DNA of 64,000 bases, from NCBI RefSeq assembly GCF_023913515.1, contig NZ_CP099391.1, positions 1,178,001 through 1,242,000 of the forward strand. Direction: 5' to 3'. The notes under the pieces are model-generated. The model had not been told where the DNA came from. It saw only the letters and a list, made by a program, of their open reading frames with translations, and did not search any database. Within the stretch, counting starts at the first letter, position 1, and every line of letters begins with the position of its first letter. This stretch comes from Natronococcus sp. CG52 (GTDB lineage Archaea; Halobacteriota; Halobacteria; Halobacteriales; Natrialbaceae). The translations under genes were made by a program, and so were the position numbers. Positions 1 to 64,000 of the stretch are shown in pieces.

Positions 1-634
1 CGAACTCGAGCGCTTCGTGTTCTTCCACGTCGGTGAACACCGACTCGCGTGTCCCGTCGACGAGGTGAAGACGATTACGGCGGTACCGAACGAGATGACG
101 CGGGTCCCGCGGGCGCCGGCAGCGATCGAGGGACTGACAGATCTTCGGGGGGAGATCACTGCCGTAATCGATCCCCAGGTGCACTTCCCCACTACCGAGG
201 AAGGTCGTGGGCGGGAACGACTGCTGGTCTTCGACCGGCCGTCGGACGAGCAGGCGGCGGCGGTCCGTGCCGACGACGTCCGCGGCGTCGACCCCGTTCC
301 GAAATCGAACGTTCTCGACGCGGATGCGGTCGAGGATCGACCCGTCTCGGGTGACGCGCTCGAACACCCGGTGGTCGATGCGATTCTCGAGCGCGAACGC
401 GAACCGGAGTTCGGCACCCGGCGTGGTAGCCCCGCGACGGAGACGGTCGATACCGATATCGACGTCACCGTCGGGACGGGAGACGAGGCCACACTCACAG
501 CGCCCGACGAACAGCGCGCTCCCGGCGCTGACTCAGAGGGCGAGTTCCCCGCCGAAAACGACGTGACTGTCATCGAGGCGACACCGCTACTCGACGTCGA
601 AAAACTGCTGTTAGCGTCCGGTCACATCAGATAA
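1..634 (+). CDS. cheW: CheW-type chemotaxis coupling protein (5' end outside window)
   Basis: CheW couples transducers to the CheA kinase at the cytoplasmic face of the membrane. The frame is open from base 2 and reads LERFVFFHVGEHRLACPVDEV, a CheW-fold opening, with a following segment (GLTDLRGEITAVIDPQVHF) like the CheW surface that binds receptor and kinase. The true start must lie upstream of the window; the GTG at 17 is internal. After about residue 100 the chain becomes long, acidic and variable before a final hydrophobic CheW-like strand (VTVIEATPLLDVEKLLLASG). It is the first visible gene of the chemotaxis operon; 134 bp separate it from cheY. The variable insert makes it longer than a minimal CheW. 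Confidence 0.85.
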   Translation, partial: ELERFVFFHVGEHRLACPVDEVKTITAVPNEMTRVPRAPAAIEGLTDLRGEITAVIDPQVHFPTTEEGRGRERLLVFDRPSDEQAAAVRADDVRGVDPVPKSNVLDADAVEDRPVSGDALEHPVVDAILEREREPEFGTRRGSPATETVDTDIDVTVGTGDEATLTAPDEQRAPGADSEGEFPAENDVTVIEATPLLDVEKLLLASGHIR

Positions 635-768
635 GCCGATCTATTATATCCCACTTTTAGCGCCCAGTTCTCGGTTTCTCACCGATCCCCGACGTTTATC
701 ACAACTGATAACCGAGAGACAGCATTTATGGTAGTTGTATCGCAACCAGGGGGATGGTGTACTACTGA
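634..768 (+). promoter_or_regulatory. AT-rich cheW-cheY intergenic region with a short inverted repeat
   Basis: This gap separates cheW from cheY. It contains TTATCA-CAAC-TGATAA (696-711), a perfect 6-bp inverted repeat that also holds a TTTATCA TATA-like box. A second TATA-like stretch (CATTTATG) lies near 723-730. A G-rich stretch GGGGGATGGTG lies about 10-20 bases before the cheY start and may act as a ribosome binding site. The region could be an internal promoter for the rest of the operon; this is inference from base composition and position. Confidence 0.4.
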
Positions 769-1131
769 ATGTCGACAGGGGTGCTCATCGTGGACGACTC
801 TCATTTTATGCGCAATCTCCTCCAGCAGATACTCGAGCAGGAGTACCATATCCTCGCAGAGGCGTCCAACGGTGCCGAAGCCGTCAAACTGTACAAGGAG
901 TACGAACCCGACATCGTCATGATGGACATCGTGATGCCGAAGTGTAACGGCATCAAGGCGACCGCGGCGATCAAGAAGATCGACCCGGATGCCCGCGTCA
1001 TCATGTGTACGAGCGTCGGCCAGCGTGAAAAGATGAAACTCGCCGTCAAGGCGGGAGCGGACGGATACGTGACGAAACCGTTCGAGGAACCAAGCGTCAG
1101 AAAAGCGCTTTCGGACGTCATCGCGGCATGA
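769..1131 (+). CDS. cheY: Chemotaxis response regulator CheY
   Basis: A 120-residue single receiver domain, the normal size for CheY. The acidic pocket is present (D9, D10), as are the phospho-acceptor D53 in MMDIVMP, the switch Thr T81 and the conserved lysine K103 in YVTKPF. No output domain is present, so it acts by binding: phosphorylated by CheA, it carries the signal to the archaellum motor (in haloarchaea through CheF adaptors, not seen here). The stop overlaps the cheB start by 4 bp (ATGA), indicating translational coupling. Confidence 0.95.
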   Translation: MSTGVLIVDDSHFMRNLLQQILEQEYHILAEASNGAEAVKLYKEYEPDIVMMDIVMPKCNGIKATAAIKKIDPDARVIMCTSVGQREKMKLAVKAGADGYVTKPFEEPSVRKALSDVIAA

Positions 1132-2348
1132 CGCGCGTACTCGTTGTCGACGACTCCCGGTTCATGCGAACGGTCATCGACAACGCGCTTACGGAGGCCG
1201 GCTACGAGGTACAGACGGCGACGAACGGTGCGGACGCCGTCGACGCCGTCGCCGAGTACGATCCGGACGTCGTGACGATGGACGTGCAGATGCCCGGTCT
1301 CGACGGTATCGACGCGGTCGAACGGATTATGACGGCGAATCCGACCGTCGTTCTCATGCTCAGCGCCTACACGGAGCGCGGCGCCGAGGCGACGCTGGAC
1401 GCACTCGAGCGCGGTGCCGCCGGATTCGTCCACAAACCCGACGGCTCCGGTTCGAGAAACGTCGCCCACCTCGCCGACGAGGTGGTCGAACGGGTCGGCG
1501 AACTCGCGGACGCGGACGTCTCCTCGCTCGCACTTGCGCGCGTGTCGGCGACCGCTCACGCGACGCGGTCCGAGCGATCGGGTCGACGGGCTACCGCGGC
1601 GACGGCGGTTTCGGCGACGGGTTCGACGGAGACGATCACCGAGTCGCAGCCACGGCCGGAACGACGTTCCGGAGCGCGATTCGGCGTCCCCGGAAACGAG
1701 GTCGAGGTCGATGCCGAGATAGCGGCGAACGAGGCGGCGACAGACGAGTTCGTGTCGAACCCGACGATCGTTCTCGGGGCGTCGACCGGCGGTCCGAAGA
1801 TTATCGAACGGACGTTCGAACGGTTACCGATCGAACTCGGTGCGAAACTGCTCGTCGTCCAGCACATGCCGGCGGGATTCACCGGCCGCTTCGCGGCCCG
1901 TCTCGACTCGCGAAGCGAGTACGACGTCCGAGAGGCCGGAGACGGCGACCGTCTTCGAGCCGGTGAGGCGGTGATCGCACCAGGCGATCACCACCTCGAG
2001 ATCGCGGCCAGCGTCGGCGGACGGCTTCGGCTTCGACTCGACGACGGCGACCCGCGCCACGGCGTCCGGCCGGCGATCGACGTGACGATGGAGAGCGCGG
2101 CCGAGCGGGTCGACGATCCGCTCTGTGGCGTCGTGCTGACCGGAATGGGTCGCGACGGCGCGGCCGGTATCGAAGCCATCGGCGGCGGCGGCGGCCACAC
2201 CGTCGCGCAGGACGAGGCGACGAGTCCGGTCTTCGGCATCCCCGGACAGGCGATTCGGACGGGTCACGTCGACGACGTCGTACCCGCGGACGGGATCGTC
2301 GACGCCCTCGTCGACGTCTTCAGTGTGGAAGGTGAGACCGATGACTGA
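1128..2348 (+). CDS. cheB: Chemotaxis protein-glutamate methylesterase CheB
   Basis: 406 residues: an N-terminal receiver domain (about 1-120, phospho-acceptor D52 in VTMDVQMP), a variable acidic linker (about 130-210), and a C-terminal methylesterase domain. The esterase domain shows the catalytic serine loop GASTGGP, the histidine in QHMPAGFT and the aspartate in GMGRDGA. CheB removes methyl groups from transducers and, in CheC/CheD-type systems, may also deamidate them. It overlaps cheY upstream and cheA downstream (cheA ATG at 2341 lies inside the last codons of cheB), so the three genes form one translationally coupled block. Confidence 0.95.
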   Translation: MTRVLVVDDSRFMRTVIDNALTEAGYEVQTATNGADAVDAVAEYDPDVVTMDVQMPGLDGIDAVERIMTANPTVVLMLSAYTERGAEATLDALERGAAGFVHKPDGSGSRNVAHLADEVVERVGELADADVSSLALARVSATAHATRSERSGRRATAATAVSATGSTETITESQPRPERRSGARFGVPGNEVEVDAEIAANEAATDEFVSNPTIVLGASTGGPKIIERTFERLPIELGAKLLVVQHMPAGFTGRFAARLDSRSEYDVREAGDGDRLRAGEAVIAPGDHHLEIAASVGGRLRLRLDDGDPRHGVRPAIDVTMESAAERVDDPLCGVVLTGMGRDGAAGIEAIGGGGGHTVAQDEATSPVFGIPGQAIRTGHVDDVVPADGIVDALVDVFSVEGETDD

Positions 2349-5300
2349 TTATGTGACAGACTTCGTTCAGGAGAGCGAAGAGCAAATCACGGAGTTGAAC
2401 AACGCGCTGCTGGCACTCGAGCAGTCGCCGGACGACGGCGAGGCGATGGAACAGATCTTCCGGATCGCACACACCCTCAAGGGGAACTGCGGTGCGATGG
2501 GTCTCGAACCGGCGAGCGACCTCGCACACGCGATCGAAGACCTGCTCGACGCCGTTCGCTCCGGCGAACTCGACGTCGACGCCGAGACGATGGACGCCAT
2601 TTTCGACGCCGTCGACGAACTCGAGACGATGATCGGCGAGGTTGCCGACAGCGGCGAAATCGACACCAATCCTTCGGAAACGATCGAGTCACTGCGGACC
2701 CAACTCGAGACGGAGAGAAGGACGACGATCGACTCGCTTTCGCCGGCCGAACTCGACGCCGTGCTCGCGCGGTTCGAGCCGCCGGCCGACCCCGACCACG
2801 ACGCCTACCTCGCCCGACTCGCGATCACGCCTCACGAGGAGATCAACTACGGCGAACTGGTCGTCGAGGCGCTGATCGACGCCTTCGATCTGCTCGGAAC
2901 CGAGCCCCCGCGAAGCGCGATCGAGGCCGACGACTACGGTGATTCCTTCGATGCCGTCTTCGGCACCCCAGTCGGCGAAGCTGCGATCGCGTCGGGGCTC
3001 GAACCGGTCGAGGAGGTCGACGAGTTCGAGATCGTCTCGGTAACCGATCGTCTCACTGCCGTCGAGGAGGTCGAAGACGACCTTTCCACGGACGAGGCCA
3101 AGGATCTCGAGGTCGACGACCTGCTCGCGGAGTTCGACGAGTTCGATAACCTGGACGAGCGAGTCGAGGAGTTCGAAGACGACGAACTCGACCCGTTCGA
3201 GAATATGGGCGACGCCGGCTCGTTCGACGATCTGCTCGGGGACGAAGTCGACGACCTCGGGCCGGAAAGCGAGCCGACAGCTGGCTCCGACACGGCGTCG
3301 ACGGCAGCAGCGGACGATTCCTCGGCGGTGGACCCTGACGACGAACCGGATGCAGACGAACCCGTCGACGACGCCGGTGCGGTTTTCGACGAACTGAAAG
3401 ACGAAGTCGAGATGGTCGGCTTCGACGAACTCCAGGACGAACTCGCCGAACTCGAGTTCGACGAGTTCGACGACGACGAGGAGGTCAGCATGTCGGAACT
3501 CCTCGGCGACGACGTCGACGACGATCCCTTCCTCGCCGGCGACCTCGAGGATGACGTTGGCCTCGAGGCGGACGAGGAACCTCTTGAGGCGGACGAGTTA
3601 GACCCTTCGGGAGACGAATTAGGCCTCGAGGCGGACGGTTCGGATCTCGAGGACGATGCGCCAGCTCTCGAGCAGCGTGGCGATCAGCAGGACGTCCAGT
3701 CTGACGACGAACTCGGCGACGATCACTCTCCGGAACCGGACGAAGCGCCGTCTCCGGAAGCGAACGAGACACGGGCTTCAGCGCCGGACGACGAACCCGC
3801 TGTCGACGACGAGGACGCTATCGAAGAGGCGGACGCCGAAGCTGAAACGGTGTCCGTTGACGCGGATTCGGACGCCACGGCCGACGTCGAAACGGCCGCC
3901 GACGCCGATACCGAGCCGTCGGGAGCAAACGTAGCGTCTTCGGCAGAATCGGGGCCAGCGGCGGACGCTGGCGACGATCACGACGAGCAACCGGAGATCG
4001 GCGACGACAAGTCCGGTACGGAACTCGAGGACGACGGCGGACACCTCGAGGAACGGAGCGACCGAACCGGGGGCGAGGAGGACGAAGTGCCCGAGGACGT
4101 GGACGCTGAAGATGCGATCGAATCGGCGTCGACAGCCGGCGAACGACCGCCCGAATCCGATGCTGACGAAGCCGATGTGGACGATACCGACCCGGTCGCA
4201 GCGGATCGAACGTCCGCGGACGGTTCCGAGACGGAGTCGGCCACGGCCGCCGTGCCGGACGACTCCGGATCCGAGGCCTCCGCGACGGACGAGAACGAGT
4301 CGAGTGTCGCGTCGTCACCGGCCGAGCCGGAGATGGACGACGTGACGGCAATCGCGAACGCCGAGGACGCGCTCGAGACGGACGGCGTGACCGACACCGC
4401 TGACGACTCGACTGTCGACCAGTCGACGAACGTTGCCGGTGAGAAAGAGGACGTCGAAACGATCGACGATACCGAGACGGTCACCGACGTGGACGGATTC
4501 GATGCGAGCGACGACACGGACGGATTCGACGAAAGCGATGACACGGACGGATTCAGCGGGAGCGACGAGGCTGACACGCTCGAGACGGCGGGGTTCGGCG
4601 AGGACGAACTGAACGAATCCGACCCGTTCGACGTCGGGACCGAGGATGCAGACGAGTTCGAAACGACGTTCGGCTCGGAATCGCTCGAGGCGAGCGGTGC
4701 GGAGGCGTTCGAGACGGAGTTCGCGGCGTTCGACGGCGAGTCCGAGAGCGAGGAGCCGGACTCGATCGAGTCCGAGGACGACGCAGCCGACGACTTCGAA
4801 GAAACGTTCGGTGATCCGTTCGCCGACGACGCGGGATTCGAGACCGACTTCGACGACTCGTTCGCGGACGAGGTCGGGACGGACGACACCACGTTCGCCT
4901 CGGAGTCGGATGCATCCGCGGACGGTTTCGATACGGACGCGACCGGTGACGACGGGACGAAAGGACCGATCGTCGACGAACCCGATCTCGAGATTCCGGA
5001 CGTTACCGTCCCGGAGCGGTCGGATCGGACGCGCGGAGACGATGAAGGTGACGAGGATACCCAGTCGGTTCGCGTCGACGTCGAGCAGATCGACTCGCTG
5101 CTCACTCTGGTCGAGGGGCTCGTCACGAGCCGCGTTCGGCTTCGACACGCGATCGACGAGGGGGACGACCTGCGAGCGATTGCGGCGGAACTCGACGACC
5201 TGGAGGACCTGACGACGGAACTCCAGGAGACGGTGACGAACGTTCGGCTCGTTCCGCTGAACACGGTTACGAACCGGCTCCCGCGAGTCGTTCGCGACAT

Positions 5301-6165
5301 CGCTCGCGAGCAGGACAAGGAAGTTGTCTTCGAGATGACCGGCGAGGACGTCGAACTCGACCGGAGTATTCTCGATCGGATCGGCGATCCGCTGATTCAC
5401 CTGGTTCGAAACGCCGTCGACCACGGGATCGAACCGCCCGAACAGCGAGAGAACGCGGACAAACCGCGGGAGGGGTCCGTGACGGTTACCGCCGAGCGGG
5501 CCCGTGATCGCGTGACGATTACGGTCGCGGACGACGGGAGCGGTCTCGATCCCGACCGACTTCGGTCCGAGGCCGTCGAGGCGGACCTCCTCACCGACTC
5601 CGAGGCGGCCGACCTCTCGGACGACGCGGCCTACGATCTCGTCTTCCACCCGGGACTGTCGACGGCCGACGAGGTGACCGACGTCAGCGGACGCGGCGTC
5701 GGGATGGACGTCGTCGAGCGGACGATCGAGGATCTCGACGGGACCGTCACGGTCGACAGCGACCCCGACGAGGGGACGACCGTCACGATGACGCTGCCGG
5801 TCTCGATCGCCATCGACGACGTGCTCTTCCTCGAGAGCGGCGGCGAGGAGTTCGGTATCCCGACCAAGGCCGTCGCGGACATCCAGGCCGCCGAAGCCGT
5901 CGAGACGGCCGACGACGACTGCCCGTTCGTCTCCCTCGACGAGGCACTCGAGACGCCGGAGGCGAGGACGGACGGCGACGGAATGATTGTCAGAATCCGC
6001 GACGATATTCGGTCGATCGCGCTGGGCTGTGATCACGTTCACGGCCAGCAGGAGGTCGTCGTTACGCCGTTCGAGGGCTTCATGAGCGACGTCCCCGGGG
6101 TCAGCGGTGCGACGGTCCGCGGGCGCGGCGAAGTGGTCACCATTCTGGACGTAACGACGCTATGA
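2341..6165 (+). CDS. cheA: Chemotaxis histidine kinase CheA with a very large acidic insert
   Basis: 1274 residues from the ATG at 2341, which overlaps cheB; an in-frame GTG at 2323 is less likely. Domain order: HPt domain with phospho-accepting H44 (RIAHTLKG), a P2-like region to about residue 240, then some 670 residues of Asp/Glu-rich low complexity (about 240-915, 3060-5080), dimerisation helices (about 915-990), HATPase domain with N box HLVRNAVDHGIE, G1 DDGSGLD and G2 GRGVGMDVV, and a C-terminal CheW-like domain. From memory Halobacterium CheA is roughly half this length; the excess is almost all linker. Catalytic motifs are intact, so it should be active. Small internal repeats (TDGFD-ESD type) occur at about 4494-4560. 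Confidence 0.95.
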   Translation: MTDYVTDFVQESEEQITELNNALLALEQSPDDGEAMEQIFRIAHTLKGNCGAMGLEPASDLAHAIEDLLDAVRSGELDVDAETMDAIFDAVDELETMIGEVADSGEIDTNPSETIESLRTQLETERRTTIDSLSPAELDAVLARFEPPADPDHDAYLARLAITPHEEINYGELVVEALIDAFDLLGTEPPRSAIEADDYGDSFDAVFGTPVGEAAIASGLEPVEEVDEFEIVSVTDRLTAVEEVEDDLSTDEAKDLEVDDLLAEFDEFDNLDERVEEFEDDELDPFENMGDAGSFDDLLGDEVDDLGPESEPTAGSDTASTAAADDSSAVDPDDEPDADEPVDDAGAVFDELKDEVEMVGFDELQDELAELEFDEFDDDEEVSMSELLGDDVDDDPFLAGDLEDDVGLEADEEPLEADELDPSGDELGLEADGSDLEDDAPALEQRGDQQDVQSDDELGDDHSPEPDEAPSPEANETRASAPDDEPAVDDEDAIEEADAEAETVSVDADSDATADVETAADADTEPSGANVASSAESGPAADAGDDHDEQPEIGDDKSGTELEDDGGHLEERSDRTGGEEDEVPEDVDAEDAIESASTAGERPPESDADEADVDDTDPVAADRTSADGSETESATAAVPDDSGSEASATDENESSVASSPAEPEMDDVTAIANAEDALETDGVTDTADDSTVDQSTNVAGEKEDVETIDDTETVTDVDGFDASDDTDGFDESDDTDGFSGSDEADTLETAGFGEDELNESDPFDVGTEDADEFETTFGSESLEASGAEAFETEFAAFDGESESEEPDSIESEDDAADDFEETFGDPFADDAGFETDFDDSFADEVGTDDTTFASESDASADGFDTDATGDDGTKGPIVDEPDLEIPDVTVPERSDRTRGDDEGDEDTQSVRVDVEQIDSLLTLVEGLVTSRVRLRHAIDEGDDLRAIAAELDDLEDLTTELQETVTNVRLVPLNTVTNRLPRVVRDIAREQDKEVVFEMTGEDVELDRSILDRIGDPLIHLVRNAVDHGIEPPEQRENADKPREGSVTVTAERARDRVTITVADDGSGLDPDRLRSEAVEADLLTDSEAADLSDDAAYDLVFHPGLSTADEVTDVSGRGVGMDVVERTIEDLDGTVTVDSDPDEGTTVTMTLPVSIAIDDVLFLESGGEEFGIPTKAVADIQAAEAVETADDDCPFVSLDEALETPEARTDGDGMIVRIRDDIRSIALGCDHVHGQQEVVVTPFEGFMSDVPGVSGATVRGRGEVVTILDVTTL

Positions 6166-6193
6166 ACGAACACACACCCCCACCGAGCAATCC

Positions 6194-6799
6194 ATGACGC
6201 TGAAGGTAGACATTCGGAAACTAAGTTTCATAAACGAACTGGCAAAAGTCGGGACGAACGGCGTCGCCGACAACATGAGTAAACTAACCGGCGAGGACGC
6301 GCAGATGGAGGTGACGAAGACGAACTTCATCGCCGTCGACGACCTCGAGGCGCAACTCGATCCCGGAAAGCGCGTCGGCGTTCGCGTTCGACTGCTCGAC
6401 CCGCCACACGGACACATCCTCGTCCTGTTCCCGGAGGCGAGCGCGAAGAAGATCACGGCGATCATGCTCCAGGACGTCGTCGACGACATGTCCGGCGTCT
6501 CGGGGAAGATGGCCAGAAGCGCCGTCGAAGAGATGGGGAACATGATGGCGAGCGGCTTCATCGACGGCTGGGCCGACGTGCTCGGTCGTGGGATCGACAC
6601 CGCCGCGCCGCAACTCGTCTACGCGTCCGCCGGGGACATCGCCGTTCGGACGGCGGGACTCGGCGGCGACGACCTCGCGCTGTTCTTCGACTCCGATCTG
6701 ACGGTGCCGAGCTATCAGATCGAGGCCGAGATCTACGCGTTCCCGGAACTCGAGGAGTTCGTCGAGATGGTCAACGACCTCGAAGTCACCACAGCATGA
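6194..6799 (+). CDS. cheC: CheC-family CheY-P phosphatase, single domain
   Basis: 201 residues. The CheC/CheX/FliY phosphatase signature S-x3-E-x2-N-x22-P is complete: SAVEEMGN followed 22 residues later by a proline. CheC proteins dephosphorylate CheY-P and bind CheD, linking signal output to receptor adaptation. It starts 28 bp after cheA and its stop overlaps the next CheC gene by 4 bp. A second motif copy expected in some two-site CheC proteins is not obvious here. Cytosolic; no membrane segment. Confidence 0.88.
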   Translation: MTLKVDIRKLSFINELAKVGTNGVADNMSKLTGEDAQMEVTKTNFIAVDDLEAQLDPGKRVGVRVRLLDPPHGHILVLFPEASAKKITAIMLQDVVDDMSGVSGKMARSAVEEMGNMMASGFIDGWADVLGRGIDTAAPQLVYASAGDIAVRTAGLGGDDLALFFDSDLTVPSYQIEAEIYAFPELEEFVEMVNDLEVTTA

Positions 6800-8031
6800 A
6801 ACTCGACGTCAACGTACTCGGGACGTTCTACCGGATGGCTCGAGAGGGAGCCGGACTGGCAGCGGGCCGGCTGACCCACATGACGGGCGTCGAGACGCGA
6901 GTCGGCGTGACGAAACTCAACTTCATGCGCGGCCGGGAGATCGGTCGGGAGTTCGCTGACTCGGCGCAGAAAGTCGGCGTTCGCGTCAAGCTCACCGGGG
7001 CCATCGAGGGCTACTCTGTCATCGTCTTCGACCGCGAGAACGCCCTTCGGATCGTCGAGACGCTGCTCGACGAGACCGATTCCGAGGAGTTCGACGAGAT
7101 GGCCAGGAGCGCGACGACCGAGGTCGGCCACATCATGAACAGCGGCTTCATCGACGGCTGGGCCGACGTTCTCGAAGCCGTCATCGACGTCTCGACGCCG
7201 GAGTTCGTCGAAGGCGCCTCCGCCGAGCCGTTCTTCGGCGACATCGACGAAACGCCCGCGGAGGACGACCTCGCACTGCTCTTCCAGAGCCGGATCGAGA
7301 CCGTTGGCACCGAGATCGGCTTCAGTCACTACCTCTTTCCGAAGCGGGAGTCGATGGCACGACTCCTCGAGCAGCTCCGGACGAGTGAGGGTATCGACTA
7401 CGACAAACTCGACGGCTTCGACCGGATGGCCGAACGCGGTGCCGAGGAGGTCGCCGAGACGGCGACGACGCTGACCGGAATCGACACCAGCGTCGAGATT
7501 CGGCGGCTGAACTTCGTCTCGCTCGAGGCGATCCCCGAACAGATCGCAGAGGAGATGCTCGTCGGCGTCGCCTTCGAGTTCGACGGGTTGCCGAGTGGCT
7601 ACCTGCTGTTCCTGTTCGACGAGGACTCTGCCCACGAGATCGCCGACGCGATGTTGCCGACGGCGGTCGACGAGGACGGGTTCGGCGAGATGCGCACGAG
7701 CGCGATCACGGAACTCGGAAACATCATGGCGAGCGGCTTCCTGGACGGGTGGGCGAACGTGCTGGATACGACGATCGATCACTCGCCGCCGGAGTTCATC
7801 CACGACATCGGCGCTGCGGCCGTCGACCCCGTCATCATCCAGCTCGGCGAGAACCAGGACTTCGCGTTCGTCTTCGACACCGTCGTGATGGCCGACGGGA
7901 AGGAGTTCGACTGCGAGGTGTACGCGATCCCCGACGAGGACGACCTGGAGCGCGCGCTGAACGACCTCGACGTCGATCGAATCGAGGACGCGCCGACGAC
8001 GGCCGAGTTCCAGGAGCTCGAAAACGTATGA
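6796..8031 (+). CDS. Tandem CheC-family protein with one degenerate active site
   Basis: 411 residues made of two CheC-like halves (about 1-190 and 205-400). The second half has a complete motif (SAITELGN, proline 22 residues later). In the first half the same motif reads SATTEVGH: the active-site Asn is His (codon 7129-7131) while the spaced proline is kept. The first half is therefore probably weak, inactive or devoted to binding. Together with the upstream gene the operon encodes three CheC domains. The ATG overlaps the upstream stop, and the stop overlaps the cheD start. Its likely partners are CheY-P and CheD. Confidence 0.85.
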   Translation: MKLDVNVLGTFYRMAREGAGLAAGRLTHMTGVETRVGVTKLNFMRGREIGREFADSAQKVGVRVKLTGAIEGYSVIVFDRENALRIVETLLDETDSEEFDEMARSATTEVGHIMNSGFIDGWADVLEAVIDVSTPEFVEGASAEPFFGDIDETPAEDDLALLFQSRIETVGTEIGFSHYLFPKRESMARLLEQLRTSEGIDYDKLDGFDRMAERGAEEVAETATTLTGIDTSVEIRRLNFVSLEAIPEQIAEEMLVGVAFEFDGLPSGYLLFLFDEDSAHEIADAMLPTAVDEDGFGEMRTSAITELGNIMASGFLDGWANVLDTTIDHSPPEFIHDIGAAAVDPVIIQLGENQDFAFVFDTVVMADGKEFDCEVYAIPDEDDLERALNDLDVDRIEDAPTTAEFQELENV

Positions 8032-8546
8032 AGACGTACGGAAGCGAACCCGGCGCACCGCAGTCGGTCCAGGTCGGCATCTCCGAACTGGCCGTCAGCG
8101 ACGGCAACGACACCCTCCGATCCTACGGGCTGGGCTCGTGTCTCGCGATCGCCCTCTACGATCCCGACTCCGAGATCGGCGGCCTCGCTCACACGATGCT
8201 CCCCGACGGCGACAACGCCGACAACAGCGACGTCAAGCCGGGGAAGTACGCCGACACCGCGATCCGGGCGCTGCTTCGACGGATGGTCGAGCGGGGCGCC
8301 AGCTACACGACCGTCGAGGCGAAGCTCGCCGGCGGCAGCGACATGTTCGAGTTCGAGAGCTTCGGCGACGGCGTCGGCGATCGAAACGTCGCCGCCGCCC
8401 GGGCCGAACTCGAGAAACTCGGCGTGCCGATCGTCGCGGAAGACGTCGGCGGCGACTACGGCCGGACCGTCGAGTTCACGCCCGGCTCGGGAACGCTGCT
8501 CGTCAAGACGGCGAGCAGCGAGGAGAACGGAGTGACCGAACTGTGA
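8028..8546 (+). CDS. cheD: Chemoreceptor glutamine deamidase CheD
   Basis: 172 residues from ATG 8028, which overlaps the preceding stop (ATGA); this start matches the family length. Family motifs are present: YGLGSCLAIALYD with the catalytic Cys, GLAHTMLP with the catalytic His, and the EAKLAGGSDMF loop with the expected glycine pair. CheD deamidates glutamines on transducers and is held or stimulated by CheC, which fits its place directly after the CheC genes. Its stop overlaps the GTG start of cheR. Confidence 0.93.
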   Translation: MKTYGSEPGAPQSVQVGISELAVSDGNDTLRSYGLGSCLAIALYDPDSEIGGLAHTMLPDGDNADNSDVKPGKYADTAIRALLRRMVERGASYTTVEAKLAGGSDMFEFESFGDGVGDRNVAAARAELEKLGVPIVAEDVGGDYGRTVEFTPGSGTLLVKTASSEENGVTEL

Positions 8547-9400
8547 GCGCAGACGAGGCGTTCGTCGACATTCTCGAGTTCGTCGAGTGCGAACTCGAGT
8601 TCGCGACGAGCCACTACAACGACAGCTACCTCGATCGGCGCATCTCCTCCCGGATGCGCCGAACCCGAACGGAGACGTATCGGGATTACTTCGCCCTCCT
8701 CCGTCGGGACTCCGAGGAACAGGTCGCGTTGCTGGACGCGATGAGCATCAACGTCACCGGCTTCTTTCGAAACCCCGACGTCTGGTCGGGAATCCGTACG
8801 GTGCTCCGGACGCTCTCGAAGCGAAACGAGACGGTCCACGTCTGGAGCGCCGCGTGTGCGGACGGTCGCGAACCGTACTCCGTGTCGATGCTCGCTCACG
8901 ACGATTCCGAGATCGACGACTCTCGCGTCCACGTGCTGGGAACGGACATCAGCGAACCGGCCCTCGAGACGGCCAGATCCGGCGTCTACGAGGAATCCAG
9001 AACCGTCGATCTGGGTGACCAGCTCTCCTTTCTCGACGAGTACGCGCAGTACGTCGATGTCGACGGACGTCGGTACCGGGTCGCCGACGACGTTCGACGC
9101 AACGTCCGGTTCGAACGACACGATCTGATCAACGACGATCCCAAGGCCGGTTTCGACCTCGTCGTCTGTCGCAACCTGTTCATTTACATCGACAACGACT
9201 ACAAGCGACCGATGCTCCGGACCATCTCCCGGTCGCTGCACGCCGACGCGTACCTCGTCATCGGTAAGGCGGAGACGATTCCGCCGGCGCTCAAGTCCGC
9301 GTTCTCCGTTCAGAACGCCCGGCTCCGAATTTACCAGCAGGCAACGAGCGGGAACGGTCAGACGGGCGGTCGCACCGCGAACCCGAGTTCGCAATCGTAG
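8543..9400 (+). CDS. cheR: Chemotaxis protein methyltransferase CheR
   Basis: 285 residues from a GTG start at 8543 that overlaps the cheD stop (GTGA). N-terminal helical CheR domain (SYLDRRISSRMRR, NVTGFFRNPDVW), then a Rossmann methyltransferase domain with the SAM-binding segment SAACADGREPYS and the family motifs VLGTDIS and DLVVCRNLFIYI. It methylates transducer glutamates with S-adenosylmethionine, opposing CheB. The serine-alanine form of the usual GCSTGEEPYS loop is a variant but keeps the EPYS part. Last gene of the chemotaxis block. Confidence 0.94.
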   Translation: MSADEAFVDILEFVECELEFATSHYNDSYLDRRISSRMRRTRTETYRDYFALLRRDSEEQVALLDAMSINVTGFFRNPDVWSGIRTVLRTLSKRNETVHVWSAACADGREPYSVSMLAHDDSEIDDSRVHVLGTDISEPALETARSGVYEESRTVDLGDQLSFLDEYAQYVDVDGRRYRVADDVRRNVRFERHDLINDDPKAGFDLVVCRNLFIYIDNDYKRPMLRTISRSLHADAYLVIGKAETIPPALKSAFSVQNARLRIYQQATSGNGQTGGRTANPSSQS

Positions 9401-9553
9401 CGCGTCGGCCGCTTCCTCACCTTTCTGAGACGAGCGTCAGAACGTCAGTGCGTTCTCGACAGCGTTTTCCGGTCTGCAGTCTCTCCGCGGCTACCGAGTC
9501 TGCGGAAGGTATCACGAACCCTTACATCGGCGTCCGTCGACTATTCACGAACG
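9401..9553. other. Gap after cheR
   Basis: 153 bp between cheR and the next gene. No convincing coding frame, hairpin or T-run was seen. The sequence just before 9554 (TTACATC near 9520 and CTATTCACGAACG) is a plausible weak promoter for the following gene, which may be transcribed separately. Confidence 0.3.
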
Positions 9554-10717
9554 ATGACCGATCTCGACGTGGATCCGTTCGTCGCTCGCGGCCTGTCGAT
9601 CGTCGGTTCGACGCCGCCGACGACGGAACGCGAAACCCGTACCTGGCTCGTCGAGCCGTTTCTCGAGGCGCTCGGATGGTCGCTCCGTGACGAAGGATGG
9701 TGGACCGATCGAACGCTCGAGGACGCGCGATTCGAGTACGTTCTGGCCGTCGGTTCGATCCCGGCCGTGTTCGTCGCCGTCGAACCCTGCCCGGAGTCGC
9801 TGGACGAATCCCGCGTCCCGGAGCTGCTCGAGGCGATGGCGTGGACGGGCGTCGACCGCGCAGTCTACACGAACGGTCGCGAGTACCTCCTGTTCGCCGG
9901 GACGACCGACGTCGAGCAACTGGCCTGTCGACTTCCGTCGCTCTCGGACCACGAATCGTCGCTGCGACACTACTCGCGTGCAAACGCCCGGGATCGTCTC
10001 GAGCGTGGCACCCGCGAAGCCGTCGCTCGCCAGCTTGCCGTCGAACGGACGGCGATCCGCGACTCGATCGTCGACGAGCTGACGGCCGCTACCGGCGACC
10101 GACGCCACGCGGACGAGTTCGAGGCCGGCGCCGAGCGATTGCTCGACCGGCTCGTCGTCTCGTTCACCGACGAGGACCGTGACGCGGTGAGCGACCGGGA
10201 TGGCATCTCACTCGAGTACACGGGGTCATCACTCTCGACCGACGAACTCGATCTCGACGACGGCGATCGGACCGAAACCGGCACGACGGAGCCACAACAG
10301 GACGAGTCAGACTCGAGTCCCGACGTGAATTCGGAACTGGCCGACGGCGACCGGCCAGCGTCCGATCGCGACGACGACGACGGCGAGTACGTCGTTCGCT
10401 TCTTCACCGACCGCGGGTCGATCGGTGCGATCGGTCACTCCTCGGCTACGCGGGCGCTCGTCCAGGCGACCGAGTACTGCCTCGACCGCGGGCTCGCCGG
10501 AGTCTCGGTTCCCTGGAGCCCGTCGAACGGGGACCTCGAGACGGTCCTGAACGACGAGCCGATTCGCGCCGACGGCTCGCCGATGGGGTCGCCACGGCAG
10601 CTTTCGAACGGCTACTACCTCGAGACCGACGGCGACGTCGACCGTCAGGCGAGCCGGGTCGAAGCGCTGGCGTCTCGAGCGGGATTGCGTGCGATGCTGA
10701 CCGGCGACTGGGAGTAG
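9554..10717 (+). CDS. Unknown haloarchaeal protein with type I restriction-like N-terminus
   Basis: 387 residues, cytosolic, no signal peptide. The first about 120 residues resemble the N-terminal nuclease-fold region of type I restriction HsdR-like proteins: ERETRTWLVEPFLEALGW, then an Asp/Glu-containing core strand and a VYTNGREYLLF segment of the kind seen in such domains. No helicase follows. A helical middle (about 140-215), an acidic linker (about 220-275) and a small C-terminal domain (about 280-387: YVVRFFTDRGSIGAIGHSS) complete it. It lies between the chemotaxis and pilus operons and converges with the latter with 13 bp between stops. Nuclease activity is not established; it could be a regulatory or structural use of the fold. 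Confidence 0.6.
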   Translation: MTDLDVDPFVARGLSIVGSTPPTTERETRTWLVEPFLEALGWSLRDEGWWTDRTLEDARFEYVLAVGSIPAVFVAVEPCPESLDESRVPELLEAMAWTGVDRAVYTNGREYLLFAGTTDVEQLACRLPSLSDHESSLRHYSRANARDRLERGTREAVARQLAVERTAIRDSIVDELTAATGDRRHADEFEAGAERLLDRLVVSFTDEDRDAVSDRDGISLEYTGSSLSTDELDLDDGDRTETGTTEPQQDESDSSPDVNSELADGDRPASDRDDDDGEYVVRFFTDRGSIGAIGHSSATRALVQATEYCLDRGLAGVSVPWSPSNGDLETVLNDEPIRADGSPMGSPRQLSNGYYLETDGDVDRQASRVEALASRAGLRAMLTGDWE

Positions 10718-10730
10718 CGAAGAAGAAGAG

Positions 10731-11468
10731 TCAGTAGTCGATGTCGACGGTCACGACAGTTACCTGTACCTGGGTAGCATCACAATTGTTCCAGTCATCC
10801 TCGACGGATTCCCAGGCTCGGTCGTACGATGTGTCCTCGACTTCGATCGAAACGTCGTCCGAAACGCCGTACGTTGCGCTATTCCGCTCTTCGACGCGCA
10901 TCGTGAATCCGACGCCGTCACTGCTCTGTATCGATCGGCTGTCCGCGTCGATTTGCACGAGCGAGACGATCGCGGTGTCATCGCGGCAGGTCAGCAGCGG
11001 GTCCTCGAGCATGACGCTCCCTGACTCGCTGGCTCGAACGACTCCGCCGCCTTCGTACGCGATCGTCTCGGAGTCGTACTCGTAGTTGAACGTACCGAGC
11101 TCGACCCTCTCGTTTTCCACGGTCGAGAAGGCGCTCTTGGTTCCGATGGGGTCACCATCGACAAAAACGTTGATCTCGGTCCCGCCGCTGCCGGTCGTTA
11201 CCGTCCCCTCCCGGAGCGACAGTTCACCGTGTCGTTTATCGATCGCGTCGTACCGGAGGACGTCGTTGAAGTTGTCCGCGAGGGCGTCCATCGCGCGTTC
11301 GCCGTTTCGAAGCTGTTCGCCCTCCTGGTAGCCCTCCATCGCCTGGAAACCGGTCATCGACAGCACTGCGACCGACGTCATGATGATCCCGAAGACGAGC
11401 ACGAACGAGAGCACCTCCGAGACCGCGCGATCCTCGTCGCCCGTTCCTGGTGTTCGATTTCGTCGCAT
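10731..11468 (-). CDS. Pilin-like membrane-anchored protein (last gene of pilus operon; DUF7289-like)
   Basis: 245 residues from ATG 11468, which shares a base with the previous gene's stop. A short charged N-terminus ends in DEDRAVSEVLSFVLVFGII: the DRAVS-plus-hydrophobic arrangement is that of archaeal type III signal peptides and pilin_N domains, so it is probably processed by the prepilin peptidase PibD. The rest is an exported beta-rich acidic domain with three Cys (one in TCRDD, one in NNCDA). It resembles, from memory, the haloarchaeal DUF7289 family found at PilB/PilC loci. Likely a minor or major pilin subunit. An upstream in-frame start giving 297 residues would overlap the preceding gene in another frame and was not used. 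Confidence 0.75.
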   Translation of the reverse strand: MRRNRTPGTGDEDRAVSEVLSFVLVFGIIMTSVAVLSMTGFQAMEGYQEGEQLRNGERAMDALADNFNDVLRYDAIDKRHGELSLREGTVTTGSGGTEINVFVDGDPIGTKSAFSTVENERVELGTFNYEYDSETIAYEGGGVVRASESGSVMLEDPLLTCRDDTAIVSLVQIDADSRSIQSSDGVGFTMRVEERNSATYGVSDDVSIEVEDTSYDRAWESVEDDWNNCDATQVQVTVVTVDIDY

Positions 11469-11959
11469 CAGTTCGCCTCCTCTAGTGTGATTTCGTTCTC
11501 GGTATCGTCGTAGACGATTTCGATCGTTCCACCCGAGACCAAACTCCCGTCGTCGATATCGACACCGTCTGCGAGCGGGACGTAGACGACGACGTCGACG
11601 TCGGATGCCGACAGCCGGACGCAATCGGTCTCGCCGTCGAGCAAGGGCGCGTCGCAGTCCTCACGCAACTCTACGGTGTATCCCGTGTTCGAAACGGTCC
11701 GCGGGTGATCGGCGGTGACTCTCACGTCGTCCGCGCCGGAGTTCTCCATTCGATCGACGTTGTCGATCTCACTGGCGAGTCGCTCACCGACGGTCTCGAG
11801 CGACGAGTCGACCGAGCGGTCGGTCTGCGCCTCGAGTACCGAACTTCCGGCGATCAGCAACATCGCGACGAGGATCGTCGTAATCCCGATCGTCAGGACG
11901 TGCGTGACGGAGATGGAGACTGCACGGTCATCGGTAGCGAATCGGTCGCCCCTCGTCAT
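11468..11959 (-). CDS. Pilin-like membrane-anchored protein (DUF7266-like)
   Basis: 163 residues from ATG 11959, chosen because it overlaps the upstream stop by 4 bp. N-terminus MTRGDRFATDDRAVSISVTH is followed by about 22 hydrophobic residues, then an exported domain with two Cys (LREDCDAPLLDGETDCVRL). The DDRAVSIS junction is like a prepilin cleavage motif. Middle member of the pilus operon; it probably sits in the pilus tip or base. The DUF7266 label is from memory of haloarchaeal annotation and has not been checked. Confidence 0.75.
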   Translation of the reverse strand: MTRGDRFATDDRAVSISVTHVLTIGITTILVAMLLIAGSSVLEAQTDRSVDSSLETVGERLASEIDNVDRMENSGADDVRVTADHPRTVSNTGYTVELREDCDAPLLDGETDCVRLSASDVDVVVYVPLADGVDIDDGSLVSGGTIEIVYDDTENEITLEEAN

Positions 11960-12849
11960 TGTCGTTCCTCGTAAATATCCACAGTCTTCGTTTGTCCGTA
12001 GGACACGTCGTGCGACTCGTAGGTGATCCTGACCTCGACGGACCATGCTCCGTGGTGTTCGTCTGCGAGTCCCAGATCCTCTTCTCCCTTCGTAACGAGA
12101 TCGTACGTTCCGCTGATATTGCCGTTCGCATTATCAACCGCGATCGTATCGTACTCGGTAGTCGGATCGATCAGTGACACGTCACAATCGTTGTCCGTCG
12201 GAACGAGTACGTCACCAGTAACGAGGTCGACGCGAGGCTCATCGTGATCAATAGCGCACGTGTTCCCCTCGTAGTCCACCTCGAACGCTCCGTTGCTTTC
12301 TACGAATATTAGATTCTCGGAATTTCCGCCTGATTCGACTTCTATCTCGAGTTCCCCGTCTTCTCCGCCGCTTTCGAGTTTGTATTCGAGGTGACCGATT
12401 TGATTATCGATGTCAATCTCGAGTGGATCGATACTTTTGTCCCGGACGACGGTGGCGTCCTCGTCGACCTCGATGAACTCGATTCGGGCCGTTTCCGGTC
12501 GGCTGTTCGCTTTCGAGTTCAGATACGTCTCGTCGAATCCCTCCGTAGCTGCGGTCATGTCCGATTCGTAGTCGGATCGATTCTCCGCGCTCCACTCGAG
12601 GTTCCCCTGATGAGCGAGCCCACCGACACCCGCTCCGAGTTCGTACTCGATCGTGTTGGTATCGAGTTCGCTTTGACTCGAGGACCCCGAAGAGAGTGCC
12701 TCCGTGTAGAGAATTCCGTTAAATACGACGACGATTCCGAGTACGATGAACGCCAACGTGATCGCGCCGATGAGGATGATCTGACCGCGATCTCGAGAAT
12801 CGTTAGCACTGCTTTCCTGCCGGTCTCGAGAGCGAACGTCACTTACCAT
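11956..12849 (-). CDS. Pilin-like membrane-anchored protein (DUF7261-like)
   Basis: 297 residues. N-terminus has DSRDRGQIILIGAITLAFIV, a DRGQ motif followed by a long hydrophobic helix, then a large exported acidic domain containing NANGNISGTYDL and two Cys flanking a possible disulphide (TCAIDH, DCDVSLI). The domain is the largest of the five pilin-like proteins and has lower GC than its neighbours (about 12300-12420), suggesting faster change. It overlaps the preceding gene by 7 bp. Start ATG 12849 is the only sensible one. Confidence 0.75.
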   Translation of the reverse strand: MVSDVRSRDRQESSANDSRDRGQIILIGAITLAFIVLGIVVVFNGILYTEALSSGSSSQSELDTNTIEYELGAGVGGLAHQGNLEWSAENRSDYESDMTAATEGFDETYLNSKANSRPETARIEFIEVDEDATVVRDKSIDPLEIDIDNQIGHLEYKLESGGEDGELEIEVESGGNSENLIFVESNGAFEVDYEGNTCAIDHDEPRVDLVTGDVLVPTDNDCDVSLIDPTTEYDTIAVDNANGNISGTYDLVTKGEEDLGLADEHHGAWSVEVRITYESHDVSYGQTKTVDIYEERQ

Positions 12850-13475
12850 ACGACCACCCGTACTTCGACGACGTTGTAGAGAGGATCGTCACCCTCATTC
12901 GAGACTGGATACGTACTGCTATTCTCCAATGTCGACGGATTATCACTCGGGGCCGTCAGAATATCGTCCTCGTACAGCGTCACGGTGTAACTCGCAGTGA
13001 AGGCGTCCGGCGGCGCCGACCCCTGGTACACCAGTCTGGTCGCGTTGAACTCCCCGCCGTCGTTGGCGACGAGTTCGACGTTGTAGCTGCGACCTTTATC
13101 GGCGAATCTCGACTCGAGGATCTCGCCGAGCGTCGACTGGTTCGCGAAGGAGCCGACATCGTACGTCCGTTCTCCATCGGGCCCCGGCTGACTCGCGTTG
13201 TGGAACCCTCCCTCTCCGTCATTCGCATCCTCGTCCCAGTTCCGAATCGTCTCCGAGAGATCACCGTCCTGCGCGGCGACGACGAGGGCGTCCTTCGTCT
13301 CCTGCTGGAGTTGATTCTGAACCCCTCGATCCGCCGTCCCGCTGGTCGTCGGCATGATGACGACGGACTGGAGCGCGAGGAGGACCGCCATCAGCACGAC
13401 CATCGCACCGATGAACCCCTCGAGCGTGTAGGCCTGCCCGCGATCGGTTCCTGACGTGGTGTCGCTCTCGAGCAT
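12843..13475 (-). CDS. Pilin-like membrane-anchored protein (DUF7288-like)
   Basis: 210 residues. Begins with a short polar head and GTDRGQAYTLEGFIGAMVVL, the same DRGQ-hydrophobic arrangement as its neighbours, with a Glu at the fifth place after the motif (TLEGF), the residue that type IV pilins need for assembly. The exported part is acidic and beta-rich. It ends with a hydrophobic strand VVEVRVVVW, and the upstream gene ends YRLVVRVW, suggesting that these two proteins share a fold. Separated from the upstream gene by 4 bp. Confidence 0.75.
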   Translation of the reverse strand: MLESDTTSGTDRGQAYTLEGFIGAMVVLMAVLLALQSVVIMPTTSGTADRGVQNQLQQETKDALVVAAQDGDLSETIRNWDEDANDGEGGFHNASQPGPDGERTYDVGSFANQSTLGEILESRFADKGRSYNVELVANDGGEFNATRLVYQGSAPPDAFTASYTVTLYEDDILTAPSDNPSTLENSSTYPVSNEGDDPLYNVVEVRVVVW

Positions 13476-13479
13476 GGTA

Positions 13480-14055
13480 TCACCAGACCCTCACGACGAG
13501 CCGATAGGCGGGCTCGTCTTGGAACTCGGTAACGAGTTCGAACTCGTCGCTATCGGCGAACGTAACGATTCGAGCCGAACTCGCCGCGGACTGGTCGTCG
13601 TACGTCGCGGTCCCTGTGACGAGCGATCCCTCGTCCTCCTCCTCGAGAACCTCTCCGTCGAGCGTCTCGAGGCGCACACTCACGTGGTCGAAGACGGCGT
13701 CTCCGTTCGCCCGTAATCCGAGGTCGATCAGCTCGTCCTCGTCAGCCATGTACGGATCGACGAATTCCCCGCCGTCGATCTCGTTCTGATCTCCCGCGGA
13801 GAGTTCGTAGACGAGTCGGTCCGCGATGCGGTCCGCTTGCGCCGTCTCCGCGCCGCCTACCGGAGAGTCGAACGGCGTCGTCAGCGACGGAATGTACGAG
13901 AAGACGAACGCGATCGACAGCAGGAAGACGCCGATGCCGACGGCGAAATCCTGGGTCGTCTGGCCGCGGTCCGGCAGCGAGACCGAAATCGTTCTTGGCC
14001 GCTGTTCGCATGTTCGTTTCCGGCTTCGATCGGAGGATCGGTTTCTGCGTCTCAT
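13480..14055 (-). CDS. Pilin-like membrane-anchored protein (DUF7287-like)
   Basis: 191 residues. A basic N-terminal stretch (RRRNRSSDRSRKRT) precedes LPDRGQTTQDFAVGIGVFLL and a hydrophobic helix, then an exported acidic domain. The basic stretch is longer than in the sister proteins, so a later start is possible, but no other ATG precedes the DRGQ motif. One base separates it from pilC, which shows the pilus machinery and its putative subunits are read as one transcript. Confidence 0.75.
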   Translation of the reverse strand: MRRRNRSSDRSRKRTCEQRPRTISVSLPDRGQTTQDFAVGIGVFLLSIAFVFSYIPSLTTPFDSPVGGAETAQADRIADRLVYELSAGDQNEIDGGEFVDPYMADEDELIDLGLRANGDAVFDHVSVRLETLDGEVLEEEDEGSLVTGTATYDDQSAASSARIVTFADSDEFELVTEFQDEPAYRLVVRVW

Positions 14056-14056
14056 G

Positions 14057-16114
14057 TCAGGCCACCATCACCCAGCCGACGAGCGCGATCGACGCCAGTC
14101 CCACCGCGTACTTGAGCCCGCTCAGCACGTCGGCGTCGCGCATGTAGCCGCAGATGAACCCCGACATGATCGCCTGCAGGGTCACCGCGTGGAAGAACAG
14201 CACGGAGAGCATGTCGACGTCGATGTTCTCGCTGAGGTTGGCGTCGGCGAGTTCGCCGTCGCCGCCGCCGTCGCCGCCACCGCCGGTCTCGAGACCGGCC
14301 ATCGTATCGATGAACTGCGTCTTGAGGATCGCGATCACGGCGAGCACCGTCAGGAACGTCATGATGATGATCACGACCTGCATCATCGTCCGCGACTTGC
14401 GCTCGCGTTCGATATCGTCGTGGTTCTCGCTGGCTTGAGCGGCGGTGCGGAGGACGGACGAGATCTGGTTCGACGCTTCCTGCGCCTCGGAGATCAGCCG
14501 CGTGGTTCGGGCGAGACGCGGAATGTGGTACTTGTTGTTGAACTCGATGAGCGCCTCCTTCAGGCTCATTCCGTAGTTGACCTTCGTGTGCATCATCTCG
14601 AACTCGCGAGCGAGTCTGCCGCTCGTCGTGTCCGAAACCGACTTGAGCGACTCGAGCAGCGTCAGTCCGGTATCGTTCGCACTCGAGAGCTTTCGCAAGT
14701 CCTCCGAGAGGTTGTTGACGACGGCGTTTCGGTTTCGTACGTTCCACTCGCGGAAGATCGCCAGCGGGATCGCGACGACGTACAGCGGCAGGTAGATGTA
14801 AACGAACGTTCCCCAGACGGCGCTCTCGAGCAGCCCGTCCCAGGAGGTCGGTGCCGAACCAGTCATGATGGCCGTCGAGACGATAACGAGCATCGCCGGA
14901 ACGGTAAGCGCCAGCGTGTACAGCGGGTTATCCCGGAAGAAGATGTGCGGCTGTCGCAACACCGACACGGTTTCGTGGGTTCCCTCGCGGTTCTTGATCC
15001 GGTCGAAGACGCTGTGCTCGCCCGTGAACTGTTCGACGAGGCCGAGGTTGAGCAGGCTCTGTTCCTGGGCGCCCTGGACCCGCCGGTTGCCGTCGCCGAG
15101 GGAGAGGTAGCCGTCGCCGGGCTCGTCCTCTTTCACCGTCGAAAGCATGACGAGAAACCCGACTCCGATGAGGGGAATCAGCCCGTAGACGGTCATGTAG
15201 AGCATCTGATTCGAGACGTCCGCGTCCGGGATCATCTGCATGATCACCATGATGATGATCAGCAGCAGCGGGAACAGCGACAGCGTCATGTACATCTCCC
15301 CGAAGAGTTCGAGCGTTTCGAGGGTGATCTCCTGTTCCTGCTTGGCGGTGCGCATGTGCTTTTCCTTCTTGTCCTCGAGGAAGCTCTCCATGTCGCCGCC
15401 GCTGTTGACGATCGAGAGCATATCCGTCAGAAACTGCGAGAGTTCGTCGCTCGGCGTCTCGAGGGCCTGTTTGCGGATCGCCGTTCGGTAGTCAACGTCG
15501 AAGTAGTCCGACTCCTTGACGATGCTCTGGAACTCCTTTGCGACCTCGCCGTACGTGTCGTCGGCCTGGGCCATCGCCTCGATGATTTCGAGTTGGTTGA
15601 GCCCACCGACCGACAGCGCGTACATGAACGAGACGGAGTCGGTCAGGAGCATGTTGATCTGGCGCTTCCGGGCGGAGGCACGCGAGTACGGGATCGAAAC
15701 GAGTGAACCGAAGCCGATCGCGAAGCCGATCGATCCGAACACGATTCCCGTTACGGTGATGAGAGCCGGAATTCTGAGCAGCTCGATGATCGCGAGGACC
15801 GTCTGGCTCCGGACGGGAAACCCGAGAATCTCGTCGACGTGGATGATTCCGGTGGCGAAGAGCGCGTAGCCGAGAATCGTCCCGACGATCCACAGACAGA
15901 GCCCGGTGATGACGCCGATACCGAGCGCACGCGAGAGGTAGAGTTCGACGGTGTCGGTCATCCGCGCCTGCGCGAGCTTCGTCTCGACGTCGGCGACGAA
16001 ATCGCTGTCCTCGCTGAACAGCCGCGCGTACAGCGGATAGAACCAGTCTCCGAACGAGTCGGCGCTCCCCGAGAGGGATCCGGACCCCTCGCTGCTGTCG
16101 GTCCCGAGGCTCAT
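14057..16114 (-). CDS. pilC: Type IV pilus assembly membrane protein PilC (TadC/FlaJ family)
   Basis: 685 residues with two type II secretion F-type halves, each a cytosolic helical bundle (for example MYALSVGGLNQLEIIEAMAQ and DTGLTLLESLKSVSD) followed by membrane helices; membrane segments near residues 60-80, 95-150, 290-350, 400-470 and 580-685. It is the membrane platform that the PilB ATPase acts on during pilus assembly. A Gly/Asp-rich loop (GGGGDGGGDGELAD, about 620-635) sits before the last helices. The ATG overlaps the pilB stop by 4 bp. Confidence 0.92.
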   Translation of the reverse strand: MSLGTDSSEGSGSLSGSADSFGDWFYPLYARLFSEDSDFVADVETKLAQARMTDTVELYLSRALGIGVITGLCLWIVGTILGYALFATGIIHVDEILGFPVRSQTVLAIIELLRIPALITVTGIVFGSIGFAIGFGSLVSIPYSRASARKRQINMLLTDSVSFMYALSVGGLNQLEIIEAMAQADDTYGEVAKEFQSIVKESDYFDVDYRTAIRKQALETPSDELSQFLTDMLSIVNSGGDMESFLEDKKEKHMRTAKQEQEITLETLELFGEMYMTLSLFPLLLIIIMVIMQMIPDADVSNQMLYMTVYGLIPLIGVGFLVMLSTVKEDEPGDGYLSLGDGNRRVQGAQEQSLLNLGLVEQFTGEHSVFDRIKNREGTHETVSVLRQPHIFFRDNPLYTLALTVPAMLVIVSTAIMTGSAPTSWDGLLESAVWGTFVYIYLPLYVVAIPLAIFREWNVRNRNAVVNNLSEDLRKLSSANDTGLTLLESLKSVSDTTSGRLAREFEMMHTKVNYGMSLKEALIEFNNKYHIPRLARTTRLISEAQEASNQISSVLRTAAQASENHDDIERERKSRTMMQVVIIIMTFLTVLAVIAILKTQFIDTMAGLETGGGGDGGGDGELADANLSENIDVDMLSVLFFHAVTLQAIMSGFICGYMRDADVLSGLKYAVGLASIALVGWVMVA

Positions 16115-19100
16115 GCGTCCGATTCCTCGTCGTCTGCGTCGTTCTCGGCGGTTGCTTCCGTTCTGAAGATCGAGTCCTCGTCGGAATCGCTGGCGCCATC
16201 ACCGGCTTCGTCCTCGCTCGTTCCGGCGGCGTCGCCGAAGATCGATTCCTCGCCGCTCGCCGCCTCGTCGGTTACCCCAACGTCGATCGTCGGGGGGTCG
16301 GGCTTCTCGGTCTCCGGGCTATCGTCGGCCCCGACGTCGATGCTCGGGACTTCCGCATCGCGCTCGGCCGTCTCGGCCGCCGTTGTCGCTTTCCCTGTCT
16401 CGGCCGCCGCTGTTGCTTCGCTCGTCCCGTCCGTCCCACTCGTCTCTCCAGCCTCGCTCGTTTCCGCCGCATCGTCCGTCTCCGACGGTTCGTCGCGATC
16501 TCGCTCCGACTCGGCGTCCGTCGGCGTCTCACTTCCCGAATCGTCAGATGCGTCGTCCGCCGTCGCCTGCTGAAACTCGCCGCTAAACGCCGCAGTCGAC
16601 TCCTCGTCGGGAGCACTCGGATCGAAAATCGAATCGAAACCCGTCTCCGTAAACTCGTCGTCCGGCGTGTCGGCGTCGGACTCGTCGGTTTCGTCCGGCG
16701 GGTCGCTCGCGTCGAGTTTCTCGAGCGTCTCGTTCATGTCGTCGAACAGGCCGCCGAAATCGCTTTCGTCGGCGTCGTCCGTCGGCAGTATCTTCGGCTC
16801 GGCCCCGGAGCCGTCAGCATCGGATCCGTCGTCCGAGTTCGTCTGCAGGTCGCTGTCTTGGTCCGCCGTGTCGGTGCCGTCGCCGATGGCAGGAAGGTCG
16901 GCCGTCGAAGCGGGTGTCTCCGTCGGCTGTCCGTTGGGTTCGCTCTCGTCGTCCGCCGTCTCGGCAGGGGCCGGCGACGAAGTGTCCTCGGACGAAGTGG
17001 CAGCCTCCGCGGTGACGTCGAATCCGGCGTCGTCCTCGAGCCACGATGGCGCGTCGCTCGCGTCGCTCGTCGCTGTCGTGAACCCGTCGTCTTCGTCGTC
17101 GAACTCCCAGGCGTCGATCGTGCTCGAGAAGTCGACCGGTTCGGTGTCGGAGCCGTCGACCTCGATGGTCGACTCCGCGTCGACGTCGCCGAGTGTACTC
17201 GCGAGACCGCTCGGAACCTGCCCGCGGTACTCCTCGAACAGCGACTCCTCCGCTCGCTCGAGGAGATCCATCGAGAGGTTGTACGTCTCCGAGGTCGCTT
17301 CCGGCCGCGGGACGAGTTCCTCTTTCTCCGGATCGACGTCGATCAGCACGCTCTCCATCTCGCGGAGATCGTCGAGGCTGTCCTCGAGTTGCCCGTTCGC
17401 GATGAGCGTGAGGATCGTATCCGGATCGTTGATGAACGCCTGAACCGTCGCCGCGACCTCGGCGTACGTGTTCAGCCCGTTTTTGATGAGGTAAGCGATG
17501 ATGACTTCGCGCTTGAACAGTTCCTCCTCGAGTTTTTCCGTGCTCCAGCCCCGGTCGAACTGGATCGCCTCCATGGTGTTCGAGTCCCCCATCCTGAGGT
17601 ACTCGTCGGTCTCGGCCTGCCACTGGTAGACGTCCTGGACGTTGATCTCGTCGTGTTCGGCCTCGTAATGGTTGATCTCGGTGAGCGACTTGTTTCGGCG
17701 GACCTTCCGACCCTGGACTCTGGTCTGGGTCTGGATCGAGACGAGATCCAGTGCGGTGAACATCGTCTTCGAGACGTTGATGGGGTCCGTCGTGAACCGC
17801 TTCAGTACCTCGTCGACGGAGTCGGCGTGGAACGTGGTGTAGGTGGTGTGACCCGTCGACATGACCTGGAACAGCGTTCGCCCCTCCTCACCGCGGATCT
17901 CACCCATCACGATGTAGTCGGGTCGCTGTCGCAGCGCGGCCTCGAGCAGGTCGAACTCGTCGACGTCACCCTGCGAGTCGTCGGAGAACGAGGGACGGGT
18001 CACGGACGCGATCCAGTTGCGCTGCGGGAGTTCGACCTCCCGGGTGTCCTCGATGGAGACGATCTTCGCGCTGGACGGGATGAACAGCGAGACCGCGTTC
18101 AGCGAGGTCGTCTTCCCGGACGCGGTACCGCCGGCGAAGATCAGGCTCTTGTGGTTCTCGATCGCGAGCCAGAGGAACGCCATCTCCTCCAGGCTGAAGG
18201 TGTTCCAGTTGATGAGGTCGATCGGCGTGAACGGGACGTCCTTGAACTGGCGGATCGTGTAGTTCGTCCCGTGGTCGGACACTTCCTTTCCGAGGGTCAA
18301 CTGCGCACGGGAGCCGTCCGGGAGGGTCGCGTCGACCTGGGGGAGGCGTTTGCTGATCCCCTTCCCCGAGCGCTGGGCGAGTTTGACGACGAAGTCGTCG
18401 AGTTCGTCCTCGCCGTGATAGATGTTGGAGATGATCTGCTCGTACTCCGAGTGATAGACGAAGACGGGCGAGTTGTAGCCGTCGACGGAGATGTCCTCGA
18501 CGTTGATGTCGTGTTTGATCCCGTCGATCCGCTCGTAGCCGATGAAGTTCCGCTTGAGCAGATAGAGCAGTTTCTCGACCTGGTACTCGCTCATCGTGTC
18601 CGGATCGTCCGCGAGAAGCGCCGGCTCCGGTCGCACGGCGATTCCCTCGAGTTGGCTCGGCCCCGAATCCTCGTCGTCGTCGTCTTCGTCGAGGAGACTC
18701 GTGATCGACTCGAGCAAGCCGGCTTCGGTGCTGCCCGACGTCTTCTCGAAGAGGTCGTACCGTTTGAGTAGCTTTCGCGTCTCCTCCTCGATGACCGTGC
18801 GTCGACCGTCCTCGCTGGCTTTCTCCTTGACTCCCTCGTCCGAGTACTTGATCGCCGTCCTGAGTTTTCCCGAGAGGAACTCCTGGAGTTCGGCCTCGAT
18901 CTCGGTCCGGTACGGCTCGATCATGTAGTACTTCTTCTCGTTTTCCTTCTCGGAGTGGAAGATGACGACGCAGGCGTAGGGTTTGTTCACCCAGTAGCGC
19001 TCGACCTCCCGGAAGTGAGTCTTCTTCTCCATCGGGACGGCCTTCTCGAGGTCGTAGCGGTTGGTGACGGTCGTGTTCCCCTCCACTGTCGAAAAGAACT

Positions 19101-19743
19101 CGTCTTCGTCGAGATCCTCCTGGACGTCGACCGTCCGTTCTTCGACGATATCGTCGAGTTCCATCGCGGCGTCGTCGCCGGCGGCGAGTCGCTGCTCGAG
19201 GGTGTCGAACCCGAGCGCTTCCTCCCTGTCGTGGCGAACGATCTCCCCGTCGTCGTCGCGTGGCCGGTTCCCGTCCTCGTCGTAGTAGTACTCCCACTTG
19301 TAGTGCTCCCAGGTCCAGACGTCCTTGACGACCGGCGTCGTCTCCGGGTCGACGTACTCGAGAAAGATCTCGTTGAGCACGTTCCCGTTCGCTCCGGCGA
19401 CGTCCGTGATCAGCTCCTCGAGGTCGTCGGGGTGGTAGCCCAGATAGGATTCGGGATCGAACTCGACTCGGTCCCAGTCGTCACCGCTCGGAACCGACGG
19501 CTCGACCGGTTCGTCCGTGTCGAGTCCGAGTTGATCCTCGGTTTCGGGTTCGTCCGGATACAGAGCCGATACCTCGTTTCCGTGCCCGTTCTCCTCCATG
19601 AACTCCGCCCAGGTGTACGTGCCGACGCGAACGTCCGGTTCTGACTCCACCTCCGTCGATCGATCCGCCTCCGACACAGGACCAGACGCCTCGCCGTCAG
19701 AAAACTGTCCGGCGTCTGACTTGTCGGTCTCGTCAATAGCCAT
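16111..19743 (-). CDS. pilB: Type IV pilus assembly ATPase PilB with long acidic C-terminal tail
   Basis: 1210 residues from ATG 19743, chosen because GAGGT lies 7 bases before it; longer in-frame starts run into AT-rich promoter DNA. Domains: acidic N-terminus with a TYTWAEFMEENG motif, an N-terminal regulatory region (to about 480), and the secretion ATPase core (about 500-720) with Walker A GGTASGKTTS near 536-545 and Walker B MGEIRGEEG near 611. Residues about 900-1210 form an Asp/Glu/Ser/Thr-rich low-complexity tail beyond the conserved core. It powers pilin assembly with PilC, encoded immediately downstream. First gene of a seven-gene operon. Confidence 0.92.
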   Translation of the reverse strand: MAIDETDKSDAGQFSDGEASGPVSEADRSTEVESEPDVRVGTYTWAEFMEENGHGNEVSALYPDEPETEDQLGLDTDEPVEPSVPSGDDWDRVEFDPESYLGYHPDDLEELITDVAGANGNVLNEIFLEYVDPETTPVVKDVWTWEHYKWEYYYDEDGNRPRDDDGEIVRHDREEALGFDTLEQRLAAGDDAAMELDDIVEERTVDVQEDLDEDEFFSTVEGNTTVTNRYDLEKAVPMEKKTHFREVERYWVNKPYACVVIFHSEKENEKKYYMIEPYRTEIEAELQEFLSGKLRTAIKYSDEGVKEKASEDGRRTVIEEETRKLLKRYDLFEKTSGSTEAGLLESITSLLDEDDDDEDSGPSQLEGIAVRPEPALLADDPDTMSEYQVEKLLYLLKRNFIGYERIDGIKHDINVEDISVDGYNSPVFVYHSEYEQIISNIYHGEDELDDFVVKLAQRSGKGISKRLPQVDATLPDGSRAQLTLGKEVSDHGTNYTIRQFKDVPFTPIDLINWNTFSLEEMAFLWLAIENHKSLIFAGGTASGKTTSLNAVSLFIPSSAKIVSIEDTREVELPQRNWIASVTRPSFSDDSQGDVDEFDLLEAALRQRPDYIVMGEIRGEEGRTLFQVMSTGHTTYTTFHADSVDEVLKRFTTDPINVSKTMFTALDLVSIQTQTRVQGRKVRRNKSLTEINHYEAEHDEINVQDVYQWQAETDEYLRMGDSNTMEAIQFDRGWSTEKLEEELFKREVIIAYLIKNGLNTYAEVAATVQAFINDPDTILTLIANGQLEDSLDDLREMESVLIDVDPEKEELVPRPEATSETYNLSMDLLERAEESLFEEYRGQVPSGLASTLGDVDAESTIEVDGSDTEPVDFSSTIDAWEFDDEDDGFTTATSDASDAPSWLEDDAGFDVTAEAATSSEDTSSPAPAETADDESEPNGQPTETPASTADLPAIGDGTDTADQDSDLQTNSDDGSDADGSGAEPKILPTDDADESDFGGLFDDMNETLEKLDASDPPDETDESDADTPDDEFTETGFDSIFDPSAPDEESTAAFSGEFQQATADDASDDSGSETPTDAESERDRDEPSETDDAAETSEAGETSGTDGTSEATAAAETGKATTAAETAERDAEVPSIDVGADDSPETEKPDPPTIDVGVTDEAASGEESIFGDAAGTSEDEAGDGASDSDEDSIFRTEATAENDADDEESDA

Positions 19744-20118
19744 TATCCCGACCTCTCGTTCACCCCTCAAAAAACTCATCCGCTCATTACCAGTTCTGAT
19801 AATCTCGTTTCCGTTATGATTTGTCACGAATCGAACGAAACGTTCGCCCGGCTGATACCGGTCGATCGTGGCAATTTTCCTTCGAATACAGCTGCAATAG
19901 AGAAGTATATTTATTTTGTATAAAATTGACACAAAGCGACTATATAGCCAACGAGCTCCGGACGGAAGAAACCGGACGAGCGATCGAATGCTTCGATGAG
20001 ATGTTCGGACGAACGAAACCGCCCACCGGGGTGACGGACCGGTCCTGTGAACGCCGTTCCGATCACGAAGGACCATCGGGGAAAGGACTTGGTAGTATCG
20101 CTCCCGACAGGAGGAACG
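19744..20118. promoter_or_regulatory. Divergent promoter region between pilB and the dehydrogenase gene
   Basis: 375 bp without a gene. An AT-rich block at 19905-19927 (GTATATTTATTTTGTATAAA) and ACTATATAGCC near 19938-19948 are good archaeal TATA candidates on both strands. The pilB start lies about 160 bp from the block and the dehydrogenase start about 190 bp, so both messages could have unusually long leaders, or further promoters lie closer in. A GGAGGA run just before 20119 is the ribosome binding site for the dehydrogenase. Confidence 0.5.
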
Positions 20119-20886
20119 ATGACGGATCTATTCGATCTCGACGGGCGAGTCGCGCTGGTAACCGGCGGCGGACGCGGTATCGGACGGGCGATCGCGATCG
20201 AACTCGCGAACGCCGGCGCTGCGATCGTTCCGACCGCTCGGTCGACCGCCGAAATCGAAGCGGTTGCCGAGGAGATCGAAGCGGCCGGCGGCGACGCGCT
20301 CGCCGTTCCCGCCGACGTGACCGATCCGGACGCCGTCGCCGACGCGGTGGACCGAGCCGTCGACGCGTTCGGTGATCTCGACGTCGTCGTCAACAACGCG
20401 GGAATGAATCCGGAGGACGCGCTCGGTCGGCCGGAAGACGTCTCCAGGGAGGGGTTCGATCGCACACTCGAGGTCAACCTCGGCGGCGCCTACGAGGTGA
20501 CGACCACGGCGGCGGCGTCGCTCCACGAGAACGGCGGCGGATCCGTCGTCAACGTCGCGAGCGTCGGCGGGATCGTCGGCCTGCCGCGTCAGCATCCCTA
20601 CGTCGCCTCGAAACACGGACTCGTCGGGCTTACGAGGAGCATGTCGCTGGACTGGGCACCCGAGATCCGCGTCAACGCCGTCGCGCCGGGATACGTCTCG
20701 ACGGCCCTGACCGAGGAGGTTGAAGCGAACGACCGGCTTCGGGAATCGATCCTCGAGCGCACCCCGCTGGATCGGTTCGCCGACCCCGAAGAGATCGCCG
20801 GTCCGGTCGTCTTCCTGGCGAGCGACGCCGCCAGCTTCGTCACCGGCGCCTGTCTCTCGGTCGACGGCGGGTGGACGGCTCGTTGA
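20119..20886 (+). CDS. Short-chain dehydrogenase/reductase (FabG-like)
   Basis: 255 residues, classical SDR length. Start ATG 20119 is fixed by GGAGGA seven to eight bases upstream and by the family N-terminus (FDLDGRVALVTGGGRGIGRA). Cofactor motif TGGGRGIG, NNAG motif, catalytic Tyr and Lys in YVASKHG with the Ser upstream (VASVGG), and the C-terminal GACLSVDGGWTA typical of 3-oxoacyl-ACP reductase and glucose dehydrogenase-like SDRs. The Arg-rich residues after the first glycine run do not settle NAD against NADP. Substrate unknown; no pathway neighbours. Confidence 0.85.
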   Translation: MTDLFDLDGRVALVTGGGRGIGRAIAIELANAGAAIVPTARSTAEIEAVAEEIEAAGGDALAVPADVTDPDAVADAVDRAVDAFGDLDVVVNNAGMNPEDALGRPEDVSREGFDRTLEVNLGGAYEVTTTAAASLHENGGGSVVNVASVGGIVGLPRQHPYVASKHGLVGLTRSMSLDWAPEIRVNAVAPGYVSTALTEEVEANDRLRESILERTPLDRFADPEEIAGPVVFLASDAASFVTGACLSVDGGWTAR

Positions 20887-20980
20887 GGGTGGGGGGTAGT
20901 GCGTGTAGCTGGTACTCGAGGATGTGGTTCGCTCGAGGTGGCGCACACTCGCAAGAAGATGGTGTGTAAGCGGGCGCGGC

Positions 20981-21087
20981 GGGATTCGAACCACGCGAAG
21001 ACGTGCTCGGTTCGCTGCGCGCGACTTCTCTAATTCGAATCCCGGGCCCGTTGCGGTCACTCACGTCCGTTCGCGACCGCAACGGGC
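20981..21087. repeat. Palindromic element built from tRNA T-arm-like sequence, next to tRNA-Arg
   Basis: Two nested inverted repeats lie directly downstream of the tRNA gene. GGGATTCGAA (20981-20990) pairs perfectly with TTCGAATCCC (21034-21043), and CCCGTTGCGGTC (21047-21058) pairs perfectly with GACCGCAACGGG (21075-21086) around a 16-nt loop. The same GGGATTCGAA occurs in the T arm of the tRNA (21093-21102), and the second stem's outer arm runs 3 bp into the tRNA 3' end. It has no anticodon arm, so it is not a second tRNA. It could be a terminator, a repeat family, or a scar of an element that used the tRNA 3' end. Confidence 0.7.
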
Positions 21088-21155
21088 GTGGCGGGATTCG
21101 AACCCACGATCAGAAGGTTAGGAACCTCCTGCCCTATCCGCTAGGCCACACGCCC
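21084..21155 (-). tRNA. tRNA-Arg (anticodon CCT)
   Basis: Read on the minus strand it is 72 nt and folds as a full cloverleaf: acceptor GGGCGTG with CACGCCC, D arm GCCTAGCGGATAGGGC, anticodon stem GGAGG with CCTTC (one G-T pair) around the loop TTCCTAA (anticodon CCT), short variable loop, and T arm GTGGG-TTCGAAT-CCCGC. No intron and no encoded CCA. It decodes AGG. It lies 15 bp downstream of tatA on the same strand, separated by a T6 run. Confidence 0.96.
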
Positions 21156-21170
21156 CGTCGGAAAAAAGCG
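21156..21170 (-). terminator. Oligo-T terminator candidate after tatA
   Basis: The minus strand reads CGCTTTTTTCCGACG straight after the tatA stop. A run of six T is a typical archaeal intrinsic terminator and would stop tatA transcripts just before the tRNA gene. Confidence 0.5.
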
Positions 21171-21500
21171 CTAGTTCGATTCCGTTTCGGTTTCGGTCTC
21201 TTCCTCGGTGGTGACCGGTTCCGTGTCGACGAAGTCGTCGTCGGTGTCGAGTTCGCCCTCCGCCTTGGCGGCGGCGAACTCCTCTTCCTCGCCCTCTTCG
21301 AACCCGGCGTCGCGCATCTCCTCGAGTTCGGTTTCGACCTTTTCACGCCCCTTCTGGAACTCGCCCATGGCTTCGCCCGTCGACCGTGCCAGCTTCGGGA
21401 TCTTGTTTGCCCCGAAGAGCAGAATGGCGATGAAAAGGATGATCAGTAGTTCCGGACCCCCTGGGATGGGGGCAAACAGCGGTGCAATTTCGAGTGCCAT
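21171..21500 (-). CDS. tatA: Sec-independent protein translocase subunit TatA
   Basis: 109 residues from ATG 21500. One N-terminal membrane helix (GGPELLIILFIAILLFGANK) followed by the amphipathic helix KIPKLARSTGEAMGEFQKG with the FGANKIP hinge, then an acidic tail typical of halophilic TatA. It forms the variable pore of the twin-arginine pathway, which exports folded proteins; the exported LVIVD-repeat protein in this window is a candidate client. tatC is not adjacent. A TATA-like ATTATAATT (about 21525-21534) lies about 30 bp upstream, implying a very short leader. Confidence 0.92.
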   Translation of the reverse strand: MALEIAPLFAPIPGGPELLIILFIAILLFGANKIPKLARSTGEAMGEFQKGREKVETELEEMRDAGFEEGEEEEFAAAKAEGELDTDDDFVDTEPVTTEEETETETESN

Positions 21501-21524
21501 CTCTATGCGTGGCTTACCGACTGG

Positions 21525-21535
21525 CAATTATAATC
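21525..21535 (-). promoter_or_regulatory. TATA box of tatA
   Basis: AGATTATAATTGCC on the minus strand, centred about 30 bp before the tatA ATG. The spacing fits a nearly leaderless haloarchaeal transcript. Confidence 0.5.
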
Positions 21536-21756
21536 TTTTTGGACCGGACGGTAAATTCGTGAGGCGGACATTCAGCCGCTGGAGAGAGATCTCTCGGAAG
21601 ATACGGAAAACGGAACCCCGAAATCAACTGTTCGAACTGGGGTCGTCGCGTCTGCTTCGCGCCAGCCGTTTCGATTCCCGCGTGAGCCACTCGCACCGAT
21701 GAACCGGGCTACCGGGAACGAAACTGTCTTTCCCGTATGGACGTAACTCACGTCCG

Positions 21757-22236
21757 ATGGTAGAAACTGGAGACGCCGCACCGGACTTTACGGCACCGCT
21801 CGCAAACGGCGACGTCGACTCTGTTACGCTCTCCGAGGACCTCGAGGACGGCGCGCCGATCGTCCTCGCGTTCTTTCCCGGCGCGTTCACGAGCGTCTGT
21901 ACCGACGAGATGTGCACGTTCCAGGATCGGCTCTCGGCGTTCGACGAGGTCGACGCCAGCGTCTACGGCGTGAGCCGCGACTCGCCGTTCACGCTCAACG
22001 AGTTTCGCGACCAGAACGACCTCGAGTTCGGCCTCATCAGCGACCTGAACAAGGACCTCATCGAGGACTTCGGCGTCGAGATGGACTTCGACGACCTGGG
22101 CGTCTACGGGGTCGCCAAGCGCTCAGTGTTCGTCGTCGACGACGACGGCGAGATCACCTACGCGTGGGTCAGCGACGATCCCGGCGTCGAACCCGAGTAC
22201 GCCGAAGTCGAAGACGCGGTCGCCGACGCAGCGTAA
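21757..22236 (+). CDS. Peroxiredoxin (AhpC/TSA, Bcp-like)
   Basis: 159 residues. Thioredoxin-fold peroxidase with the active-site segment FFPGAFTSVCTDEMC: peroxidatic C48 and a second Cys C53 five residues later, as in 1-Cys/atypical 2-Cys Bcp-type enzymes of haloarchaea. It reduces hydrogen and organic peroxides in the cytosol using a thioredoxin-type donor. The C-terminal segment VFVVDDDGEITYAWVSDDPG matches the family. The short distance from the upstream TATA-poor region and no clear ribosome binding site suggest a leaderless message. The start ATG 21757 gives the normal family length. Confidence 0.92.
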   Translation: MVETGDAAPDFTAPLANGDVDSVTLSEDLEDGAPIVLAFFPGAFTSVCTDEMCTFQDRLSAFDEVDASVYGVSRDSPFTLNEFRDQNDLEFGLISDLNKDLIEDFGVEMDFDDLGVYGVAKRSVFVVDDDGEITYAWVSDDPGVEPEYAEVEDAVADAA

Positions 22237-22285
22237 GCTATCGTAGCCGCTGAAAGTCACTGCACACCCGATCGCACGACGGGAG

Positions 22286-22321
22286 CGCGGTTCGGAGCGA
22301 GCGAAGCAAGCGAGAACCGCG
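22286..22321. terminator. Inverted repeat downstream of the peroxiredoxin gene
   Basis: CGCGGTTC (22286-22293) pairs perfectly with GAACCGCG (22314-22321) around a 20-nt loop containing GCGAGCGAAGCAAGCGA, a purine-rich pattern common between haloarchaeal genes. No T-run follows, so a terminator role is only likely, not shown. Confidence 0.4.
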
Positions 22322-22372
22322 GACAGTGCGACCGGTGCGTGAATCGTTTCAGTTGTCACGGTACCCGCAGCG

Positions 22373-22381
22373 CTTTTTTAG
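22373..22381 (+). promoter_or_regulatory. TATA box of the HD-domain gene
   Basis: CTTTTTTAG centred 25 bp before ATG 22402, within the expected range for a leaderless haloarchaeal transcript. This supports the 22402 start over the in-frame ATG at 22339, which lies upstream of the box. Confidence 0.5.
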
Positions 22382-22401
22382 CCCGGAGCCGACGTTCGGA
22401 T

Positions 22402-23217
22402 ATGAGCGATTCTGCGACTGACGATCGAGACGGACGCGTCTACGTTCCTGATGCCGACCATCATTTCCCCGATCAGAAGCTCAACCAGGTCCTCGAGTTC
22501 ATCGAGGAGGACGAGGAGATTCAGACCTACCTCGAGGCCCAGAACATCAACGCCGTCGACCGGATGCGGTACAACGATCACGGCGAGAAACACATCGAGA
22601 TCGTTCGCAACCGCGCACTCTGTCTGTACGATCTGCTGAAGGCGGGCAACGTTCAGTTCAACGGCGCCAGCCAGCAGGGCCTCGAGGAAGCCGACGAGGC
22701 GGTCATCGTCGCGCTCGCGGCGACCCTCCACGACGTCGGCCACGTCGTCCACCGCGACCAGCACGCCTACTACTCGATTCCGCTGGCCGCCGATATTCTC
22801 GACCGGGTGCTCCCCGAGTTCTACGACGTCGCCGACACCGTCCGGATGAGAGGCGAGGTCCTCCACGCGATCCTCTGCCATCATACCGCCGAGACTCCGC
22901 TGACGACCGAGGCGGGCGTCATTCGGGTCTCCGACGCGCTCGACATGGAGCGCGGTCGATCGCGGATCCCCTACGAGCAGGGTGGCCGCGGAATCAACAC
23001 GCTCTCGAGCCAGGCGATCAGCCGCGTCTCGCTTCACGAGGGTGATTCGCGTCCCGTCATGGTCGAGATCGCGATGACCAACGCCGCCGGCGTCTACCAG
23101 GTCGACAACCTGCTGAAGGCCAAACTCCAGGACTCCGGTCTCGAGGACGAGATCCGCATCGTCGCCGTCAACACGAACGAGAATCGCGAACAGCTGGTCG
23201 AACGAATCGAACTCTAG
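22402..23217 (+). CDS. HD-domain metal-dependent phosphohydrolase
   Basis: 271 residues. HD superfamily signature: HGEKHIEIVRNRA (first His), then LHDVGHVVHRDQH (the His-Asp pair) and further conserved ILCHHT and VSDALDME. Such proteins hydrolyse phosphate esters of nucleotides with two bound metals. The C-terminal region (GVYQVDNLLKAKLQDSGLEDEIRIVAVNTN) is a small alpha-beta domain seen in archaeal HD proteins of this type. Substrate unknown; it is not a RelA/SpoT homologue, since no synthetase domain is present. Cytosolic, monocistronic by spacing. Confidence 0.82.
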   Translation: MSDSATDDRDGRVYVPDADHHFPDQKLNQVLEFIEEDEEIQTYLEAQNINAVDRMRYNDHGEKHIEIVRNRALCLYDLLKAGNVQFNGASQQGLEEADEAVIVALAATLHDVGHVVHRDQHAYYSIPLAADILDRVLPEFYDVADTVRMRGEVLHAILCHHTAETPLTTEAGVIRVSDALDMERGRSRIPYEQGGRGINTLSSQAISRVSLHEGDSRPVMVEIAMTNAAGVYQVDNLLKAKLQDSGLEDEIRIVAVNTNENREQLVERIEL

Positions 23218-23265
23218 CGCGAATCCGCCGTTTTCCCGCGTCTCTGTACGAGCGTAATCGACGCC

Positions 23266-23490
23266 TCAGCAGAGCCTGTACCGACCGTCGACTCGCTCGA
23301 GGTGGCCGCGGCTGCGAAGGGTCCGCGTAATCGAGAGCACCGCGCCCTTGTCGACGTCGAGTGCGGTACAGATCTCGTCGGCGGTCGACTCCGATCGGAC
23401 GTGAAGATAGAGGTAGATCAGCTTCGCCTGTGCTGATTCGAAATCGTCGGGTAACGATACGTCCGGTTTCGATTGCCCGTCGAGTTGCAT
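23266..23490 (-). CDS. Small winged-helix transcriptional regulator (TrmB-like)
   Basis: 74 residues, a single helix-turn-helix with wing: FESAQAKLIYLYLHVRSESTADEICTALDVDKGAVLSITRTLRSRGHLERVDGRYRLC. The pattern (helix, DEICTALDV, recognition helix GAVLSITRTLRSRG, wing YRLC) matches TrmB/MarR-like domains without the ligand-binding part. It probably binds DNA as a dimer. A TATA box TTTTAATATC lies about 28-34 bp upstream within a 7-bp inverted repeat (23510-23534), which is a possible autoregulatory site. Confidence 0.75.
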   Translation of the reverse strand: MQLDGQSKPDVSLPDDFESAQAKLIYLYLHVRSESTADEICTALDVDKGAVLSITRTLRSRGHLERVDGRYRLC

Positions 23491-23509
23491 ACTACATCAT
23501 CCGTAGTTC

Positions 23510-23534
23510 GACGATATTAAAACTGAGTATCGTC
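23510..23534. promoter_or_regulatory. Inverted repeat around the promoter of the small regulator
   Basis: GACGATA (23510-23516) pairs perfectly with TATCGTC (23528-23534) around an 11-nt AT-rich loop that contains the likely TATA box of the 23266-23490 gene. Position and symmetry fit an operator for a dimeric winged-helix protein; self-regulation is inference. Confidence 0.45.
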
Positions 23535-23666
23535 ACCTGTCGAAAATCGTAGCACGATACCGACCAGAACGGCACGGAGCAACGCGAACAGATCCGGTGA
23601 GTCCGCGTCTCGAGCGATCCCATTCCGAGTCAGGGCGCTTTTGTCGCCGCTCACCGTCTCATCGGT

Positions 23667-23861
23667 ATGAATCTCCAACTCGTCGCACTCGGTCTCCTAA
23701 CCGGTGCGTGCACCGGCGCGTTCTTCGCCCTGTTCGACGTTCCGATCCCGGCACCGCCCGAACTCCCCGGGCTCATGGGTATCGTCGGGATCTACCTCGG
23801 CTACAAACTCGTCGAAATGTCTGGCGTCAGTCTCGACGTCCTCGAGTCGATCGGATTCTAA
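23667..23861 (+). CDS. XapX-domain small membrane protein
   Basis: 64 residues, two hydrophobic helices: LVALGLLTGACTGAFFALFD and PGLMGIVGIYLGYKLVE, separated by the proline-rich turn VPIPAPPELPG. This turn-plus-GIVGIYLGYKL pattern is the XapX domain (from the E. coli xanthosine operon protein), whose function is unknown. Full length for the family. No partner gene nearby; a structural or transport-assisting role in the membrane is possible. Confidence 0.85.
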   Translation: MNLQLVALGLLTGACTGAFFALFDVPIPAPPELPGLMGIVGIYLGYKLVEMSGVSLDVLESIGF

Positions 23862-23885
23862 CGTCGACTGTCGAACGGGGTCGTG

Positions 23886-25190
23886 TCAGGAACTGACATC
23901 CAGCTCGGCGGCGAACTCGCGAGCGCGTGACCTGATCGACTCGGCGTCGGCGGCGACGACCTCGCCGTCGCGCTGCAGCACCTCGCCGTCGACCATCGTG
24001 AACCGGACGTCGTCGCCGTGGGCGACGAACGTCAGGTGCGAGAGCGCGTCGTGGATCGGCGTCGCGCGGGTGATATCGGTCTCGAGTCCGACGATGTCGG
24101 CCTTCCATCCCTCTCGAAGCTTGCCGACGCGGTCGAAGCCGGCCGCCCTGGCACCGTTGATAGTCGCCATCTCGAACACCGTCCGAGCCGGCAGCGCCTG
24201 GGGCTCGAGGCGGTCGACCTTCTGGAGCAGGCTGGCCTGGCGCATCTCCGTGAACGGATCGAGCGTGTTGTTGCACGGCGGGCCGTCGTTGCCCAGCGCG
24301 ACGTTGATCCCCCGATCCAGGTAGTCGAGCACCGGCGCGACGCCGCTGGCGAGTTTCATGTTCGAGGAGGGGCAGTAGGTCACGTGGGTACCGGTCTCCG
24401 CGAGCACCTCGCGCTCGGATTCGTCGGTCCAGACGCAGTGGGCGAGGACGACGTCCTCGCCCGTCAGCCCGACCTCGTTGAGCCAGTGAATGTTCCGCCG
24501 GCCGGTCTCCTTCTCGACGGTTTCGATCTCGCCGCGGTTTTCGCTCGCGTGGGTGTGAATCGTCACCCCGTCGTAGGCGTCCGCGAGCTCTCTGGTTCCG
24601 CGGAGACACTCCTCGGTACAGCTCACGGCGAAGCGAGGCGTCACGGCGTACCGAATCCGACCGTCGGCCGCGCCGTGGTACTCGCGGATGAGTCGCTCGC
24701 TCTCGGCGAGCGCCTCGTCGGTGTCCTCGAGCAGTCCCGGCGGCGCGTCCTTGTCCATCATCACCTTCCCGAGTCGGCCGCGGATCCCGAGGTCGCGGGC
24801 GGCCTCGAACGCCTCCTCGGCGTGGGCGACCGAGAGGTGATCGATACAGGTCGTCGTCCCGCTCTCGATCATCTCGAGGTAGCCCAGTTCGGCGGCGGTG
24901 CGCATCTCGGTGGCCGAGAGCGACGCTTCCATCGGGAGGACGTACTCGAAGAGCCAGTCGAGCAACTCGGTGTCGTCGGCGATGCCGCGACCGAGACTCT
25001 GGACCGAGTGGACGTGTGCGCCGACCGATCCCGGCGCGAGCAGGTCACACGAGTGGCGCTCGTGGTCCGGATACTCCTCGAGACACGTCGAGCGGTCCCC
25101 CACGGCGACGATCACGTCGTCCTCGACGACGACCGCACCGTCGCCGATGACGGTGTCGGCGTCGGCGACGACTGTTCCCGACAACAACAT
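23886..25190 (-). CDS. Amidohydrolase: 5'-deoxyadenosine/methylthioadenosine/SAH deaminase family
   Basis: 434 residues, full length for this amidohydrolase group. Metal-site motifs: GAHVHSVQSLGRG (the usual HxH), HTHASEN, LAHCVW and ALGNDGPPCNNT, with the ESGTTTCIDHLS strand. These enzymes remove the amino group from 5'-deoxyadenosine, methylthioadenosine or S-adenosylhomocysteine in purine and methionine salvage. Related chlorohydrolases (TrzN/AtzB-like) share the motifs, so the substrate is not certain. The C-terminal acidic region (AADAESIRSRAREFAAELDVSS) is a small composite cap. It converges with the XapX gene with 24 bp between. Confidence 0.82.
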   Translation of the reverse strand: MLLSGTVVADADTVIGDGAVVVEDDVIVAVGDRSTCLEEYPDHERHSCDLLAPGSVGAHVHSVQSLGRGIADDTELLDWLFEYVLPMEASLSATEMRTAAELGYLEMIESGTTTCIDHLSVAHAEEAFEAARDLGIRGRLGKVMMDKDAPPGLLEDTDEALAESERLIREYHGAADGRIRYAVTPRFAVSCTEECLRGTRELADAYDGVTIHTHASENRGEIETVEKETGRRNIHWLNEVGLTGEDVVLAHCVWTDESEREVLAETGTHVTYCPSSNMKLASGVAPVLDYLDRGINVALGNDGPPCNNTLDPFTEMRQASLLQKVDRLEPQALPARTVFEMATINGARAAGFDRVGKLREGWKADIVGLETDITRATPIHDALSHLTFVAHGDDVRFTMVDGEVLQRDGEVVAADAESIRSRAREFAAELDVSS

Positions 25191-25292
25191 TCCTTCTCTC
25201 GATAGCCGGTCCGATGCCTTATCTCTGTGGATGCCTCCGTACGGTGTCGAGAACGCAGCCGGTGGTTCCCGTCGCCGTGCGCCCCTTTCGGG

Positions 25293-25499
25293 CTACCCGG
25301 CCGAAGGCGTTAGGACGCTCGCCACTTCGTCGACGCTTTCGCGAGTCCCCCACGCGAGGCAGATGAGGGCGACGAACGTGAGATAGCCCACTCCGAGCGG
25401 TAACACGAGCAACGGCAGCTAGTCGGCAACCAGGTAACCGGCGAGGATGAGCGCCGGAACGAGAACGAGGTTCGATCGAACGAATCGCTCGAGTCCCAT
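25293..25499 (-). pseudogene. Small membrane-protein gene interrupted by an in-frame amber codon
   Basis: Minus strand from ATG 25499: MGLERFVRSNLVLVPALILAGYLVAD, then TAG (25419-25421), then in the same frame LPLLVLPLGVGYLTFVALI and LAWGTRESVDEVASVLTPSAG to a stop at 25293-25295. Without the TAG it is a 68-codon two-helix membrane protein with high third-position GC throughout. A single TGG-to-TAG change (Trp) would explain it. No Shine-Dalgarno was seen. Either a recent nonsense mutation, a sequencing error, or readthrough. It lies just upstream of the deaminase gene on the same strand. Confidence 0.6.
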
Positions 25500-25582
25500 C
25501 TACGTGGAGGCACGCTGGACGAGACGTATAGCCCTGCTGATCTCGGTCAACAGCCGATACCGTCGAAAAAGACCCGCGACGG

Positions 25583-27421
25583 TCAGTAGCTGCGGATCTT
25601 CGGCTCGTAGGTTTTGTCCTCGCCCTCGAGGATCACGGGCCGGTAGAAGATCGACGGCTCGCCGTCGTCCCAGGAGATGAGCGTGTGCTTGAGCCAGTTC
25701 TCGTCGTCGCGCTCCTGGTTCTCCTGGCGCCAGTGAGCGCCGCGGAACTCGTTGCGCACGAGCGCGCCGAGCGCGATCGTCTCGGCGACGTCGATCAGGT
25801 TGCGCGTCTCGTAGGTCTGCTGGAGGTCGGTGTTGAACGTGCGCGAGGGGTCGTCGACGTAGACGTCCTGGTACTCCTCGCGGCACTCGCGGATGATCTT
25901 CAGCGCCTTCCTGATGCCGTCGCCGGTGCGGAAGACGTTGACGTAGTCCGTCATCGCCTTCTGAAGCTTCGCACGGATCTCGGCGTGCTGGACGCCGTCG
26001 TCCTTGTCCATCAGGTGGTCGACGCGCGCCCGTTCCTGCTCGACGGCGCGCTCGAGCAGTCCCTCAGCCTCTGTTGCAACTCCGCCGTCGGCGGCGACGC
26101 CGCCCGAACTATCGAGGCCCGCCTCGCCGGGGGCCACGGGCAGTTCCGTCTCGGTCTCGTCCTCGACGTCGTCGCCGTAGCCCGTCTCGATCTCGGCCGC
26201 GCCGAGATCCTCGCCGGCGGCGTGGCGGCCGGCGCGCTTTCCGAAGACGATGAGTTCGGGCAGGGCGTTGCCGCCCAGGCGATTCCCGCCGTGAACCGAA
26301 ACGCAGGCGCACTCGCCGGCGGCGTAGAGGCCGTTGATGCAGGTCTGGCCGTTCTCGTCGACGTCGATCCCGCCCATCGCGTAGTGCTGGCCGGGTTTGA
26401 CCGGCATCGGTTCGACGAGTCCGTCGACGCCCTCGAAGTCCTCCGCGAGGTGGAGGATGTTCTCGAGGCGGTCGAGGATGCGGTCCTCGCCGAGGTGGCG
26501 CATGTCGAGGTGGACGTACTCGTCCTCGACGCCCCGACCCTCGCCGACCTCGGTGAGTTCGGCGCGGGCGACGACGTCGCGGGAGGCGAGTTCGCCGGAG
26601 TTGTTCGCGTAGCCGTACTCGAACATGAATCGCTCGCCGTCGTCGTTGTAGAGGATGCCACCCTCACCGCGGACACCTTCCGAGATGAGAACGCCGGTGG
26701 ATGGCAGCGAGGTCGGGTGGAACTGGATGAACTCCATGTCCTCGAGCGGCGCGCCCGCACGATAGGCCATCGCGTGACCGTCGCCGGTACAGGAGACGGC
26801 GTTGGTGGTGTGGTCAAACGCCTGGCCCGGACCGCCGGTCGCGAGGATGACGCCCTGGTTCGCCTTGAACCCTTCAACCTTGCCCGACTGGACGTCGTAG
26901 GCGACGACGCCCTCACACTCCCGGTCGTTCGGGTCGGGTTCGTCGCCAGTTACGAGGTTCATCACGTACCACTCGTCGTAGACCTGGATGCCGCGCTTGA
27001 CGACCTGTTCGTACATCACGTGCAGCAGGTGGTGGCCGGTTTCGGCTCCGGCGTAGGTCGTCCGCGGGTAGGAGAGGCCGCCGAACGGTCGCTGGGAGAC
27101 GCGGCCGTCCTCCTCGCGAGAGAACGGCATCCCCCAGTGCTCGAGGGTGATCGTGTCGTCGGGGGCGTCCTGGGCCAGCGTTTCGACGGCGGGGGCGTCG
27201 GCCAGGTAGTCCGACCCCTTCATCGTGTCGTAAGCGTGGAGTTCCCAGTCGTCGCCCTCCTGGAGGGCGGCGTTGATCCCACCCTCGGCCGCGCCGGTGT
27301 GGCTGCGGACCGGGTGAAGTTTCGAGACGATAGCCGTGTCGGCTCCCGCCTCGTGCGCTGCGATCGCGGCGCGAAGGCCGGCGCCGCCGGCGCCGACTAC
27401 GATGACGTCGTGTTCGTACAT
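25583..27421 (-). CDS. sdhA: Succinate dehydrogenase flavoprotein subunit
   Basis: 612 residues. FAD-binding VVGAGGAGLRAA at the N-terminus, the covalent flavin histidine in RSHTGAAEGG, substrate-binding FIQFHPTSLP and RGEGG, and the C-terminal SdhA domain with RTFNTDLQ and RGAHWRQENQERDD. It oxidises succinate to fumarate in the TCA cycle on the cytosolic side of complex II. The middle (about 420-460) holds a low-complexity acidic insert (ETETELPVAPGEAG) unlike bacterial SdhA. Last gene of sdhCDBA; only 1 bp separates it from sdhB. Confidence 0.95.
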   Translation of the reverse strand: MYEHDVIVVGAGGAGLRAAIAAHEAGADTAIVSKLHPVRSHTGAAEGGINAALQEGDDWELHAYDTMKGSDYLADAPAVETLAQDAPDDTITLEHWGMPFSREEDGRVSQRPFGGLSYPRTTYAGAETGHHLLHVMYEQVVKRGIQVYDEWYVMNLVTGDEPDPNDRECEGVVAYDVQSGKVEGFKANQGVILATGGPGQAFDHTTNAVSCTGDGHAMAYRAGAPLEDMEFIQFHPTSLPSTGVLISEGVRGEGGILYNDDGERFMFEYGYANNSGELASRDVVARAELTEVGEGRGVEDEYVHLDMRHLGEDRILDRLENILHLAEDFEGVDGLVEPMPVKPGQHYAMGGIDVDENGQTCINGLYAAGECACVSVHGGNRLGGNALPELIVFGKRAGRHAAGEDLGAAEIETGYGDDVEDETETELPVAPGEAGLDSSGGVAADGGVATEAEGLLERAVEQERARVDHLMDKDDGVQHAEIRAKLQKAMTDYVNVFRTGDGIRKALKIIRECREEYQDVYVDDPSRTFNTDLQQTYETRNLIDVAETIALGALVRNEFRGAHWRQENQERDDENWLKHTLISWDDGEPSIFYRPVILEGEDKTYEPKIRSY

Positions 27422-27422
27422 G

Positions 27423-28307
27423 TTACCAGAACTTCAGGTTCTTCTTGACCGCTTCCCGCTTGAGCTCCTGAATGTGCTCGGTGAGCGGGATGTCCTTCGG
27501 ACACACCTCGGTACAGGAGAACTGGGTCTGGCAGCGCCAGACGCCGTGTTCCTGCTCGACGATGCGGAGTCGGTGCTCCTTGATCTCTTCGTCCTCGCGT
27601 TCGTCCATCGCAAACCGGTAGGCCTTGTTGATCGCCGCGGGGCCGAGATACTCGTTGTCGCCCGCCGCGATGTTACACGAGGACATACACGCGGCACACC
27701 AGATACAGCGCGTGGACATCTTGACCTTCTCGCGGTTCTCCCGCGACTGGCGCTGCTCCTCGAGGTCACCCTCGGGGAGGTCCTCCTGCTGGAAGTACGG
27801 CTCGACCGCGTGCATCTGGTCGTAGAAGTGGTCCATGTCGACGACCAGGTCCTTGACCACCTCCTGGTGAGGCAGCGGTTCGATCCGAATCGGCTGCTCG
27901 AGGTCGGAGATCTGGGTCTTGCAGCCGAGTTGCTGTCTCCCGTTGACGAAGAAGGCGTCGGAGCCGCAGACGGCCTGCCGGCAGGAGTGGCGGAACGTCA
28001 GCGAGGAGTCGAACTCGTCGCGGGCGTACATGACCGCGTCGAGGACGGTCATCCCCTTCTCGAAGGGGACGTGGAAGTCGTCGAAGCGAGGTTCCTGTTT
28101 GGCTTCGACCTCGGGATCGTAGCGGAACACCTTGATGTGAACCGTCTTTCCCTCGAGGTCGGACTCGTCGACGGTCTCCTCCTGGGCCAGTCCCTGCTCT
28201 TTCTCCTTGAGTCGCTTGTCCTGTGGCGACTCCGCGCCCCGCATCTCGGGGTCTTCCGGTGCTTCCTGTGATTCGGGTTCTTGCGGTTGTTCTTGTTGCG
28301 TACTCAT
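27423..28307 (-). CDS. sdhB: Succinate dehydrogenase iron-sulfur subunit
   Basis: 294 residues. An acidic N-terminal extension (about 1-55) precedes the 2Fe-2S ferredoxin domain with C109, C114 and C129. The C-terminal domain carries C201, C204, C207, C211 and C259, C265, C269, which supply the 4Fe-4S and 3Fe-4S clusters. It passes electrons from SdhA to the membrane anchor and quinone. One base separates it from the sdhD stop. Confidence 0.95.
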   Translation of the reverse strand: MSTQQEQPQEPESQEAPEDPEMRGAESPQDKRLKEKEQGLAQEETVDESDLEGKTVHIKVFRYDPEVEAKQEPRFDDFHVPFEKGMTVLDAVMYARDEFDSSLTFRHSCRQAVCGSDAFFVNGRQQLGCKTQISDLEQPIRIEPLPHQEVVKDLVVDMDHFYDQMHAVEPYFQQEDLPEGDLEEQRQSRENREKVKMSTRCIWCAACMSSCNIAAGDNEYLGPAAINKAYRFAMDEREDEEIKEHRLRIVEQEHGVWRCQTQFSCTEVCPKDIPLTEHIQELKREAVKKNLKFW

Positions 28308-28308
28308 A

Positions 28309-28674
28309 TTAGGTCCACCCCGCCATCGCGATCGCGACGTAGATTCCCTGGGCGATGAGTGCGGCGCCGGCGAGCACCAGGACCGAGAGCACGACCTTCT
28401 TCTGCGTGCCCTCGAGACCCTGGTTGACCAGGGCGTTGTAGACGCCGTTGACGCCGTGGAACGCCCCGGCGATCAGGAACAGCACCATCGTCACGAAGTA
28501 TCCGATAGTGCTCATCCGCTCTTGTGTCCCAGCGAACGTAACTTCTGCGGCGTGGTTGACGAAGTGCAACTGGAAGAAGTGGAAGGCGAGAACGACGACG
28601 AGAAACGCCGCCGTAATCCGCTGGAGCAGCCACGCGGTCCCGCCGGGTGCGAACGAGGAGTAGCGTTCTGCCAT
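28309..28674 (-). CDS. sdhD: Succinate dehydrogenase membrane anchor SdhD
   Basis: 121 residues from ATG 28674, overlapping the sdhC stop. Three membrane helices (WLLQRITAAFLVVVLAFHFF, MSTIGYFVTMVLFLIAGAFHGVNG, VVLSVLVLAGAALIAQGIYVA). Helix 1 His (FHFF) and helix 2 His (AFHGVNG) are heme-ligand candidates. Start chosen for the overlap and the normal length. Confidence 0.85.
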   Translation of the reverse strand: MAERYSSFAPGGTAWLLQRITAAFLVVVLAFHFFQLHFVNHAAEVTFAGTQERMSTIGYFVTMVLFLIAGAFHGVNGVYNALVNQGLEGTQKKVVLSVLVLAGAALIAQGIYVAIAMAGWT

Positions 28675-29102
28675 CAGAAACCCACCCCGTCCATGAAGGT
28701 CGGCACGCTCGCGACGGTGATGACGCCGGTCAACACCAGCGAGGCGTAGAAGCTCTTGTCCTGCGCCGAGAGTCCGACGCCGAGATCGACCATCAGCAGT
28801 CGGAGGCCGTTCAGAATGTGGAAGACGGCGACGGCGAGCAACCCGACTTCGAGCACCCGCACGATGAACAGCGACTCGAGTCCCTGAATCGTCGTCGTGT
28901 ACACGTCCGTTTCCTGCTGGATCAGCGCTGCATCGCCGCTCGCTGCGCCGATTGCCGTACTCAGCACGGCGATGTGGGTAAACAGGTAGCCGATCAGCAT
29001 CCACCCGGTGAACTTGTGGAAGATCCACGCCCACATCCCGGCTGAGAACTCCTTCCAGCGACCGAAATCCTCGATGAGACCGCGATTGTAAGACTGACTC
29101 AT
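28674..29102 (-). CDS. sdhC: Succinate dehydrogenase cytochrome b subunit SdhC
   Basis: 142 residues from ATG 29102. Motif [19 protein letters not shown] (helix 1 with two His) and [24 protein letters not shown] (the heme-binding FHxxNGxR motif) are those of the SdhC cytochrome b subunit, followed by a third helix ([18 protein letters not shown]). It binds heme b and quinone and anchors SdhA/B. First gene of the four-gene sdh operon. Confidence 0.88.
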
Positions 29103-29218
29103 ACGCTCATGTGGAGGGTTTGACCGTGAGGGTATAGAAGTTACCTTTATCGTGTTCACTTACCGTATTCTCGAGCGACGACTGTCGATACAGAAACAGG
29201 TTCGTCGACGAGGGGAGG

Positions 29219-30310
29219 CTACATTCGAAGCTGCGACTGTGACTCGGTTTTCGTCCGCTCGGTCTCGAGCACCGTGCGCGTATCCGCCGAGAGTCCGACG
29301 AGGTGACAGAGCGGGTTCCCCGGGTAGACGACCGGGTTCTCGAGGACGCCGACGATAAGCCCGGTAAAGGGCGCTTCGACGGTGACGATATCGTCTTTCT
29401 CCTTGAACGGGTTGGTGATTGTACAGATCACCTCTCCCTCTCTGACGAGCCCGCCGCGACCGCGCTTCATGTCGACGATGCCGCCGGCGTCAGCCCGGAG
29501 CCAGGTCTTCTCGTCGTCGGCCGAGATGACGGTGCGCCAGCCGGGCCAGTGGACCGCGGAGTCGCGGTGGACGCCGAACTCTGCGAGCACGCTCGCGACG
29601 CCGGTGAGCGCGCGATCGATCAGTCCCCGCTGGAAGCGGTGGGCCTCTCCCATCTCGACCGTTACGGTCGGGACGCCCGCCTCGGTCGCCTCGCGCCGGA
29701 GGGTCCCGGAGGGTCCCTCGCCCGCGATGATGACGTGGGAACTGAACGCGTTCGCGAGTCGGGCGACTGAGGAGTCGTCCATGTTCGCCCGGACGTGGAG
29801 CATGTTCGTCCGCCCCCGCGTCGACGTGTGGAAGTCGACTCCGAGATCGCAGGGCTCGATGAAGTTCGAGAAGATCCGGTGTGCCATCCGCCTGGCGCTC
29901 GTCGAGCCCTCGCGTCCGGGAAACGATCGGTTGAGGTCCCGGTCGTAGATCGGGAGATACCGCTCCTGGGCCAGAAATCCGGGAACGTTCATCACGGGCA
30001 GGCAGACCAGCGTGCCGTGGAGTTCGGAGTGGTCCCAGTCGTGTGCCACTTCGCGAACGACCTCGATGCCGTTGAGTTCGTCGCCGTGAGCCGCCGCCGA
30101 GAGGAAGACCGTCGGGCCGGGGTATCTTCCGTTGATAATTGTCACCGGAATTCTGACCGGGTCGCCGAGGTACGTCTCGCTGATTCCGTATCGGATGTTC
30201 GCCGATTCGCCGGGGTCGACTCGTCCACCGTTGTACGTGAACGCGTCGTCCATCGCGTCGGCGTCGGACGACTCCCTCGAGGAACCGACCATCGCATCGT
30301 CACCGCTCAT
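29219..30310 (-). CDS. Succinylglutamate desuccinylase/aspartoacylase family metallo-hydrolase
   Basis: 363 residues. Zinc-site motifs: AAHGDELNGIEV (HxxE), the DFHTSTRG histidine and the downstream VEMGE glutamate, as in M14-type deacylases of the AstE/AspA group. The substrate Arg loop DRDLNRSFPG is kept. The C-terminal domain (GGIVDMKRGRGGLVREGEVICTI) is biotinyl-lipoyl-like, as in many archaeal members. Members hydrolyse N-acyl amino acids. In other genomes related genes sit near RimK-type ligases, as here (33169-34512), so it may act on RimK products; that link is inference. Confidence 0.85.
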   Translation of the reverse strand: MSGDDAMVGSSRESSDADAMDDAFTYNGGRVDPGESANIRYGISETYLGDPVRIPVTIINGRYPGPTVFLSAAAHGDELNGIEVVREVAHDWDHSELHGTLVCLPVMNVPGFLAQERYLPIYDRDLNRSFPGREGSTSARRMAHRIFSNFIEPCDLGVDFHTSTRGRTNMLHVRANMDDSSVARLANAFSSHVIIAGEGPSGTLRREATEAGVPTVTVEMGEAHRFQRGLIDRALTGVASVLAEFGVHRDSAVHWPGWRTVISADDEKTWLRADAGGIVDMKRGRGGLVREGEVICTITNPFKEKDDIVTVEAPFTGLIVGVLENPVVYPGNPLCHLVGLSADTRTVLETERTKTESQSQLRM

Positions 30311-30448
30311 ACACCAGTTTTCGTCGGCACGAACGTGAATCTTTGTCTTGGCCGATCGTTTCGAACCCCCCTAACGAGTCAAACGAACGATAGGGTGACT
30401 TTCGGTTCCGGGGCATACGTTTTGTACGAGGGCATGGTACGATCGAGC

Positions 30449-31201
30449 ATGGAAATTCGCGAAGCTACCGAATCGGACGTCGACACCATTCGCTCGATCG
30501 CCCACGATTCGCTCGCATCCACTTACACCGACTTCCTCGACGAGGAGACGATCAGTAACGCGATCGACCAGTGGTACGGGGACGCGTTCGCCGACGATCT
30601 CGACGACGACCACTTGCTGATCCTTGTCGTCGAACGCGACGGCGAGATCGTCGGATTCTCCCAGAGCGAACTGGTCGGCCAGCAGTACGAGACCGGACAG
30701 CTACAGTGGCTCCACATCGATCCCGACCACCGGGGGAGCGGAACCGGCGTCCGACTGCTCGTTCGCACCCGGGAGAAGCTCCTCGAGGAGAGCGCCGACC
30801 AGGTCCAGTGTTTCGTCCTGGAGGACAACGAGGGCGGCAACGAGTTTTACGCGGCACACGGCTTCGAGCAGGCCGACCAGCGCGAGGTCGAGATCGGCGA
30901 CGAGACGTTCATCGAGAACGTCTACGTCGAGAGCGAGATCGAAAGCGGCGAGGACTGGAACGCGATCGACGAACTCGACGTCGACGACGAAACGGTCTAC
31001 GTCAGCTACGGCGAAGCCGTCCGCGGCTCGCAGGCGCCGTTCTACGGCGCCTACGAGACGGAGGATCAGTCCTCCCGCTACGGTTGGTTCTGCGGCAACT
31101 GTGACTCGATCGACAACGCGATGGATTCCATGGGTCGCATCGAGTGCAATACCTGCGGCAACCGGCGCAAGGCGACGCGATGGGACTCCTCGTACCTCTG
31201 A
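30449..31201 (+). CDS. GNAT N-acetyltransferase with C-terminal zinc ribbon
   Basis: 250 residues from ATG 30449 (an in-frame ATG at 30434 would add five residues). Residues 1-150: GNAT fold with the acetyl-CoA loop motif DPDHRGSGTGVRLL and EFYAAHGFE at the C-terminal end. Residues about 165-205: an acidic linker. The final about 50 residues carry GWFCGNCDSIDNAMDSM and CNTCGNRRKATRWDSSYL: two CxxC pairs that can hold one zinc, resembling a small zinc ribbon. Likely acetylates a protein or small amine; the ribbon may bind nucleic acid or protein partners. Confidence 0.82.
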   Translation: MEIREATESDVDTIRSIAHDSLASTYTDFLDEETISNAIDQWYGDAFADDLDDDHLLILVVERDGEIVGFSQSELVGQQYETGQLQWLHIDPDHRGSGTGVRLLVRTREKLLEESADQVQCFVLEDNEGGNEFYAAHGFEQADQREVEIGDETFIENVYVESEIESGEDWNAIDELDVDDETVYVSYGEAVRGSQAPFYGAYETEDQSSRYGWFCGNCDSIDNAMDSMGRIECNTCGNRRKATRWDSSYL

Positions 31202-31628
31202 GCGGTTCGCCCCGAAACAGAGCGGTTCGGTTCTCCCGTTTCGGTGTCGCATCGAGTCCGTCTCGAGCGGACTCTCGCGAACGAGTCGGGTACGGTATCC
31301 GAACCAAACCGGGTCGTAGGTCGGCCGTAACGGGATGTGACACCGTGAGACCGGCGAAGCGGCGATGTCGTCCGTCGGCCACGCGATCCGCTCCGCAAAC
31401 CCGGTAATCCCGTCCCTGATCGTTCTCCTCGAGCGGTTACTCGACGCGTACCGGGCGGCCTCGTGCCCGTTGGCCGGCGTTACTATTCTCGTTGTGACTG
31501 TTGTCGCTGCATTACGAGAGTTGTCGCTGCATTACAATTGCCCGTTCGCTCCATGATTTCGATCAGGTTCCGGTCTCCGCCGGTATCCGTCGCAGTGCGT
31601 GAGTGACGTACCCGTACTCTCCAGTCAT
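31202..31628. other. 427-bp intergenic region with a direct repeat
   Basis: No strong gene. GTTGTCGCTGCATTAC occurs twice (31500-31515 and 31520-31535), a 20-bp period, about 95-130 bp before the flippase start. A 63-codon frame at 31365-31556 (one possible membrane helix, LAGVTILVVTVVAALREL) has coding-like third-position GC in its first half but runs through the repeat and has no ribosome binding site, so it is not called. No obvious promoter other than around 31490-31540. Confidence 0.4.
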
Positions 31629-33098
31629 ATGAACAGACAGTCTCACATCATCCGCGGTTTCAAGGCAACGCTGGTCGCGCGAGCGATCTACATGCTCTCG
31701 AGCGCGCTGCTCATGCTGGTCCTGGCGCGATATCTCCTCGATCCGGACGGCTACGGCGCGCTCTACTGGGCGATCGGCATCCTCGCGGTCGTCCAGCTGG
31801 TCGCAGACCTCGGACTGGGCAAGTCCGCGGCGCGGTACTTCTCAGAGTATCGGGAGAAGGATCCGGGCCAGATTCCGCACCTGATTAGATCGGCGGTTGC
31901 GATTAAGATCGTCCTTCTCACGGTGGTCACGTCCGCGCTCCTGCTCTCTCACGAGTGGCTCGCCACCGTTCTCGGCGACCCGGAAGTAGCCCCGTTTCTC
32001 GCGGCGGGCGCGCTCTACATCGTCGCTTTCTCGTTTAGCGGCTTCTCACAGATCGCGTTCCAGGGGTTCAACAACCTCGGCTACAGCGCGATCATTCAGG
32101 CGATCAGCGGCTTCGCTCGCCTGGTGTTCGCCATCGCGTTCGTCCTTCTCGGCATGGGCGCACTCGGCGCTCTCTTCGGCTACATCGTCGGCTACACCAT
32201 CGCCGCCGTCGTCGGGCTGACGATCCTCTACCTCGAGTTCTACACCAAGCACGAACCCGCAGACGAGTACGAGTCCGGACTCTCGCGTCGCCTCGTCGAG
32301 TACAGCATCCCGCTGACGGCCACCCGGAGCGCGAACGTGATCGACAAGCGGATCGACGTCGTGCTGGTCGGCATCTTTCTGACCCCCGCGGCGGTCGCGT
32401 TCTACACGGTCGGCAAGCAGATCACCGACTTCGTGCTCGCGCCCGCCGAGTCGCTCGGTTTTACGATCTCCCCGAACTTCGGCGAGCAGAAGGCGGCCGG
32501 ACAACTCGAGGAGGCGCGCCAGATCTACGAGGCCTCGCTGACGAACGTCCTCCTGCTCTACATTCCTGCGACGGTCGGCCTCGTGATCGTTGCCGACCCG
32601 TTCATAACGATGGTCTTCGGGAGCAACTACGCGGGTGCGGTCCCCGTTCTGCAGATCCTCGCAGGATTCATCATCCTGCAGGCGATCACGAACCTGACGA
32701 GCGACAGCCTGGACTACCTCGGCCGCGCGAGGTCCCGTGCGATCGCGAAAGGAGGGACGTCGGTGGCGAACTTCGGGCTGAATCTCGTACTGATCCCGAC
32801 GTTCGGCGTCGTCGGTGCCGCCGCGGCGACGGTCGCCACCCACACCGTCTACGTCGCGGTGAACCTGTACATCGTCCACAGCGAACTCTCCCTGCGACTC
32901 GAGCGGCTCGTGCGGACGGTCGGATGCATCTGTGCGATTACGGGCGTGATGGCCGTCGCCGTACTGCTCGTCACGCCGTTGATCTCGAGTTTCGTGATGC
33001 TCGTCGGCGCCGTCGCGATCGGCGTGCTCACGTGGTCCGTCCTCGCCGTCACGACCGGAATGATCGACGTCCAGGAGGTCCGGTCGGTGATCACGTGA
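31629..33098 (+). CDS. Polysaccharide/lipid-linked oligosaccharide flippase (MATE/Wzx-type)
   Basis: 489 residues from ATG 31629; a GTG at 31599 in frame is possible. Fourteen or so membrane helices spaced through the length, a positive-rich N-terminus (MNRQSHIIRGFKATLVARAI) and motifs typical of the polysaccharide transporter family (LLDPDGYGALYWAIGILAVV, ANVIDKRIDVVLVGIFLTP, VVGAAAATVATHTVY). It likely moves lipid-linked glycans across the membrane for S-layer or surface glycosylation. No glycosyltransferase neighbour is visible, so substrate and pathway are unknown. Confidence 0.88.
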   Translation: MNRQSHIIRGFKATLVARAIYMLSSALLMLVLARYLLDPDGYGALYWAIGILAVVQLVADLGLGKSAARYFSEYREKDPGQIPHLIRSAVAIKIVLLTVVTSALLLSHEWLATVLGDPEVAPFLAAGALYIVAFSFSGFSQIAFQGFNNLGYSAIIQAISGFARLVFAIAFVLLGMGALGALFGYIVGYTIAAVVGLTILYLEFYTKHEPADEYESGLSRRLVEYSIPLTATRSANVIDKRIDVVLVGIFLTPAAVAFYTVGKQITDFVLAPAESLGFTISPNFGEQKAAGQLEEARQIYEASLTNVLLLYIPATVGLVIVADPFITMVFGSNYAGAVPVLQILAGFIILQAITNLTSDSLDYLGRARSRAIAKGGTSVANFGLNLVLIPTFGVVGAAAATVATHTVYVAVNLYIVHSELSLRLERLVRTVGCICAITGVMAVAVLLVTPLISSFVMLVGAVAIGVLTWSVLAVTTGMIDVQEVRSVIT

Positions 33099-33168
33099 AC
33101 CGGGCCGCGCGTTTTGTCGGTTGCAGTCGCCTATGAACGCTTATCAACACCGTTCGTGTCTAGGAGAT

Positions 33169-34512
33169 ATGGCCGTTACCGAACCCGTCACCGTCGGGGT
33201 GTTGAGCCTCCACACCAGCAAGGAAACGAAGGCGATACTCAACGCCGTCGACGCGCTGGGACACGATACGGAGTGGCTTCGAGCGGAGAATACGTCGATC
33301 AGCGTCACCGGCGGGAGCGTCTCCATCGAGCCGTCGGTCGACGTGATCGCAAACCGGATGCTGCTGTCGAACACCGAACAGCCCGCCGAGGAACTCGGGC
33401 TCGCGAACACGTTCTCACAGCTCATTCCGATGCTCAACGAGCCGTCCACGGTACTGACGGCGATCCACAAGCTCTCGACGGCGACGACGCTCGCGGCGAA
33501 CGACGTCCGGACTCCCGACGTCACCCTCGCGCTCAACAGCGACCAACTCAACGCCGCGCGCGGTCAGTACGGCGAGGAAGCGGTCTACAAGACGGCGATC
33601 GGGACCCACGGCGGCGGAACGTGGAAGGTCGGTGCCGACGATCCGATCAACGCGAAGGTGGGGAACCGATACGCGTTCCTGCAGGAACTCATCGACCGCG
33701 ACGACGCTCGCCACCGCGACGTCCGCGTCTACGTCGTCGACGACGAAGTCATCGGCGCGATGTACCGCTACGCGCCCGATAACGACTGGCGAACCAACGT
33801 CGCGCTCGGCGGCTCCGTCGAGGATGCGACCGACGACCTCCCCGAAGAAGCCCGGCAGATGGCCCGTCGTGCGTCCGAGGCGATCGGTCTCGACTACGCC
33901 GGCGTCGACCTCGTCGAGGGCGACGAAGGCTGGTTCGTCCTCGAGGTCAATCCGACGGCGGGATTCAAGGGGCTCTACCAGGCGACCCAGATCAGTCCGG
34001 CGCCGTACATCGCCAAACTCGCGATCGAACGCGCCGGCGGTGAGGTCGACGAGGAGCGCGTTCACGACCTCTCGAACGTTCTCGACGACTCCCGGCCGAT
34101 GGCCCAGCCCATAGAGGCGACGTCGCCGGAGACGGAACCGTCCGTGATCGGCTACACCGAGGAAGTGGTTCTCTCGGGAACCAGCGGCTCGAAATCCGTG
34201 CTGGCAAAATCGGACACGGGTGCGACGCGGACGAGCATCGACACCGGTCTCGCGGCCGACATCGGCGCCGGGCCGATCAAATCCATCACGCGAATCCGAT
34301 CCGGCAGTAGCAAGACCGCGAAGAGCCGTCCCGTCGTCGACGTCGTCGTCGGGGTCGGCGGCAACCAGCACACGGTCACCGCGAGCGTCGAGGACCGCAG
34401 CCACATGGACTACCCGGTCATCCTTGGCCGAGATATCCTCAAGAACTACCAGGTCGACGTGAGCCGACGATCGGATGCGGACACACCCGACACCCCCGAA
34501 GAAGAGGAGTAA
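33169..34512 (+). CDS. RimK-type ATP-grasp ligase fused to a RimB-like retropepsin-fold protease domain
   Basis: 447 residues from ATG 33169 (upstream ATG at 33133 is also in frame; GGAG lies only a few bases before 33169). Residues 1-300: ATP-grasp of the RimK/LysX type with a Lys-rich nucleotide segment and metal-binding LEVNP (258-262). Residues about 325-435: a domain with DTGA at 349-352, the Asp-Thr-Gly active-site motif of retropepsin-like proteases (COG4067/RimB), ending in YPVILGRDILKNYQVDVSR. RimK adds glutamate residues to proteins or small molecules; RimB trims them. Fusion of both in one chain puts ligase and protease together. Confidence 0.82.
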   Translation: MAVTEPVTVGVLSLHTSKETKAILNAVDALGHDTEWLRAENTSISVTGGSVSIEPSVDVIANRMLLSNTEQPAEELGLANTFSQLIPMLNEPSTVLTAIHKLSTATTLAANDVRTPDVTLALNSDQLNAARGQYGEEAVYKTAIGTHGGGTWKVGADDPINAKVGNRYAFLQELIDRDDARHRDVRVYVVDDEVIGAMYRYAPDNDWRTNVALGGSVEDATDDLPEEARQMARRASEAIGLDYAGVDLVEGDEGWFVLEVNPTAGFKGLYQATQISPAPYIAKLAIERAGGEVDEERVHDLSNVLDDSRPMAQPIEATSPETEPSVIGYTEEVVLSGTSGSKSVLAKSDTGATRTSIDTGLAADIGAGPIKSITRIRSGSSKTAKSRPVVDVVVGVGGNQHTVTASVEDRSHMDYPVILGRDILKNYQVDVSRRSDADTPDTPEEEE

Positions 34513-34641
34513 TCGAGGGTTCGGTCGAGACTGTCGCGCGACGATCACCGGCTGCCGATCGGTACTGATTGCCCTCGTTCGATCGCTTCCAATCGCCGCA
34601 AACCCACCCCGGACTCGATCTGCAACGTCGTTTTTCGGTAC

Positions 34642-34858
34642 GGAAACTATCTCGAGAAGATGGCCCAGTTCAACCGGGAGCGCATCCCGGAGGGGGTCGG
34701 CCACGCGAAGGGCGGTCGGCGCGTACGGGACCTTCACCTGCACGAACGACGAGCCCTCGAAGCACACGACCGCCGAGATGTTCTCCGAGGAGGGCAAGGA
34801 GACCGACCTGGCCTCGTGGAAACCCTCGGGCTGTGACAGGTTTCAGCAGCCACGCTGA
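34642..34858 (+). pseudogene. Frameshifted catalase (katE-type) N-terminal relic
   Basis: Frame 1 reads GNYLEKMAQFNRERIPEGV and HAKGG. The next segment, GAYGTFTCTNDEPSKHTTA-EMFSEEGKETDL, lies one base out of frame (frame 2, from about 34718). An extra C near 34716 in GGCGGTCGGC explains the shift (intact: HAKGGGAYG). Together these match the conserved N-terminal region of heme catalases, including the EKMAQFNRERIPE and HAKGxGAYGTF motifs with the distal-side histidine. The relic breaks off after KETDL; the rest of the gene is gone. It lies just upstream of the catalase-peroxidase katG on the same strand. Confidence 0.8.
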
Positions 34859-34900
34859 ATACGGAGCGAGAATACATCACTGACAAAAGTTCTCGGCTTC

Positions 34901-34910
34901 GAAATATTTC
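34901..34910. promoter_or_regulatory. Palindromic AT-rich site upstream of katG
   Basis: GAAATATTTC is a perfect 10-bp palindrome about 70 bp before the katG start, in the AT-rich leader 34880-34976 that follows the catalase relic. It could be a TATA region or a regulator site. No other strong signal was seen. Confidence 0.35.
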
Positions 34911-34943
34911 TTGGGCTGTATCGAAGACTTCATTCCGAAATAG

Positions 34944-37157
<2,214 letters not shown>

Positions 37158-37170
37158 GCGTAGCAGAACG

Positions 37171-37353
37171 TCAGAATCGGTGACCGTCGACGACGAACTG
37201 CTGGCCGTCGAGGACGAGATCCCCGACGCCGACGTCGTCGCCGACCTCGTCGAGTAACGCGCTCGCGGTCCGGCCTCGAACCTCGAGGGCCGCCGTTCGA
37301 TTTCTTCGCGTTCGTTCAATCCGCGATAGGCCGTCCGCTCTACAAGCGGTCAC
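37171..37353 (-). CDS. Possible small protein coupled to the repeat-protein gene (weak)
   Basis: 60 codons from GTG 37353, overlapping the upstream gene's stop by 4 bp (GTGA). The last half reads TASALLDEVGDDVGVGDLVLD, acidic and with a C/G-rich third position as in real genes, ending GQQFVVDGHRF. The first about 25 residues are Arg-rich and look less coding. No family recognised. It could be a real translationally coupled small protein or the 3' remnant of a longer gene. Low confidence. Confidence 0.35.
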   Translation of the reverse strand: MTACRADGLSRIERTRRNRTAALEVRGRTASALLDEVGDDVGVGDLVLDGQQFVVDGHRF

Positions 37354-38648
37354 TCGCCACGGAGGACGATCTCGTCGTCCGTGACCTCCGATATCTGCGC
37401 CGGTTCGATCGGGTAGTTGTCGTCACCGTGGCCGCCCCAGTCCAGCCGGGCCTTGAGCCGGTCGGTCAATCCGGGCTGAGGATCGATGTACGCCGTCTGC
37501 CCCTCGACCTCCGCGACGATGCCGACCGTCTCGCCGCGTTCGTCGACGACGTCTTTCCCCTGGTCGTCCTTCGAGAGTTCGATCGCCGGCTCGCCTGCCG
37601 GCGGTTCCGATTCGGTATCGGCCATGCCTTCCGCTCCGGCCGTCTCCATCTCCGATTCAGTGCCTCCGGCAGCCACATCCATATCCGATTCAGCAGCCCC
37701 GGCGGCCATCGTCTCCGAGTACTCCTCGACGTCGATGATCTCACCCTCGAGCAGATCACTGCCGATCACCTCGGATGAGACCAGTTCGGTTTCCTCGAGG
37801 ACGAACCGCAGCCGCCGCTCTTCGTCGATCTCCTCCTCGAGCGTTCGCCGCTCGATGAGTTCGCTCCGGACGGCGTCACCTTCGGCGCGGTTGCTCCGGA
37901 TGACCTCCTGTTCGAGGACCTCGTCGGGCGTGACGTCTGCGCGGACGACGTCGCTCTCGAGGATCGACCGCTGGACGCTCTCGAGTTCGATGTTCGTCTG
38001 GATCGTGTCGCTCTCGAGTTCGCCGTGCTGTTCGACGTCGACGTCGACCACGCGACTCTCGACGGTGTAGCGTTCGATCTCCTCGATCGTGTCCAGACGG
38101 CTCTCGTCGACGAGTACTTCGATGGTCTCGTCGTCCAGGAACTCGGTCTCGACGACGTCCCGGCGCAGCAGTTCGGAGTCGACGATCTCCCGTTCGACGA
38201 CGTCCGACTCGATCACTTCGCTCTCGATCGTGTCCCGTTCGACGACCTCCGTCTCGACGACCTGCGTCTCGACGATCTCGGTCGTCACGGTCTCGCCCCG
38301 CCGCAGCGAATCCTCGAATTCGTCCCGGCCGAGGTCGGCCCGTTCGAACGCCCGATCGCGCTCGACGAGTTCGAAGAAGCCCAGGCCCTCGCCTTCGCCC
38401 GCCGTCTCTTCTTCGTGGTAGACGAACACCAGATCCTCGTTCTCGAACGTTTCGGTGAACTCGTCCCAGGTGTACTCTTCGTGGTCGCTCCCGAGTTCGT
38501 CTCGGTGAGCGAACGAGTGACCGTGACCTTCGCCGCCGCGAATCGAAACGGGGACGGCGTCGTGGGCTTCGGCCCACTCTCTGATTCGTTCGGGATCGGT
38601 CGTCATTCGCCGTTCGTCGGGCGCGTCGTGGGGTGTATCGTTTGCCAT
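37350..38648 (-). CDS. Acidic repeat protein with pentapeptide period and C-terminal PRC-barrel-like domain
   Basis: 432 residues from ATG 38648 (an internal ATG at 38606 is the alternative). Residues about 15-105: an alpha-beta domain (TDPERIREWAEAHDAVPVS, YTWDEFTETFENEDLVFVY). Residues 124-178: about eleven copies of a five-residue unit x-[VIL]-[VIL]-[ED]-x (EIVET, QVVET, EVVER, DTIES, EVIES, DVVER, EIVDS, ELLRR, DVVET, EFLDD, ETIEV). Looser repetition runs to about 300. An acidic linker (about 315-355) follows, then a C-terminal PRC-barrel-like domain (KDDQGKDVVDERGETVGIV, PAQISEVTDDEIVLRGE). No signal peptide. Function unknown. Confidence 0.75.
   Translation of the reverse strand: MANDTPHDAPDERRMTTDPERIREWAEAHDAVPVSIRGGEGHGHSFAHRDELGSDHEEYTWDEFTETFENEDLVFVYHEEETAGEGEGLGFFELVERDRAFERADLGRDEFEDSLRRGETVTTEIVETQVVETEVVERDTIESEVIESDVVEREIVDSELLRRDVVETEFLDDETIEVLVDESRLDTIEEIERYTVESRVVDVDVEQHGELESDTIQTNIELESVQRSILESDVVRADVTPDEVLEQEVIRSNRAEGDAVRSELIERRTLEEEIDEERRLRFVLEETELVSSEVIGSDLLEGEIIDVEEYSETMAAGAAESDMDVAAGGTESEMETAGAEGMADTESEPPAGEPAIELSKDDQGKDVVDERGETVGIVAEVEGQTAYIDPQPGLTDRLKARLDWGGHGDDNYPIEPAQISEVTDDEIVLRGE
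38115..38279 (-). repeat. Eleven tandem five-residue repeats in the coding sequence
   Basis: Codes residues 124-178 of the preceding protein. The unit has two hydrophobic residues flanked by acidic ones and repeats every 15 bp at the protein level, though the DNA is not identical between units, so selection has kept the pattern while codons drifted. A five-residue period with inward-facing hydrophobics resembles pentapeptide-repeat beta-helices, but the residue classes (Glu/Asp in place of the usual Asn/Leu/Phe) differ. Confidence 0.6.
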
Positions 38649-38829
38649 CGGGGGCGGTAGAACCAGTCTGTACTTTAGTCAGCGTGGTCGTCTTGTCGAT
38701 CAGTCTTTCCTTTCTTCCGACCCCGGAGGGGGCCTGCAGTGGCGGGGTCGTAATCGACGGTTGTCCGGTTCCGGTGGTGATCGTTTCGCGGCTCGATGAG
38801 TCACAGTGATCGATTACCGGTGGACAGGT

Positions 38830-39420
38830 TCACTCCGATTCGTATTCGGCCCAGACGTACCGCGTCGCGACGCTTCGATACGGTCGCCACGGTTCGGCGA
38901 TCTCGCGCATCTCCCCGCGGGTCAGCTCCTCGCCGTTCCCGTACAGCGCCTCGATGCCGCGACGAACGGCGAGGTCGCCGAGGGGGAGCACGTCGGGCCG
39001 CTCGAGAACGAACAGGAGGTACATGCGCGCCGTCCACGCGCCGATACCCTTGATTTCGGTGAGGGCGTCGATCACCTCCTCGTTGGAGTGTTCGGCCAAC
39101 CCTTCTCGGGTGTAATCGTTCCGCTGGAAGGCCCTCGCGGCGTTCCGTACGTACTCAACCTTGCTTCGAGAGAGCCCCGCCTCACGGAGCGCCGCCTCGT
39201 TCGCGGCCAGTACGGTCTCCGGCGTCACGTCGTCCTCGAGGAGGTGGAACACCCGCTCGCGGACGGCCGCCGCGCTCGCGGTCGAGAGCTGCTGGTTGAT
39301 GATCGAGATGCAGAGTCGCTCGTACTCGTTCCAGTTCGGTTCGACGTAGGGATCGTGTCGCTCGACGAGGTCCGCCATTACGGGGTCCCGACGGAGGACG
39401 GGGTGTGCCTCTTCTAACAT
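38830..39420 (-). CDS. DNA-3-methyladenine glycosylase II-type (HhH-GPD, AlkA-like)
   Basis: 196 residues from ATG 39420; a GTG at 39438 would add six residues. Domain motifs: WNEYERLCISIINQQLS at the start of the HhH-GPD fold, the helix-hairpin-helix LTEIKGIGAWTARMYLL, and the catalytic aspartate in LPLGDLAVRRGI. It excises alkylated bases such as 3-methyladenine in base excision repair. AlkA-type length, without the extra N-terminal domain of bacterial AlkA. Monocistronic, with a 410-bp neighbourhood free of other repair genes. Confidence 0.88.
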   Translation of the reverse strand: MLEEAHPVLRRDPVMADLVERHDPYVEPNWNEYERLCISIINQQLSTASAAAVRERVFHLLEDDVTPETVLAANEAALREAGLSRSKVEYVRNAARAFQRNDYTREGLAEHSNEEVIDALTEIKGIGAWTARMYLLFVLERPDVLPLGDLAVRRGIEALYGNGEELTRGEMREIAEPWRPYRSVATRYVWAEYESE

Positions 39421-39531
39421 GCGCAGTTGTGGATACACGGTTACGGTTCCGAGAACGGATATGCGTCTCGGTTGGGAAGATAGCGGCTGGCGGGGAACGC
39501 GCTCGAGCGACGTGACGACCGTACTAGTGGT

Positions 39532-39547
39532 ATTATTACATAATAAT
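39532..39547. promoter_or_regulatory. AT-rich palindrome upstream of the LVIVD-repeat gene
   Basis: ATTATTA-CA-TAATAAT (39532-39547), a perfect 7-bp inverted repeat in the middle of an AT-rich promoter stretch (39530-39580, including ATATATTTG). It lies about 62-77 bp before ATG 39609. It may be the TATA region or an operator of the exported protein gene. Confidence 0.4.
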
Positions 39548-39608
39548 TGGATATATTTGTCAAAACATTCTATAAGCAGTCACTGGTAACGAGGTTCAGG
39601 CCATTCGT

Positions 39609-41690
39609 ATGTTCACCGATGACTCACTAACAGGATCGACGAGACGTGCGGTGCTGAAGGCTGCCGCGGGCGCGCTGGGAATCGCAACCGTCGGCGGCGT
39701 CGCGAGCGGTCACAAGTACACGACGGACGGCGGTCTCGGCGACCAGTTCGACGGAAACCGCGCTGACGCCGCGGAACACACCGACGTCGTCGGCTATCAC
39801 AGCCTCGGCGGGATCGGTTCGGCGTCGCTCTCCGGTTCCCCCGACGACCCCCACTACGGCGGACTCAGCGAGCTTCGAGTTCACGACGATATCGCGGTCA
39901 TCTCGGCGTTCTCCTCGCGCGACGAGACGCCGGGCCGCGGTATGGCGATTCTCGATATCGGTCAGTTCACGCGCGCCGAGAGCCGCGAGCGGCTCGAGTC
40001 GGCCGAGCTCACCGTGCTCTCGTTTTTCGGCAACGAGAACGACGGGGCCGCCTGCATGGACGTCAAGCTCTCCGACGACGGCCGGTACGCCTTCATCTCG
40101 AAGCAGCCGTTTACCGCGCTGTTCGACGAGACCGAACTCGCCCTCGCCGACGACGATGCCGACAGCGGCGGCGCGGACGCGGCGGCGCTCGAGGTCGTCG
40201 ACATCTCCGATCCCGGCAATCCCGGGCTCGTCACGCAGACGTCGCTGTCGGTGTGGACGCTCGGACCGCACAACGCCTGGTACCACCAGATCGGCGGGAC
40301 CGAGTACGTCTTCACGACCCACGGCGAGGACGGCGTGACGGGCGGGATCAACGTCTTCGAGTTCGATCGGGAGGCCGGAACGCTCGACCACGTCAACTGG
40401 TGGAACTACTCCGCGGAGTTGGCCGAACCCGAAACGGAAACCGACACGGACGGCGGCGAGGCCTACGCTCACGACATCGTCGTTCAGGACGATCCGCGGT
40501 TCGGAACGCCCGTCGCCTACCTCGCGAACTGGAACGCGGGGACGCGCCTGCTCGACGTGAGCGATCCGACGGCCATCGAAGAACTCGGCGTCTTCGAGCA
40601 GGACCGCGCCCACCACTCGGTGCCGGCGCCGACGCTTCAGAACGGCAAGCGCGTGTTCGTTGCCGGCCACGAGAACCCCTCGAGCCACGAGGACGGCGGC
40701 TACGTCCGAAACGAGGGGGAGAGCGGCCACTACTACCTCGTCGACGCGGATCCGATCGACGACGTGCTCGCCGGCGAGCGCGACGATCCGGTCTATCTGG
40801 GCGCCTCGTCGACGCTGCGAGAGGACGGCGTCGAGCCCGCGACTCGAACGGCCTTCGAGACGTACGAGGACAACGGACGGACGGAACTGGATTACTGGAT
40901 TCTCTTCGAGTCGACGGACCAGACGTTCGACGAGACGCCCAGTTTCGAGGAAGAGGCCGCAGACGACGACCGCGAGTACGAGGGGTTCGACGACTTCAAC
41001 CTGAGCTCCCACAACCTCGACATCGACGCCGACGGAACAGTCGTGGCGGGACACTACCACGCCGGGACGCGGTTCCTGGAAATCACCGACGGCTTCGACC
41101 TCGAGTCGGCCGGCCACAGCCGCGTCGGCGCGGATATCCCCGAGGACGCGTCGCTCGAGGCGCTGTCGACGGGAACGCCGTTCCACTGGTCCGCGGTCAT
41201 CCGCAACGGCGTCACGTTCTCGAGCGGGATCAACGAGGGGCCACAGGCCATCGCACACGAGGACGTCGCGGTCGGCGAGGACACGCCGGTCGACGCCGCG
41301 GTCGAACGCGAGGCCGACGCCTCGCTGTTCACGGCGGGCCAGACCAGCCAGGTTCGGATTCACGTCGACAGCGACGAACCCGTTCAAGTCCGGGACCGCA
41401 TCCCGGGCGACTGGGAGGTCGTCGGCGGCGACGTGACGGTCGACGAGATCAGCGGCGGCGATCGCAAGGTCGTCACCGCCGACGAGACGGTCGAATCGGG
41501 TACGGTTCGGTACTTCGTCGAGGTCCCGTCCGAGTTAGCCGAGACCGGCTCCTACACGGTCGGTCCGGTCGAGTACGCTCGCCCCGATGCCGCGGGCGAG
41601 TACGGCGGCGGCGTCAGCGTCAACAACTTCTGCTGGCGCAAGGAGAACGGCGAGACCGTCACGAAGACCGTCGTCGGACTCGATCTCTGA
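39609..41690 (+). CDS. Tat-exported LVIVD-repeat surface protein
   Basis: 693 residues. Twin-arginine signal: STRRAVLKAAAGALG at residues 10-24 with a hydrophobic stretch and short C-region, so it is exported folded. The mature part has several LVIVD-type beta-propeller repeats (for example YGGLSELRVHDDIAVISAF, ALEVVDISDPGNPGLVTQT, RLLDVSDPTAIEELGVF), Ca- or metal-binding acidic loops, and a C-terminal Ig-like region (VQVRDRIPGDWEVVGGDVTVDEI) near 550-690. Such proteins bind partners at the cell surface; no enzyme motif was recognised. TatA in this window would handle its export. Confidence 0.85.
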   Translation: MFTDDSLTGSTRRAVLKAAAGALGIATVGGVASGHKYTTDGGLGDQFDGNRADAAEHTDVVGYHSLGGIGSASLSGSPDDPHYGGLSELRVHDDIAVISAFSSRDETPGRGMAILDIGQFTRAESRERLESAELTVLSFFGNENDGAACMDVKLSDDGRYAFISKQPFTALFDETELALADDDADSGGADAAALEVVDISDPGNPGLVTQTSLSVWTLGPHNAWYHQIGGTEYVFTTHGEDGVTGGINVFEFDREAGTLDHVNWWNYSAELAEPETETDTDGGEAYAHDIVVQDDPRFGTPVAYLANWNAGTRLLDVSDPTAIEELGVFEQDRAHHSVPAPTLQNGKRVFVAGHENPSSHEDGGYVRNEGESGHYYLVDADPIDDVLAGERDDPVYLGASSTLREDGVEPATRTAFETYEDNGRTELDYWILFESTDQTFDETPSFEEEAADDDREYEGFDDFNLSSHNLDIDADGTVVAGHYHAGTRFLEITDGFDLESAGHSRVGADIPEDASLEALSTGTPFHWSAVIRNGVTFSSGINEGPQAIAHEDVAVGEDTPVDAAVEREADASLFTAGQTSQVRIHVDSDEPVQVRDRIPGDWEVVGGDVTVDEISGGDRKVVTADETVESGTVRYFVEVPSELAETGSYTVGPVEYARPDAAGEYGGGVSVNNFCWRKENGETVTKTVVGLDL

Positions 41691-41711
41691 CCGAACTCGG
41701 AAACGGCGGAT

Positions 41712-43565
41712 TTACTCGAGGTGGTGGTAGTCGAGTTCGTACCCCTCCTCGAGTGCGTCCCGGACCGGCTCGCTGGGTTCGGCGACGCCGCGGCGACGGA
41801 CCGAGAGCCACCCCTCGTCGGCGGAAACCAGGAGGTTGGCGTGCCAGTCCGACTCGGTGTCGGGGTGGTCGGTCCGGTAGTGGGCCCCGCGGGATTCGGT
41901 TCGTTCGAGGGCGGATCGAAGCATCGTCTCGGCGACGGTGAGGCTAAACGAGAGGTCCACGGCGTACTCGAACGAGCGCGAGGTGAGGTCGCCGTGGACG
42001 CGAATGTCGGCCGTTCGCTCCCGCAACGTCTCGAGTTCCGCCAGCCCCTCCCGGAGCCCCGCCTCGTCCCGAAGGATACCCGCGTGCTCCCACAGGAGTT
42101 CGCCGAGTTCCTCGAGAACCGCCTGCGGCGCGACGTCGCCGTCGGCGTCCGCGAGGCCCTCGAGCGCCCGGAACTCCTGTCCCGCCAGCGCTCGCTGGTC
42201 GTCGGTCACGGTGAGATCGCGATCCTCGTCGGTCAGTTCGCTCGCGACGTGGTCGCCGACGAGTTTCCCGACCGCGACGGTTTCGGCCAGCGAGTTGCCG
42301 CCGAGGCGGTTCGCGCCGTGGACGCCCGCGACCGACTCGCCGACGGCGTATAGTCCCTCGACCCCGGTCTCGCCGGTTCGGAAGTCGATGTCGACGCCGC
42401 CCATCGTGTAGTGTGCCGTCGGCGCGACCTCCATCGGCTCCTCGGTGATGTCGACCCCGAGCGACTCGAATCGCTCGACCATCGACGGCAGTCGATCGCG
42501 GACGTAGTCGGGATCCCGGTGGGTGATATCGAGGTAGACGCCGCCGTTGTCGGTACCGCGCCCCTCGCGGACCTCCCGGGCGATCGCTCGCGCGACGACG
42601 TCTCGGGCGTCGAGTTCCATCTGATCGGGCGAGTATCGCTCCATGAACCGCTCGCCGTCCGTGTTGTAGAGCCGTCCCCCTTCGCCGCGAACCGCCTCGG
42701 TGACGAGACGGCCGTCCCACTCCTCGCCGTAGCGCTCGCCGACCATCCCGGTGGGGTGGAACTGGACGAACTCGAGGTCGAGCAGCCGCGCTCCGGCCTC
42801 GAGGGCCAGCGCCTGACCGTCGCCGTTGTTCTCGTCGTCCCGGGAGGAGTGACGCCGATAGAGCGCCGAGAAACCCCCGGCCGCCAGCACGACGCGGTCG
42901 GTCCGAAACAACAGCCCCGTCCCGGTCTCCATGTCGAAACCGACGGCCCCGGAGACGCGTCGGCCGTCCGAGAGCAGCCGCGTGATCATCACGTTCTCGC
43001 GGTAGGGGACCTCGAGTTCGCGGGCCCGGTCGATCAGCGTCTCGAGCATCGCCTCCCCGGTCCGGTCGCCGACAAAGCAGGTGCGGCGATACGACTGGGC
43101 GCCGAAGTAGCGCTGGTTGATCTTCCCGCCGTCGGTGCGGTCGAACGGCATCCCCCACTCCTCGAGTTCGCGGATCCTGTCCGGCATGTGCTTCGCGGTC
43201 AGTTCGACCGCCTCGGGATCGTTCAGGTGGTGTCCCTCGTTCAGCGTGTCCGCCGCGTGGATCGTCCAGTCGTCGTCCGGGTCGAGCGATCCGAGCGCCG
43301 CGTTGACGCCGCCGGCCGCCCACGTCGTGTGTGCGTCGCCGTGATCGCGCTTGCCGATCACCAGCGGTTCGATCCCCGACTCCGCGAGTGCGATCGCGAC
43401 GCGAGCACCGGCCGCGCCCGCCCCGATGACGAGCACCGGCGTGGTGACGACGTCGTACTCGAGTCCGTCGACCGAACTCGCGTCCCCGCCGTCGATGCGG
43501 TTCTCGACTCCCGCGCCGGTGACGACCGCCGACTCCTGGCGGTCGTCGATTGGTGTTTCTGTCAT
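41712..43565 (-). CDS. FAD-dependent oxidoreductase of the SdhA/FrdA/NadB family
   Basis: 617 residues from ATG 43565. FAD Rossmann motif VLVIGAGAAGARVAIALAE, the HTTWAAGGVNAAL segment with a histidine at the place where SdhA binds flavin covalently, LEFVQFHPTGM, VRGEGGRLY and NRLGGNSLAETVAVG. Candidates are L-aspartate oxidase, which feeds NAD synthesis, or a second fumarate/succinate flavoprotein. No nadA, nadC or iron-sulfur partner is adjacent, and the flavin-histidine points towards the SdhA/FrdA side, so the substrate is left open. N-terminal about 30 residues are a low-complexity acidic tail. Confidence 0.75.
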   Translation of the reverse strand: MTETPIDDRQESAVVTGAGVENRIDGGDASSVDGLEYDVVTTPVLVIGAGAAGARVAIALAESGIEPLVIGKRDHGDAHTTWAAGGVNAALGSLDPDDDWTIHAADTLNEGHHLNDPEAVELTAKHMPDRIRELEEWGMPFDRTDGGKINQRYFGAQSYRRTCFVGDRTGEAMLETLIDRARELEVPYRENVMITRLLSDGRRVSGAVGFDMETGTGLLFRTDRVVLAAGGFSALYRRHSSRDDENNGDGQALALEAGARLLDLEFVQFHPTGMVGERYGEEWDGRLVTEAVRGEGGRLYNTDGERFMERYSPDQMELDARDVVARAIAREVREGRGTDNGGVYLDITHRDPDYVRDRLPSMVERFESLGVDITEEPMEVAPTAHYTMGGVDIDFRTGETGVEGLYAVGESVAGVHGANRLGGNSLAETVAVGKLVGDHVASELTDEDRDLTVTDDQRALAGQEFRALEGLADADGDVAPQAVLEELGELLWEHAGILRDEAGLREGLAELETLRERTADIRVHGDLTSRSFEYAVDLSFSLTVAETMLRSALERTESRGAHYRTDHPDTESDWHANLLVSADEGWLSVRRRGVAEPSEPVRDALEEGYELDYHHLE

Positions 43566-43691
43566 CAGCGTGAGAGAGGGGACGAACGGATTTAGGTGTC
43601 GTCCCAAACGGCGTCGGGGCGACAGAACGGTCTCCGACCGGCGGTTGACAGCCCGAGGCTTAGGAGACTCGTGGTCGAAACGGTCGACAGG

Positions 43692-44222
43692 ATGCAGCCG
43701 GTCGTCCACCTCGTCGTCGGCTACCTCTGTTACGCGGCGTACACCCGGTGGGACCGCGACGAACCGCCCGCCGAAGCTCCCGCGATCGTCGCGATCGTCG
43801 GCGCGGCGCTGCCCGATCTGATCGATAAGCCGCTGCACGCCGCGGGCGCTGTTCCCGTCGGACGGACGATCGGCCACTCGTTGCTATTCGCCGCGCCGAT
43901 CGTAGCTGCCCTCTGGCTGCTGGCGCGGCGCCGTAACCGGGCTCGGCTGGGGCTCGCCTTCGCGATCGGTTACGGCTCGCACCTCGCGACGGACGTCCCG
44001 TGGCACGTACTCTCGGGGGACTACGACGAACTCGGCTTTCTGCTCTGGCCGGTTACTCACACGCCCGACTACACCGGCGTCAAGCCGCTCGGAGCGGTTC
44101 CCGGTCTCGGACTCGAGGCCACGACGCTGTGGCTCGAGGCCGTCGTCCTCGTCGGCGGCGTCGCTCTGTGGTGGATCGACGGACGGCCGGGGCTCGAGTG
44201 GATCAGAAATCGGATCGGGTGA
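43692..44222 (+). CDS. YdjM-like membrane-bound metal-dependent hydrolase
   Basis: 176 residues from ATG 43692. Four hydrophobic helices, with an N-terminal MQPVVHLVVGYLCYAAY that opens the YdjM/DUF457 family, GAALPDLIDKPLH and GYGSHLATDVPWH; these His and Asp residues are the conserved ones of the family. Function is uncertain in all members; some archaeal ones are listed as metal-dependent hydrolases of the LexA-regulated YdjM group. It starts 127 bp from the oxidoreductase gene on the opposite strand. Confidence 0.75.
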   Translation: MQPVVHLVVGYLCYAAYTRWDRDEPPAEAPAIVAIVGAALPDLIDKPLHAAGAVPVGRTIGHSLLFAAPIVAALWLLARRRNRARLGLAFAIGYGSHLATDVPWHVLSGDYDELGFLLWPVTHTPDYTGVKPLGAVPGLGLEATTLWLEAVVLVGGVALWWIDGRPGLEWIRNRIG

Positions 44223-44410
44223 TCGAGGCGCCCCTGACAACTCGGTTGCTGCAGCCGCCAAAAATATGGAGGGACGAGATAACTCTCAGCCAGCGATTCG
44301 GTCGTCGTGAACTCCGAGATTCGGCGCGGGCTGCGGACGCTGTGGCGTGACGAACGCGGGTCGACCCTCCTCTCGCGATTCTTCCTGAAAAGCGACGAAG
44401 ATCGAGGAGG

Positions 44411-46939
<2,529 letters not shown>

Positions 46940-46974
46940 CACCTACTCGTAGTTCCTCGGACGCTATACGGATT

Positions 46975-46992
46975 ATTTGGCGTGCGCCAAAT
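46975..46992. promoter_or_regulatory. 18-bp palindrome between metal regulator and ATPase, putative operator
   Basis: ATTTGGCG-TG-CGCCAAAT (46975-46992) has two perfect 8-bp arms. It lies 36-53 bp before the ATPase start and 5 bp after the regulator stop, overlapping the AT-rich core of the ATPase promoter (CAAATAATC, CGTATAGC on the minus strand). The likely ligand is the adjacent HTH-10 regulator; binding has not been shown. Confidence 0.6.
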
Positions 46993-46997
46993 CTGGG

Positions 46998-47759
46998 CTA
47001 GAGCGAGCTGCCCGCGCCGGGGACCGAAAGCGCCTCGAGCGAGTCGTCCTCGCCGACGAACGTCGCCGCGAGGGCCGCCTCGGCGCGCCGCAGCCGGTAG
47101 GAGAGGGTCGATCGGGGGACGTCCAGTCGGTTGGCGAGCTCCGAGAGTTCGATCCGTCGCGGCGTCTCGTAGTAGCCGTGTTCGACGGCCGCCCGCAGCG
47201 CCTCGCGCTGTTCGGCGGGGACCGAGTCGTCGGGACCCGTACTGTGGCGGTCCGGGTCGAGTTCCGTCAGCCGAAGCATTTCTATGCCCGTACACTCGCC
47301 GACCTCCTCGCCCAGCGCGTCGAAGAAGTCGTGAATCGGTGCGTCGCTGCCGAGGACGATCCGCCAACGGTGGCGCCGGCCCTCGCGGTAGGTCTCGAAC
47401 AGTAGCCCCTCGCCGAAGTGCTCGAGCGCGACGTGGGGGACCGACGTACAGACGTCCGTGCGGGCCCAGTAGGTGTAGACGACCAGCGTGTCGCTCGACC
47501 GGTCCAGTACCTGCGTCTCGCACTCGGCTCCGCAGTGGTCTTTCACCAGACAGTCGGCGAAGTAGTCCGCCGTCTCGTAAGCGGCCTCGAGTTCCGCGAG
47601 CGCTTCTTCGGAGCCGGTCGCGAGATCGACCCGCCAGAGGCTGTCGGGGGTGACGTGACACGACAGCGACCGGATCGAGGCGTCGGGATACGCCGCGAGC
47701 ACGTCGGCGACGGGGTTCGTCCCCGGATCGTACTCGAGGGCGAAGACGAATTCTCTCAT
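46998..47759 (-). CDS. Bacterio-opsin-activator-type HTH-10 regulator with Cys/His cluster
   Basis: 253 residues from ATG 47759. N-terminal sensor half (about 1-190) and C-terminal HTH-10 domain (about 200-245): LSELANRLDVPRSTLSYRLRRAEAAL, the haloarchaeal Bat-type winged helix. The sensor half has C34-H35, C70, H75, C76 and C80 (ADCLVKDHCGAEC) and one more Cys near 105, a plausible metal-binding set. It precedes a Zn/Cd-type P-ATPase on the same strand with an 18-bp palindrome between them, so it is likely the metal-responsive regulator of that pump. The regulation itself is inferred from gene order. Confidence 0.75.
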   Translation of the reverse strand: MREFVFALEYDPGTNPVADVLAAYPDASIRSLSCHVTPDSLWRVDLATGSEEALAELEAAYETADYFADCLVKDHCGAECETQVLDRSSDTLVVYTYWARTDVCTSVPHVALEHFGEGLLFETYREGRRHRWRIVLGSDAPIHDFFDALGEEVGECTGIEMLRLTELDPDRHSTGPDDSVPAEQREALRAAVEHGYYETPRRIELSELANRLDVPRSTLSYRLRRAEAALAATFVGEDDSLEALSVPGAGSSL

Positions 47760-47807
47760 ACCAGTCGTACGGGACGGGGCGAAAAAGGGTTCCCGGTCGC
47801 TCGCGTA

Positions 47808-48284
47808 GTGTCGATAGTGATCTCGGCCGTGATCCGGTGGACTCGGGGACTGTGGACGTTTTACCTGGCGTACACGAAGACCGGCGTCCACGCGGCGTCG
47901 GCGGCAGCGTTCGCTATCTTCGGCCTGCTGGTGTTCGTCGATTCGCTGTTCGCCGCCCTGGCGATCGGCTCCTACGTGCTTCCGCCCGTAGTCCTGTACG
48001 TCCTCGCGGACGATCCGATCGACGAGTACGTCCGGGACGAGAGCCCGGTGGAAGCAATGGTCGTTCGAGACGCCTCGCGGCTCGCAGAGGAGACTACCAC
48101 GGACGGCGGAGCGGGCGAGACGGATCGTACCACGATCGCCGATGAGGGCGGGTCGAGCGCCGATCGCTCCGCTGGCGATACTGATTCGGATAGCGACGAC
48201 GGCGACACCGACTCAGACAGCGATGACGGCGACACTGATTCGGACAGCGACGACGGTGATACCGACTCCGACAGCGACAGTTGA
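47808..48284 (+). CDS. Small membrane protein with acidic tandem-repeat tail
   Basis: 158 residues from GTG 47808 (GTG 47817 is the alternative). Membrane helices at about 14-48 (FYLAYTKTGVHAASAAAFAI and following) and 50-70 (LAIGSYVLPPVVLYVLADDP), then a polar linker, then a tail of four nine-residue repeats GDTDSDSDD (48174-48281). No family recognised. The Asp/Ser-rich tail is probably disordered and cytosolic or surface-exposed, and could bind cations. It starts 48 bp from the metal regulator and reads away from it, so a shared promoter region is possible. Confidence 0.6.
   Translation: MSIVISAVIRWTRGLWTFYLAYTKTGVHAASAAAFAIFGLLVFVDSLFAALAIGSYVLPPVVLYVLADDPIDEYVRDESPVEAMVVRDASRLAEETTTDGGAGETDRTTIADEGGSSADRSAGDTDSDSDDGDTDSDSDDGDTDSDSDDGDTDSDSDS
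48174..48281 (+). repeat. Four 27-bp coding tandem repeats (GDTDSDSDD)
   Basis: Four in-frame copies of a 27-bp unit with synonymous differences between copies, so the protein unit is kept while the DNA drifts. It ends just before the stop. Copy number is expected to vary between strains. Confidence 0.8.
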
Positions 48285-48641
48285 GCGAGGGTGTCGCTCG
48301 AGAACCAGACTGACATAGATGGCCGGGAACCCGGTCGGCGGAATCCGCCGACCCGGAGACTCGGGGAAGGGCAGGCAGCTCATCGATACTCACCGTGAGT
48401 GAGCCCGACGGGCGAACGAGCGGGCCGACGACTGATGGGAACGAGCGACTGAAAGGAGTGAGAGAACGGAAGGAGGAGGCTTTTCATCGAAGCTAAGCGG
48501 GATCTTCGATCCCGCGAGGTCGTCGGCGCGAAGCGCCGACTGCTCGAGGAACCTCTGGTTCCTCGCTGTCCGAGAGAGCTTCGCTCTCTCGAGATTTTGC
48601 CGAGGGCCGGCGAAGCCGGCCCGCAGAGTAAAAGTTCGTTC
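48285..48641. repeat. Intergenic cluster of six short perfect hairpins
   Basis: 357 bp without a gene. Six perfect inverted repeats with 3-nt loops: GGTCGGCGG/CCGCCGACC (48333-48353), GCGGGATC/GATCCCGC (48497-48515), GTCGGCGC/GCGCCGAC (48522-48540), CGAGGAACC/GGTTCCTCG (48545-48565), CGAGAGAGC/GCTCTCTCG (48571-48591) and GGGCCGGC/GCCGGCCC (48604-48622). Five of them fall within 126 bp. They lie downstream of two converging genes and could serve as terminators or as an RNA structure. The arm sequences differ, so this is not one repeated unit. Confidence 0.75.
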
Positions 48642-49793
48642 TTAGAACCCCTTCCCGAGCATCTCGCGGGCGATGACGTTCTTCTGGATTTCGGTGGTGC
48701 CCTCGTAGATCTGGGTGATCTTGGCGTCGCGGTAGAACCGCTCGACGGGGAAGTCGTTGACGTAGCCGGCGCCGCCGTGGATCTGGACGGCCTCGTCGGC
48801 GACGTCGACGGCGACGCGGGAGGCGTACTCCTTGGCCATCGACGCGAGTTTGGTGATGTCCTCGCCCTGGTCGACCTTCCAGGCGGACTTGTAGGTCAGG
48901 TTGCGGGCGGCCTCGGTGTTCGTGGCCATCTCGGCGAGTTTGTGCTGGATCGCCTGGAACTCCGAGATCGACTGGCCGAACTGCTCGCGGTCCTCGGCGT
49001 ACTCGAGGGCCGCGCGGGTGGCCCCCTTCGCGATGCCGACGCCCTGGGCGGCGACCGCGGTACGTGTCTCGTCGAAGAACTGCATCTGCTGCATGAAGGC
49101 GGCGTCCTCGGTCCCGACGAGGTTCTCCTCGGGCACGCGGACGTCGTCGAAGATGAGTTCGGCGGTATCGGAGGCGCGGATGCCGAGCTTGCCGGTTATC
49201 TTGTCGGCCTCGAAGCCGTCGCGGTCGGACTCGACGACGATCTGGCTGAAGCCGTTGTAGCGACCCTCCGCGTCGGGGTCGGTCTTACAGAGCACGACGA
49301 AGAAGTCGCCGATGCTGCCGTTGGTGATCCACATCTTGTTGCCGTTGATCACCCACTCATCGCCGTCCTTCTCGGCTTCCGTCGAGACCGAGGAGACGTC
49401 GGAGCCGGTGTCCGGTTCGGAGATCGCCGCGCCGGAGATCTTCTCGCCCATCGCGACGGGCTCTAAGTAGCGCTCCTTCTGATCCTCGGTCCCGAAGTTC
49501 ATGATCGCCTCGCAGCCGAACGACGTCGAGACGATCGAGAGGGCGATTCCCGGATCGTAGGAGAACAGTTCCTCGGTGATGATCGCGGTGTCGAGGATGG
49601 AGTAGCCGGCGCCGCCGTAGTCCATCGGGATGTAGGCGCCGGTCAGGCCCATTTCGGCGGCCTTGTCGATGACGTCGTGGGGGTACTTTTCTTCCTCGTC
49701 GTACTCTTGGGCGACGGGAACGATCTCGTTCTCCGCGAACCGGGTAACCTCGTCGCGGATCTGCTCTTGTTCTTCGGTGAGGCCGAATTCCAT
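48642..49793 (-). CDS. Acyl-CoA dehydrogenase
   Basis: 383 residues, full acyl-CoA dehydrogenase length. FAD/substrate motifs include AISEPDTGSDVSSV, KMWITNGSIGDFFVVL and EYADPEQFGQ-type EDREQFGQSISEFQAIQHKLAEMA, with the C-terminal catalytic-region segment QIHGGAGYVNDFPVERFYRDAKITQIYEGT (Glu in YEGT, the class's catalytic base position). It carries out the first dehydrogenation of a CoA thioester, passing electrons to ETF. It points away from the adjacent 3-hydroxyacyl-CoA dehydrogenase fusion, with a 115-bp shared promoter region between. Confidence 0.9.
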   Translation of the reverse strand: MEFGLTEEQEQIRDEVTRFAENEIVPVAQEYDEEEKYPHDVIDKAAEMGLTGAYIPMDYGGAGYSILDTAIITEELFSYDPGIALSIVSTSFGCEAIMNFGTEDQKERYLEPVAMGEKISGAAISEPDTGSDVSSVSTEAEKDGDEWVINGNKMWITNGSIGDFFVVLCKTDPDAEGRYNGFSQIVVESDRDGFEADKITGKLGIRASDTAELIFDDVRVPEENLVGTEDAAFMQQMQFFDETRTAVAAQGVGIAKGATRAALEYAEDREQFGQSISEFQAIQHKLAEMATNTEAARNLTYKSAWKVDQGEDITKLASMAKEYASRVAVDVADEAVQIHGGAGYVNDFPVERFYRDAKITQIYEGTTEIQKNVIAREMLGKGF

Positions 49794-49908
49794 AGACGAT
49801 CGTTACCTATGGAGCGGTAAAGAGGTTTGTAACCGTGAGTAAACGGAAGTATAGTTTTCTTTGTGAAATAGGGAAACGTTCAAACGGCTCCACATTGCAT
49901 AGATAACC
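49794..49908. promoter_or_regulatory. Divergent promoter region, acyl-CoA dehydrogenase and HadB-type fusion
   Basis: 115 bp between divergent starts. AT-rich stretches TATAGTTTTCTTTG (about 49850-49863) and GCATAGATAACC before 49909 suit promoters for both genes, suggesting joint control of beta-oxidation genes. No clear palindrome was seen. Confidence 0.4.
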
Positions 49909-51882
49909 ATGGATATCGACGATATCAACACCGTCGCAGTTCTTGGAGCGGGTAACATGGGCCACGGTATCGCGGAGGTCGCCGCGATAGCAGGTTACGA
50001 CGTCAACATGCGCGATATCAAGGACGAGTTCGTCCAGAACGGCTACGACCAGATCGAGTGGTCGCTGGGCAAACTCGCCGAGAACGACCAGCTCTCCGAG
50101 GCGGAAGCCGACGCCGCCCTCGAGCGCGTGACGCCGCTGGTCGACATGGAGGAAGCCTGCGGGAACGCCGACGTCGTCATCGAGGCCGTTCCGGAGAAGA
50201 TGGAGATCAAGCGAGACGTCTACGAGGAACTCGAGGAAGCCGCGCCCGACCGCGCGATCTTCGCGACGAACACCTCGAGCCTCTCGATTACGGATCTGGC
50301 CGAGTTCACCGACCGTGCCGGCCAGTTCTGCGGGATGCACTTTTTCAACCCGCCGGTCCGGATGCCCCTCGTCGAAGTGATCTCGGGCGCCGAGTCCGAC
50401 GAGGAGACGCTGGATCTGATCGAAGAACTCGCCGAGGACTTCGAGAAGTCGCCCGTGCGCGTCCACAAGGACTCGCCCGGTTTCATCGTCAACCGCGTTC
50501 TCGTGCCCCTGATGAACGAGGCCTGCTGGCTCGTCCACGAGGACGAGGCGACGATCGCCGAAGTCGACTCGACGACGAAGTACGACATGGGGCTGCCGAT
50601 GGGCAGTTTCGAACTCGGCGACCAGGTCGGCAACGACATCAGCTACCACGTTCTCGAGTACATGCACGAGGTGCTCGGCGGGGCCTACGAGCCGTGTCCG
50701 CTGCTCGAGCGGAAAGTCGAGAACGAGGAGCTCGGCAAGAAGACCGGCAAGGGCTTCTACGACTACGAGGACGGCGAGGGCGTCGACATCCCGACCGACG
50801 AGCAGTCCGACCTCGTCAAGGAGCGCCTGACCGCCACGATGGCGAACGAGGTCGCCAAGCTGATCGGCGGCGACGTCGCTCCGCCGGAGTCGATCGACGA
50901 GGCGACGAAGCTCGGCGCCGGCTTCCCCGACGGACCCGTCAAGCTGGCCGACGAGTTCGGCCTCGAGAACGTCCTCGAGGCGCTCGAGGACGCCTACCAG
51001 GAGACCGGTCACGAACGGTACGAGCCCGCTGACTACCTCGAAGAGCGCGCGAGCGAGGGCGGCTTCTACGAGACGACCGAGGACGAGGACGGCGTCGAGT
51101 TCGACGCTATCCGCATCGAGCGCCCCGGCGAGATGGTCGGTCACGTCGTGCTCGACCGACCGCACCGGATGAACACCATCAGCGGCGAACTCCTCGACGA
51201 ACTCGGCGAGGCCGTCGACCTTCTCGAGGAGGACGACGAGGTTCGGTCGATCCTCATCACCGGCGAGGGCGACCGCGCCTTCTCCGCGGGGGCCGACGTC
51301 CAGAGCATGGCCGCCGGCGGTGCGGATCCGCTCGGCGCCGTCGAACTCTCGAAGAAGGGCCAGTCCACGTTCGGCAAACTCGAGTCCTCCGAACTCCCGG
51401 TCGTCGCGGGTATCGACGGCTACTGTCTCGGCGGCGGGATGGAGCTGTCGACCTGCGCGGACATCCGCGTCGCGAGCGAGCGCTCGGAGTTCGGTCAGCC
51501 CGAACTCGACCTCGGGCTGATCCCCGGCTGGGGCGGCACCCAGCGACTCGCGAACGTCATCGGCGAGGGGCCGGCGAAGGAGATCATCCTCACCGCCGAT
51601 CGCTACGAGGCCGACGAGATGAAGCGATTCGGCTTCGTCAGCGACGTCGTCGACAACGCGGACCTCGAGGAGCGGGCGTTCGAACTGGCCGCCGATCTGG
51701 CGGGCGGCCCACCGATAGCGACGAAGTACACCAAGCGCGCGATGCTCGCGGGCCGCCACGACACCGACGCCGGCCTCGAGTACGAGGCCGCCGCGTTCGG
51801 TCAGCTGATGGCGACCGACGACCTCATGGAGGGCATCACAGCGTTCATGGGCGACGAGGATCCGGAGTTCGAGGGGAAGTAA
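49909..51882 (+). CDS. Bifunctional 3-hydroxyacyl-CoA dehydrogenase/enoyl-CoA hydratase
   Basis: 657 residues. N-terminal 3-hydroxyacyl-CoA dehydrogenase (about 1-395): NAD motif GAGNMGHGIAEVA, catalytic His in GMHFFNPPVRMPLVEV, and the C-terminal dimer domain with RVLVPLMNEACWLV. C-terminal enoyl-CoA hydratase/isomerase (about 400-657): oxyanion hole AGADVQSMAAGGADP, GIDGYCLGGGMELSTCAD and GLIPGWGGTQRLANVIG with the active-site Glu. It hydrates enoyl-CoA and oxidises the hydroxyacyl-CoA in fatty acid beta-oxidation. This order, dehydrogenase first, is the reverse of bacterial FadB but common in haloarchaea. Confidence 0.92.
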   Translation: MDIDDINTVAVLGAGNMGHGIAEVAAIAGYDVNMRDIKDEFVQNGYDQIEWSLGKLAENDQLSEAEADAALERVTPLVDMEEACGNADVVIEAVPEKMEIKRDVYEELEEAAPDRAIFATNTSSLSITDLAEFTDRAGQFCGMHFFNPPVRMPLVEVISGAESDEETLDLIEELAEDFEKSPVRVHKDSPGFIVNRVLVPLMNEACWLVHEDEATIAEVDSTTKYDMGLPMGSFELGDQVGNDISYHVLEYMHEVLGGAYEPCPLLERKVENEELGKKTGKGFYDYEDGEGVDIPTDEQSDLVKERLTATMANEVAKLIGGDVAPPESIDEATKLGAGFPDGPVKLADEFGLENVLEALEDAYQETGHERYEPADYLEERASEGGFYETTEDEDGVEFDAIRIERPGEMVGHVVLDRPHRMNTISGELLDELGEAVDLLEEDDEVRSILITGEGDRAFSAGADVQSMAAGGADPLGAVELSKKGQSTFGKLESSELPVVAGIDGYCLGGGMELSTCADIRVASERSEFGQPELDLGLIPGWGGTQRLANVIGEGPAKEIILTADRYEADEMKRFGFVSDVVDNADLEERAFELAADLAGGPPIATKYTKRAMLAGRHDTDAGLEYEAAAFGQLMATDDLMEGITAFMGDEDPEFEGK

Positions 51883-52148
51883 GGCGACCGTCGAACGACT
51901 CGCTCTGCTCGTGGTTCGGAAAGGGTCCGGAGTTCGAGGAGGACGTGAGCGGCCCACGGAGCCGCCTCGCACGGTCGCGAGCGGGTGACGACGGCAGCCG
52001 AGGTCTGGCTCGGATTCACCCGTTCCAACGAAGACGTATCGAACTACCTTCTAGTAGCCTATTTTACACGTAGTCGCGAAATTTATCACAACACGGAACT
52101 ATCTATAAACCGTGGCGGTAACCGATGACGAAAACGGAAGGCGATCAG
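51883..52148. promoter_or_regulatory. Gap before the HalX regulator, with TATA-like elements
   Basis: 266 bp. Near the 5' part TCCGGAGTTCGAGG recurs (51861-51874 in the gene's end and 51926-51939 here), a short duplication. Close to the regulator, AAATTTATCACAAC (52079-52092) and CTATAAAC (52103-52110) are TATA candidates. TTTATCACAAC also occurs in front of cheY (695-705). Confidence 0.35.
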
Positions 52149-52721
52149 ATGAGTGACGAGCGAAACGTGCTCGTCGTCGACGACGAGTCGCAGCTTGCAG
52201 ATCTCTTCGCGACGTGGCTCACTCCGGAGTGGACGACCGAAACGGCCTACGATGGGACGGAAGCGATCGAGAAGATGGACGCGTCGGTCGACGTCGTTCT
52301 GCTGGACCGGCGGATGCCGGGTCGATCCGGCGACGACGTCCTCGAGGAGATTCGTGCGGACGGATACGACTGTCGCGTCATCATGGTAACGGCGGTCGAC
52401 CCAGACTTCGATATTATCGAGATGGGGTTCGACGACTACCTCGTCAAACCCGTCTCGAAGGAGGAACTCCTCGATCAGGTCGCGGAGATCGCCGGCCGCT
52501 CGGAGTACGAGTCGACCATCCGGAACTACTACGCGCTCGTCTCGAAGAAGGCGTTACTCGAGTCCGAGAAGGGAGACCACGAACTCGCGGACAGCGACGA
52601 GTACCAGGACCTCCGTGAGAGAGTCGAGGATCTCGAGCACCGCCTCGAGGAAACGGTCGACAGTTTGTCGACCCACGACGACTTCGTCGGCGCGTTCGAG
52701 GATCTCGACTCCGAGTACTGA
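52149..52721 (+). CDS. HalX-domain response regulator
   Basis: 190 residues from ATG 52149 (GGAAGG lies about 8-12 bases upstream); an in-frame ATG at 52125 would add eight. Residues about 5-115: receiver domain with phospho-acceptor D53-type residue in VVLLDRRMPG and a C-terminal Lys in YLVKPVSKEE. The C-terminal about 70 residues form a HalX domain (YYALVSKKALLESEKG and a coiled stretch), a haloarchaeal output domain of uncertain function. It should be phosphorylated by an unlinked histidine kinase. It lies between the two beta-oxidation clusters; functional linkage is not shown. Confidence 0.85.
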   Translation: MSDERNVLVVDDESQLADLFATWLTPEWTTETAYDGTEAIEKMDASVDVVLLDRRMPGRSGDDVLEEIRADGYDCRVIMVTAVDPDFDIIEMGFDDYLVKPVSKEELLDQVAEIAGRSEYESTIRNYYALVSKKALLESEKGDHELADSDEYQDLRERVEDLEHRLEETVDSLSTHDDFVGAFEDLDSEY

Positions 52722-52811
52722 GTTTTCGGATCGCGACGAGTGTCGATAGTCGAGCCGTCTCGCCCGTTCCGGAAGCCGCCCTCTCCTCCGTTCGATCGCA
52801 CTGACGCCCGG
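52722..52811. other. Short gap between the HalX and acyl-CoA dehydrogenase stops
   Basis: 90 bp between two converging stop codons. No hairpin or T-run worth noting was seen. Confidence 0.3.
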
Positions 52812-53963
52812 CTACGGCGCCTGTCCGTAGATCAGGTTGCGCTGGACCTCGTTTGCACCCTCGTAGATGACGGGGATACGGGCGTCTCGATAGACGCGAG
52901 CGATTCGTCGCTCGTCGAGGATCGATCGGCCGCCGTGGAACTGCATCCCTTGCTCCGAGATATCGACGGCCGCTTCGGTCGCTTTCGTCTTCGCCATCGC
53001 CGCCCAGTAGCCGGCGTGGTCGTTGGTCTCGACCTTCTCGCAGGCGCGCCAGGTGAGCGCTCGAGCGCTCTCGAACTCGAGGAGCATGTCCGCGAGGCCG
53101 TGCTGGACCGCCTGGAACTCGTTTATCGTCCGGCCGAACTCCTCGCGGTCGTGGGTAAACTCCCAGGCCTCCTCGATGGCGGCGGCGGCGATGCCGAGGC
53201 CGTGGCCGGCGACGATCGCTCGACCGTGGTTGAAGAAGTCGGCGAGCATCATGAACCCGGCCCCCTCGTGGCCGATCAGGTTCTCCTCGGGGATCCGGCA
53301 GTCGTCGAAGGTGATGTGGGCCTGCTTCGAGGCTCGCATCGCCATCTTCTCGGGGATGTGTTCGGCCTCGTACCCGTCCGCGTCGGTCGGCACGATGAAC
53401 ATCGAGTGGCTGCCGTAACGGTTGTCCTCGTCGTCACCCGTCCGCGCGTAGAGGGTTATCCAGTCGGCTTCGACGCCGTTGCCGATCCAGTACTTCTCGC
53501 CGTTGATGACGTACTCGTTTCCCTCTTTCTCGGCACGGGTCTGCATCCCCGCGAGATCGCTCCCCGTCTCCGGTTCCGAAACGCCGAGGCCGGAAATCTG
53601 GTCGCCTGCCGCGACCGGGCGGACGTACCGCTCGCGCTGCTCGTCGGAGCCGTACTCGTAGGTGATCTCGCAGCCGAAACTCGCCAGCTGGAGGGTGAGA
53701 GCGATGCCCGCGTCCGCACGGTAGAACTCCTCGGTGAGCGCGAGCAGCTGCGGGAGCTCGAGTCCCCGGCCGCCCCACTCCTCCGGGATGTCCTGAGCGA
53801 CGAGGTTCGCCTCCTGGCCCGCCTCGAGGATCTCGTGGGGGTACTCACCCGATTGAAAGTACTCCTGGGCGTTGGGTTCGATGTGTTCGCGGGCGAACTC
53901 GCGGGCCTCGGTTTTGACCTCGCGTGCGTGTTCCGGAACGACGCTGGGGTCCAGCAACTCCAT
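52812..53963 (-). CDS. Acyl-CoA dehydrogenase (second)
   Basis: 383 residues from ATG 53963, equal in length to the other dehydrogenase here; a TTG at 53990 would add nine. Family motifs: LGVSEPETGSDLAGM, KYWIGNGVEADWITLYA, EFGRTINEFQAVQHGLADMLLEF, and a C-terminal FHGGRSILDERRIARVYRDARIPVIYEGANEVQ with the catalytic Glu position. It is a paralogue of the 48642-49793 enzyme, differing in the helix after the first 60 residues. Its preferred chain length is not readable from sequence. It converges with the HalX gene. Confidence 0.9.
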   Translation of the reverse strand: MELLDPSVVPEHAREVKTEAREFAREHIEPNAQEYFQSGEYPHEILEAGQEANLVAQDIPEEWGGRGLELPQLLALTEEFYRADAGIALTLQLASFGCEITYEYGSDEQRERYVRPVAAGDQISGLGVSEPETGSDLAGMQTRAEKEGNEYVINGEKYWIGNGVEADWITLYARTGDDEDNRYGSHSMFIVPTDADGYEAEHIPEKMAMRASKQAHITFDDCRIPEENLIGHEGAGFMMLADFFNHGRAIVAGHGLGIAAAAIEEAWEFTHDREEFGRTINEFQAVQHGLADMLLEFESARALTWRACEKVETNDHAGYWAAMAKTKATEAAVDISEQGMQFHGGRSILDERRIARVYRDARIPVIYEGANEVQRNLIYGQAP

Positions 53964-54051
53964 ACCGTGCCAGTCGATATCAATACCCAAATAGGCAGGG
54001 CCGGCGTGATACTCCGAACGACACCGACTCGAGCAGGGTTCGAGAGAGGAA

Positions 54052-54510
54052 TCAGAGCGACTGCGCCGCGTCGTCCGGAGGAATGTCCGTCCCTCGTAGT
54101 CGCTGGATGTCCCAGGCGACGTCGGTAACGATGTGGACGTAGAGGACGGCGGCCGTGACGACTGCGAGCGGCAGGCTCGCGAGAGCGAGTGTCGGAACGA
54201 GGACGCCGGTGAGAAGCAGGTGGCTCAGCAGTCGCGAGAGTGCGCCGACGTCCCCCCGGTCGAAAATTCGATCCTGATCGGTGAAGGCGGCGAGCGGATT
54301 GACGAGACAGAACCGGAGGGCGTTCCACGTCCCCGTCTTGAACCGAGCGATGAGGAAGTGGTCGAGGTCGATGAACACGCCGAGAGCCGTGCCGTAGGCG
54401 ACGACGACGAGGCCGGGAACGGTCGCACTGCCGACTTCGACCGGTCCGAGTGCGGAGACGAGAATTGTGGAAACGACGAGCGAAACGGCCGCGTGGTGTT
54501 TCGAGTAGAT
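54052..54510 (-). CDS. Small membrane protein beginning with a non-standard ATC codon
   Basis: 152 residues if read from ATC 54508-54510, placed 6 bases after AGGTGA, a good ribosome binding site. That reading starts IYSKHHAAVSLVVSTILVSALG, which looks like the natural N-terminus of this membrane family. There is no ATG, GTG or TTG in the frame until GTG 54378, which would give only 108 residues and lose the first membrane helices. Likely membrane helices run through most of the length (LVVSTILVSALG, VPGLVVVAYGTALG, LAVVTAAVLYVHIVTDVAW). It resembles YdjM-type proteins. A mutated ATG start or a sequencing change is the simplest cause. Confidence 0.6.
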   Translation of the reverse strand: MYSKHHAAVSLVVSTILVSALGPVEVGSATVPGLVVVAYGTALGVFIDLDHFLIARFKTGTWNALRFCLVNPLAAFTDQDRIFDRGDVGALSRLLSHLLLTGVLVPTLALASLPLAVVTAAVLYVHIVTDVAWDIQRLRGTDIPPDDAAQSL

Positions 54511-54565
54511 CGGGTCTCACCTGCTAGAAGCGACGACGCAGAGCCACTAAATAGTCTCCCGGTCC

Positions 54566-54943
54566 TCAGCCGGCGAACCCGGAAAGCAGCCAGTCGCCGT
54601 CCTCGTGCTCCTCGTCGGCGATTCCCGGCGCGCTCACGAGGACGAATGCGCTCTCGTGATCCCCGTTGCGAATCTGGCGCGTCGACTCCGGCGGAATCCA
54701 CAGCGCGTCGCCGGTCTCCATCTCGACGGGTTCGTCGTCGATGATGACCGTCGCCTCGCCCTCGATGAGGACGTACACTTCCTCGTGTTCGTTGTCCGCG
54801 TGGTCGTGTGGCTGACTCTTCCAGCCCGGATCACAGCGTGCAACCGTCACCCCGACCTGCTCGGTCTCCAGCGGGTCGCTGAGAAAGTGCATTGCACTCG
54901 AGACCTGATCGACGTCCTCGTAATTGACCTTCCGGTAAGACAT
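54566..54943 (-). CDS. Cupin-domain protein
   Basis: 125 residues from ATG 54943. Single cupin (beta-barrel) domain with the first motif HDHADNEHEEVYVLIEGEATVI and the second PxxxTRQIRNGDHESAFVLV; three His plus a Glu in the first motif could bind a metal such as Fe, Mn or Zn. Function is unknown: cupins include dioxygenases, isomerases and small storage proteins. TEQVGVTVARCDPGW before the barrel matches archaeal single-cupin proteins. It stands alone between the membrane protein and the NikR-type regulator. Confidence 0.8.
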   Translation of the reverse strand: MSYRKVNYEDVDQVSSAMHFLSDPLETEQVGVTVARCDPGWKSQPHDHADNEHEEVYVLIEGEATVIIDDEPVEMETGDALWIPPESTRQIRNGDHESAFVLVSAPGIADEEHEDGDWLLSGFAG

Positions 54944-55182
54944 AGCTGGCAATACGTCGGGCCGATAGTAAAACTACGCGTTCCGTGAAAATAGGCCGTC
55001 GTCCGGATCGGCCCGTCTCTCCGTAGAAGCGACGTCCGGCGGGGTTCGTCGGAAAAACGTCACGGAGAGCAGTCCTCCGCGGCCAACCGGCGTTGTTCGA
55101 AACTGGCTACGCGTTTCGTCTGACGACGGAGTACCCGTCCAGAACAGTTTCCGCGGTACGGGACCGCGTTCGCTGGCCGGCC

Positions 55183-55620
55183 CTACTGTCCGCTGCCGTC
55201 CTGCGAGATCGGATCGAAGCTGTCGACTGGCGTCACGGAGTAGTCGACCGTCAGCGCGTCCTTGGTCGCCCGAATCTTTCCGACGAACGTCGAAATATCC
55301 TCGAGTTCACCCTCGAGAACGAACAGTTCCATACAGTAGTGGTCGCCGACGTGGCTGTGGAAGTTCGAGGCGACGAGGTCCTCGTGTTCGTGACGCAGGT
55401 GCATCATTTGCTCCTCGACGCTCGTCGTCTCGTAGTCGAACAGCACGGTGACGATGCCCATCAGATCGCGGTCCTCGAGTCGGGTGTCCTCGAACTCGCC
55501 GAGGAGGTTGCGGGAAGCCTCCCTGACGACCTCACTGCGACCGGTGTAGCCGTGTTCGTCGGCGAACTGGTCGAGTCGCTCGAGGAGTTCGTCCGGCATC
55601 GAGACGCTGACGACTGCCAT
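55183..55620 (-). CDS. nikR: NikR-family nickel-responsive regulator
   Basis: 145 residues. N-terminal ribbon-helix-helix ([33 protein letters not shown]) and C-terminal ACT-like metal-binding domain with the H-x-x-x-H-x-H-x-x-x-C style set: [19 protein letters not shown], holding the ligands that bind square-planar nickel in NikR. It represses nickel uptake genes when nickel is bound. No nickel transporter is adjacent in this window, so the target is unknown. A 146-bp intergenic stretch separates it from the divergent creatininase-family gene, and both could be controlled from it. Confidence 0.85.
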
Positions 55621-55766
55621 GTAATAACTCAGTGCCGTTCAACTATTAAGGTTTACTATCGTCTCTGGAAATCGACCGCAGCTAGTCGGTATCCGAGACG
55701 ATCAGTTCGACTTCATGGTACGTATCGGCCACACAACGTTTTGCCGATCCGCGGCAAGGGTGGGAT

Positions 55767-56558
55767 ATGTTCTTGCCACACCAAGCCTGGCCGGATCTCA
55801 CCGACTACGTCGCGAGGGACTCCCTCGCGGTGATTCCGCTCGGATCGACGGAACAGCACGGGCCCCACCTGCCCGAGGGCACCGACTATCTGATCGCGAA
55901 GGCGCTCGCTCGAGCGGCGACCGATCGTACCGGTCACCTCTGTACGCCGCCGATTCCGATCGGCGTCAGCTCTCACCACCGACAGTTCCACGGGACGATG
56001 TGGGTCGATCCGCCGGTGTTTCGCGACTACGTGGAGAACCTCTCGCGCAACCTCACGTACCACGGGATCGACCGGATCGTCTTCGTCAACGCTCACGGCG
56101 GCAACGTCGCTCACCTCCGCGAAGTCGGCCGCCGGCTGCACGAGGGCGGCACGGCGTACGCCATCGAGTGGATGTGGGACGAATCGATTCCCGGGCTCAT
56201 CGAGGAGGTTTTCGAAACGCCGGGGCCGCACGGCGGTCCGAAGGAGACGGCGATGATCATGCACATCGCAGCGGAACTCGTCCACGACGATCGCCTCGAG
56301 GAGGCCCGAGATGGCGGCGCGGTCTTCGATTACGATACCGAGCGCGTCCACGGCGCGACGACCTTCTACGACTCGATAGAGAACAGCCCGAACGGCGTTT
56401 TCGGCGACCAGACCGACGCGACCCCCGCGGTCGGCGAACGGCTCTTCGAGGCCGCAACCGACCAACTGGTCGCGCTGCTCGAGTGGCTCGACGAGCAGCC
56501 GTTCGACGTGCTCAGGCCCGAACCCCACCTCGATCCTCACCCCGGAATCGGAGGATAG
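55767..56558 (+). CDS. Creatininase/MftE-family metal-dependent amidohydrolase
   Basis: 263 residues. Conserved metal and active-site residues: PLGSTEQHGPHLPEGTD (Glu, His and Asp ligands), FVNAHGGNVAHLR with the family NAHGGN motif, and GGPKETAMIMH. The creatininase family opens cyclic or linear amides; its haloarchaeal members are mostly of unknown substrate, and MftE-like ones trim peptides. The length (about 260) is usual. No creatinine-pathway neighbour is present, so creatininase activity is not claimed. Confidence 0.85.
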   Translation: MFLPHQAWPDLTDYVARDSLAVIPLGSTEQHGPHLPEGTDYLIAKALARAATDRTGHLCTPPIPIGVSSHHRQFHGTMWVDPPVFRDYVENLSRNLTYHGIDRIVFVNAHGGNVAHLREVGRRLHEGGTAYAIEWMWDESIPGLIEEVFETPGPHGGPKETAMIMHIAAELVHDDRLEEARDGGAVFDYDTERVHGATTFYDSIENSPNGVFGDQTDATPAVGERLFEAATDQLVALLEWLDEQPFDVLRPEPHLDPHPGIGG

Positions 56559-57182
56559 CCCGGTTCTGAGTGCGCGGGATGCACAGACGGGCACCTTCGA
56601 GCAATCATCCATTACCAAATCTATCACTCTACGCAACTCTTCGTCGGTCGACGGCGTTTTCGCCGGACGGAGTTCGTTACGGCCGGGTTCGCGTTCACGA
56701 CGTCTGGCTCTCCGTCGCCCGAATTTGCCAGACACGGTGCCTCGAGCGTGCGATTTGACCGCTCCGGGTGCAACCGGCCGTCCGTACGAACGCGCTCGAA
56801 CGAGAATCGTGGATTCGAGCCCGGATCGGTCCCGAAAAGCGAACGAGGTCGGCGTTCGTTCGTGAATGAAACTCGGCAGGTTCGCTCGGGCAGCGGTCAC
56901 AGAACCGGATGATAACGCGGCGAGGAGTATCGGTCGGCTGGCGGCACTGGCGCCAATTGTCGTTTATCACTAGCCGGTACGACGACGTTCGGGTCGTCCC
57001 CCGTCGGCCCGTCCCGCCGGCAACTCGGTTCCGACACGGATCGGGCACGGTCCGCTCGAGACGCAATTCGGGGTAACAGACACTTCAATTGAAGTGTGAT
57101 TGTCCGCCCAAATAAGTTGATTCAATGATATTTTGATAGGCACTCAATTACGAAGACAGAGACGCGACAACGCTGTTCGTAC
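56559..57182. promoter_or_regulatory. 624-bp intergenic region with an 18-bp perfect palindrome
   Basis: No gene seen; open frames are Arg-rich and lack the codon pattern of real genes. Near the right end, ACACTTCAATTGAAGTGT (57080-57097) is a perfect 18-bp palindrome, 86-103 bp before the mechanosensitive-channel start. It is followed by TATA-like CCAAATAAGTTG (57108-57119) and ATATTTTGATAG (57128-57139). A palindrome next to a TATA box suggests an operator for that gene; the regulator is unknown. Confidence 0.5.
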
Positions 57183-57995
57183 ATGGTACAGCTCCAACCC
57201 GTCCAACAGGTACAGGTCCCCGAATGGCTCCAGGATCCCGTTGCAGAGCTCGTCACGTTCCTCCCCCGCCTGATCGGTGCGCTGGTGATCCTCTTCATCG
57301 GCTGGATCATCGGCCGACTCGCTGCAGGCGTCGTTCGGCGCCTCGCCGACGGCGTCGAACTCGACCGCATGGTTCTCGAGACGCCGCTCGGCCGCATACT
57401 CGGTGGCACAGAACAGGCCGTCTCCAGTGCGTTCGGCTCGCTGGCGAAGTGGTTCGTCTACGCCCTCGCGATCCTGGCGGCGGCGAACGCCCTCGCAATT
57501 CCGACGCTGTCGGAGTGGATCTCGACGGCCGTCTCCTACCTGCCGGCGTTTATCGCCGGGCTGCTCGTCATCGTCCTCGGGTTCGTCGTCGCGGACTTCA
57601 TCGGCGACGTCATCGAGCGGACGCAGGCGGCGGCCGAAACCGCGTACGCCGGCTGGTTCGCCAACGGCGCCCGGATGTTCCTCTACTTCACGGCGATCGT
57701 CATCGGTCTCGACACGATGGGGATCGGCGTCGGCATCCTCTACGTCTTCGCGCGAGCACTCGCTTGGGGACTCGCCGCGGCCGTCGCCATCGGTGCCGGT
57801 GTCGCGTTCGGCTGGGGCGGCAAGGACTACGTCTCCGAGAACATCGACCGCTGGATGGGGCGCGCTTCCAGCGTGTCGCCCGACGAAGGTTCCAGCACCG
57901 GCGGAGGATCAGGCTCGAGTGATCGGTCCCGTAGTCGGACTCGCGGCACCGATCGTGAATCCGGGTCCGAACCCGGTCCGGGTGACGACGACTGA
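57183..57995 (+). CDS. Mechanosensitive-channel-like membrane protein (MscS TM-helix repeat type)
   Basis: 270 residues. Four or so hydrophobic helices (LPRLIGALVILFIGWIIGRL, WFVYALAILAAANALAI, YLPAFIAGLLVIVLGFVVADFIG, FLYFTAIVIGLDTMGIGVGIL), with the repeated GxxxG/GWIIGR pattern of the conserved TM-helix (PF05552) proteins related to MscS, and a Gly-rich gate-like segment GLAAAVAIGAGVAFGWGGKDY near 190-215. The last about 45 residues are a Ser/Arg-rich disordered tail. No full MscS beta domain is present, so it is a small-conductance or TM-helix-only relative. Probably involved in osmotic or membrane-tension response. Confidence 0.75.
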   Translation: MVQLQPVQQVQVPEWLQDPVAELVTFLPRLIGALVILFIGWIIGRLAAGVVRRLADGVELDRMVLETPLGRILGGTEQAVSSAFGSLAKWFVYALAILAAANALAIPTLSEWISTAVSYLPAFIAGLLVIVLGFVVADFIGDVIERTQAAAETAYAGWFANGARMFLYFTAIVIGLDTMGIGVGILYVFARALAWGLAAAVAIGAGVAFGWGGKDYVSENIDRWMGRASSVSPDEGSSTGGGSGSSDRSRSRTRGTDRESGSEPGPGDDD

Positions 57996-58010
57996 ACCGC
58001 ACAGTGCGAG

Positions 58011-58529
58011 TTACTCCGGGGTCGATCGAACCTCCGGCGCTTTTTTGATCGACTCGTCCGGAAAAAGCGGTTTAACCGGGACGACGATGAACGACTTGAC
58101 GAGTTGGCCGCCGCTCGGTCGCCACTTCTCGAGACGTGCGATCGAGTGGGTCTCGGCGTAACACGCCTCGACCCGGTCGAGAGCACTCTCGAACGCGTCC
58201 CTGTCGAACTGGTCGTCCCGGACGCGGTCGCTCGCTACTGCGATCCCGTTCGTTCGTGCGTACACGTCGAGGCGTCCCTCGAACGCGTACTCCAGTTCCT
58301 CGATGCACTCGTGGACCTCACCGAACGCCGATCGATCGTCCTCCGTCGGAAAAGAGACGTACGCCTGATACCGATCGGGTTCTTCCGTAATGTGTCGCTT
58401 CCAGAGTCGCTTCGCGAACGCCAGACTCCTTCCCCCTGGAAGTCGCGACGCGATATCCACCCCTGCGGGAGCCGCTCGACGACGGATCGCGAGCGTCCAC
58501 ATCGCCTTCGACTGGATCGCCTTCCACAT
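58011..58529 (-). CDS. Hypothetical protein, family not recognised
   Basis: 172 residues. Basic N-terminus with several Arg (RRRAAPAGVDIASRLPGGRS), then an alpha-beta body (YQAYVSFPTEDDRSAFGEVHECIEELEYAFEGRLDVYARTNGIAVASDRVRDDQFDRDAFESALDRVEAC) with third-position GC like real genes. One Cys per half (HECIEEL, EACYAET). No catalytic motif was recognised. The first ATG 58529 may not be the real start: the basic segment looks unlike halophilic proteins. It converges with the channel gene with 15 bp between. Could be a regulatory or DNA-associated protein. Confidence 0.55.
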   Translation of the reverse strand: MWKAIQSKAMWTLAIRRRAAPAGVDIASRLPGGRSLAFAKRLWKRHITEEPDRYQAYVSFPTEDDRSAFGEVHECIEELEYAFEGRLDVYARTNGIAVASDRVRDDQFDRDAFESALDRVEACYAETHSIARLEKWRPSGGQLVKSFIVVPVKPLFPDESIKKAPEVRSTPE

Positions 58530-58634
58530 CCGTTCTCACGTTCGACTCGTCGCCACCGGTAATACGTCCTTTGTTGTCGACCGCGGACGAACGGTGATCA
58601 CGCCCGCCCGGTTCGACGCGGCCAGTTCGCGAGA

Positions 58635-58643
58635 GTTTTATAC
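58635..58643 (+). promoter_or_regulatory. TATA box of the 58670 gene
   Basis: GTTTTATAC at 58635-58643, centred about 31 bp before ATG 58670. The spacing suits a very short leader and supports that start. Confidence 0.5.
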
Positions 58644-58669
58644 GACAGGCCGAAACCTGCCCAGCAGGC

Positions 58670-59122
58670 ATGACTCGACCGTTTTTCGCCGTCCGGTCGC
58701 CGCTGCTCGTCGGTTCCGTCACCGCCGTCGCCGTCGGCGTCGGGGTTAATACCGGATTGGAGTCGCCGTACCGGCTCCTCCCGGCGCTGTTGTTGCTGAC
58801 CGGCGGCGTCGCCGGCGTGGCTAACGGCGCTCGCGACTACACCGTCGATCGGCTCCGTCTCGCGACGAAACGCTGGTGGGCGCTCGCGTTCGTCGCGTTC
58901 CTCCCGTACGGACTGGCAACGGCCCCCGCGAGCGAATCGGCGGCGGCCGTCGGCGACGCGTTCGCCGGACCGATCGCCGCGATCGTACTCGAGTCGATCG
59001 CCGGGGCAGCAGTCTGCTGTGCAGTGGCGATAACGGTACTGTACGGCTTCGCCACCTACGGCATCCATCCTGGACGCCGGTCCCCGGAAGAACGCGTCCT
59101 GGTCGACGGGCCCGAAGAGTAG
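58670..59122 (+). CDS. Hypothetical small membrane protein
   Basis: 150 residues with about four hydrophobic segments: LLVGSVTAVAVGVGVNTGL, LLPALLLLTGGVAGVANGA, WWALAFVAFLPYGLATA and AAVCCAVAITVLYGFATYG. Two adjacent Cys lie in the last helix. A charged C-terminus (HPGRRSPEERVLVDG) follows. Resembles small haloarchaeal membrane proteins of unknown function; no motif recognised. Next to it, another four-helix protein (59179-59637) has a similar layout, so the two may be paralogues or partners. Confidence 0.65.
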   Translation: MTRPFFAVRSPLLVGSVTAVAVGVGVNTGLESPYRLLPALLLLTGGVAGVANGARDYTVDRLRLATKRWWALAFVAFLPYGLATAPASESAAAVGDAFAGPIAAIVLESIAGAAVCCAVAITVLYGFATYGIHPGRRSPEERVLVDGPEE

Positions 59123-59143
59123 CGGCTGCAGTCAGCCAACAGC

Positions 59144-59152
59144 TATTTATAC
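59144..59152 (+). promoter_or_regulatory. TATA box of the 59179 gene
   Basis: TATTTATAC at 59144-59152 is centred about 31 bp before the GTG at 59179. This position supports a GTG start and a nearly leaderless transcript, and argues against the longer frame from 58876. Confidence 0.55.
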
Positions 59153-59178
59153 GGGCGAGTGCTGGTCCCACGAAAACG

Positions 59179-59637
59179 GTGCTCGACGTGGTTTCAACAG
59201 CTCCTCGTTCAAATCGGCTCCTGCTCGCCGTCTCGTTCGCGCTGTTCGCCAGTGCTGGTGCGGTGACTACGACTGGGGATAGCCTCGGTCCGACCGCGGG
59301 TGCGACCGCGTTCGCTGTCGGCGGCGTCTACTGCACCGCACACTACGCCGACCGCGTTTCTCGAAAGGAACTCGCCCAGCTTTCGCTCGGGCTCTGGATC
59401 GGCTTCCTCGCCATCGCGGGCCTTCACCTCGTCGGCCTCGGAACGGTCGCATCGGTCGTTTCCGGCTCGACGACGCTCCTCGTCCACTCGCTGATGGCGG
59501 TCACGTGGGCGTCGTTGCTCTCGTCCTGTTCGGCGACGGTCTTCCTCGGCTTCCGCGAGTACGCACGAACCGGGACGGAACTCCCAGAGGAACAGGTGCT
59601 CGAGGGCGAAGCGAACTCCGATTACTCTACGCGGTAA
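59179..59637 (+). CDS. Hypothetical small membrane protein (GTG start)
   Basis: 152 residues from GTG 59179, chosen because a TATA box lies about 31 bp upstream. Four hydrophobic helices: LLLAVSFALFASAGAV, TAGATAFAVGGVYCTAHYA, LSLGLWIGFLAIAGLHLVG and LLVHSLMAVTWASLLSSCSA. C-terminus EYARTGTELPEEQVLEGEAN is acidic. The last bases (59622-59637) overlap the end of the convergent methyltransferase gene by 16 bp. Probably a paralogue of the 58670 gene by layout; function unknown. Confidence 0.65.
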   Translation: MLDVVSTAPRSNRLLLAVSFALFASAGAVTTTGDSLGPTAGATAFAVGGVYCTAHYADRVSRKELAQLSLGLWIGFLAIAGLHLVGLGTVASVVSGSTTLLVHSLMAVTWASLLSSCSATVFLGFREYARTGTELPEEQVLEGEANSDYSTR

Positions 59638-60290
59638 CTCACGGCGATCCCCTCGCCGAGCGGGAGGACGATCGTTTCGAACGCGGGATCCGAAGCTACG
59701 CGCTCGAGGTAGTCGGCGATCCCCTGCGTGTGTTCGTCAACCTCGACCGGAGTCCCTCCTTCAGCAATCGCGAGCAGTTTCTCGAAGTCGATCGGTCCCG
59801 CAGTGATCGCGTTGTCCGCGACGACGACGCCGCCGATGGGGACCTTCGGGCGGACGGCGTCGAAGGCGTCGACGTACCGGTGTTTCTGGTGGTCGATCAA
59901 TACCACGTCGAACGGCCCCTCGTAGTCGGCGATCGTCTCGAGCGCGTCGCCGAGTTCGTACCGCGCCAGGTTCTCGTACCCTCCCGCCGCCATGTACTCG
60001 CGGGCCTGCTCGAGCTCCACCTCGTCGACCTCGGTCAGCACGATCTCGCCGTCTGCGGGGAGCGCGTCGGCGAACCAGTAGGCCGAGTAGCCGTAGCCGG
60101 AGCCGAACTCGAAGATACGCTCGGCATCCGCGAGTCGGGCGACGAACCGAAGGAAGCCGCCGACCTCGGGCCCGACGTGGGGGAACCCCTCGGCGCGGGC
60201 GTACTCGTCCATCCCCCGGAGCGTCTCGTCGGGTTCCGGGCCGACTGCACGAACGAAGCGACCGATGTCGTCTGGAAGGACGTCCGTCAT
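59622..60290 (-). CDS. Class I O-methyltransferase (catechol/caffeoyl-CoA type)
   Basis: 222 residues from ATG 60290. Rossmann methyltransferase with SAM motif IFEFGSGYGYSAYWFADALP, acidic loop VLTEVDEVELEQAREYM, and the metal-binding region DVVLIDHQKHRYVDAF with VVADNAI, as in the metal-dependent O-methyltransferase family (COMT/CCoAOMT-like). The preceding GFPHVGPEVGGFLRFVARL helix matches the family opening. Substrate unknown. It converges with the membrane-protein gene and overlaps it by 16 bp. Confidence 0.85.
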   Translation of the reverse strand: MTDVLPDDIGRFVRAVGPEPDETLRGMDEYARAEGFPHVGPEVGGFLRFVARLADAERIFEFGSGYGYSAYWFADALPADGEIVLTEVDEVELEQAREYMAAGGYENLARYELGDALETIADYEGPFDVVLIDHQKHRYVDAFDAVRPKVPIGGVVVADNAITAGPIDFEKLLAIAEGGTPVEVDEHTQGIADYLERVASDPAFETIVLPLGEGIAVSYRVE

Positions 60291-60535
60291 ACCAGGTCGT
60301 ACGGTCCGGGACACATAGAGTTCCGGGACGGCAACGAGTTCGATCGATGCGACACAATACTACGACCGTCGGTGATCGAGGACGTCTCAGCCGAGGACGC
60401 TCGCGCGTAGCGGACGGATCGTAGCCGGTCGGCTTCCAGATCGTCCCGGGCTGACACGACGAGGCGACGGCGTTAGGTTCGCTCGAGCGTTCGAAAAGAA
60501 GGCGTAGTCTGTCGTCGCCGGCGGCTCTTCGGCGA
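60291..60535. other. Gap between methyltransferase and M20 hydrolase
   Basis: 245 bp in front of the methyltransferase gene and behind the M20 gene, both on the minus strand. No gene, hairpin or repeat worth noting was seen. It should contain the methyltransferase promoter; no clear TATA box stood out. Confidence 0.3.
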
Positions 60536-61786
60536 CTATTCGGTCGAAAGTTCCGCCACCGCACCGGCGAGCACCCGCGTCGCCGTCGTGCAGTCCTCCC
60601 AGTCGGTCCACTCTCGCGGGTTGTGCGAGATGCCGTCTCGGGAAGGCGCAAAGAGCAGGCCGGCGTCGGTGACTCGCGAGACGCGCATCGCGTCGTGGGC
60701 CGCACCCGAATGCATCGAGAGCGCTTCGACGTCGGCGTCCGACGCCCCCGCGTCGAAGGCCCGTCGACACCGGTCGCTCATCGGCGCGGGCTCGAGTTCG
60801 AGGTCGCGGCTGAACGACGTCTCGACGCCGCGTTCGTCGCCGATCCGGTCGAGACGCCGCTCGGCGCGCTCGAGGATCGTCGTCATCGTCTCGTACTCGA
60901 CGTCGCGGACGTCGACGCCGAGTTCGGCAGTTCCAGGAACGACGTTCGTCGCGTTCGGTCGCACGTCACAGCCCCCGACGGTCGCGACGGCCGTGTTCTC
61001 GCCCGCGACCGCGTGCTCTCGGCCCGCCCGTTCGAGGTCGAGGATCAACTCGCTCGCGGCCGCCAGCGCGTCGCGTCGCTCGTTCATCGGCGTCGCACCC
61101 GCGTGGTTCGCCTCGCCGACGATGCGCGCGGTCGACTGACTGATCCCCGTGATCGTCGTCACGACGCCGACGGGAACGCCGGCGCTCTCGAGCCGAGTAT
61201 CCTGCTCGACGTGCAGTTCCAGAAAGGCGTCCCACGCGCTCGCGTCGAGTCGGCCCTCGCCGCGGTACTCGATCCCCGCGAGTGCGTCCTCGAGAGTCGT
61301 CCCCTCGCCGTCGGTCAGCGCGAGCGCGTCGTCGACGCCGCGCTGTCCGGTCGCGACAGCCGATCCCAGCATTCCGCCGCCGAAGCGCGAGCCCTCCTCC
61401 TCGGTGAAACAGACGACCGCGATCGGCCTGTCGGGTTCGAATCCCTCGTTTCGAAGCGTGCGGACGGCCTCGAGCGCGCCGTAGACGCCCAGCGGCCCGT
61501 CGAAGATTCCGCCTTCGGGGACCGAGTCGAGGTGGCTTCCGACCGCGACGGGTGCGGCGTCGGGGCCTGCGCTCGGCGGCGTCCACGTGGCCGCGATATT
61601 TCCGACGGCGTCGACCTCGACGGAGAGGTCAGTCGCCTCGCACCGGTCGACGAAGCGGTCTCGAGCCGCCCGGTTCGCCTCGGTTCCCGCGAGAACGGTC
61701 CGACCGCGACCGGTCTCGGACTCGATCGCGCCGAAGGTCGCGTTCGTCTCGATGTCCGTTCGGAGTCGCTGCTGACTGACGTCCAT
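60536..61786 (-). CDS. M20-family Zn-dependent amidase (N-carbamoyl-amino acid hydrolase/allantoate amidohydrolase type)
   Basis: 416 residues from ATG 61786; longer in-frame starts were rejected because upstream bases look non-coding and include the divergent gene. Motifs: VAVGSHLDSVPEGGIFDG (metal-binding His and Asp), VVCFTEEEGSRFGGGMLGS (Glu pair), ELHVEQDTRLE (His) and AGATPMNERRDAL, ending with SMHSGAAHDAM (last metal His). This set matches the AmaB/hydantoinase-type subgroup. It cleaves N-carbamoyl or allantoate C-N bonds, in pyrimidine or purine breakdown; substrate cannot be chosen from sequence. Confidence 0.87.
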   Translation of the reverse strand: MDVSQQRLRTDIETNATFGAIESETGRGRTVLAGTEANRAARDRFVDRCEATDLSVEVDAVGNIAATWTPPSAGPDAAPVAVGSHLDSVPEGGIFDGPLGVYGALEAVRTLRNEGFEPDRPIAVVCFTEEEGSRFGGGMLGSAVATGQRGVDDALALTDGEGTTLEDALAGIEYRGEGRLDASAWDAFLELHVEQDTRLESAGVPVGVVTTITGISQSTARIVGEANHAGATPMNERRDALAAASELILDLERAGREHAVAGENTAVATVGGCDVRPNATNVVPGTAELGVDVRDVEYETMTTILERAERRLDRIGDERGVETSFSRDLELEPAPMSDRCRRAFDAGASDADVEALSMHSGAAHDAMRVSRVTDAGLLFAPSRDGISHNPREWTDWEDCTTATRVLAGAVAELSTE

Positions 61787-61876
61787 ACGTTGTCGTTTCG
61801 CGCCGGGCGGGAGACGGTTTCGCTCCGTGAGCGGACGCCACGTTTTTTGCCGCTCCGAACCGTCGTCTCTCCCGGA
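61787..61876. promoter_or_regulatory. Divergent promoter region (M20 amidase and dUTPase-like gene)
   Basis: 90 bp between the two starts, with ACGTTTTTTGCCG (about 61839-61851) about 30 bp before ATG 61877 as a TATA-like stretch for the right-hand gene. Joint control of nucleotide-breakdown genes is possible. Confidence 0.35.
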
Positions 61877-62326
61877 ATGAGTGCCGAACATCCGCTCGCG
61901 GAGTACGTCGACAACCTGGTGTACGAGCCGGTACAGGTTCACGAGCACGGGATCGACCTGACGGTGAGCGCGATCTACGAGGTCGCCGCCCCCGGAAGCA
62001 TCGACTTCGGCGGCGACGAACTCGAGGACGCCGATCTCGAGCCGGTCTCTACGGAGCTTCGCGACCCCGACGACGAGTACGGCTGGTGGGAACTCGAGGG
62101 CGGCCAGTACGTCTTCCAGCACAACGAGTTTCTCACCGATCTCGAGGAGCCGCTGTTGCTCCAGCCCACCAACGAACTGCTCGCCCGCGGCGGCTCGCAT
62201 CCGACGGTGCAGGTGGCCTCACACCTGCCGCTGATGCCGCTGACCGTCACCGGTTCCGGACTCGAGATCAAGGAAAACGCGCGCGTCTCGACGCTCGTTC
62301 CGATCGGTACCGGACGGTTCGAGTGA
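61877..62326 (+). CDS. dUTPase/dCTP deaminase-fold protein lacking the usual catalytic motif
   Basis: 149 residues from ATG 61877. Similar layout to archaeal dUTPase/dCTP deaminase: QVHEHGIDLTVSAIYEV, then GSIDFGGDELEDADLEPVS, then YVFQHNEFLTDLEEPLLLQP. The place where these enzymes have PRSSLLRxG reads PTNELLARGG: the Arg-Ser-Ser core is changed, so the standard nucleotide-binding and catalytic chemistry is in doubt. It may be a structural paralogue or a divergent member with other substrate. The divergent M20 amidase gene next to it is also linked to nucleotide turnover, if its substrate is a pyrimidine derivative. Confidence 0.6.
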   Translation: MSAEHPLAEYVDNLVYEPVQVHEHGIDLTVSAIYEVAAPGSIDFGGDELEDADLEPVSTELRDPDDEYGWWELEGGQYVFQHNEFLTDLEEPLLLQPTNELLARGGSHPTVQVASHLPLMPLTVTGSGLEIKENARVSTLVPIGTGRFE

Positions 62327-62388
62327 GCCGCCGATTTCGGTCCGTGTCGTCGAACCGGACTACAGCGGCAACGGTCCGCGGAGTTGTC

Positions 62389-62793
62389 TCAGTGATCTTC
62401 GGACCGGTCCCGCCGTTCTCGCTCGAGCCGCTGACAGCCGACCACGAGCGAATCCGGGATATCGATCGCCATCGCCTGTAAACTCTCGAGGACGACGGTG
62501 ACTTCGTCGAATCGCGATCCCCGAGCGGCGGTGAGCGGGTCGGTCTCCCACTCGACGAACTCCCCCTCTTCCAGCATCGGTAGATGACGGTGGTACAGGT
62601 CGCGCCGAAGCTCCTCCGGATCGGGGGGAACGTTCGGATTTACCGCCGCTTCCGGGAGCGAGATCGACTCGTCTGCGGAACGGTCCAGAAGAGAGACGAC
62701 CAACTGTCGACGGGGTTCGGCCGAGAGGGCGTCGAACACCCGATTCCATCTGCGAATAATACGCTTTCCGTTTTCGAATCGGACGGCTGTCAT
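62389..62793 (-). CDS. Haloarchaeal winged-helix protein (DUF7344-like)
   Basis: 134 residues. Opening VFDALSAEPRRQLVVSLLD is the typical start of haloarchaeal DUF7344-type winged-helix domains. It continues with ELRRDLYHRHLPMLEEGEFVEWETDP, the helix-wing part, then a helical tail with ESLQAMAIDIPDSLVVG. These proteins are thought to bind DNA or act as small regulators. The N-terminal basic MTAVRFENGKRIIRRWNR is unusual. An AT-rich stretch (about 62838-62856, ACAATATTGGTAATTACC) precedes it. The family name is from memory. Confidence 0.65.
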   Translation of the reverse strand: MTAVRFENGKRIIRRWNRVFDALSAEPRRQLVVSLLDRSADESISLPEAAVNPNVPPDPEELRRDLYHRHLPMLEEGEFVEWETDPLTAARGSRFDEVTVVLESLQAMAIDIPDSLVVGCQRLERERRDRSEDH

Positions 62794-62988
62794 ACGCTTC
62801 GATACGGTTCGTTCCCAATAAGGGATGGCCCCACCGACAATATTGGTAATTACCCGGTTGAAACGAGAGTCTCTCGCGGGAGCATCCGAGCGGTAGGTCC
62901 CCCGTTTCCTCCCGTCGAATCGGCTCGAGCCGCCGGTCGGATCACTCCTCCTGGCGAAGTAGAGCCGGCACCCTACCGGTTGCAGCGC

Positions 62989-63789
62989 CTACCGGCCCTC
63001 GAACTCGGGCTCTCGATCCTCGAAGAACGCGGTGGCGCCCTCCTCGTGGTCGTCGGTCCCGAAGACGATGCCCTGTGCGGTCGCCTCGTCGACCAGCGCC
63101 TGTTCGATGGCTTTCTCGATCCCCTCTCCGACGAGCCGTTTCATCTGCCGCATCGCGACCGGCGGGCCGGAGACGATCTTTTCGACGACGTTCTCAACCG
63201 CCTCGTCGAACTCCTCGTCGGGGTAGACGTGATTGACGAGTCCCAGTTCCGCGGCGCGATCCGCGCCGACGATATCGCCCGTGAGGACGAGTTCCTTCGC
63301 GACGTTCTCGCCGACGATCCGCGGCAACAGGTAGGAGGTGCCCGCGTCGACGCTCAGGCCGACCTGGCGGAAGACGAAACCGAAGGCGGCCTCCTCGGTC
63401 GCGAGCTGGATATCGCAGGCTAGCGCCAGGTTCGCCCCGGCGCCGACGGCGGGGCCGTCGACGAGTGCGATCGTTGGGAGCGGGAACTCGACCAGTCGCG
63501 CGATCGTTTCGTTCGTCGTCCGTTCGAGGAGACGGACGCGTTCGTCGATCGGCATCTCGGACTGAATCCCCTCGACCATCGCCTCGATGTCGCCGCCGGC
63601 CGAGAACGAACCGCCGGAGCCCTCGATTACGACGCAGCGGGCGTCGGTCTCCTCGATTTCGTCGAGCGCCTCGACGATGCCCGCGCCGATCTCCCGCGAG
63701 AGCGCGTTCCGCCGATCCGGCTGATCGAGGGTGATCGTCGCCGCACCCTCCGCCTCGATCTCGAGGAGGACTGCCTCGCCGAGCGCCAT
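62989..63789 (-). CDS. Enoyl-CoA hydratase/isomerase
   Basis: 266 residues from ATG 63789, which overlaps the upstream acyl-CoA ligase stop by 1 bp. Crotonase-fold motifs: ATITLDQPDRRNALSREIG, oxyanion hole FSAGGDIEAM, DGPAVGAGANLALACDI, and a Glu/Asp-bearing FVFRQVGLSVDAGTSYLLPRIVG. At the second catalytic Glu place (usually GxxPGxG) it reads SVDAGT, so hydratase against isomerase or another crotonase reaction is not certain. It ends EEGATAFFEDREPEFEGR, a common enoyl-CoA hydratase C-terminus. Co-transcribed with the acyl-CoA ligase. Confidence 0.88.
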   Translation of the reverse strand: MALGEAVLLEIEAEGAATITLDQPDRRNALSREIGAGIVEALDEIEETDARCVVIEGSGGSFSAGGDIEAMVEGIQSEMPIDERVRLLERTTNETIARLVEFPLPTIALVDGPAVGAGANLALACDIQLATEEAAFGFVFRQVGLSVDAGTSYLLPRIVGENVAKELVLTGDIVGADRAAELGLVNHVYPDEEFDEAVENVVEKIVSGPPVAMRQMKRLVGEGIEKAIEQALVDEATAQGIVFGTDDHEEGATAFFEDREPEFEGR

Positions 63790-64000
63790 CACTCGGCCTC
63801 CGCCTCGACGTCCTCCTGGTCGCGGAGTTTGAACTTCTGGACCTTCCCCGTCGTCGTTCGTGGAAGTTCCTCGACGAACTCGACCTCGCGGGGGTGTTTG
63901 TACTCGGCGAGGTTCGTGAGACAGTACTCCTTGATCTCCTCGGGCGCGACGTCAGCGTCGGGAGTTGGCACGATATACGCTTTGACGGTCTCGCCACGGC
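63789..64000 (-). CDS. Acyl-CoA synthetase (AMP-forming), C-terminal end only
   Basis: Only the last 70 or so codons are in the window; the gene starts beyond 64000. The fragment reads ETVKAYIVPTPDADVAPEEI, LAEYKHPREVEFVEELPRTTTGKVQKFKLR: the C-terminal domain of the acyl-adenylate family, with the catalytic lysine in TTGKVQK. It makes acyl-CoA from a carboxylic acid and ATP. Its stop overlaps the enoyl-CoA hydratase start, so the two form an operon and likely act on the same acyl chain. Confidence 0.85.
   Translation of the reverse strand, partial: RGETVKAYIVPTPDADVAPEEIKEYCLTNLAEYKHPREVEFVEELPRTTTGKVQKFKLRDQEDVEAEAE

Follow-up and report, generated by a model that had tools for sequence, protein, structure and literature searches.

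The stretch of DNA analysed here (the window) comprises 64,000 nucleotides from Natronococcus sp. CG52. On its minus strand, an open reading frame at 37350..38648 encodes an acidic, uncharacterised protein of 432 aa, in which an N-terminal alpha/beta module is followed by a domain of five-residue units (the pentad domain) and then by a PRC-barrel. This frame, first picked out from the letters alone, is a real gene of a three-module haloarchaeal family. Full-length orthologs were found in 16 named haloarchaeal loci, from Natronococcus, Natrinema, Natronorubrum, Haloterrigena, Halopiger and others, their best segments being 57–77% identical to the window protein; their alignment places the start methionine and the conserved blocks at identical positions. 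The window protein has 131 acidic and 36 basic residues and a pI of about 4.05, and inspection of its sequence revealed no apparent signal peptide or membrane segment.

The N-terminal alpha/beta module (residues about 17–80; 38409..38600, minus strand) has no Pfam name. AlphaFold2 placed in it a helix at 19–28, strands at 31–36, 45–48 and 56–58, a second helix at 61–70 and a last strand at 73–78. We observed that the first ~85 residues of the protein also match open frames of 90–116 aa elsewhere. A match of residues 17–38 to the Lsr2 DNA-binding domain (E 0.12) was judged to be due to chance. At the other end of the pentad domain lies a low-complexity acidic Ala/Gly linker (residues about 311–355; 37584..37718, minus strand), the length of which varies among the orthologs (alignment columns 320–415).

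The C-terminal domain (residues 355–432; 37353..37586, minus strand) was assigned as a divergent PRC-barrel from the PF05239 matches of its homologs. Twelve of 34 homologs matched this family (best 2.5e-5), but the window protein itself did not, even at E 10, so that the PRC-barrel-like end proposed earlier is upheld through the homologs and not through the protein's own sequence. With the C-terminus modelled at low confidence, Foldseek gave a weak match to the CdpB1/CdpB2 complex of A. fulgidus (probability 0.72, E 0.81) and another weak one to RimM. PRC-barrels have a role in haloarchaeal cell division through CdpB1/CdpB2 (PMC12186497). Several further places in the protein's own genome (G000) encode the same divergent type of PRC-barrel, in small or differently built proteins; these copies represent a haloarchaeal PRC subfamily that is often missed by PF05239.

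The pentad domain (residues 118–310; 37719..38297, minus strand) covers ~190 residues and consists of about 37 five-residue units of the approximate form [ST/R]-[ED]-[VIL]-[VIL]-[ED]. Its most regular block is at residues 118–178 (38115..38297, minus strand), where Fourier power at period 5 was 19.2 as compared with a maximum of 8.5 among 20,000 shuffles; over residues 222–310 it was 14.5, the shuffle maximum being 12.7. We used the 132 ORFs of the window and 526 neighbouring proteins as the background for the repeat score. Among the window ORFs the family ORF ranked first (21.4; the next scored 7.5), and the period-5 scores of the family proteins (minimum 12.5, median 17.3) can be compared with those of the neighbouring proteins, which average 3.6 and reach 13.9 at most. 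Five was the best period in all 137 homologs over residues 118–173 and in 136 of the 137 over residues 224–306. A one-residue register slip near 222–229 separates the first (118–222) from the second (222–310) period-5 block.

The sequence-only reading had described eleven units with a strict five-residue period and the motif x-[VIL]-[VIL]-[ED]-x at residues 124–178, followed by looser units to about 300. The period stands far above the shuffles, but the strict motif fits only 7 of these 11 units (the misfits are DTIES, ELLRR, EFLDD and ETIEV). The extent of the repeat, on the other hand, had been understated, as period 5 continues unchanged to about residue 306 apart from the single slip.

Asp and Glu make up 33% of the pentad region, against a mean of 18% in the neighbouring proteins. 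The acids E127, E132, E137, E142, E192 and E197 are conserved in 92–97% of the 137 homologs, and S143 (97%), S198 (91%) and R163 (93%) are likewise conserved. These every-fifth acids are better conserved than most of the V/I/L positions, which interchange. Across the region, conservation is position-specific with few gaps at 30–40% identity. The DNA of the units has diverged to a mean pairwise identity of 57%, while omega between orthologs over residues 118–310 is 0.26–0.47; therefore, purifying selection on the pentads is supported, in agreement with the earlier claim that the pattern is kept by selection. An internal duplication of the two halves was also considered. The halves aligned with an hhalign probability of 95.7, yet 25 of 60 shuffles of the pentad order scored as high, and hence there is no evidence of duplication beyond the shared pentad.

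When residues 118–310 were compared with Pfam, NCBIfam and PDB sequences, nothing convincing was found, and single weak matches of individual members were judged to be chance. Pentapeptide-repeat proteins are defined by at least eight tandem five-residue repeats of the consensus (A/C/S/V/T/L/I)(D/N/S/K/E/I/R)(L/F)(S/T/R/E/Q/K/V/D)(G/D/E/N/R/Q/K), with mainly L/F at the centre, an uncharged i-2 and a polar i+1 residue (PMC7337050). The roughly 37 tandem units over 118–310 are well above eight, but just 4.7% of 3816 pentads fit the consensus at all five positions. In this set the centre is L/F in 24%, i-2 is charged in 35% and i+1 is hydrophobic in 81%. PF00805 gave no match with the window protein at E 10, nor with 34 homologs at E 1. 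The repeat is thus unlike the known pentapeptide repeats, as had been noticed from the sequence.

Structure prediction, which had been suggested as a check on the repeat, gave good local confidence at the hairpins described below but poor confidence overall. With an alignment of 17 sequences that are 59–79% identical to the window protein, AlphaFold2 returned a mean pLDDT of 52.5 and a pTM of 0.27 for the whole protein, and 58.7 and 0.44 for residues 108–312. Strands appeared at about 140–170, 175–202, 259–285 and 288–305 in both runs, and the central blocks of the cropped run had pLDDT values of 83–91. The pentads are predicted by these models to form very long antiparallel beta strands, paired into hairpin 1 (residues 140–202, with strands 140–170 and 175–202; 38043..38231, minus strand; block pLDDT 83–91) and hairpin 2 (residues 259–305, with strands 259–285 and 288–305; 37734..37874, minus strand; block pLDDT 85–88). 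Confidence was low at about 118–145 and 201–258, much of it at pLDDT under 50. In 63 of 137 homologs the predicted tip of hairpin 1 is extended by an insertion (median 29 aa) after residue 174, and the remaining indels are mostly at 211–216 and 243 in a predicted loop; this placement lends modest, independent support to the hairpin model.

Covariation analysis by mean-field and shrinkage inverse-covariance methods (137 sequences, effective number 77–84) revealed neither a hairpin nor a solenoid ladder. Scores for charge and hydrophobic complementarity across the strands were no better for the predicted register than for registers shifted by five. In Foldseek and VIA searches with both models, E never fell below 0.001 and Z reached 7.2 at best, the matches being only to hairpins of pore-forming proteins and to generic sheets of four strands. 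For these three reasons we treat the fold as a prediction and not as a result. A transmembrane beta-hairpin pore is not supported, because there is almost no period-2 alternation except at 259–285 and, weakly, at 175–205. A five-residue period that puts hydrophobic residues on both faces of a strand is unusual for a flat sheet. It is possible, though we find it doubtful, that the [ST]-[ED]-[VIL]-[VIL]-[ED] pentads build a new beta fold, either as very large, twisted hairpins or as a solenoid of a new kind, that carries a carboxylate ladder with a step of five residues, is adapted to molar salt and provides a haloarchaeal PRC-linked scaffold.

The beta-helix or other solenoid that the sequence-only reading had put forward is disfavoured by the long antiparallel hairpins of the two AlphaFold2 runs. 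It is disfavoured only, since these models, of poor overall confidence, rest on 17 sequences and covariation was uninformative. In a beta-solenoid with five-residue faces, V/I would occupy the centre, with Ser/Thr/Arg two positions before and a second hydrophobic residue after it; the extra hydrophobic row could make it oligomeric, and its acidic outside could mimic nucleic acid, a property discussed for the negative surface of pentapeptide-repeat proteins (PMC7337050). The strict period over about 37 units speaks for such a structure, and Ser/Thr stands two before the first hydrophobic in 46% of the pentads overall, including the conserved S143 and S198, as at the pentapeptide i-2. However, i-2 is too often charged (as at R163) and i+1 too often hydrophobic, the amended consensus is fitted by the same small fraction of pentads, Pfam gives no pentapeptide match at E 10, and AlphaFold2 draws uninterrupted long strands and not coils; we consider the solenoid rather unlikely.

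We counted repeat-spanning matches by hand in about 117 of the 392 Halobacteriales genomes sampled, distributed over 8 families (f1, f4, f5, f7, f8, f12, f14 and f17); a wider count of 246 also takes in matches that are confined to the PRC part. From 295 genomes drawn from the phylum, 35 had a match, all within this same order, and no repeat-containing copy was seen in the sampled genomes outside Halobacteriales. Plasmid records among the listed matches come from haloarchaeal genera; where annotated, they read 'hypothetical protein' or 'PRC-barrel domain containing protein'. None of the viral contigs searched encoded a relative. A candidate self-paralog at G000:C1:2390796-2391701 was set aside, being another kind of acidic protein that contains a PRC-like stretch. 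One copy of the family gene (L072; G043:C1:3127603-3127964) is seemingly broken and spread over more than one frame; its genome also has an intact family gene (L057) on a 562 kb replicon.

Little recurs beside the family gene between distinct lineages, and among the 123 neighbours from about 40 neighbourhoods, each Pfam family was matched by 2 at most. In the window (34977–39438), katG, encoding a catalase-peroxidase, is convergent with the family gene. Most loci of the taxonomic family to which the window belongs preserve the order of katG, the family gene and an HhH-GPD-type glycosylase, and in L263, a distant locus, katG and the family gene are two genes apart. In genus g11 (L058, L061 and L062) the family gene is the next gene after dnaK, in the same orientation, and grpE lies upstream; in L061 and L062 it is directly followed by dnaJ, again on the same strand. 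This arrangement is an insertion into a chaperone cluster in one genus. A heavy-metal P-type ATPase adjoins the family gene in L063–L065. The three stress-related settings are each lineage-specific and are suggestive only. Elsewhere in the window (33121–34512), a 463-aa ORF encodes a fusion of a RimK-type ATP-grasp ligase with a putative ATP-dependent zinc protease domain at the C-terminus (PF08443, PF05618).

In bacteria, DUF2382 stress proteins are often joined to a PRC-barrel. The present protein might be the haloarchaeal counterpart of these general-stress proteins, with a protective or accessory function under oxidative, heat or metal stress, for which the neighbouring katG, dnaK/dnaJ with grpE, and heavy-metal ATPase genes would each provide a context. 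However, katG is convergent and not operonic with the family gene, and the neighbours differ between lineages. Moreover, DUF2382 (PF09557) matched neither the window protein at E 10 nor 34 homologs at E 1, and it was found in none of 41 related haloarchaeal genomes, although two control genomes do contain it. At the level of sequence these results speak against DUF2382, a fold like which had been named beforehand as one outcome that would undo the idea of a new repeat, and we regard the counterpart as distinctly unlikely; support for a stress-related role in general is weak, although such a role is possible.

A reading of the region as an acidic tether, extended and for the most part disordered, with the pattern as a row of short [VI]-[VI]-E-[ST] binding motifs for a repeated partner, would be in line with the stretches of pLDDT under 50, the excess of Asp and Glu and the pentad order of the compared halves, which is indistinguishable from shuffled order, but we hold it to be very unlikely in view of the position-specific conservation with few gaps, the scarcity of indels away from the predicted tip and loop, the high content of beta formers and a local pLDDT of up to about 90. 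Since the conservation is nearly gap-free, wholesale disorder, the other outcome named beforehand, is also unlikely.

The function that we infer for the haloarchaeal pentad protein is that of a soluble, conserved scaffold arm, acidic and rich in beta structure, to which a PRC-barrel is attached as the docking domain, a reading that we favour with somewhat less than even confidence. The N-terminal alpha/beta module is joined to the very acidic pentad domain, from which a flexible linker leads to the PRC-barrel. According to the predicted structure, the paired V/I/L residues of the long strands may make the core, and the acids that recur with a step of five would form a nearly invariant ladder on the surface. 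The pentad domain could serve as a scaffold or spacer arm that is rigid and tolerates salt, with the acid ladder exposed to cations or to a basic partner, and the PRC-barrel may dock to another protein, by analogy with CdpB1/CdpB2. This account would give a description to a widespread and conserved haloarchaeal domain that has neither name nor model in the libraries searched. Its period, which fits neither flat beta sheets nor the pentapeptide helix, could be tested directly by structure determination, and should the acid ladder prove functional, specific cation or partner binding could here be distinguished from general halophilic acidity.

We compared this protein with three known systems. 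It resembles the pentapeptide-repeat proteins (PF00805, Rfr fold) in having a tandem unit with a hydrophobic centre and a negative surface, and often Ser/Thr at i-2 and Asp/Glu at i-1. It differs from them in that V/I is commoner than L/F at the centre and a second hydrophobic residue occupies i+1 (81%), and in that AlphaFold2, at low overall confidence, shows long antiparallel strands in place of a right-handed quadrilateral beta-helix. With the DUF2382 plus PRC-barrel proteins it shares a Val/Glu-rich, beta-prone region combined with a PRC-barrel, whereas its repeat has a strict period of five and no sequence match to DUF2382. Finally, it is akin to the PRC-barrel proteins (CdpB1/CdpB2, PF05239) through its C-terminal domain of that type. 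Most PF05239 matches in these genomes lie in open frames of about 85–110 aa; compared with other PRC-barrel proteins, the barrel of this family is divergent and carries two more modules.

Follow-up and report, generated by a model that had tools for sequence, protein, structure and literature searches.

The locus raises the question of whether a palindrome between a gene for an HTH_10 regulator and a gene for a heavy-metal ATPase is the regulator's operator, and which signal the pair would answer. It lies in a 64-kb stretch of haloarchaeal DNA (hereafter the window, meaning the whole stretch that was analysed), and the genome of this window is one of a family set of 125 genomes.

Gene pair and palindrome

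The regulator (46998–47759, minus strand, 253 aa) was identified by domain search and structure modelling as a PF24281 sensor domain with a C-terminal HTH_10, and its best named matches were from Natronococcus, Natrialba, Natrinema and relatives. A short open reading frame adjoining it (47814–48284, plus strand), with repeats of DSDSDDGDT at its end, gave zero matches in a Pfam search. The pump (44411–46939, minus strand, about 842 aa) was identified by domain search and alignment to ZntA; it carries two HMA domains, both with MDCPSCA, scored above the TIGR01512 cut-off (cadmium-type P1B ATPases), and matched ZntA (4umv) at the CPC of TM6, the Lys of TM7 and the Asp of TM8 (DxG), which we take to be the defining P1B-2 residues. 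The pump was therefore classed as P1B-2-type, a predicted exporter of Zn, Cd or Pb. Its ATG is at 46937–46939, with an in-frame GTG one codon upstream, and 58 nt separate it (from 46939) from the regulator stop, which ends at 46998.

The palindrome, ATTTGGCG-TG-CGCCAAAT, is exact at 46975–46992 and lies inside this gap, as described in the earlier note. It is unique in the window at ≤3 mismatches (shuffled expectation 0.01), and is the sole site in the 4.74-Mb genome at ≤2 mismatches in the arms. The expectation that the same 18-mer would precede other metal genes thus failed, since no second genome site was found at that threshold, leaving one site with one target. The 18-bp symmetry that had been described holds in the window, but the core kept across relatives is 14 bp, TTGGCG-CA-CGCCAA on the pump strand (46977–46990); relatives share TTGGCG-NN-CGCCAA as the invariant core, and the outer pairs that complete 18 bp are asymmetric in most of them.

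Conservation, spacing and promoter geometry

Conservation and co-occurrence were read by comparing the window with 120 family-genome regions around regulator orthologs (52–90% identity). A same-strand P1B ATPase was present downstream of the regulator in 120 of the 121 regions, the exception (L170) ending with its contig. Clade A, with a regulator identity of at least 70%, has 87 pump-bearing loci; TTGGCGNNCGCCAA was perfect in 67 of these and nearly matched in the rest. All eight congeners have both the gene pair and the site, which had been proposed to be missing from such relatives if the idea were wrong.

The distance from the start of TTGG to the pump ATG was 51 nt in 85/87 clade-A and 27/28 clade-B loci. 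The palindrome scored was the best one in the interval that opens 200 nt ahead of the regulator stop and runs to the pump start, and among in-frame starts the one closest to 51 nt was taken, a choice that biases the count towards 51. Outliers were L158 (57 nt) and L190 (52 nt); at L138 the automatic pick was wrong, and a degenerate site found by eye is at 51 nt. Three of the four clade-C loci gave 50, 52 and 51 nt and the fourth, L196, was mis-picked (72), the same organism's copy at L272 giving 51 nt. Between the regulator stop and the site, distances ran from overlap to 2752 nt with the 51-nt pump spacing kept, and since the spacing is fixed to the pump ATG and not to the regulator stop, the site is an element of the pump promoter. 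The same spacing was found in 39 of the 42 pump-bearing loci among 44 further loci (L240–L283, of 80; window of 40–62 nt only; some repeating family genomes already counted), many from other families and including Halorubrum, Haloarcula, Halobellus, Halosimplex and Halobacterium, with exceptions at 52, 52 and 59 nt. The compared sequences are related, so none of these counts consists of independent observations. At L186 (2837–3046; Halopiger goleimassiliensis, a locus also listed as L258), a 35-bp unit of operator plus TATA stands before a clade-B pump in six perfect tandem copies; this repeat is an amplified promoter/operator array.

Across the family set, TTGGCGNNCGCCAA was present in 75 of 125 genomes, mostly once each. 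Among the matches listed, 58 of 75 sites were ≤500 nt from a pump end, three further sites (G043, G051, G097) were at clade-A loci in which the pump match was split or shortened, and the remaining 14 had a central pair that is neither CA nor TG. As a control, 20 of 21 pump homologs with no regulator nearby were searched (one G120 copy was left out), and none of the 20 had a TTGG-N6-CCAA site 30–75 nt before an in-frame ATG (best 10/14), in a window wider than the one used for the further loci. Presence of the site in all congeners and its absence at these homologs strongly support the earlier view of a regulator-operator-pump module. The regulator-free homologs (L314–L333) share another upstream element, roughly GTTAA..GYAGC....TTAATAA at about -90 to -20 from the ATG, which suggests that these pumps may be under a different regulator.

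Counted from the pump ATG, the 14-bp core occupies -51 to -38, with its centre at about -44. It had been placed on top of the pump promoter; it is instead just upstream of the TATA-like element, GTAT at -30 to -27 (46966–46969, minus strand), which was located by promoter comparison with the TTWT consensus given in the accessible text of PMC4983044. This element is GTAT in clade A, matching three of the four TTWT positions, and mostly TTAT in clade B. Information content over 85 promoters formed a sharp block, with a mean of 1.70 bits over -51 to -27 versus 0.39 elsewhere, and a second peak at a conserved TA at -12/-11 (46950–46951, minus strand; 1.9–2.0 bits). The TAT at -29 to -27 and this TA would fit the haloarchaeal TTWT TATA and WW -10 elements, and 72% of coding transcripts in Haloferax volcanii are leaderless (both from the accessible text of PMC4983044), so pump transcription probably starts at the ATG and is leaderless.

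A bacterial promoter scan of the locus gave zero matches, as expected for archaea. Before the regulator gene no autoregulatory site was found, the best scores not exceeding those of shuffled sequence, and the regulator is therefore probably made without self-control. TATA boxes were also scored at six positions against the TATA consensus TTTAWA: those of the 20 regulator-free pump promoters are TTTAATAA-like and match 5/6 in 20/20 cases, versus mostly 3–4/6 in regulated promoters, five of which, all in clade A, reach 5. The weaker TATA of regulated promoters would lean weakly towards activation, as clade B mostly has TTAT, a full TTWT, and the result hinges on the consensus chosen.

Sensor domain and recognition helix of the regulator

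PF24281 (HVO_2928_N; 212.9 bits against a cut-off of 27, residues 3–168) and PF04967 (HTH_10; 60 bits against a curated cut-off of 23.1, residues 183–231) were the sole regulator domains to reach their cut-offs. No MerR family was among its 11 Pfam hits at E ≤1, no ArsR-type HTH exceeded its cut-off, the winged-helix hits HTH_20 and HTH_24 were below theirs, and the Bat-type architecture (PAS, GAF and BAT PF15915 before HTH_10) was not found in the regulator. The genome encodes 49 matches to the regulator at E ≤0.001 and four PF24281 proteins, and no pump follows the other three PF24281 genes in the flanks read. In an even class sample, 94 of 145 genomes had a regulator match at E ≤1e-60; the scores formed two groups, a high one, which we infer to be pump-type regulators, and a low one (about 1e-60 to 1e-74), which includes paralogs beside other genes.

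In the structure model (mean pLDDT 77.6), two ferredoxin-like repeats are followed by a C-terminal HTH. The best match of the predicted sensor domain was Ta1207 of Thermoplasma acidophilum (5m86; Z 12.3, rmsd 3.0, 145 aligned) at 8% identity, and a common fold at this level shows no common function; the other top Foldseek rows had poor rmsd and were set aside. Searching PDB sequences with a profile of the regulator returned weak HTH matches only, the defence library gave just a weak HTH-level match that lends no support, and no relative was found in the viral contigs searched.

The earlier note had credited the regulator with a Cys/His set suited to metal binding, and the alignment shows this set to be conserved: the candidate ligands H35, C70, C76, C104 and H109 (encoded within 47433–47657, minus strand) are invariant in 142/142 distinct pump-linked regulators. 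C80 is typical of clade A (88/91 regulators), and C156 is present in 91/91 clade-A and 37/47 clade-B regulators. In 24 rows of non-pump paralogs, which include one gene twice (L013 = L313), C76 was found in 23, C104 in 22, H35 in 12, C70 in 11 and H109 in four. None of the 20 paralog regions examined had a pump beside the paralog; the neighbours, judged from sequence, include FAD oxidoreductases, a rhodanese-like protein and a TAT amidohydrolase. Since C76 and C104 are kept in these paralogs beside other genes, some of the cysteines may have a structural role or serve in thiol sensing. TTGG-N6-CCAA-like palindromes were also seen upstream of PF24281 paralogs not linked to pumps, close to the paralog's own start (L296, L301, L302, L309, L312), and downstream of the PF24281 paralog L313, before the next gene.

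In the recognition-helix region (residues 214–226; 47082–47120, minus strand), residue identity tracks operator type. The base that follows the upstream TTGG is C in all 90 clade-A rows, which have R216/S220, A in 47 clade-B/-C rows with R216/T220 and in one row with A220, and T in the two rows from Haladaptatus, which have G216; the operator partners are TTGGAATATTCCAA in clade B, TTGGA-type in clade C and TTGGT-type at the two Haladaptatus loci. Six of the 56 sequences entered in alignment A1 were left out (L206, which has a stop, L213, L215, L235, L253 and L255). This pairing, although it rests on few independent changes, points to the regulator as the binder, because helix residue and operator base change together, and the palindrome very probably serves as operator to the PF24281-HTH_10 regulator encoded next to it. 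The clade-C regulators (L172–L174, L196) precede a P1B-4-like ATPase with APC and HEGSEL motifs, in which a metal-binding domain was looked for and none was found.

Proposed mechanism, alternatives and related systems

In the model that we favour, a regulator dimer, suggested by the symmetry of the operator, would read the TTGGC/GCCAA half-sites directly upstream of BRE/TATA; its Cys/His sensor domain would bind Zn, Cd or Pb (soft divalent metals) when one of these is in excess, and the metal-loaded regulator would switch on transcription of the P1B-2 exporter. That metal is the signal is reasonably likely, given the P1B-2 pump and the conserved candidate ligands. A similar degree of confidence attaches to the model as a whole, in which a metal-sensing regulator, bound at a site with its centre at -44, would activate a leaderless P1B-2 promoter.

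The sign of regulation was weighed against a repressor model with ArsR/CsoR-like logic, in which the apo-regulator beside BRE/TATA would block TFB/TBP until released by metal. About 8 nt separate the end of the core from the TATA-like element, a distance short enough for a steric block, but the core is upstream of TATA and start and over neither, its position is that of the activating site of GvpE (accessible text of PMC8241225), and described HTH_10 relatives are named activators (accessible text of PMC11218638). On these latter grounds activation is favoured and is quite likely, and repression is rather unlikely. Alternatively, the regulator could respond to thiols or to redox conditions, in which case the pump would belong to a thiol-stress response and metal would not be the direct signal. 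The retention of C76/C104 in paralogs beside apparent FAD oxidoreductase and rhodanese genes (read from sequence) would fit this, as would the description of Bat as light- and redox-sensing in the accessible text of PMC5847659; it is nevertheless unlikely, as H35, C70 and H109 are in all pump-linked orthologs and often missing from paralogs, and a metal ATPase is linked in all but one of the 121 regions.

Two further readings concern the palindrome itself. Another, perhaps global, factor might bind it instead of the regulator; such a factor is very improbable, given that there is essentially one site per genome, at the pump, that the site is gone where the regulator is gone, and that it varies with the regulator's own recognition helix. 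The inverted repeat is just 3' of the regulator stop in the window, where it could serve the regulator gene as a terminator or RNA hairpin, but this candidate was rejected, its probability being close to nil, on account of the two-base loop, the absent T run, the lack of any terminator-like match, and a spacing fixed to the pump, which remains 51 nt when the regulator stop is 0.2–2.7 kb off.

The proposed activation of a P1B-2 exporter by a metal-sensing regulator resembles a bacterial arrangement, in which ZntR (MerR family) is the dedicated activator of ZntA, a P1B-2 exporter of Zn, Cd and Pb, via one palindrome. The likeness is that of a dedicated regulator of a P1B-2 exporter acting through one palindrome, with activation proposed here; the differences are that the locus has no MerR domain, and has an archaeal TATA with the site upstream in place of a stretched -35/-10 spacer. 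Among HTH_10 proteins, NarO has a Cys-rich N-terminus. Bat, NarO and DmsR are tied to light, oxygen and anaerobic respiration, with activation reported (accessible text of PMC5847659 and PMC11218638), consistent with the earlier remark that regulators of this type are not usually shown to sense metals. They share with the regulator the C-terminal HTH_10 and activation, which for the regulator is proposed only; the REC-PAS-GAF-BAT domains of Bat (accessible text of PMC5847659) differ from the PF24281 sensor, conserved Cys/His and metal-pump target found here. In Halobacterium, the Lrp-TRASH protein VNG1197C is a copper-dependent activator with the P1B ATPase YvgX (accessible text of PMC3600143), and is alike in that a haloarchaeal protein activates a P1B ATPase in a metal-dependent way, as proposed here, and unlike in pairing Lrp/TRASH with a Cu pump rather than HTH_10 with a P1B-2 pump. 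GvpE, a haloarchaeal activator that depends on a sequence 5' of TATA and BRE (accessible text of PMC8241225), shares the site position directly upstream of BRE/TATA, but is another type of protein with gas-vesicle genes as targets.

The literature searched, mostly free of subscription papers, contained no HTH_10 metal sensor in its accessible text (including PMC3600143, PMC9240420, PMC10694973, PMC8241225 and PMC5847659, as well as PMC11218638, PMC10062603, PMC12607858, PMC8305020 and PMC4983044). The parts of the module are thus of known kinds, and an HTH_10 protein as the dedicated regulator of a Zn/Cd-type pump with a defined operator is undescribed within the accessible text of that literature. 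Control of Zn/Cd efflux in archaea is little known, and the locus offers a candidate regulator, base-level operator predictions, a promoter geometry and likely metal ligands, in a group that has genetically workable members. If the model is true, metal sensing would be added to the HTH_10 proteins, of which this genome encodes many.

On balance, though with less confidence than in the model for this locus, PF24281-HTH_10 proteins with H35-C70-C76-C104-H109 may form an undescribed class of archaeal metal sensor, with tandem ferredoxin-like folds, that would activate P1B-2 and P1B-4-like pumps from a site fixed at -44. Sister clades would have rewired the operator (TTGGC, TTGGA, TTGGT) via residues 216/220, and paralogs with altered sensors would serve redox or other genes with TTGG-N6-CCAA; the clades provide a natural experiment on the divergence of operator specificity.
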